From positions 1-24,191 of the forward strand of contig JAFGLG010000013.1 in assembly GCA_016928155.1 (NCBI GenBank): DNA of 24,191 nucleotides. The letters are read 5' to 3'. Source of the DNA: Candidatus Woesearchaeota archaeon. Lineage in GTDB: Archaea; Nanobdellota; Nanobdellia; Woesearchaeales; JAFGLG01. Positions within the stretch are counted from its first letter, which is position 1. Each line of letters starts with the position of its first letter. Shown here one piece after another: positions 1 through 24,191 of this stretch. Both the position numbers and the translations under genes were made by a program. The notes under the pieces are model-generated. The model saw only the letters and a program-made list of their open reading frames with translations, was not told the DNA's origin and did not search any database.

Positions 1-1
1 A

Positions 2-3000
2 GGCACAGAAACCTGCAACGCAGGAGAATGGCAAGGATGCCCACTGCCACAAGAAGAGGCCTGCAACAACCAAGACGACAACTGCGACGGAATAATAGAC
101 AATATCACCCAATCAACAAACGAACAAGGACTATGCTTCATAAACACAGAAACATGCATAGAAGGGACCTGGACACCAAACAATGAATACACACCACAGG
201 AAGAAACCTGCAACAATCTAGATGATGATTGTGACGGTACAACTGACAATATGACACAGGATTGCTCAGTTCAGCATCTTGGTGTATGCGCACTAGGAAC
301 AGAATTATGCACAGAAGGCACATGGGACGGATGCCCGCTGCCACAGACAGAGATATGCGATCTCGAATCACAAGACGAAGATTGCGACGGACAGATAAAT
401 GAAGAGAACTCGACAGACTGCACAACTTATTATCACGACGAAGACAGCGACACATGGGGCCTCGAACTGGACAACAGATGCCTATGCGCACCACTAGACC
501 CATATGATTCAACACAATTCGAGGATTGCAATGACACAAACCCAGATGTCAACCTAGACGCGACAGAAGCATGCAACGGAATAGACGACGACTGCGATGG
601 CAATATAGACGAAGAGAACGCGACAGGCTGTAGCATATACTATTATGATGAGGACAGCGACACATGGGGATTACAAGAAGACAACAGATGCCTATGCGGA
701 CCAGAAGCCGAATATTCTTCAACACAATACCAGGACTGCGACGACACAAACCCAGGCATTAATCCTGGAATGCCCGAGATATATTACAATTTCCTTGATG
801 ATGACTGCAATGCAAGCACAATTGACTGGGATAAGGATAGCGATGGCTATCCTGCACCTCCGTTTGGCACTGACTGCAATGATAATGACCCAAACATAAA
901 TCCAGGGATGCCAGAGATACCTGGCAATGGTATCGATGATGACTGCAATGCAAGCACAGGGGATTATGATGTAGATGGGGATGGTTATGAAGGATGTTAT
1001 CCTTATTACTGCGGGGATGACTGCGATGATAACAATGCCTCAATAAATCCAGGTGCAGCAGAGATATGTGATAATGTGGATAATGATTGCGATGGTGTGA
1101 TAGATAACATTACTCAGTCAACAAACGAGCTGGGAGAATGCATAATCAACACCGAGACCTGCATAGCAGGCAATTGGACACCTAACAATGAATATAGTAT
1201 CACAGACGAAATCTGCAACAACCTTGATGATGATTGTGATGGCACAATTGATATGATAACACAGGATTGCTCAGTCCAGCATCTCGGTATATGCGCACTA
1301 GGAACCGAATTATGCACAGAAGGCTCCTGGGACGGATGCCCAATACCAGAAGAAGAATTATGCAACGATGATGGATTGGACGAAGACTGCGATGGCAATA
1401 TTAATGAACCAGAAATCTGCAGTTGCCTTAATGGCCAAACACAGCCCTGCCCATTCCAGTATGGTGTATGCGTAGGAGCATTCGAGACATGCACAGAAGG
1501 CCAATGGCCAGGATGCACAGCAGACAATTATGGACCAGACTATGAAGCAGGAACAGAACTCACCTGCGACGGACTGGATAATGACTGCGATGTAGCAATT
1601 GACGAGAACATCACAAACCAGACAGGCTCAACAGATGTCGGAGAATGCTCATTCGGCCTTGATGTCTGCATAGCAGGCAACTGGACAGTCAACATAACAC
1701 CAATCTATCCAGAAAATGAAATCTGCGATGGTCTCGATAATGACTGCAATAACCTAACTGATGATGATCTTGTTCCAGAACTATGCCTATTGCAGGATGG
1801 AGTTTGCGCTGGGTCTACAAAGGTCTGCGGCGGAGAGCTAGGATGGCTCGATTGCACAGCAGACAATTATGGACCAGACTACGAAGCAGGAACAGAAACC
1901 TCCTGCGATAGTCTAGATAATGACTGTGATGGAACAGTAGACATGATGATACAAGAATGCTCATTGAACTATCAAGGAATCTGTGCAGAGGGGAATGAAA
2001 CCTGCACATTAGGGCTATGGTTCGGCTGCCCAGCACCTCAAACTGAGATCTGCGACGGAACCCTGGATGAGGACTGCGACGGCACAATAGATGAACCTAA
2101 CGCAACAAACTGCTTGGAATACTATTATGACGGAGACAGTGACACATGGGGCCTCGGACTGGACAACAGATGCCTATGCGCACCAGAAGACCCATATGAT
2201 TCAACACAGTTCGAAGACTGCGATGATGCAAACCCAGAAGTCAACCCAGACGCGACAGAAACATGTAACGGAATAGACGACGACTGCGATACCCTTGTTG
2301 ATGAAGAAAACGCAACAGGCTGCTTAGTATATTATTATGACGGAGACAACGACACATGGGGACTGGAACTAGATAATAAATGCCTATGCACACCACAAGA
2401 CCAATACACATCAAACCAGACACAGGACTGTGATGATACTGACGCATCAATAAATCCAGAAGCAACAGAGATATGCGATGGGGTGGATAATGATTGTGAC
2501 TTCATGACAGACAATATAACACAACCATGTTCATTGCAGGACGGAGTATGCACAGGAGCATTCGAAACATGCACAGATGGAAGCTGGCCAGGATGCACAG
2601 ACGCAGATTATGGCCTGGATTATGAACCAGGTACGGAGGTCTCATGCGACAACCTGGACAATGACTGCGACAGCCAAACAGACGAAGACCTTTATCAGGA
2701 TGTTGCCTGCGGCCAAGATGAATGTAATGGCTTAGTCACACAGCAGTGCCTTGATAGTGATTATCAGGATATTGGCAATTGTTCCTCATACAGCAATCCA
2801 TGCAGGGTTGATGATAATTATTCAATTTATGGCTGCTATGCAGGTACTGATTTTGATGATGATACCTATAAGGAGGATCATTATTTCCTATGCAATGAGA
2901 TAGGGATATGCACAGATTATGCTCATGATTGGCAACTTGATGAGGAGTGCAACACAACACAGTATTGCTGGTATTCAGTGGATGATGGCTCTGACAATTA

Positions 3001-3745
3001 TTATTGCCAGGATAACAAATGCCCTGATTTCACCTCTGTTCCATTGACACAGGCTATTGTGTATACCCCTTATGATTATACTGCAGTCGCTGATGATCCT
3101 GAGGACAGTGTCTTGACTTATTCACTGGATCTCATCCCTGTAGGGACAAGCATGATGAGCATAGACCCAGCCACAGGAGTGATTGATTGGACCCCTTCAC
3201 CAGATCAGATTAACAGCTATAATCTGGCTGCCGATAACAGTGTCACTGTCAGGGTCGATGATGGCATGTGCTCAGTGACCCAGGAGTTTGAAATCACTGT
3301 TCATGGTATCTGCTCTGAGGATGATGGGGGCATAAAATATTTCACAAAAGGCAGGGTCAATGGTACTGGATGTTATGCAGGTGATTGCATGGATTATGAT
3401 ACCTCAGATTGGTGCAATGGTCCTGATGTCCTTATCGAATTCTATTGCAGCAATGGTGATTTAAAATCTACCGAGAAGAATTGCATCAATGGCTGTGAAG
3501 ATGGTGCTTGTAATATTGAGCCATATTGTGATGATACAGATGGTGGCTCGGATTATTTTGAATTTGGAATAGTATCTTATGATGGTATTGATTATGAGGA
3601 TGTCTGCAATGGCTCCACACTGACAGAATATTATTGCTCAAATGATATGATGAATTATGACTTTTATGTCTGTGAGAATGGCTGTTCTGATGGAGCTTGC
3701 CAACTCATGAAAGCACAAGACCTACAAAAGAACAGGATTAGGTGA
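2..3745 (+). CDS. Large exported MopE-type Asp/Cys repeat protein, 5' end missing
   Basis: The reading frame is open from base 2, so the gene begins left of the window; 1,247 residues are visible. I count 16 motifs of the form N/D-x-x-D-x-D-C-D/N (for example GIDDDCDG, NVDNDCDG), the signature of the putative metal-binding MopE family. They alternate with Cys modules of the pattern C-x-x-G-x-W-x-x-C. Around 3022-3306 a non-repetitive stretch (SIDPATGVIDWTPS) resembles a cadherin/Ig-like domain, and the tail has two small Cys modules ending GCEDGAC and GCSDGAC. There is no C-terminal membrane helix. The many Cys residues and N-x-T/S sequons (NIT, NAT) fit an extracellular, disulfide-bonded, perhaps glycosylated protein; the signal peptide would lie outside the window. 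Calcium or other metal binding is inferred from the family and not shown. The 3' neighbour starts 5 bp after the stop, so they are probably cotranscribed. Confidence 0.85.
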   Translation, partial: GTETCNAGEWQGCPLPQEEACNNQDDNCDGIIDNITQSTNEQGLCFINTETCIEGTWTPNNEYTPQEETCNNLDDDCDGTTDNMTQDCSVQHLGVCALGTELCTEGTWDGCPLPQTEICDLESQDEDCDGQINEENSTDCTTYYHDEDSDTWGLELDNRCLCAPLDPYDSTQFEDCNDTNPDVNLDATEACNGIDDDCDGNIDEENATGCSIYYYDEDSDTWGLQEDNRCLCGPEAEYSSTQYQDCDDTNPGINPGMPEIYYNFLDDDCNASTIDWDKDSDGYPAPPFGTDCNDNDPNINPGMPEIPGNGIDDDCNASTGDYDVDGDGYEGCYPYYCGDDCDDNNASINPGAAEICDNVDNDCDGVIDNITQSTNELGECIINTETCIAGNWTPNNEYSITDEICNNLDDDCDGTIDMITQDCSVQHLGICALGTELCTEGSWDGCPIPEEELCNDDGLDEDCDGNINEPEICSCLNGQTQPCPFQYGVCVGAFETCTEGQWPGCTADNYGPDYEAGTELTCDGLDNDCDVAIDENITNQTGSTDVGECSFGLDVCIAGNWTVNITPIYPENEICDGLDNDCNNLTDDDLVPELCLLQDGVCAGSTKVCGGELGWLDCTADNYGPDYEAGTETSCDSLDNDCDGTVDMMIQECSLNYQGICAEGNETCTLGLWFGCPAPQTEICDGTLDEDCDGTIDEPNATNCLEYYYDGDSDTWGLGLDNRCLCAPEDPYDSTQFEDCDDANPEVNPDATETCNGIDDDCDTLVDEENATGCLVYYYDGDNDTWGLELDNKCLCTPQDQYTSNQTQDCDDTDASINPEATEICDGVDNDCDFMTDNITQPCSLQDGVCTGAFETCTDGSWPGCTDADYGLDYEPGTEVSCDNLDNDCDSQTDEDLYQDVACGQDECNGLVTQQCLDSDYQDIGNCSSYSNPCRVDDNYSIYGCYAGTDFDDDTYKEDHYFLCNEIGICTDYAHDWQLDEECNTTQYCWYSVDDGSDNYYCQDNKCPDFTSVPLTQAIVYTPYDYTAVADDPEDSVLTYSLDLIPVGTSMMSIDPATGVIDWTPSPDQINSYNLAADNSVTVRVDDGMCSVTQEFEITVHGICSEDDGGIKYFTKGRVNGTGCYAGDCMDYDTSDWCNGPDVLIEFYCSNGDLKSTEKNCINGCEDGACNIEPYCDDTDGGSDYFEFGIVSYDGIDYEDVCNGSTLTEYYCSNDMMNYDFYVCENGCSDGACQLMKAQDLQKNRIR
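60..350 (+). repeat. Long intragenic repeat, second copy at 1065-1355
   Basis: About 290 bp recur 1,005 bp (335 codons) downstream inside the MopE-type gene. The shared order is a DDDCDG motif, ITQSTNE, a Cys module with TPNNEY, another NNLDDDCDGT motif, then QDCSVQHLG and CALGTELCTEG. The last 90 bases (260-349 against 1265-1354) are nearly identical at DNA level, while the left part is more diverged, mainly at third codon positions. This points to segmental duplication or gene conversion. Confidence 0.85.
408..700 (+). repeat. Long intragenic repeat, second copy at 2100-2392
   Basis: About 290 bp recur 1,692 bp (564 codons) downstream in the same gene. The unit encodes DSDTWGLELDNRCLCAP, a Tyr-Asp-Ser-Thr-Gln stretch, CNGIDDDCD and then a second DTWGL-type module, so the unit itself is an internal duplication (around 449 and 657). 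DNA identity is high over the first half of the unit. Confidence 0.85.
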
Positions 3746-3750
3746 TTAAG

Positions 3751-4530
3751 ATGATGAAAGTTAATCTGACTGATAAGATAATAGAGATCCAAAAAGAGAA
3801 AAGCTCATCATGGTATTCAAAGGCTGCAGTTATTGTCACGATGGCAATCCAGGGATTGTTTCCGCTGTACGGCCTGAATCAGGTCAAGGCAGAAGAATAC
3901 AGGGAACCAAATGCTCAGGTGTATAGCATGTCCCAGTCTGAGATCAATAAGCTTCATGAGACTGACAGCCTTGAAACTTTAGCTGAAGAGCAGGACCTTT
4001 TCGCTGCTCCTGCTGCCCCTGTATTGTATGGGTGCGCAGGCGATGGTTTTGTAAATCTTTGGTGGGATCCTGTAACAGGTGCGGCTAAATACAGGCTGTA
4101 TGTGAATGATACAGATGAGTTTTCAACAGCTGATTATGATGACTGCCTGGGGATATTTTGCCCTAATCCTGGGGGAACAGAATATCAGAATACGACTTCA
4201 AATGGCGGATTTTTCCAGCCAGAGAATGGTGAGCCTTTACATTACTGGGTAACTGCTGTGAATAGTTATGGCGAGGAAAGCTCTCCTTCAAATTCAGTTG
4301 AGCTCACACCACAGCTTGATCTGGATGGTATTCTTCTCAATGTCAACTGGCAAGGTGGGGAGCTTCCTATTCTTCTGCAATGGATGCCTTCAACTTCCCC
4401 AAATGGATATGAAGTCTGGTCTGGGACAGACCCGCAGAACTTGGGATATGATAGCACAACCTCCAATAACGCTTCAGCCCAGCCTGATAATGCTGATACT
4501 TTGTTTTTCAGGATAGAGTATGCACCATGA
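3751..4530 (+). CDS. Exported protein with FN3-like domain
   Basis: 259 residues from ATG 3751. A GTG at 3742 would extend it by three codons and overlap the upstream stop, but an AGGTGATT Shine-Dalgarno at 3740-3747 lies 6 bases before ATG 3751, which favours the ATG; ATG 3754 is also possible. The N-terminus has a charged stretch of about 22 residues followed by a hydrophobic segment (AAVIVTMAIQGLFPLYGL) and then KAEE, so it is a signal peptide with a long n-region or a signal anchor. The middle (about residues 85-185) reads as a fibronectin type III fold: VNLWWDPVTGAAKYRLYV, HYWVTAVNSYGEES, SNSVELTP. The C-terminal 70 residues look like a second, shorter FN3-like unit (ILLQWMPSTSPNGYEVW). 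Its position directly after the MopE-type gene suggests a joint role at the cell surface. No enzyme motif is seen. Confidence 0.7.
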   Translation: MMKVNLTDKIIEIQKEKSSSWYSKAAVIVTMAIQGLFPLYGLNQVKAEEYREPNAQVYSMSQSEINKLHETDSLETLAEEQDLFAAPAAPVLYGCAGDGFVNLWWDPVTGAAKYRLYVNDTDEFSTADYDDCLGIFCPNPGGTEYQNTTSNGGFFQPENGEPLHYWVTAVNSYGEESSPSNSVELTPQLDLDGILLNVNWQGGELPILLQWMPSTSPNGYEVWSGTDPQNLGYDSTTSNNASAQPDNADTLFFRIEYAP

Positions 4531-4541
4531 TGTTGACATGA

Positions 4542-4557
4542 TTACCCTAGTGGGTAA
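4542..4557. terminator. Hairpin after the FN3-gene stop
   Basis: TTACCC / GGGTAA form a perfect 6-bp stem with a TAGT loop, 11 bases after the stop codon at 4530, followed by CCTCCTTTGTTT. It could be a transcript end or an mRNA 3' stabiliser. There is no long T run directly behind it. Confidence 0.35.
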
Positions 4558-4569
4558 CCTCCTTTGTTT

Positions 4570-4601
4570 AGGATTAGTGACAACTAATCTTTATATAGAG
4601 A
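4570..4601 (+). promoter_or_regulatory. Dyad GATTAGT/ACTAATC abutting a TATA-like box
   Basis: GATTAGT (4572-4578) and ACTAATC (4583-4589) form a perfect 7-bp inverted repeat with a 4-base spacer, extendable by a G-T and an A-T pair. It abuts the element TTTATATAGAGA at 4590-4601. This could be an operator beside a promoter. Confidence 0.35.
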
Positions 4602-4689
4602 AGATTTTGTCGACATGGAAATCAGCATGGAAAAAGTTGTCAGACATTAATGAATACATTTTTTCATTATATAAGCTTTTCCGGAAAGT

Positions 4690-4701
4690 TTTATATAGAG
4701 A
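4690..4701 (+). promoter_or_regulatory. Second TATA-like box, exact copy of 4590-4601
   Basis: TTTATATAGAGA recurs exactly 100 bp after the first copy. It is preceded by the 10-bp palindrome TTTCCGGAAA at 4678-4687. A start about 25-30 bp downstream would give a leader of about 135 nt before the ATG at 4859. Confidence 0.45.
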
Positions 4702-4746
4702 CTATTCATGATGTTATGATTAGCTGTTTTAGGGGAGAAAAATGAG

Positions 4747-4854
4747 GTGGTAAACAAATTCTGCTTCATTTTAGCTCTATGCTGCTTATGGTGCTTAACT
4801 CCGTATGCAAGGCATACAAAAAATCAAAATAAAAACCAAATAGCTATGAGGTGA
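4747..4854 (+). CDS. Possible leader peptide or small exported peptide (35 aa)
   Basis: A GTG-initiated frame of 35 codons follows an AGGGGAG Shine-Dalgarno-like site (4731-4737) and ends in TGA inside the AGGTGAT ribosome-binding site of the next gene. The product begins VVNKFCFILALCCLWCLTP, a hydrophobic Cys-rich signal-like stretch, followed by a short basic polar tail. Position and overlap suggest a translationally coupled upstream frame. The GTG start and lack of any recognisable family keep this tentative; it may equally be non-coding leader. Confidence 0.25.
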   Translation: MVNKFCFILALCCLWCLTPYARHTKNQNKNQIAMR

Positions 4855-4858
4855 TAGT

Positions 4859-5866
4859 ATGAGAAAAACAACAATAGTTTTATTGGCTGCCTTGGTTATG
4901 GCACTGCCAATGGTGTTTGGTGGGGTAGTCATCAATGCCACGCCAGGAAACGGAACAACAACTCCTGTTGCTGCTGATCCGGAGATGACAGATTGGTTTA
5001 CATTTTTCCCTGTGGAGAACTGCAGCCCGAACTATAATCCATTTTGTACGCAGACATACAGCACCAGGAACTCTATCTCTGGTATGCAGGAATATGAGTT
5101 CGCATTCACAGGCGATGTCCTGCATTTCGAGATGACAGTCAGGCATCCGACTACAAATGCACTCATAATAGGTTATGGCGGTGTGGACTTGCTTTGTGAC
5201 GGAGCAGGGCTTATTCCAGATATTTCCCTTATGAACCCTTGCTCAGGCACAAGTCCTGTCTATGACACAGCAACTGGAAAGTATGTGCGGAAATTCTGCG
5301 GTGATTACACAATCGATTCATCGATTATGGATGACAGATGCACCATTGTCCCGAAGTTCGATATTGATGGTACAGGACCTGGGGGTTGGTATGATTTTGC
5401 CATATTCCCATCATCTACATATCCGCTTTATGAGAATGTGAATGAGATCCTGTACAATCCGGCTATTGATGGCACAGCACCATTATCATACACATGGTAT
5501 CTGAATCAGGTGAATGATTATAACGAAATGACACCATACCCTGCAATCTTCGGATTCACCTCAATTGATGATTCTGAAGGCCAGGGAGTCATCGGCAAGC
5601 TGTACACAAGGACATTGATATTCGACTGCATCAGCGCATCGGGAATGGATATCAATACTGATCAGGTGCAGTACAGGGTAGGCGCTGGAACAGATACGAA
5701 TTTGCCGGCAAATGAGGTCTGGGCATTGGTTGAGGATATGGTCTCCACATCAGGCACTGGTTTCTCAAGGCAGTTCTTCTATCAGGTCTGGTGGTCTGCA
5801 GGCAACAGCTGCTCTGCATTCTCAGCAAACTCTGGTATGCCGCAGGCTGCATTTGCAACCTATTAA
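4859..5866 (+). CDS. Secreted protein of unknown function
   Basis: 335 residues. ATG 4859 follows a strong AGGTGAT site (4849-4855). The first 21 residues (MRKTTIVLLAALVMALPMVFG) form a typical cleavable signal peptide. The mature protein is rich in aromatic residues, Asp, Thr and Pro and has several Cys residues in close pairs (for example NCSPNYNPFC), suggesting disulfides outside the cell. There is no C-terminal membrane helix or lipobox, so it is probably secreted or held by other surface proteins. Stretches such as YEFAFTGDVLHFEMTV and FFYQVWWSAGNSC suggest beta structure. I recognise no family. It has its own promoter region upstream and a T-rich end downstream, so it is probably monocistronic. 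Confidence 0.75.
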   Translation: MRKTTIVLLAALVMALPMVFGGVVINATPGNGTTTPVAADPEMTDWFTFFPVENCSPNYNPFCTQTYSTRNSISGMQEYEFAFTGDVLHFEMTVRHPTTNALIIGYGGVDLLCDGAGLIPDISLMNPCSGTSPVYDTATGKYVRKFCGDYTIDSSIMDDRCTIVPKFDIDGTGPGGWYDFAIFPSSTYPLYENVNEILYNPAIDGTAPLSYTWYLNQVNDYNEMTPYPAIFGFTSIDDSEGQGVIGKLYTRTLIFDCISASGMDINTDQVQYRVGAGTDTNLPANEVWALVEDMVSTSGTGFSRQFFYQVWWSAGNSCSAFSANSGMPQAAFATY

Positions 5867-5893
5867 TTTTTTATTTTTTTCTCTTTTCTTGTA
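5867..5893 (+). terminator. T-rich transcription end
   Basis: Directly after the TAA comes TTTTTTATTTTTTTCTCTTTTC. Archaeal RNA polymerase terminates at such T-rich tracts without a hairpin. It lies between convergent genes. Confidence 0.6.
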
Positions 5894-5923
5894 TTCTGGT
5901 CAAAATAGTATAGAAAAAAATGA

Positions 5924-6790
5924 TTATAGCTCATCAAGTATCCTGTCTTCTGGTGTCTTTATTTTCTTCTTCCTGAAGATGATGAGAAGTGACACAATCA
6001 GGAGCAGGGCTATCAGCACTATCCAGATTATGGGCAGTTTGGATGTTATGGTTATCTCAGCCCTGACTGGTTTTGTGATGCTTTTTCCTAATATGTTGTA
6101 TACGACATCTATCTGAAGCTCTCCTTCATAGCTGTCTGATGTATCAAGCTTGACATCTATCTGCCTTATCTCATCCGGTTCCAGGTCTATCCTGTCTTCG
6201 CTCAGTGAAAGCAGTGCAGGATCAGGATTTGATATCAGCACTTCAATAGGCAGGCTGTAAGGGTTCTGGACATTGAAGCTGAATCCTGCATCATCACCTG
6301 TGGATGCGCTCACGATTATCCTTGAATCAGGGACAGATGCTTCCTGCAGTCTGGGTGTTGTCGTGAATTTGACTGTTATGCTCTTTGACACGAAGTTCTC
6401 TCCATTGCGGAAAATCACGCCCAATGACTCCCTCTTGCCTTCTGCTCCGGTATCTTTGTCAGTGAATATCAGGAAGTTCAGCTCCTTCTGTTGCCCGGCG
6501 CCGAGTGAGAAATTGGTCTTTTCAAAGAGTAGGTTATCTGTTGCTGAGATTTCCACCTGGACATCATTGGTATTGGGGTTTGTGATAAGGACCGGCACTT
6601 TTACAAGCCCGCCGAAGTTCTTGTCTGTCTCAACGATGGTCTGGATGAATGCAGGCTCGATTGATATGTCAAGTGTTTCAGTTGTGTTCCTGACTATTAT
6701 GACGCTTCCGTAATCCGGAATAGCCTGTCCGAATACCATGGGCAAAGCGATCAAGATACTTAAGAGAATGCTGAATACTATTTTATTCAT
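5924..6790 (-). CDS. Exported Ig-like protein with C-terminal membrane anchor
   Basis: 288 residues from the ATG whose first base is 6790. A further ATG five codons upstream lies on the G-rich ribosome-binding site (GGGGTGGG), so the inner start is preferred. The N-terminus MNKIVFSILLSILIALPMVFG is a signal peptide. The body reads as two Ig-like beta sandwiches with strand patterns such as VKVPVLITNPNTNDVQVEI and FSFNVQNPYSLPIEVLISN, of the kind seen in extracellular CARDB/NEW3-like domains. A single hydrophobic helix near the end (IIWIVLIALLLIVSLLII) is followed by FRKKKIK, giving outside-domain, inside-tail topology. It is second in a two-gene operon 56 bp behind its partner, which has the same layout. 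No catalytic motif is seen; a structural or adhesive role is inferred. Confidence 0.75.
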   Translation of the reverse strand: MNKIVFSILLSILIALPMVFGQAIPDYGSVIIVRNTTETLDISIEPAFIQTIVETDKNFGGLVKVPVLITNPNTNDVQVEISATDNLLFEKTNFSLGAGQQKELNFLIFTDKDTGAEGKRESLGVIFRNGENFVSKSITVKFTTTPRLQEASVPDSRIIVSASTGDDAGFSFNVQNPYSLPIEVLISNPDPALLSLSEDRIDLEPDEIRQIDVKLDTSDSYEGELQIDVVYNILGKSITKPVRAEITITSKLPIIWIVLIALLLIVSLLIIFRKKKIKTPEDRILDEL

Positions 6791-6846
6791 TATAACCCAC
6801 CCCATTTATATTATGAATCTATTTATGATAAAATAAATAAAATAAA

Positions 6847-7692
6847 TCATTTCTTCTTTTTCTTTGTCTGTTTTGCAGCTTGTGGTTCGCTGGACTGCCT
6901 CATGAACATCCAGAATATCAATCCGCCGACAAGCACGATGAGCAGCAGTATTCCCACTCCGATAAGCACATTCATCTTGAGCTTTGCTATGCTGAGCTCG
7001 AGTTCTGTCGGAATCCTTACTTTTGCCTCTTTCACTGTCAGCACTGTGTATATCTTGCCTGTGCCTGTGAATGGTTCTTTTGTGTCTGCTTTCACCATAT
7101 AGGTGGTTGATTCCCCAGGCACAAGCTCTGTCTTGCTGAATTCTGCGGATATCCTCCCTTTGAACTTCTCATCTGTCTCCAGGGAAAGCTTCACTGTGTA
7201 ATTGTAGGGATTCATGACCTCCATCTCCTTGAGCATCTTGCTTCCCTGCGTCCCGTTCATGAATATGTTGCCCTTTGGCGCTATGTTCTTCTCAAGCTCC
7301 TTGAATGTCGCGATTATCTTTATGTCAGAGCCGCCGGACATCGAAGGCTGGTCATCTGCTGAGAATAAGGTTCCTATGTTCTGTGAAGAGTTTCCCACCT
7401 GTGTGATGTGCATCAGGAAGATTATGTCCCTTGATTCTCCTGGCGCAAGCGTGAACTGCTTGTCTTCCTCTTTCAGGAAGAGTATGTTATTGTCTGAAAC
7501 TCGTGTTGTTATTGTGACATTGAAATCATTTGAGTTACGGACATGGAACAGCCCTTCATCTATTGTGCCATAGAGGGGATAGACATCGACTCTTTTTATC
7601 ATCCTCGGCGGTGAGTAGCTTGCAGTGAGAGCCCCGAGTACTGAGGTTGACAGTATTATCAGAGCCAGTGAAATCAATAGCAGCTTTCGCAT
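6847..7692 (-). CDS. Exported Ig-like protein with C-terminal membrane anchor, operon partner
   Basis: 281 residues from the ATG at 7692; a TTG five codons upstream sits on the GGGGGT ribosome-binding site and is rejected. The signal peptide MRKLLLISLALIILSTSVLG is followed by two Ig-like regions (FHVRNSNDFNVTITTRV with FTLAPGESRDIIFLM; MEVMNPYNYTVKLSLET with TELVPGESTTYMVKA). The paired pattern of a strand, N-x-x-x-Y/F and PGES is typical of extracellular beta sandwiches. The C-terminus has one membrane helix (VLIGVGILLLIVLVGGLIFW) and a Lys-rich tail ending in five Lys. It is the first gene of the pair with 5924-6790, and the near-identical layout suggests they arose by duplication or form a complex. 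Several N-x-T/S sequons are present. Confidence 0.75.
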   Translation of the reverse strand: MRKLLLISLALIILSTSVLGALTASYSPPRMIKRVDVYPLYGTIDEGLFHVRNSNDFNVTITTRVSDNNILFLKEEDKQFTLAPGESRDIIFLMHITQVGNSSQNIGTLFSADDQPSMSGGSDIKIIATFKELEKNIAPKGNIFMNGTQGSKMLKEMEVMNPYNYTVKLSLETDEKFKGRISAEFSKTELVPGESTTYMVKADTKEPFTGTGKIYTVLTVKEAKVRIPTELELSIAKLKMNVLIGVGILLLIVLVGGLIFWMFMRQSSEPQAAKQTKKKKK

Positions 7693-7748
7693 ATTAGATA
7701 CCCCCAAAGCTTATTATTACTTCGTTGTAGTCAAAGGGACCTCCTTTC

Positions 7749-7760
7749 ATATTTAAATAT
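7749..7760 (-). promoter_or_regulatory. TATA-like palindrome upstream of the Ig-like operon
   Basis: ATATTTAAATAT is a perfect 12-bp palindrome about 57 bp upstream of the ATG at 7692. It would give a start near 7727 and a leader of about 35 nt containing GGGGGT. The same palindrome recurs at 8435-8446. Confidence 0.45.
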
Positions 7761-7856
7761 TACTATAATGACAACTATTATGACAAGCATATGATTATCA
7801 GGGGACAGGCATCACATAGTTATTATTTTCTATATTGATTTTAATTAGGGTAAAGC

Positions 7857-7864
7857 TTTTAAAC
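7857..7864 (+). promoter_or_regulatory. TATA-like box for the 7886 gene
   Basis: CTTTTAAA lies about 26 bp before ATG 7886. This spacing places the transcription start at or next to the ATG, supporting a leaderless mRNA and the choice of ATG 7886. Confidence 0.5.
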
Positions 7865-7885
7865 CCTTGCCCGGTTCTGCAGGAT

Positions 7886-8392
7886 ATGGATGTCAGTGAA
7901 GCCATGCTTAAGATCAGGGATTCTGAGAAATATAAGGACTTCTGCAGGGAGCGTCCTGATGCCTATCTGGCTCATTGCTTCAGGATGCTTGATGAGGCGA
8001 ATCAGGACACCTGGCAGATAGGGTTCTTTGACAAGGGCTCAGACAAGCTCACCACTTTCTTTGTATCAGAGGACTCTGTTGAGAAGAATCAGGAAGCAGA
8101 TGCCCTCAAGAAGGATGAGGAGATAATAAAGGAACTCGACATGAAGAAGGTCCTTATCTCCTTCAATAAGGCGATAGAGCTTGGGGACAGGCTCAAGCAT
8201 GATAAGTATCCGAATGAGGAGATAATGAAGAAGATCATCATCCTCCAGCACCTCCCATCAGGCCAGGTCTATAATATGACCTATGTGACCCAGAGTTTCA
8301 GGATCCTGAATATCAAGCTTGACTCAGGGACAGGAAAGGTCAGGGAGCACAACCTTGCCTCTATCATGGACCTTGGCAAGATGGTCAAATGA
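7886..8392 (+). CDS. Small soluble protein of unknown function
   Basis: 168 residues from ATG 7886 (MDVSEAMLKIRDSEKYKDFC). The frame is open further upstream, but the TATA-like box at 7857-7864 fits a leaderless start here and would otherwise lie inside the coding region. There is no signal peptide or membrane helix, so it is probably cytoplasmic. The protein is rich in Lys, Asp and Glu. It reads as an N-terminal helix, a beta segment (WQIGFFDKGSDKLTTFFV) that loosely recalls a PepSY-like strand pair, a helical centre and a C-terminal beta part (YVTQSFRILNIKLDSG). I recognise no family with confidence. It is monocistronic, with a T11 tract 14 bases after the stop. Confidence 0.7.
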   Translation: MDVSEAMLKIRDSEKYKDFCRERPDAYLAHCFRMLDEANQDTWQIGFFDKGSDKLTTFFVSEDSVEKNQEADALKKDEEIIKELDMKKVLISFNKAIELGDRLKHDKYPNEEIMKKIIILQHLPSGQVYNMTYVTQSFRILNIKLDSGTGKVREHNLASIMDLGKMVK

Positions 8393-8406
8393 AGCATTTC
8401 ACGCAG

Positions 8407-8417
8407 TTTTTTTTTTT
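8407..8417 (+). terminator. T11 tract
   Basis: Eleven consecutive T residues begin 15 bases after the stop of the preceding gene, a typical archaeal termination signal. Confidence 0.6.
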
Positions 8418-8433
8418 GGAATAAAAACATTTA

Positions 8434-8447
8434 TATATTTAAATATA
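8434..8447. promoter_or_regulatory. 14-bp palindrome, possible operator
   Basis: TATATTTAAATATA is a perfect palindrome 78 bp upstream of the regulator start. A related half-copy, the palindrome TAAATATTTA, is at 8504-8513, between the regulator's TATA box and its ATG, where bound repressor would block transcription. Binding by the regulator is only inferred; such sequences also resemble TATA boxes. Confidence 0.3.
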
Positions 8448-8492
8448 CAAATATAAATATTGTCTTTTCCTATACAAGACCGGAAACATAAG

Positions 8493-8500
8493 ATTTATAT
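8493..8500 (+). promoter_or_regulatory. TATA-like box for the regulator gene
   Basis: ATTTATAT lies about 28 bp upstream of ATG 8525, fitting a leaderless or near-leaderless transcript that covers the regulator and the downstream 927-residue protein. Confidence 0.5.
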
Positions 8501-8524
8501 ATCTAAATATTTAAATTGACAAAT

Positions 8525-8773
8525 ATGAACACTGCTTTTTTCAGGGCATTGGCAGATGATACCAGGTTGCAGATAGTCGGATTCCTGATGTCAGGCCCGA
8601 AGAATGCCATGCAGATAACTTCTCATGTCAATAAATCCCAGCCTAATGTCTCATTGGCTCTCAAGGAACTGCACAATGCAGGGATAATCCTCTCTGAACC
8701 AAAGGGAAGGTTCAGGATCTTCAGCCTGAAAGACAAGCAGAAGATAAGAAAGATATTGGAGCTGGCCAGATGA
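8525..8773 (+). CDS. ArsR-type winged-helix regulator
   Basis: 82 residues from ATG 8525; a TTG three codons upstream is less likely given the promoter spacing. It has the compact ArsR-like winged-helix form: MNTAFFRALADDTRLQIVGF (helices 1-2), a helix-turn-helix at about residues 28-50 (MQITSHVNKSQPNVSLALKE) and a short wing (SEPKGRFRIFSL). No Cys residues occur, so the classic metal-sensing CxC box is absent and the signal is unknown; such proteins also act as plain DNA-binding switches. Its TGA overlaps the ATG of the 927-residue gene (ATGA, 8770-8773), which implies cotranscription and translational coupling. Autoregulation through the AT palindromes at 8434-8447 and 8504-8513 is plausible but unproven. 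Confidence 0.8.
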   Translation: MNTAFFRALADDTRLQIVGFLMSGPKNAMQITSHVNKSQPNVSLALKELHNAGIILSEPKGRFRIFSLKDKQKIRKILELAR

Positions 8774-11553
8774 GGAAATACAATCTTCTCTGGATGCTTG
8801 GACTCATGGCCTTGCCTGATGTAAGGGCGCAGGCCCTGAGGAATGCACTTGACGTCGTGCATCAGCAGGTCGGATTCCTCTTCATGGACCTCGATCTCGG
8901 TGACAGGGCTTACATGTTCTACATCAAGTTCTGCCTCTGGATCCTCATCTTCGCGATAATGTTCTATGCAGGAGGCTATGCTCTCAAGGATTCAGGGAGA
9001 GGGCAGAAGAACCGTGGCATAAGGGTCACTCTTGCCATTGTTATTGCTCTTATCAGTGTGATTGCGATCCCCGATTCATTGGTCAGCACTATTGTCGACG
9101 CATATGCCATAACTGCCCTCGCCCTCATACTCGGCATCCCGCTATTCGGCATATGCTATGTCGTCTTCGTATTATTGCCCAATACATGCGCTTATTTCGG
9201 CCTCAAGGCTGCTTTGATGTATATCCTGGCATGGCTTCTCGACAGGATTGCGAACAATGCGCTTGGGACTGTTTATCTGATACCTGAAAATTTCTTGTCC
9301 TGGGTCCAGGTTGCCATGTCTGCATGTATCATTATCATGATCTATTACATCATCAGGGCCATAGCATGCCTTTTTAGCCGCCGACCTGCAGAAGAGGGTG
9401 GCCCGAGGACAATCTGGGATGATATGCATGACCTTGATTACCCAGCCAGGAACAGGCAGCCTGCACAGCCCAATCAGGGTAATCAGCCGGCTCCTGCTCC
9501 AACAGGACCAGGAGGAACAGGTCCTGCACCAGGTGGAACTGGTGGAGGCGGTGCAGGAGGCCCAGGAGGAGCTGGAGGCGGAGGTGGTCCTGGTGGAGGT
9601 GGCGGAGCAGGAGGCCCAGGAGGAGGCGGAGGAGCAGGAGGCCCAGGAGGAGGCGGAGGAGCAGGAGGCCCAGGAGGAGGCGGAGGAGCAGGAGGAGCTG
9701 GAGGCGGCGCAGGTCCGATCAATGTCAATGCAACAGCAAACTCTAATGCTGTTGCTCAGGCTGCGGCGATTTCACAGGCAATGTCTCAGGCTGTCAGTCA
9801 GGCTCTGGCACAGGCTGCTGCAATGTCAAGTTCACAGGCCCAGGCAATCTCACAATCTGTTGCCCAGGCAGTTGCGCAGGCAGTGTCTCAATCAAGCGCT
9901 CAGGCGCAGGCAGCTGCAGCTGCTCAGGCGCAGGCCTTGGCTCAGGCAGTGTCTCAGTCTATCAGCAGTGCTGTTGCTCAGGCAGCAGCCCAGTCAAATG
10001 CAACTGCTCAGGCATTGGCGCAGGCCATTGCTAACTCATCTGCTGAGGCTCGAGCTCATTCAGAAGCCATTGCTCAGGCCATATCTCAGGCAATGGCACA
10101 ATCAAATGCTACTGCGCAGGCTTTGGCAGAAGCCATTGCACAGGCATTGGCAAGGAACAATGTAGACATCAATATTGAAGCGATCATCCAGGCAACAGCC
10201 CAGGCTTCTGCAAGAGCAGAAGCAAGTGCTCGGGCCACTGCAAGGGCCATTGCAAGGGCTGTTGCTAAGGCAATGGCTGAGGTTCACGTCAGGGTTGATG
10301 TCGAGGCCATAGCTGCTGCTGTTGCAAAGGCTGTTGGTGGAGGCCGTGGCGACATAAATATCAGCATCGATAATGCAGCCTATGCAGCTGCTGAATCCAT
10401 CGCTGTCGCTTTAGGAGGCGAAACAGGAGGAGGTCAGAAGACACCTGGTGCAAGGCTGGCTCATGTGGCACACATTCATGTTGAGCCGATAAAGAAATAC
10501 ACTGGTGAGGTCAGCACTGATTATCGTGGTTGGAGATATGCGATAATCCCTATTGGTTTTAGCAGAAATAAGAAAATTAAGAACACTGTTGAATTCAATA
10601 TCCAGACCCAACCAAAGGCTGCAACAGGTTGGCATTATCGATACAGGCTGTTCTTCATGTATTTTGATGGCCTGAGATTCAGGAGATTCACTCCAGAGCA
10701 GACTGAAAAATGGTATATTAAGCTGCACGGTGATCAGGTTGATGAGCATCTTGTCAATGATGTAAGAGTTGCTGTGTTCACTAGAGGTGTATTAAATCAT
10801 ATAAAGAGAGTATTTGCATCAAAAAGCAAGAAATCTCTTGTTATAGAATACAGGCCAAATAGGTTTGCTGATCTGAAAGGTAAAGTGATGGTTATGCTTT
10901 CAGCTGAGATTTTAGGGTCACTGAAAGATGGCTCGCCGAGGATTGACATGAGTTCAGGCTATTACATCCTGGATTTCAACACTGCAGACAGGAAGGCGCA
11001 TCTCGAACAGCAGCTGAGCTTCCTTCAGCGTCTATTGAATGATAATATCAGGCAGATGCGGAAGAGATTTGACATGAAGATTGACAGGATAAAGAGACTA
11101 TTGAATGACATAAATCCTGCAGATGGGTTGTTGATCGCAACACCTCGAGAGCAGATTAACAGGAATAGTCTTCAGAATGTGAGTGATATCCTGCACAGGA
11201 TGAAGAGAGATATTGACGGTCTGACAGAGATGTATACAAAATTCGCCGTCCATTATCTGGATCCTGCTGAAAGGACCAAGCTCAAGGATGAGGTTGATCA
11301 GATAAAGCAGCTTTACATCAGGCTCATGAATGAGGTATATCCGATAGCAGAGCTGACGAGGAGGCCAGAAGCAAGTCTCAATGATGCAGAAAGGGCTCTG
11401 CTGACGCCTGAGAGATGCAGAGCATTAAAAGAGCGTTCTGAAGGATTTATTCATGAGCTTGAAGAGTTTGTAGACAAGTATTTCAGACTCCTGAGGGCAG
11501 GTATAATCAGGAAGATAAAAGAAGTTGGCGAAGAGATAGATAAACTCACTTAA
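8770..11553 (+). CDS. 927-aa membrane protein with Gly-rich linker, Ala/Ser/Gln repeat, beta domain and coiled coil
   Basis: The domains in order are as follows. Residues 1-20 are hydrophobic, ending DVRAQA, like a signal peptide. About five membrane helices lie between 48 and 200. The Lys/Arg-rich loop at 73-84 and SRRPAEEGG after the last helix put both on the inside, so the large remainder is predicted cytoplasmic. Residues 225-316 are a Pro/Gln then Gly-rich linker (period AGGPGGGGG). Residues 320-555 are an Ala/Ser/Gln-rich repeat with four-residue periodicity (AQAISQSVAQAVAQAVSQ), broken by short beta-like motifs (DINIEAI, VRVDVEAI, DINISIDN). Residues 566-737 look beta-rich (YAIIPIGFSRNKKIKNTVEF). 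Residues 738-927 are Lys/Glu/Arg-rich helices, probably coiled coil. I know no family with this architecture. The repeat recalls silk or other low-complexity assembly proteins only in composition. Its stop overlaps the dUTPase stop on the other strand. Confidence 0.8.
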   Translation: MRKYNLLWMLGLMALPDVRAQALRNALDVVHQQVGFLFMDLDLGDRAYMFYIKFCLWILIFAIMFYAGGYALKDSGRGQKNRGIRVTLAIVIALISVIAIPDSLVSTIVDAYAITALALILGIPLFGICYVVFVLLPNTCAYFGLKAALMYILAWLLDRIANNALGTVYLIPENFLSWVQVAMSACIIIMIYYIIRAIACLFSRRPAEEGGPRTIWDDMHDLDYPARNRQPAQPNQGNQPAPAPTGPGGTGPAPGGTGGGGAGGPGGAGGGGGPGGGGGAGGPGGGGGAGGPGGGGGAGGPGGGGGAGGAGGGAGPINVNATANSNAVAQAAAISQAMSQAVSQALAQAAAMSSSQAQAISQSVAQAVAQAVSQSSAQAQAAAAAQAQALAQAVSQSISSAVAQAAAQSNATAQALAQAIANSSAEARAHSEAIAQAISQAMAQSNATAQALAEAIAQALARNNVDINIEAIIQATAQASARAEASARATARAIARAVAKAMAEVHVRVDVEAIAAAVAKAVGGGRGDINISIDNAAYAAAESIAVALGGETGGGQKTPGARLAHVAHIHVEPIKKYTGEVSTDYRGWRYAIIPIGFSRNKKIKNTVEFNIQTQPKAATGWHYRYRLFFMYFDGLRFRRFTPEQTEKWYIKLHGDQVDEHLVNDVRVAVFTRGVLNHIKRVFASKSKKSLVIEYRPNRFADLKGKVMVMLSAEILGSLKDGSPRIDMSSGYYILDFNTADRKAHLEQQLSFLQRLLNDNIRQMRKRFDMKIDRIKRLLNDINPADGLLIATPREQINRNSLQNVSDILHRMKRDIDGLTEMYTKFAVHYLDPAERTKLKDEVDQIKQLYIRLMNEVYPIAELTRRPEASLNDAERALLTPERCRALKERSEGFIHELEEFVDKYFRLLRAGIIRKIKEVGEEIDKLT
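9553..9714 (+). repeat. 27-bp minisatellite coding for the Gly-rich linker
   Basis: The unit GCAGGAGGCCCAGGAGGAGG plus CGGAGGA occurs as three perfect 27-bp copies at 9607-9633, 9634-9660 and 9661-9687, with degenerate copies on both sides. The unit is a multiple of three, so changes in copy number keep the frame and alter linker length by nine residues (AGGPGGGGG). Confidence 0.9.
9727..10160 (+). repeat. Ala/Ser/Gln coding repeat
   Basis: A 12-bp-periodic coding repeat (codons for A-Q-A-x or S-Q-A-x). It includes a larger duplication: the SNATAQALAQAIA segment near 9994 recurs as SNATAQALAEAIA near 10102, about 108 bp apart. Synonymous codons differ between units, so the repeat is older than the Gly minisatellite and is kept at protein level. 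Confidence 0.8.
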
Positions 11554-11972
11554 TATCCCGTGCTCCCGAAACCGCCTTCTCCGCGTGAGGTCTCGTCGAG
11601 ATCTTCTGTTTCTTCGATGTCGCACTGCACGACTGGCTGCACAAGCATCTGCGCAATCCTCATGCCTTTCTCTATCTTGAATTCTTCCTTGCCGAGATTG
11701 ATGAGAACAACTTTGACCTCGCCGCGATATCCCGAATCGATGACTCCGGCAAGCGTATGCAGGGAATGCTTTGCTGCGAGCCCGCTCCTGTCCCATATCA
11801 GTCCGACATGGTTGTTGGGTATCGCAATTTTTATCGCAGTGGGGATTATCTTCTTCTCTCCCCATTTCATAATCACTTCCTCAGAGGAGTACAAGTCCAC
11901 TGCAGCATCGTAACTGTGTGCATAACTGGGCAATGGTAAGCTCTTGTCCAATCTATTAATCCTTAATTTCAT
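11550..11972 (-). CDS. dut: dUTPase (dUTP diphosphatase)
   Basis: 140 residues, the normal length of the trimeric dUTPase family, which hydrolyses dUTP to dUMP and pyrophosphate, keeping uracil out of DNA and feeding dTMP synthesis. All five motifs are present: motif 1 DAAVDLYS (residues 22-29, Asp26), motif 2 DRSGLAAK (61-68), motif 3 GVIDSGYRGEV (76-86, with Asp79 and Tyr82), motif 4 GMRIAQMLV (103-111) and motif 5 RGEGGFGSTG (130-139). Motif 1 has Ala where Gly is usual and motif 2 starts with Asp; neither removes a key catalytic residue. A TATA-like box 25-34 bp upstream fits a leaderless start at ATG 11972. The stop codon overlaps the stop of the 927-residue gene inside TTAA. Confidence 0.93.
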   Translation of the reverse strand: MKLRINRLDKSLPLPSYAHSYDAAVDLYSSEEVIMKWGEKKIIPTAIKIAIPNNHVGLIWDRSGLAAKHSLHTLAGVIDSGYRGEVKVVLINLGKEEFKIEKGMRIAQMLVQPVVQCDIEETEDLDETSRGEGGFGSTGY

Positions 11973-11996
11973 GGAATTCAGGTCCGGGAAAAATTA

Positions 11997-12006
11997 TATT
12001 TAAATT
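11997..12006 (-). promoter_or_regulatory. TATA-like box for dut
   Basis: On the minus strand ATTTAAATAT lies 25-34 bp upstream of ATG 11972, the expected spacing for a leaderless archaeal transcript. Confidence 0.5.
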
Positions 12007-12096
12007 AGATTCTTCTTGAGAATATATTTTCCCTTTACAGCTACTTTAAATAACAAACTCCATAATATCATTTTATTCGAAAAAGAGCGGGTGATA

Positions 12097-12201
12097 ATGA
12101 TACAGAAGAACGCAATAAGCTATGATGCACAGCGTAACACAGCAAAACTGACTTCTTTTTTTGAGCAGGAGCCTGATGAGGATTGCAACTGCCAAGGGTA
12201 A
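12097..12201 (+). CDS. 34-aa small protein of unknown function
   Basis: The frame MIQKNAISYDAQRNTAKLTS... ends in a short acidic Cys tail (EQEPDEDCNCQG). ATG 12097 is preceded closely by CGGGTGAT, a Shine-Dalgarno-like site, and a TATA-like box (CTTTAAATAA, 12044-12053) lies upstream at a distance that gives a leader of about 20 nt. The frame is open further upstream, but that part is AT-rich and holds the promoter. There is no membrane helix. The CNC pair near the end could bind metal or form a disulfide, which is speculation. Confidence is moderate because of its length. Confidence 0.5.
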   Translation: MIQKNAISYDAQRNTAKLTSFFEQEPDEDCNCQG

Positions 12202-12251
12202 AGGATAAGTTTTATTAATCCCTTTCTTTTTTATTTGCCTTGAGGTGTTAG

Positions 12252-12632
12252 ATGAAGATAGGCATTGATGAGATTGATGCCATGATGGGCATCGTTGCAG
12301 GCATTGTCCTTCTTTGTGTGATGAAGGATTTCTTCCTGAACAGCACAACCTTGCTTCTGATCGTGGCTTGGATCTTTCTTGTCCTTGCTGTCCTTGACAT
12401 CCCTTACATATTCATCGATCCTATCGGTTTCAACCTTAAGATCCTCGCCTGGATACATTCTGTCATTGATGTTGTGCTGGCCTTCTCAATAATATCTCAT
12501 CTGATGGAGCTCAAGATCCAGTATTTCACCATTCTTGGGGCATATATCTTTGAGCCAGGTGTAGGCATGATTGCAGCCATCTTCCTTATTGTGGGCAATG
12601 CCATATGGATCGGTATGTATCCTTTTATCTGA
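12252..12632 (+). CDS. Small integral membrane protein
   Basis: 126 residues, nearly all hydrophobic, with about four membrane helices: about residues 12-30 (GIVAGIVLLCVM), 33-55 (TLLLIVAWIFLVLAVLDIPY), 64-83 (LAWIHSVIDVVLAFSII) and 100-124 (GMIAAIFLIVGNAIWIGM). ATG 12252 has a good GAGGTG site four bases upstream. No charged residues of a transporter or enzyme stand out and I recognise no family. The preceding stretch 12202-12241 is T-rich and may both end the small upstream gene and hold the promoter (GTTTTATTAATC). Confidence 0.75.
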   Translation: MKIGIDEIDAMMGIVAGIVLLCVMKDFFLNSTTLLLIVAWIFLVLAVLDIPYIFIDPIGFNLKILAWIHSVIDVVLAFSIISHLMELKIQYFTILGAYIFEPGVGMIAAIFLIVGNAIWIGMYPFI

Positions 12633-12643
12633 TCCACACAACC

Positions 12644-12651
12644 TTTTTAAA
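12644..12651 (+). promoter_or_regulatory. TATA-like box for nmd3
   Basis: TTTTTAAA lies about 26 bp upstream of ATG 12674, just after the stop of the membrane-protein gene, and indicates a leaderless start. Confidence 0.5.
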
Positions 12652-12673
12652 CCTCTTTCATACCTTTTGCTCC

Positions 12674-13561
12674 ATGGCATTCTGCCCTAAATGCGGGAAG
12701 AAGGATATCAAGGGTGTCTTCTGCAAGGATTGCACCAATGATGAGATAGGCTATAAGCAGATCTCTGTAAAGCAGTGTCCGGAGTGCAATAAGATCCACC
12801 ATAAGGGCCTCTGGAGGAAGCAAGCCCTGGAGCATCATGTGGCTGAGAAGCTCAGGAAGCAGTTCAACTACAGGACATTGAGGATCAGCGAGACAAAGGA
12901 TGGGATTGAGCTGGTTGTTGATGATAAGTACTTCCTGCCTGCAGGATATGTCAATGAGATATGCCCTGAATGCTCAAGGCTGAAATCCAGGTATTTTGAA
13001 GCCATCCTTCAGCTGCGCAATGAGAGCATAGAAGCCCTGGATTTTGTGAGGACTTTCCTCAAGAAGTCCGGGAAGGCCAATATCAGCAAGGAAGTCAGGG
13101 TCAGGAATGGCTATGATTTCTATATCACATCAAATAATGCAGCCAAAGGGCTTGCAAAGGCCCTGAACGCGAATTTCGGCGGTTTCCTGAAGGAGAACTA
13201 TCATCTTCATACACGGGACAGGCAGACCAGCAAGGATGTCTACCGAAGCCACATCCTTTTCAGGATGCTCTCTTTCAGGAAGGGTGATGTCATCATTGTC
13301 GGCAGGAATCCTGTGCTTGTCAGGTCGACTGGAGAGAAGATCACAGGATTTGACCTGAAGAGATCCAAGAATGTCTCTTTTGAACCCAAGGATTATGAAA
13401 TGCTTGACATCATCAAAACCAGTGTAACCAAGGTGAAGCCGGTCATCGAAATCCTTGACCCTGAATCGTATGATAGCGTACCGACAGAGAACTCCGGGGA
13501 TGTCAGGGCAGGTGAGAAGGTCAAGGCAGTTAAGCATGATGGGAAGTTCTATCTCCTGTGA
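12674..13561 (+). CDS. nmd3: Archaeal NMD3-family protein
   Basis: 295 residues from ATG 12674; the frame is open upstream, but the promoter spacing and the family's usual start (MAFCPKCGK) fix this ATG. NMD3 in eukaryotes is the export adapter of the large ribosomal subunit; archaeal members are thought to act in late 50S assembly. The N-terminal zinc-binding Cys pairs are present (CPKC 4/7, CKDC 17/20, CPEC 35/38, CPEC 97/100). These are followed by the family's YFEAILQLR segment (107-115) and the G-x-DFY ... NFGGFLKENYHL region with a DVYRSHILFRM block. The C-terminal part is an OB-like beta region (GDVIIVGRNPVLV). The length is near that of other archaeal members, which lack the eukaryotic export-signal tail. 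The stop overlaps the convergent gene by 13 bp. Confidence 0.88.
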   Translation: MAFCPKCGKKDIKGVFCKDCTNDEIGYKQISVKQCPECNKIHHKGLWRKQALEHHVAEKLRKQFNYRTLRISETKDGIELVVDDKYFLPAGYVNEICPECSRLKSRYFEAILQLRNESIEALDFVRTFLKKSGKANISKEVRVRNGYDFYITSNNAAKGLAKALNANFGGFLKENYHLHTRDRQTSKDVYRSHILFRMLSFRKGDVIIVGRNPVLVRSTGEKITGFDLKRSKNVSFEPKDYEMLDIIKTSVTKVKPVIEILDPESYDSVPTENSGDVRAGEKVKAVKHDGKFYLL

Positions 13562-14688
13562 CTCCGGTGCAGGTCTATGATGTTCTGCAGGAGCTGTGAT
13601 GTGTTCTTTTTCTTCTCGAGCTGTTTCCTGTCGGCAAATGCATAATGCCCTGTCCGTATGATGTCGAGCCCCTGCGAATCCAGCTGCAGGAATGGTATGT
13701 GCTTGTTGGGCCCCTTCATATATACTATCAGGCTTATCTTCTTCCTCAGCTCATCGATGGTTTTCTGGCTTGTTATTGACACATCTTCGACGAAAAGCAT
13801 GTCATCCTTGTTTATCCTGATTGCCTTTGCCTTTCTCTCGTATTCCTTGCTTCCGAGGTTTCTCATTATTTTCAGGGGTATGAGTTCACTGTCTGAAATG
13901 AGCCTGGAAAGATCTCTTGTCTCCTCCTTGGCAGCTTCTTTCTCTTTCTCCTTTTCGTCGATGATTTGCGAGAGCTTCTTTATCTGGTCTTCCTTCAGCA
14001 TCTCTGATTTTGATTTGTCCCTTTTTGTGAAGTACCTGTCCTCCAGCCTTGATTTCTCTTTTGTTATGTCAGATATCTCCTGCCTCAGCCTCTGGTTCTC
14101 TGTCCTGAGGACCCTGTTCTGCTGGATGAGCGCCCGCATCTCCTCACGCAGTCTTGTTGTCCTCACATCAGCATCTTCCCTCGCTATCTTTATGTTCGGC
14201 TTCTCCTCCTTTGCCGGCTCCAGAGACCTGACAGCTGCATCGATGTTCATGTGGTCGTTCTTGATCATCAGCTCCTTGACATCCTCAGATATCTCTTCCC
14301 TGCCTCGTTTTCTCAGCTCGTGGTCAACCTTGTCGAACAGCGGCTTGAACTGGTTGTGCGCGAACATTGCGCTTGCCAGTGCATCCCTCTGGTGATCGTC
14401 AGAATATCTCATGCCCTTGACCAGCTCCTTCTTGTCTGAAATCTTCAGGTCCTCTCGGGGCCAGACAAGACCTGCTCCCAGGCTTGCTCCTGCCTTGTGC
14501 ACAAAGCTCGGCAGGTTCTTCTTGTCTGTCCCTATGAGTATGACTTTTCCTTTCTCAGTGAACGCTTTCAGCAGCTCTTTGAGGTCATATTTCTTGGATG
14601 AATCGATGTCGACAGGCTTGCCGTCCAGGCCGAGCAGCGCATACCCTGTTGTTGTGCCGGGATCTATCCCTGCAATGAGTCTTTTCAT
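13549..14688 (-). CDS. DUF460/COG2433 RNase H-like coiled-coil protein
   Basis: 379 residues. The N-terminal domain (about 1-115) has the RuvC/YqgF-type RNase H-like fold: GIDPGTTTGYALL with Asp9, ILIGTDKKNLP with Asp55, and the C-terminal acidic motif DDHQRDALASAMFA (97-110, with Asp98, His99 and Asp102). A linker is followed by a long coiled coil (about 175-270) and a C-terminal domain (about 270-379). This is the archaeal COG2433 family, predicted to be a nuclease or nucleic-acid-binding protein; activity is not established. As I recall, many members carry more sequence before this domain, so this is a short form. A TATA-like box at 14709-14722 supports a leaderless ATG at 14688. It is divergent from rtcA across a structured intergenic element. 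Confidence 0.85.
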   Translation of the reverse strand: MKRLIAGIDPGTTTGYALLGLDGKPVDIDSSKKYDLKELLKAFTEKGKVILIGTDKKNLPSFVHKAGASLGAGLVWPREDLKISDKKELVKGMRYSDDHQRDALASAMFAHNQFKPLFDKVDHELRKRGREEISEDVKELMIKNDHMNIDAAVRSLEPAKEEKPNIKIAREDADVRTTRLREEMRALIQQNRVLRTENQRLRQEISDITKEKSRLEDRYFTKRDKSKSEMLKEDQIKKLSQIIDEKEKEKEAAKEETRDLSRLISDSELIPLKIMRNLGSKEYERKAKAIRINKDDMLFVEDVSITSQKTIDELRKKISLIVYMKGPNKHIPFLQLDSQGLDIIRTGHYAFADRKQLEKKKNTSQLLQNIIDLHRSHRR

Positions 14689-14708
14689 GGATGTTAGTGA
14701 TCTCGCAG

Positions 14709-14722
14709 CATATTTATATTTT
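14709..14722 (-). promoter_or_regulatory. TATA-like box for the DUF460 gene
   Basis: On the minus strand AAAATATAAATATG is centred about 28 bp upstream of ATG 14688. Confidence 0.45.
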
Positions 14723-14752
14723 TGGTGTTAAGCGCTTTATCCCTCGCCTCTT

Positions 14753-14877
14753 GTTCGGATCTTCATCAGGATATCCAGGGTTCCTGGCCAATTTTGCAGA
14801 GCAAAATTGGATAGACATTATCTGATCTCTGGATATCCTCTGCGGATATTGCTGCAAGGCAAAGGATGAGTGCGAAC
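14753..14877. repeat. Nested inverted-repeat element between divergent genes
   Basis: The inner perfect stem CCAATTTTGC (14788-14797) and GCAAAATTGG (14801-14810) has an AGA loop. The middle stem AGGATATCCAG (14768-14778) pairs with CTGGATATCCT (14829-14839). Outer pairs TCATC/GATGA (14763-14767 and 14865-14869) and GTTCG/CGAAC (14753-14757 and 14873-14877) enclose a 25-base insertion on the right arm that has a weak hairpin. The whole can fold into one branched structure. It could be a structured RNA, a regulatory site or a remnant of a small palindromic element. No transposase or target duplication is visible. Confidence 0.6.
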
Positions 14878-14890
14878 TGGTACAAATAAA

Positions 14891-14898
14891 TATATAAA
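14891..14898 (+). promoter_or_regulatory. TATA-like box for rtcA
   Basis: TATATAAA lies about 26 bp upstream of ATG 14921, supporting a leaderless start there and not at the in-frame ATG 14870, which precedes this box. Confidence 0.5.
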
Positions 14899-14920
14899 TA
14901 ATGCAAAATTGAATCCAGAA

Positions 14921-15997
14921 ATGATCCAGATCGACGGTTCTTATCTTGAAGGCGGCGGCCAGATTGTCAGGACAGCTCTCGCTCTCTCCACTTTGACAGG
15001 CAAGCCTTTCAGGATAACAGATATCAGGAAGAAAAGGCCTAAACCGGGTCTTAAGGCTCAGCATCTCTCATGCATAGAGGCCCTCAGGCAGCTGTGCAAT
15101 GCTCAATGCGATGCTTCTCTCGGTGATACTGAGATCACATATATCCCTGGCAAGATAAGGTCAGGCACCATCAATATTGATATAGGCACAGCCGGCTCCA
15201 TCACCCTGCTTCTCCAGTCTGTGCTCCTGCCTTGCTGTTTTGCTGGCAAGAGGATAAGGCTGACTATCCGCGGAGGCACTGATGTCGCCTGGTCCATGCC
15301 TGTCGACTATTTCCGGCATGTGGTGCTCCCTTTTTATCAGAGGTTCGCTGATATTGATTTCAGGGTTATGGAGCGGGGCTTCTATCCTAAAGGCGGAGGC
15401 CTTGTCGAGATTAAGATTAAGCCTGGATCTGACATTGATTCATATTCTGATTTCAGTGAGTTCAGGCAAGCTCTCAAAGGGACTGCATTTGACCTTGAGG
15501 AAAGAGGCAGGCTTGTCAAGATAAAGGGCATCTCTGTCGCCTCAAAGGATCTGCTTGACTCCCAGGTGGCAGAGCGGCAGGCAAGGAATGCCGAGCAGTT
15601 GCTGAAGAGGTATGAGGTCCCTGTCTCTGTCCAGACCCAGTACGCGAAGTCCCTTTCCCCTGGTTCTGTCATCTCGCTCTGGGCTGTTTTCTCCAGATCA
15701 GAAGATGATGCAGATCCTGTCCAGACCCATGCTGTCGGCTCTGACTGCCTTGGAGCCCCTGGCAAGAGGTCTGAGTCAGTTGCAAAAGAGGCTGCTGATA
15801 AGCTGATTGCATGCATCGGCTCAGGGGATTCACTGGATGAGCATTCCTTGGATAATATCATACCCCTCATGGCATTGTGCGGCGGTACTGCAAGCTCTTT
15901 TAAAATCTCTGACCATACTAAGACAAATATTTATACCGCAGAGAGGTTCATCGATTGCAGATTCAGTATTGATGGCAATATTGTTAAGGTGATATGA
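14921..15997 (+). CDS. rtcA: RNA 3'-terminal phosphate cyclase
   Basis: 358 residues, a normal RtcA length. The enzyme uses ATP (or another NTP) to turn an RNA 3'-phosphate into a 2',3'-cyclic phosphate through an enzyme-AMP intermediate on His. The N-terminal signature MIQIDGSYLEGGGQIVRTAL fixes the start at ATG 14921. RPKPGLKAQHL (39-49), the glycine-rich GTAGSITLLLQ, GFYPKGGG and the C-terminal MALCGGTASSFKISDHTKTN are family blocks. His332 in DHTKTN is in the place of the catalytic His. It is followed by a thioredoxin-like gene overlapping by ATGA, so the two are cotranscribed. No RtcB ligase is in the window. Related non-catalytic Rcl1-type proteins lack the His, which argues for an active enzyme here. 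Confidence 0.95.
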   Translation: MIQIDGSYLEGGGQIVRTALALSTLTGKPFRITDIRKKRPKPGLKAQHLSCIEALRQLCNAQCDASLGDTEITYIPGKIRSGTINIDIGTAGSITLLLQSVLLPCCFAGKRIRLTIRGGTDVAWSMPVDYFRHVVLPFYQRFADIDFRVMERGFYPKGGGLVEIKIKPGSDIDSYSDFSEFRQALKGTAFDLEERGRLVKIKGISVASKDLLDSQVAERQARNAEQLLKRYEVPVSVQTQYAKSLSPGSVISLWAVFSRSEDDADPVQTHAVGSDCLGAPGKRSESVAKEAADKLIACIGSGDSLDEHSLDNIIPLMALCGGTASSFKISDHTKTNIYTAERFIDCRFSIDGNIVKVI

Positions 15998-16353
15998 TGA
16001 AATCAAAGATGATGATCTTCACAAGCCCTACTTGTCCTAACTGCCCTCCTGCCAAGAAGGTTGCGCAGGAACTGAGGAAGGAGCGGGATGATTTTGACCT
16101 GATTGAATTATCTACAATGTCACCTGAAGGCATTGCTGAAGCCGGCAGGCTTGGGATCAGGTCAGTCCCCACTTTCATAATCAGCGGTCCTGGCTTCCCT
16201 GAACTCATAGGCTTGCAGGGCCAGCAGGACAAGAAGGTCCTTAACAAGTATCTTGACAAGAGCCTTGGTATAGAAGCGAAGATACAAAAAGGAGAGATTG
16301 AGAAAAAAGGATCAGGGAAAGATAAAGGTTTTCTTAGCAGGTTCAGGTTCTAG
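15994..16353 (+). CDS. Thioredoxin/glutaredoxin-like protein with CPNC motif
   Basis: 119 residues. ATG 15994 overlaps the rtcA stop; ATG 15997 is an alternative that sits better behind the AGGTGAT site (15987-15993). The fold is recognisable: strand MMIFTSPTCPNCPPAKK with the redox pair Cys14 and Cys17, helix KVAQELRK, strand DFDLIEL and the cis-proline loop SVPTFII (Pro59). The last 30 residues are a Lys/Gly-rich tail ending KGFLSRFRF, outside the normal domain. It should act as a cytoplasmic disulfide reductase or thiol carrier; the partner is unknown. The tail resembles the N-terminus of the coiled-coil protein encoded nearby (KGFLGIFRK). The stop overlaps the convergent gene in CTAG. Confidence 0.85.
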   Translation: MMKSKMMIFTSPTCPNCPPAKKVAQELRKERDDFDLIELSTMSPEGIAEAGRLGIRSVPTFIISGPGFPELIGLQGQQDKKVLNKYLDKSLGIEAKIQKGEIEKKGSGKDKGFLSRFRF

Positions 16354-17708
16354 ATTATGTCCAGCAGCTCTATGTCATCCTTCAATGATATGAGCTGGTA
16401 ATAGAGATCCCTTTTTGTGTAGTCATCTGCGCTCAGGCTCTCGTATAGGTCCGAGGCTTTCCAGTATATCTTCTTGGCTTCTTCCAGGTTCTTTTCCTGG
16501 ACGAGCTTCCTCGCTTTCTGGACCAGGTTGACTATCTCGTAATGGCTTTTCTGCTTCTCTTCAAGCTCGGGGGTCATGAGCTCTGCATTGAGCATCTTGC
16601 TGCTGTCCCCGTGTATGTATGACTGGAATGACTCCTGCTCGTATCTCTCTTTTCTTGTCACAAGGTCTTTCTCGTGCTCGTGGAGCTTCCTCTCCCTTTC
16701 ATCTACCCACTGCTCCCTGCCTTCAAGCCCCTTCTCCCTTGATAAGACCTCTTCATAGTCGAGTATCCTTGCCTCATCCTGGTAGAATTTATGGGCCATC
16801 CTCTTCTCGCGGGATTTCATGTCATTCAGGAGATTCTGCACTCTTATGATCTCCTTGTCCAGGTCTTTTATCTCGACGAGCTTTGCCTTCTTCTGTGCGA
16901 GAACCTCGACTTCCCCGCTGAGAAGCCCTTTTGTGTCTGTGAGCTCTGTGATGATCCTCTTCAGGTCATTCACCTTAACCAAGTGTGCTTTCTTGTCGGA
17001 TAATGTCTCTACTTCTTTCTTGAGGGCAGGTATCTGCACCTGATATTTCTTGACGCTCTCCTTGAGCTCCTGCACTTTCATTATCTTGAGCCTTTTCTGC
17101 TCCAGGTCGGTCTTCAGGGTCTCGATCTGATTCTCCTGCTCATTCACATATGTGGAGAATTGTGTCTTCTCGGTTTCCAGCCTGCGGAGCTTGTACTCCA
17201 CCTGGCTCTGCATCTGCTCCATCTTCTTCCTGGAATCTTCGAGTGTCCTTATCTTCTCTGTGATGCTCTTCTCCTCTTTCTTCAGTTTCTGTATGCTGGA
17301 TTCCAGCTGGGAGTTGAAGTCCTGGAGCTCTTTCCTTGCGCTCTCTATCTCAGTTGCCACTTCTTTCTTATGCGATCTGTAGTATTTTATGGTGTCTTCG
17401 AGCTCTCTTTCCTGGACTGTCAGCTTGGCTACGCTGTCTGCCAGCTTCTCCTCTTCATACCTGAGGTCCTGCACCACCTTAGCGTATGCCGCCTGGTCTC
17501 CTGGATCAGGCATATCAATCTTGTCGGATTTCCTGGGCTGCGGCTCCCTGAATTCGGGGATAGCTGCCTTTTCAGATGGCTCCTCGAGGATTATGCTCTC
17601 CTGGAATGCAGGCGGGCTCGGGGGACTCATGTCCATGTTAGGAGCCTGTGAGGATTTGTTGAGGCTGTCCAGATTCGGGCTCATTGCCGGTTTCATTGCT
17701 GGTTCCAT
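16350..17708 (-). CDS. Coiled-coil protein with helical C-terminal domain
   Basis: 452 residues, second gene of a two-gene operon. The upstream stop is 3 bp before its ATG, and an AGGAGG site lies inside the end of the upstream gene. Residues 1-75 are Pro/Ser/Met-rich and disordered (MEPAMKPAMSPNLDSLNKSS). Residues about 75-370 form a long coiled coil rich in Glu, Lys and Leu (KLTVQERELEDTIKYYRSHK). The last 65 residues are a helical-hairpin unit (VQKARKLVQEKNLEEAKKIY) resembling TPR or MIT-like repeats. There is no signal peptide or membrane helix, so it is cytoplasmic. A structural, scaffold or chromosome/cytoskeleton-linked role is possible; no ATPase head domain exists, so it is not an SMC protein. 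Confidence 0.75.
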   Translation of the reverse strand: MEPAMKPAMSPNLDSLNKSSQAPNMDMSPPSPPAFQESIILEEPSEKAAIPEFREPQPRKSDKIDMPDPGDQAAYAKVVQDLRYEEEKLADSVAKLTVQERELEDTIKYYRSHKKEVATEIESARKELQDFNSQLESSIQKLKKEEKSITEKIRTLEDSRKKMEQMQSQVEYKLRRLETEKTQFSTYVNEQENQIETLKTDLEQKRLKIMKVQELKESVKKYQVQIPALKKEVETLSDKKAHLVKVNDLKRIITELTDTKGLLSGEVEVLAQKKAKLVEIKDLDKEIIRVQNLLNDMKSREKRMAHKFYQDEARILDYEEVLSREKGLEGREQWVDERERKLHEHEKDLVTRKERYEQESFQSYIHGDSSKMLNAELMTPELEEKQKSHYEIVNLVQKARKLVQEKNLEEAKKIYWKASDLYESLSADDYTKRDLYYQLISLKDDIELLDII

Positions 17709-17711
17709 TTT

Positions 17712-19553
17712 TCAGGCCTCCTGGAGCTTCTGGTACTTTAGCCAGAGCTCATCCGCTTTCTTCTGCTTCTCTGAAGGCGTCATGTTGGGATATCTCTCTG
17801 ATATCTTCACCATTGCCTTCTTCATGAATGTGTCTTTCATTTTGTCGTCTGGCTGCCCTTTTTGGAACACCCTCGTGAACAGACCTCTCTTCTCTTCTTT
17901 CTTTCCTGTCTGCGAGATTGCCGGAGCCTGTAATGGCACGGCTGTCGGCTTCTGTATCTGGGGTTGGGCTGGTCCTGCCCCTGGAGGCATCTCCATGACA
18001 AGCCCTGAACCTGTGGGCACTGTCAGGCTCGGTGCTGTTAGCTCCGGTGCCGCAGGTCTGATTTCAGGCACGATGATTTTCGGCGCTGATGTCACTTGCG
18101 CAGGGCCCGGTGTCTGCGCTTCTCCTCCGAAGACCTGCCTGGCCATTTGCTGCACCTCTTCATAGCTAGGCAGCTCCTTTGATCCTGCCTCATGTGATTT
18201 CTCGAATTCGATATTAGGTCTCGGGACCTCCTCCTGTGCTGCAGGGGCCGCAGATCTTCTCTCAGTGATCATGGCTTTCTTCGGAGCCATCTCCGCATCC
18301 CCTCCCAGCTCGTGTATCCTCCTCACGAGGTTTGACAGGATCTTTTCATTGACCATGACCTCTTTCTTCTTCTTGATGAGGCCCTTGGTGAGCTTCTGCA
18401 GCTCATTCTTCCTCTCTTCGTGTGTCTTTTGGAGTGCATCTATCCTTGCTCTGTAGTCCTGCGAGTTCCTCACTTTCTCATTGTATTTCTTGGCCTTGTT
18501 TATCTCGACCATCAGGACTTTTATCTTGGCCTCCAGCTTCTTGTTGAGCTTCTCTTTCTGCTCTTCAACCCATTCCCTCTGGGCGTCATTGTCCATCTTC
18601 TCTTTCTGGAACTGGGCTATCTTCCTTGTGAGGATCTTCTCCTCCTCTTTCATGACCTTCTGCTCCTCTTCCATCTTCTGGACTGCCTGCACCACTTCTT
18701 CCTCTCTCTCCCTGAGCAGTTTCTCATCATTCTCAAGTGTCTCAATCCTTGAAAGGATCTCCCTCTCCTTGTTGAATAGCATCTGCTTCTCTGTCGCAAG
18801 GCCCTGCCTGTGCTCCTCAAGCTCCTTCCTTATCATGTCCAGGCTGTTTGTCTCCATCTCTACCTGATGCTTCAGGTCCAGTATCTGGTTCTGCAGTGCC
18901 TCTTTCTCCTTGTTCATACCCTCGATGTCTTTTGTTATCGTAATCTGGAGGTAGTTCATCTCAGTTATCTTCTTCTCAGATTCTTTGACCCTGTTCTCCC
19001 TCTCGATGATCTCATCTTTCATCTTCAGCAGCTTCTCCTGGATGCCATCGAGGCCGGTTTTCCTCTTGGCTATCTGCTCCCATTCCTTCTGGAGGTTCTT
19101 TGTGTCTGCGTCGAATCTCTTCTGCTGGTCCTTCATGTTCGAGACTGCCTTCGCGAGCTCGGCAGATGTCATCTTTATGTCAGTATCGAGGGCTTTCTTC
19201 TTCTCATCAAGTTTGCTTATCTCCTTCTCGAGCTTTGCCCTTTTTGTGCTCAGGTCAAGGATGCTCTTTGAGGAGTCTTTTGTCGCCTTGGTGAGGTTCG
19301 CCTCGCGCTCATCGAGCTCTGCTTTCTTTGCCTCGAGGTCCTGGAATTTCTTTGCCAGCGTATCCTCAAGCGCCAGGAGCTTCTTCTTCTTGTCGCTTAT
19401 TGCGATCGCGAGATCCTTCAGGAGCTTCTCTTTTTTTGACAGGACTTCCTGTCTGCTGTCGATCTGGGAGCTTTCTGATTTCCTGAAGATTCCTAGAAAT
19501 CCTTTTGATTCTGTTTCAGTCTCTGGTAAGGAAGGCTCTTCCAATTTTGCCAT
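17712..19553 (-). CDS. Long coiled-coil protein, first gene of the operon
   Basis: 613 residues from the ATG at 19553; a TTG one codon upstream is possible, but the GGGGTGA site fits the ATG. The N-terminus has a short motif KGFLGIFRKSE, then an almost continuous coiled coil to about residue 420. A Pro/Ala-rich disordered linker follows (about 435-545, for example PGPAQVTSAPKIIVPEIRPA). The C-terminus is a basic helical region with a second motif of the same kind (KRGLFTRVFQKG) and ERYPNMTPSEKQKKADELWL. No Walker motifs, signal peptide or membrane helix are present. With its partner (16350-17708) it probably builds a filament or scaffold in the cytoplasm; the partner's disordered N-terminus and this linker may be interaction arms. 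I recognise no named family. Confidence 0.75.
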   Translation of the reverse strand: MAKLEEPSLPETETESKGFLGIFRKSESSQIDSRQEVLSKKEKLLKDLAIAISDKKKKLLALEDTLAKKFQDLEAKKAELDEREANLTKATKDSSKSILDLSTKRAKLEKEISKLDEKKKALDTDIKMTSAELAKAVSNMKDQQKRFDADTKNLQKEWEQIAKRKTGLDGIQEKLLKMKDEIIERENRVKESEKKITEMNYLQITITKDIEGMNKEKEALQNQILDLKHQVEMETNSLDMIRKELEEHRQGLATEKQMLFNKEREILSRIETLENDEKLLREREEEVVQAVQKMEEEQKVMKEEEKILTRKIAQFQKEKMDNDAQREWVEEQKEKLNKKLEAKIKVLMVEINKAKKYNEKVRNSQDYRARIDALQKTHEERKNELQKLTKGLIKKKKEVMVNEKILSNLVRRIHELGGDAEMAPKKAMITERRSAAPAAQEEVPRPNIEFEKSHEAGSKELPSYEEVQQMARQVFGGEAQTPGPAQVTSAPKIIVPEIRPAAPELTAPSLTVPTGSGLVMEMPPGAGPAQPQIQKPTAVPLQAPAISQTGKKEEKRGLFTRVFQKGQPDDKMKDTFMKKAMVKISERYPNMTPSEKQKKADELWLKYQKLQEA

Positions 19554-19585
19554 CAATTTTCACCCCAACCCCTTTTGAATATGAA

Positions 19586-19618
19586 ATTAAATATGTATTA
19601 AATATGTCGGATATAAAC
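19586..19618 (-). promoter_or_regulatory. Promoter of the coiled-coil operon with 11-bp tandem repeat
   Basis: On the plus strand ATTAAATATGT occurs twice in direct tandem, at 19586-19596 and 19597-19607, 33-54 bp before the ATG at 19553. A TATA-like box (minus strand GTTTATAT, 19611-19618) lies just upstream. The repeat therefore sits between the TATA box and the likely transcription start, a place where a bound protein could repress. Confidence 0.4.
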
Positions 19619-19865
19619 CTTAATCTGCTTCCGCAACAATGCTATTTATATACCCCCAGTTGCTTAAAAGTACTAGTCTATTTAAATAATTTTGTAACTA
19701 TTGTAGATTAGCAAAAAATCATGTATATCCCACATTTTCCATCATTTTTCTGTAAAGCCTGGCTTGAAGTCCCAGGTATCCTGTCAATTTTGCTGATATT
19801 CATCTCGATGCACCACAACCATCAACAAAAAGATTTATAAAGCAACCTTAAATCCATGGGATAAA
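19619..19865. other. Intergenic stretch with promoter-like boxes
   Basis: Between the coiled-coil operon and the zinc-ribbon gene. It has plus-strand TATA-like boxes at 19643-19651 (ATTTATATA), 19680-19688 (ATTTAAATA) and 19832-19839 (GATTTATA); the last is about 30 bp upstream of ATG 19866 and probably drives the zinc-ribbon/aEF-1 beta operon. A 39-codon frame (19721-19840, MYIPHFPSFFC...) has no ribosome-binding site. A weak CCTGG/CCAGG hairpin lies near 19760. The first two boxes may drive a small unannotated RNA. Confidence 0.35.
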
Positions 19866-20036
19866 ATGGATAAGAAAGTTTGCTTATCATGCAATACAAG
19901 GATTACGAATGAGAAAGGCAGCACTCAGTTCCCTTGCCCGAAATGCGGCAAGTATAATATCATTAGGTGTACGCATTGCAGGGAGATTGCGACAAGATAC
20001 ACCTGCCCGAATTGCGGTTTCTCAGGTCCTAATTAG
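19866..20036 (+). CDS. Zinc-ribbon CPxCG protein (HVO_2753-like)
   Basis: 56 residues with eight Cys in four CxxC pairs: CLSC (6/9), CPKC (24/27), CTHC (35/38) and CPNC (47/50), enough for two zinc knuckles. The arrangement and the end TCPNCGFSGPN match the small archaeal zinc-ribbon family (COG2888, annotated as predicted RNA-binding). It is followed 9 bp later by aEF-1 beta; an association of these two genes is, as I recall, common in archaea and suggests a role in translation. ATG 19866 lies about 30 bp after a TATA-like box, so the mRNA is nearly leaderless; an ATG 10 bases earlier hits a stop after two codons. Confidence 0.9.
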   Translation: MDKKVCLSCNTRITNEKGSTQFPCPKCGKYNIIRCTHCREIATRYTCPNCGFSGPN

Positions 20037-20045
20037 GTGGTTTTT

Positions 20046-20321
20046 ATGGCAGATGTGATTGTGACAGTCAAGATTATGCCTGAAAGTCCTGAAGTTGATC
20101 TCTCAAAGATCCAGGAGCAGGCTACTAAGATGATTTCTGATTTCGGCGGAGAGGTAGGTAAGGCTGAAGAGCAGCCGATCGCTTTCGGCCTGAAAGCCCT
20201 GATCATCATGTTTGTTATGAACGAGTCCATCGGTTCTACTGACAGGCTCGAAGAGAATATCGCGACCATCAAAGGCGTCAATTCAGTCGAAGTCCCTGAT
20301 GTCAGAAGGGCGGTCGGTTAA
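20046..20321 (+). CDS. ef1b: Elongation factor 1-beta (aEF-1 beta)
   Basis: 91 residues, the usual archaeal length. It is the guanine-nucleotide exchange factor for aEF-1 alpha, releasing GDP so that the factor can reload and bring aminoacyl-tRNA to the ribosome. The ferredoxin-like fold shows in VIVTVKIMPESPEVDLSKI at the start, the central FGLKALIIMFVM strand and the end VNSVEVPDVRRAVG, which are conserved blocks of the family. The start ATG 20046 has AGGTGG 6 bases upstream; a GTG at 20037 would overlap that site. It is second in the operon with the zinc-ribbon gene. Confidence 0.95.
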   Translation: MADVIVTVKIMPESPEVDLSKIQEQATKMISDFGGEVGKAEEQPIAFGLKALIIMFVMNESIGSTDRLEENIATIKGVNSVEVPDVRRAVG

Positions 20322-20411
20322 AGATCCAAGGATCCTTTGCGGTCAGGGCGATGGAAAAGGGAAAAAAAGGAAATGAAAATTTCTTATGGATGATTCTGCC
20401 TGGTGGTTCTA

Positions 20412-21191
20412 TTATCCTTGTGTGTTAAGGCAGGAAGCGAGTCCTAGGCTTCCGAAAGGCAGGCATTGCCCACCGCAGCATTCATGGCCATCTCGACAGC
20501 TGATCCCGCATCCGCCGCAGTTGTTCGGATCATTTTTGAGGTCAGTGCAGTGTATCATGAAGTATGTCTTTCCGTTCTTTATTATTGCGGAAGCTGGGCC
20601 TTCATCTGTCATCGCTACACAGATGGATTCTCCCGCAGGACATTGGTATATCAGCGGCTGCAGTGGCTGTATGCAGTTGATACCCTGGATCATTTCTGAT
20701 GGGCATCCCTTGCCATTGCAGCACATTCCGTCACAGCAGTTCGGATATTTGACAGGACATGCCCTTCCGCATCCCTGGCAGTTTGAAGGATCAATGCTTG
20801 TATTTACGCATTCACCGCTGCAGTATGTTATGTTTCCTGAGGTGAAACAGTCATCAGGGCAGAATTCGAGGCTTAGTCTGCAATAGGAAGATAAGTAATC
20901 GTTAGAAGGTGGAGCAGATGAGTCTTCTTCATTGCACTGGTCATGTGATTTCTTGCAGCATCTTTCCCTTGTGAATGAACTGCTGCCTGGCGTACACTCA
21001 GGGAGATTGGTGCATGTCACCATATTTGGGGAACAGCCAGCGAGTATCAGATTGGGATTTGTATGCCTCGTGCCGAATTGGCCGATTGCATCCTGTCCTA
21101 TCTGGACATTATTAGTGAGAATGACAAAAAGTGCTACAGCAGCAACAATGCCGATAATCATTAGATAAGGGATATACAATCTGTCTGCCAT
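20412..21191 (-). CDS. Membrane-anchored Cys-rich extracellular protein
   Basis: 259 residues. ATG 21191 has AAGGTGAAATA directly upstream. One N-terminal hydrophobic helix (YLMIIGIVAAVALFVILT, about residues 9-26) and no clear cleavage site suggest a signal anchor with the rest outside. The body has about 30 Cys, including two copies of the module G-x-C-x(5-7)-D-P-x-N-C-x-G-C-G-x-x-C (SIDPSNCQGCGRAC and KNDPNNCGGCGISC), followed each time by CC-x-G-x-C. This module is known from secreted bacterial proteins, notably myxobacterial ones, and resembles the plant Stig1 motif. No enzyme signature is seen. It may form a disulfide-rich surface knob or bind metal or ligand. The 90 bp to the convergent aEF-1 beta gene hold a palindrome AAGGATCCTT (20328-20337). 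Confidence 0.75.
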   Translation of the reverse strand: MADRLYIPYLMIIGIVAAVALFVILTNNVQIGQDAIGQFGTRHTNPNLILAGCSPNMVTCTNLPECTPGSSSFTRERCCKKSHDQCNEEDSSAPPSNDYLSSYCRLSLEFCPDDCFTSGNITYCSGECVNTSIDPSNCQGCGRACPVKYPNCCDGMCCNGKGCPSEMIQGINCIQPLQPLIYQCPAGESICVAMTDEGPASAIIKNGKTYFMIHCTDLKNDPNNCGGCGISCRDGHECCGGQCLPFGSLGLASCLNTQG

Positions 21192-21217
21192 TATTTCACC
21201 TTCTTTTTGTATATTTC

Positions 21218-21239
21218 TTTAGCATAGGTTTAGCATAGG
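21218..21239 (-). promoter_or_regulatory. 11-bp perfect tandem repeat upstream of the Cys-rich gene
   Basis: TTTAGCATAGG (plus strand) occurs twice in direct tandem, 21218-21228 and 21229-21239, 27-48 bp upstream of the ATG at 21191, i.e. over the expected TATA region. The spacing of 11 bp is about one helical turn, so a protein could bind both copies on the same face. Confidence 0.45.
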
Positions 21240-21274
21240 CTTTATCCTTTTGGTTATTTTTTAGTATGCCCGAT

Positions 21275-21328
21275 TGTGCATTGGTGATTTACATTGATAG
21301 TGTACATTGATGATTGTACATTGATTGA
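21275..21328. repeat. Four degenerate 13-14-bp tandem repeats
   Basis: Consensus TGTACATTGATGAT. Copies begin at about 21275, 21288, 21301 and 21315, the last two nearly identical. They lie 84-137 bp upstream of the Cys-rich gene and just after the trm1 stop. They are possible binding sites for an activator; four short copies without spacers do not make a CRISPR. Confidence 0.5.
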
Positions 21329-21355
21329 TCAAAATGATATTTGGGTATATAAATC

Positions 21356-22450
21356 TTATTCTGGAGAGGATAATATTCTGGAGAATCCGGTGCTGTCCAT
21401 GTCTGCCCTTATGCCATATTCTGAGAGGTGTGTCCTTGAATGCCTGGCCTTTTCTTCCCTGAGTCTCTGCAATATCAATTCCATCCGTGGTATCTTCCGG
21501 ATCCCGTTCTTCTTGCAGAATGCATGCACATCATAGAATCCGACTGTGTCGATTTCAGAGGATATCATCCCGACCAGCCATTTCAGTCTCCTGTCATCAG
21601 GGCAGTTCTTGGCCATCATCTTCAGAAGCTTCTTGTCCCAAAGCTTGCCGACAAACATGGGCCCTGAGTATTCCATCTTCTTGTCGCAGCAGAATCCGAT
21701 GTTATGTTCAGATACTTTCTGCTGGCAGCATTTTGTGCAGTATAAGAGATACTTATGCTCTTTCATGAGCTCATCCACTTTCTGCTTTCCCTTCAGGCAC
21801 CTGAAGAACACCCTGTAATAATGGTCTGATGAATAGGATAGTATCGGCACCAAGGCCTTCTCGAACTGCGCTCCGATGAGCTGCACTTTCCTTATCAGCA
21901 GCCTGAGCGCAACCTCATGCATTATCTCATTCCTCATTGGTCTTCCCCAATATTTCCTGAAGCATGTCTTGGGATATGTGCCTGCGAGCGGTGCTGTGTC
22001 TGTTGCAGTCACTGCGAGTATCCCGTCGCGGGCTATCCTCTTGGCAGCAGAGTCAAGGAAAGGGTTGGGTGTTCCGAACGGATCCACATCGATATAATCA
22101 TATCCGCTTGAATTGAGCAGGAACTCGTTTGCGTCCTTGCAGCTCACTGGAGCAGAGACATTGTTCAGACCGAGGTTTTCCTTGATCTGCTCGCACGCAG
22201 CTGGAGAACTGTCATTCATGTCAAGCCTCTTGATCTTTCCTTTCTTGAGCTCTAACAAGAACCTAACCCCTCGCACACCTGAACCTGCCATCATGTCGCA
22301 CATCTGCATCTCTTCCTTGTCGATCGAATTGAGCAGTAGTATGGCGATATCCCTGTTCAGCTTCATCACTGGATTATAGAACACTGGCATCTTCTTAGAT
22401 ATCTTGCCCTGACAAGCTATTATCTTTGCTTCTCCCTCAGTCTGTTCCAT
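21356..22450 (-). CDS. trm1: tRNA (guanine26-N2)-dimethyltransferase
   Basis: 364 residues from the ATG at 22450. An ATG three codons upstream is too close to the TATA-like box (minus-strand TTTTTAT, 22474-22480), whose spacing of about 27 bp fits the inner ATG. The enzyme uses S-adenosylmethionine to make N2,N2-dimethylguanosine at tRNA position 26. Seen motifs: VFYNPVMKLNRD (23-34), the SAM site CDMMAGSGVRGVR (51-63), the catalytic-type loop IDVDPFGTPNPF (120-131), the Trm1 block TATDTAPLAGT (148-158), HYYRVFFR (210-217) and C-terminal Cys pairs YCTKCC (237-242) and GFCC (252-255) for a zinc site. Length is typical for archaeal Trm1. It lies 32 bp after a small exported-protein gene but has its own promoter. 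Confidence 0.95.
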   Translation of the reverse strand: MEQTEGEAKIIACQGKISKKMPVFYNPVMKLNRDIAILLLNSIDKEEMQMCDMMAGSGVRGVRFLLELKKGKIKRLDMNDSSPAACEQIKENLGLNNVSAPVSCKDANEFLLNSSGYDYIDVDPFGTPNPFLDSAAKRIARDGILAVTATDTAPLAGTYPKTCFRKYWGRPMRNEIMHEVALRLLIRKVQLIGAQFEKALVPILSYSSDHYYRVFFRCLKGKQKVDELMKEHKYLLYCTKCCQQKVSEHNIGFCCDKKMEYSGPMFVGKLWDKKLLKMMAKNCPDDRRLKWLVGMISSEIDTVGFYDVHAFCKKNGIRKIPRMELILQRLREEKARHSRTHLSEYGIRADMDSTGFSRILSSPE

Positions 22451-22482
22451 GGAACACAAGAAAAAGTGTTAGAATAAAAAGC

Positions 22483-22842
22483 TTAGCTTGGGATGATGTG
22501 CATCCATTTTATGGTCTTGCCATCATCATTCTCCACCATGATCCTGACAAGCATCTCATGATGCTCCTCTGTGAACTCTGGGAAGACATATCTGCCGTGC
22601 TTGGCCAGCGGAGGGACATCGAATCCTTTTGTCTTGTAGTAGAAATCATCTGCTTCCGGTATCCAGAGAGAGACTGTCGCATCCTCCATGTCATCATCGA
22701 TCGGATTGAGCACATTGACATGCACTGCCATCTCTTCGCCTGGGAAAGAAGGATCCATCCTGACCATGCCCATCTGCGGATAGCTGTGGTGCATGACAAC
22801 TACAAGGAATAAAGAGAATATAAGCCAGTTGAGTTTGTTCAT
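22483..22842 (-). CDS. Small exported Ig-like protein
   Basis: 119 residues from the ATG at 22842; the frame continues upstream, but a G8 tract (minus strand, 22849-22856) stands at the ribosome-binding position and a TATA-like box at 22895-22904 fits a short leader. Signal peptide: MNKLNWLIFSLFLVVVMHHS. The mature part of about 100 residues reads as one beta sandwich (FPGEEMAVHVNVLNPIDDDM, ATVSLWIPEAD, MLVRIMVENDDGKTIKW) like the CARDB/NEW3-type extracellular domains. It has no membrane anchor and no Cys, so it is probably secreted or bound to another surface protein. It resembles in style the proteins at 5924-7692, but no clear sequence relation is visible. Confidence 0.7.
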   Translation of the reverse strand: MNKLNWLIFSLFLVVVMHHSYPQMGMVRMDPSFPGEEMAVHVNVLNPIDDDMEDATVSLWIPEADDFYYKTKGFDVPPLAKHGRYVFPEFTEEHHEMLVRIMVENDDGKTIKWMHIIPS

Positions 22843-22894
22843 TTCTAACCCCCCCCAAAATTTACTATTATAAGATAGCAAAGGAGACTAAAGA

Positions 22895-22904
22895 CTTATA
22901 TAAA
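22895..22904 (-). promoter_or_regulatory. TATA-like box for the small Ig-like gene
   Basis: On the minus strand TTTATATAAG lies about 58 bp before the ATG at 22842, giving a start near 22870 and a leader of about 28 nt that contains the G8 tract. Confidence 0.45.
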
Positions 22905-22992
22905 TCTTATTATTGGATTGAGAATATTTAATGAACACTATTGTCACTAATTTGGGACTAAAAGACCTATAACCCCCGAATTCAGGGAAAAA

Positions 22993-23159
22993 TTTAAATA
23001 GTCTTTCTAATTTCTATGCATTAGTGAATAATACAATTCACTACTAAAAAGATGCTAAATTCTGGCAGAAAGTGTGGTTAGGACACTTGAGAATGCTTTG
23101 AGATTGAAGATCATAATTAGTGCAATCAGTTCAATATAATGGTTTTGTGGGGGAATAAG
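22993..23159 (+). promoter_or_regulatory. Promoter and structured leader of the second MopE-type gene
   Basis: The TATA-like box TTTAAATA is at 22993-23000. The likely start, near 23025, falls in a perfect inverted repeat TAGTGAAT (23022-23029) / ATTCACTA (23036-23043). A second hairpin AAGTGT (23070-23075) / ACACTT (23083-23088) follows. The leader would be about 135 nt and ends with GTGGGGGAATAAG before ATG 23160. It could be an operator plus a regulatory leader. Confidence 0.4.
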
Positions 23160-24191
23160 ATGAAATATAATGTACTATTCGGGGTATTGCTTAGTTTGCT
23201 GCTAGTCGGAACTGTTTCCGCAGTTGACATCGCTTATGTTGTCGGTGATGCATCCATCCTGACATCGCATGAGTACAGCATCAAGTCGATCCTTCAGAAT
23301 GACATGCACTTCACAGTGCATCTTGTCGACGATGATGATCTGGGCGCATTGCCGCAGAATGACCTGCTCCTGATTGCAGACTCTGCGACAGACGCCGATG
23401 TGGCCTCTCTGGATGTGCAGGGCTCCCCTTCCCTCACCATGAACGGCCATTTCCTTTATGAGCAGGGTTGGGAACAGACCCCGGGATTCCCCAACACCTA
23501 TTCTGGCGCTTATAGCACAATCAACAGGTATTTCTGCCCGAACCATGAGATAATGACACCCTACACAATGATCTACGACATCATCACAACTGTCCAGGAC
23601 CCTTGGGGCAGCTATTACAATGTCATGAATATCGTTGTTGATGACATCACAGGCACAAGGCTTGCAAATGGCGACGGCGGCTCTGATGTGGTCCTCGGTA
23701 TAAACACTGCACCAAGGAGGGCTTTCTTCGGCCTTCAGGGCGCCCAGTACTGGAACAACAATGGGAGGGATGTCTTCATCAGGACAGTCAACTGGATCCT
23801 GTATGGTGTCTCGAATTCAGCCCCTTATCTCCAGCCGATCGCTGATATCACAGTCTTTGAAGGCGAGCTTGTTACGATCACAGCACTGGCGGCTGATATG
23901 GAGAATGATCCCATAACTTATTCCATAAACGACAGCAGATTCTCACAGGATGATAACATCTTCACTTGGCAGACCCAGGTCGGGGACAATGGTGTATATT
24001 CTGTCACTGTTGGCGCTTCTGATGCCTATCATACATCAAGCGAATCAGTGAATATCAATGTCATTGACATAGATAATGACAATGACGGGTATGATTACAC
24101 TATGGACTGCGATGACAATAATGCGAGCATCTATCCGGGAGCACCAGAGATCCCTTATGATGGTATCGATCAGGACTGCGATGGTGCAGAC
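23160..24191 (+). CDS. Exported protein with amidotransferase-fold-like, Ig-like and MopE-type domains, 3' end missing
   Basis: 344 codons are open from ATG 23160 to the window edge, with no stop. GGGGG lies 8 bases before the ATG. Residues 1-21 (MKYNVLFGVLLSLLLVGTVSA) are a signal peptide. Residues about 22-218 start with VDIAYVVGDASILTSHEY and include DLLLIADSATDADV and RRAFFGLQGAQYWNNNGRD ending VNWILYG, a layout like class I glutamine-amidotransferase-fold (ThuA-like) domains in secreted proteins. The catalytic Cys is not evident, so it may be a binding version. Residues about 220-300 are a cadherin/Ig-like domain (APYLQPIADITVFEGELVTI). From about 304 a MopE-type block begins: IDNDNDGYDYTMDCDDNNAS, then PGAPEIPYDGIDQDCDG. 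It is clearly of the same class as the gene at the left edge of the window. Confidence 0.8.
   Translation, partial: MKYNVLFGVLLSLLLVGTVSAVDIAYVVGDASILTSHEYSIKSILQNDMHFTVHLVDDDDLGALPQNDLLLIADSATDADVASLDVQGSPSLTMNGHFLYEQGWEQTPGFPNTYSGAYSTINRYFCPNHEIMTPYTMIYDIITTVQDPWGSYYNVMNIVVDDITGTRLANGDGGSDVVLGINTAPRRAFFGLQGAQYWNNNGRDVFIRTVNWILYGVSNSAPYLQPIADITVFEGELVTITALAADMENDPITYSINDSRFSQDDNIFTWQTQVGDNGVYSVTVGASDAYHTSSESVNINVIDIDNDNDGYDYTMDCDDNNASIYPGAPEIPYDGIDQDCDGAD

Follow-up and report, generated by a model that had tools for sequence, protein, structure and literature searches.

The two-gene cassette at positions 8525-11553 of the window (the whole stretch of DNA analysed, 24,191 nucleotides long) is best explained, with a probability of roughly 0.55, as an autorepressed unit that would produce a membrane-tethered cytoplasmic payload and would be regulated in the manner of SdpR/SdpI of Bacillus subtilis. 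The window is an entire contig (C13) of a 1.48-Mb genome that is 99.7% complete, and its gene content is archaeal. The named records in which its relatives carry the same genes are Woesearchaeota and Nanoarchaeota MAGs; of two scans of genome contigs for relatives, one returned none and the other three loci, all already among those found, and a scan of viral contigs returned none. All genomes compared are MAGs, in which frameshifts and broken contigs (e.g., G197 and G049) may split or hide genes.

The cassette lies on the plus strand and consists of a Cys-less winged-helix regulator of 82 aa (8525..8773; a TTG at 8516 is an alternative start) and a 927-aa protein (8770..11553), the regulator's stop and the start of the larger gene sharing an ATGA overlap (8770..8773); these reading frames and coordinates are as the earlier note gave them. 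Two 24-bp palindromic operator-like sites precede the regulator on the same strand: a distal copy at 8429..8452, in which 11 of 12 pairs are complementary, and a proximal copy at 8493..8516, which includes the TATA-like element TTTATATAT and lies 64 bp from the distal one. At its other end, the 927-aa gene has a 4-base stop overlap (11550-11553) with a convergent dUTPase-like gene on the minus strand (11550-11972), named from its sequence. The 927-aa protein is predicted to begin with a signal peptide (residues 1-20; 8770..8829) and a five-TM domain (residues 21-205; 8830..9384), to continue with a Gly/Pro linker (residues 211-318; 9400..9723) and a silk-like, Ala-alternating (A-X) repeat (residues 319-540; 9724..10389), and to end with an Ig-like beta-sandwich domain (residues 569-736; 10474..10977) and a helical domain (residues 741-927; 10990..11550). 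The earlier note's order of membrane bundle, Gly-rich linker, repeat and beta domain stands, with the refinement that the bundle comprises a cleavable-type signal peptide and five TM helices; the coiled coil that it placed at the end does not, this part being predicted as a compact four-helix bundle.

The regulator is of the ArsR/SmtB type, scoring above the cut-offs of Pfam HTH_5 (40.2 bits vs. 22) and NCBIfam HTH_metalloreg (NF033788; 64.1 vs. 55). Unlike ArsR/SmtB metalloregulators, it lacks the CxC metal ligands in its helix: it has zero Cys, and none is present in the matching stretch of 15 payload-type ArsRs, whereas nearly all other ArsRs compared carry the classical CxC metal site. The payload ArsRs group on the tree (3 changes vs. 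a shuffled mean of 10.2), yet do not form one supported clade. The pair of regulator and membrane protein recurs in related genomes with the same kind of overlap, a same-type ArsR gene overlapping a gene of the five-TM family by 4 bases in the window, 14 in G013, 8 in G134, 4 in G180, 8 in G214 and 8 in G197; in G029 and G031 and ahead of the second G180 gene, the gene that overlaps the family gene is a different wHTH gene. The proteins encoded downstream of nine further Cys-less ArsRs are membrane-anchored without matching the five-TM profile, and include a beta-helix protein of 1520 aa (G372) and a 1516-aa protein (G148), which indicates that the putative repressor-operator unit is joined to varied anchors and not just to varied payloads. 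The gene overlap, like the palindrome described below, is found again at loci of this kind. A TctA-like gene of ~10 TM helices, recognised by eye, often neighbours the cassette or points away from it (L023, L067, L072, L094, L159, L160, L167 and L169), as if it were a conserved insertion site.

The nearest studied case is SdpR/SdpI of B. subtilis, in which an ArsR-type autorepressor is sequestered by a co-encoded polytopic membrane protein upon ligand binding (PMC1626106). Here, as there, a small ArsR-type gene shares an operon with the gene directly after it, which encodes a polytopic membrane protein. Unlike SdpR, the window regulator reaches 45 bits against a curated cut-off of 100; unlike SdpI, the window membrane domain lacks the SdpI domain (no Pfam or NCBIfam family above cut-off). 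The window protein further differs in combining a signal peptide and five TM helices with a large cytoplasmic payload and in being archaeal, and no toxin gene was recognised beside the cassette. For the archaeal cassette, sequestration would be proposed by analogy.

The tails that follow the membrane domain in the family are mostly coiled coil; others are Ig-like, papain-like protease or glycosyltransferase. Papain-like peptidase tails occur in G106 and G146 and in a broken gene of G197, the tails in G214 are glycosyltransferases (GT2 and GT4), and G134 has a GT2-like domain; the Pfam names on these payloads are Peptidase_C1, Glycos_transf_2 and Glycos_transf_1, and the counts leave out a JAMM-like (G148) and a papain-like (G049) payload that were recognised by eye and have no Pfam match. 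The interchange of protease and glycosyltransferase domains suggests that the payload acts as an effector, or in processing, on the inner side of the membrane. For the 927-aa protein no Pfam family was found, but its beta domain recurs in a relative (G134; 30% identity, E 6e-12) and perhaps also in G197 (alignment by eye). When modelled with the G134 relative, it takes the form of an Ig-like sandwich, and the four-helix bundle that comes after it is well predicted; the Ig-like fold resembles adhesin and integrin domains, and the likeness of the bundle is that of a common arrangement and carries no functional implication. The window payload is suggested to be a non-catalytic binding or scaffolding form; since its repeat has no counterpart, a function for it cannot be transferred from the relatives.

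Since both flanks of the low-complexity stretch (the N-domain and the beta domain) have homologues, the repeat lies in frame within a single gene. A Gly/Pro/Ser/Ala-rich linker follows the membrane domain in 24 of the 83 family members, and in the window it is encoded by a 27-bp tandem array of about six copies, 85% matching. In residues 319-540, Ala alternates with Gln, Ser, Val, Ile and others at a period of 2 (spectral power 89.8; identity 0.29-0.41 at even lags vs. 0.04-0.11 at odd lags), and its alternation measure is 0.354, the runner-up among the 733 proteins of all loci in the family survey reaching 0.095. This repeat is a lineage-specific insert and, unlike the Gly linker, has no long tandem array in its DNA, which suggests that it is probably old and maintained at the protein level. 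Two-residue alternation is a property of silk beta-strands, and Ala/Gln-rich sequence can also be helix. Like silk fibroin-like repeats, the window repeat has small residues in strict two-residue alternation over a long stretch, but it pairs Ala with Gln/Ser/Val/Ile instead of Gly with Ala, and is predicted to be cytoplasmic. The idea that the repeat is a helical coiled coil found little support, the signal lying at period 2 and the hydrophobic value at period 3.4-4.2 being equalled by 32 of 1000 shuffles.

Part of this architecture would suit pure dose control, in which a simple ArsR autorepressor holds a toxic or aggregation-prone membrane protein at a low level and the protein is a structural scaffold engaged in neither signalling nor sequestration. 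Simple negative feedback agrees with the coupling by overlap and with the duplication of the operator-like sites, and the long repeat and Gly linker appear structural; however, catalytic domains stand at the same place in relatives, so that what the cassettes have in common is not a purely structural role, and this explanation is considered unlikely, though it is the most serious of the competing ones.

The control region of the cassette extends what the earlier note described. Its proposal that the protein is regulated by the coupled regulator gains support from a 24-bp near-palindrome (consensus ATTTATATATTTAAATATATAAAT) just upstream of six of six overlapping ArsR genes, at -24 to -43 in five of them; the site is perfect in G134 and present in two or three copies at four of the six loci. 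Since the consensus was drawn from these same six loci, loci outside it were tested, and a site with at most four mismatches was found at 7 of 9 further Cys-less ArsR genes that have a membrane-anchored protein directly downstream vs. 1 of 15 other ArsR genes; one of the seven, that of G049, is perfect. In a set of 675 upstream regions, it is the six original loci that have the fewest mismatches (two via the divergent neighbour gene), each value being reached by 0-2 of 1000 shuffles. Across the 1.48-Mb genome of the window, fewer than three mismatches were found at the two window sites alone, and the two matches with three mismatches are no more than a reversed-pattern control gives. The gene overlap, the palindromes at the cassette's own promoter and the lack of other sites together point to local autorepression, which the operator-like palindromes support indirectly. 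It is improbable that these AT-rich palindromes are mere duplicated core promoters (TATA boxes), with the target of the ArsR protein elsewhere or absent and the overlap a matter of compact-genome packing. The sites do contain TTTATATA and are positioned where a core promoter is expected, and because of the TATA-like element the promoter alone could account for part of the palindrome's conservation; against this, the full 24 bp are palindromic and conserved, to perfection in G134 and G049, nowhere else in the genome falls below three mismatches, and the site tracks the Cys-less ArsR genes and not the others.

The membrane domain that would anchor the payload represents, as judged from its sequence, a widespread and undescribed family in this archaeal order, whereas the earlier note knew of no family with the plan of the 927-aa protein. 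It has no family above cut-off in Pfam, NCBIfam or PHROGs, and its sequence profile gave chance matches alone against the PDB; a description of the family or cassette was not found in the open literature searched, the coverage of which excludes preprints and many subscription papers. Homologues occur in 83 of 240 genomes of the same order and in 55 of 147 genomes sampled across the DPANN phylum, and the counts vary with the profiles used, which were built from 14 and 6 sequences. Many family loci consist of two family genes in tandem followed by coiled-coil genes, and a PAC2-type gene, named by sequence without a database match, lies near family genes in 17 of 65 loci. The window genome itself holds a 50%-identical paralogue of residues 1-210 in such a tandem pair (C2:76248-78410); control of this pair by the HTH protein was considered and dropped, no operator being present there within three mismatches. 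In G013, locus L023 (5350-8558) contains two family genes whose membrane domains are nearly identical and whose tails differ, which suggests that the platform was recently duplicated or underwent gene conversion. Five other loci (L060-L064; G009, G052, G081, G189 and G206) have three tandem five-TM genes of ~175-220 aa beside small soluble helical genes; these match the family weakly, have no Pfam family above cut-off, and were kept separate from it.

The alignment of 91 family sequences shows a V-x-A signal peptide, K/R at residue 53 (98%), F61, P101, Y112, P124 and five hydrophobic segments. The window domain, whose signal peptide ends in V-R-A, has the V-x-A motif, K/R at 53, P101, five TM helices and positive loops 1 and 3. 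In the family, loops 1 and 3 carry net charges of +2.1 and +1.7, and the N-tail, loop 2 and loop 4 are net negative. By the positive-inside rule, 90 of 91 homologues have an inside C-terminus as judged from K/R balance, charge being the sole basis of this topology, so that the domain is predicted N-out/C-in and the C-terminal part of the 927-aa protein cytoplasmic, in agreement with the earlier note. A tail outside the cell, as a surface adhesin or S-layer-like component with a silk-like stalk and an Ig-like head, might be proposed from the resemblance of the fold to adhesin and integrin domains and from a cassette relative (G372) with an extracellular-type beta-helix protein after one N-terminal helix. 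Besides the loop charges, composition speaks against it: the beta and helical domains of the window protein are rich in K/R and resemble cytosolic sequence (P(secreted) 0.02; the classifier finds just 67% of secreted proteins). A further point against it is the glycosyltransferase payloads of relatives, as glycosyltransferases depend on cytosolic sugar donors; such an outside tail is held to be quite improbable.

An AlphaFold model of the domain built from seven sequences shows the same five helices at low confidence (pLDDT 65, pTM 0.40), and the likeness to TolQ and VirB6 folds is not trusted, the matches being weak and the model too poor for fold assignment. VirB6 likewise has an N-out, five-TM, C-in plan, and one of the weak structural matches is to a TrwI/VirB6 chain (Z 3.4); that the family forms the VirB6/TrbL-like core of a machine for secretion or DNA transfer, with payloads as cytoplasmic accessories, is nevertheless highly improbable, as there is no sequence match to VirB6/TrbL, the fold match is not significant (nothing significant in Foldseek, best E 2.8) and a secretion ATPase does not regularly adjoin family genes.

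In the preferred explanation, that of an autorepressed cassette with a cytoplasmic payload, the Cys-less repressor would bind the two palindromes overlapping its own promoter and thereby curb the output of both the regulator and the overlapping membrane-protein gene. The signal peptide and five-TM platform would insert the 927-aa protein into the membrane, where a flexible Gly/Pro and Ala-X tether would present the Ig-like domain and four-helix bundle to the cytoplasm. The probable partner of the platform is the same-family tandem pair elsewhere in the genome, a partnership proposed from paralogy alone. In relatives, papain-like proteases or glycosyltransferases would take the place of these domains in the same cassette. 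The analogy with SdpR/SdpI suggests that the membrane protein may sense a signal from outside, keep the repressor at the membrane and so raise its own expression.

More tentatively, and with a low probability, the cassette may belong to a modular system of membrane sensors and effectors in Woesearchaeales-type archaea, in which one group of Cys-less ArsR proteins and a conserved palindromic operator serve interchangeable anchors and payloads (proteases, glycosyltransferases, Ig-like domains and silk-like tethers) and the membrane protein senses and derepresses, possibly in virus conflict or host-cell contact. Should the cassette indeed be a sensing system, the swapping of payloads behind a single regulator would make it an archaeal counterpart of SdpR/SdpI with built-in effectors. 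The family itself, which has no entry in the searched libraries, acquires a predicted topology and, in part, a link to a defined repressor and operator-like site, so that a regulated genetic unit can be offered in organisms about whose cell biology hardly anything is known. The earlier note had proposed neither the operator-like sites nor the exchange of the tethered part for enzymes.

Elsewhere in the window, positions 2-3745 encode an open-ended, secreted-type protein of >1200 residues with 12 stretches of MopE Cu-binding/putative metal-binding motifs and a putative Ig domain. At 16350-19556, two neighbouring minus-strand genes, 3 bases apart, encode long coiled-coil proteins of 452 and 614 aa that have no TM helices.
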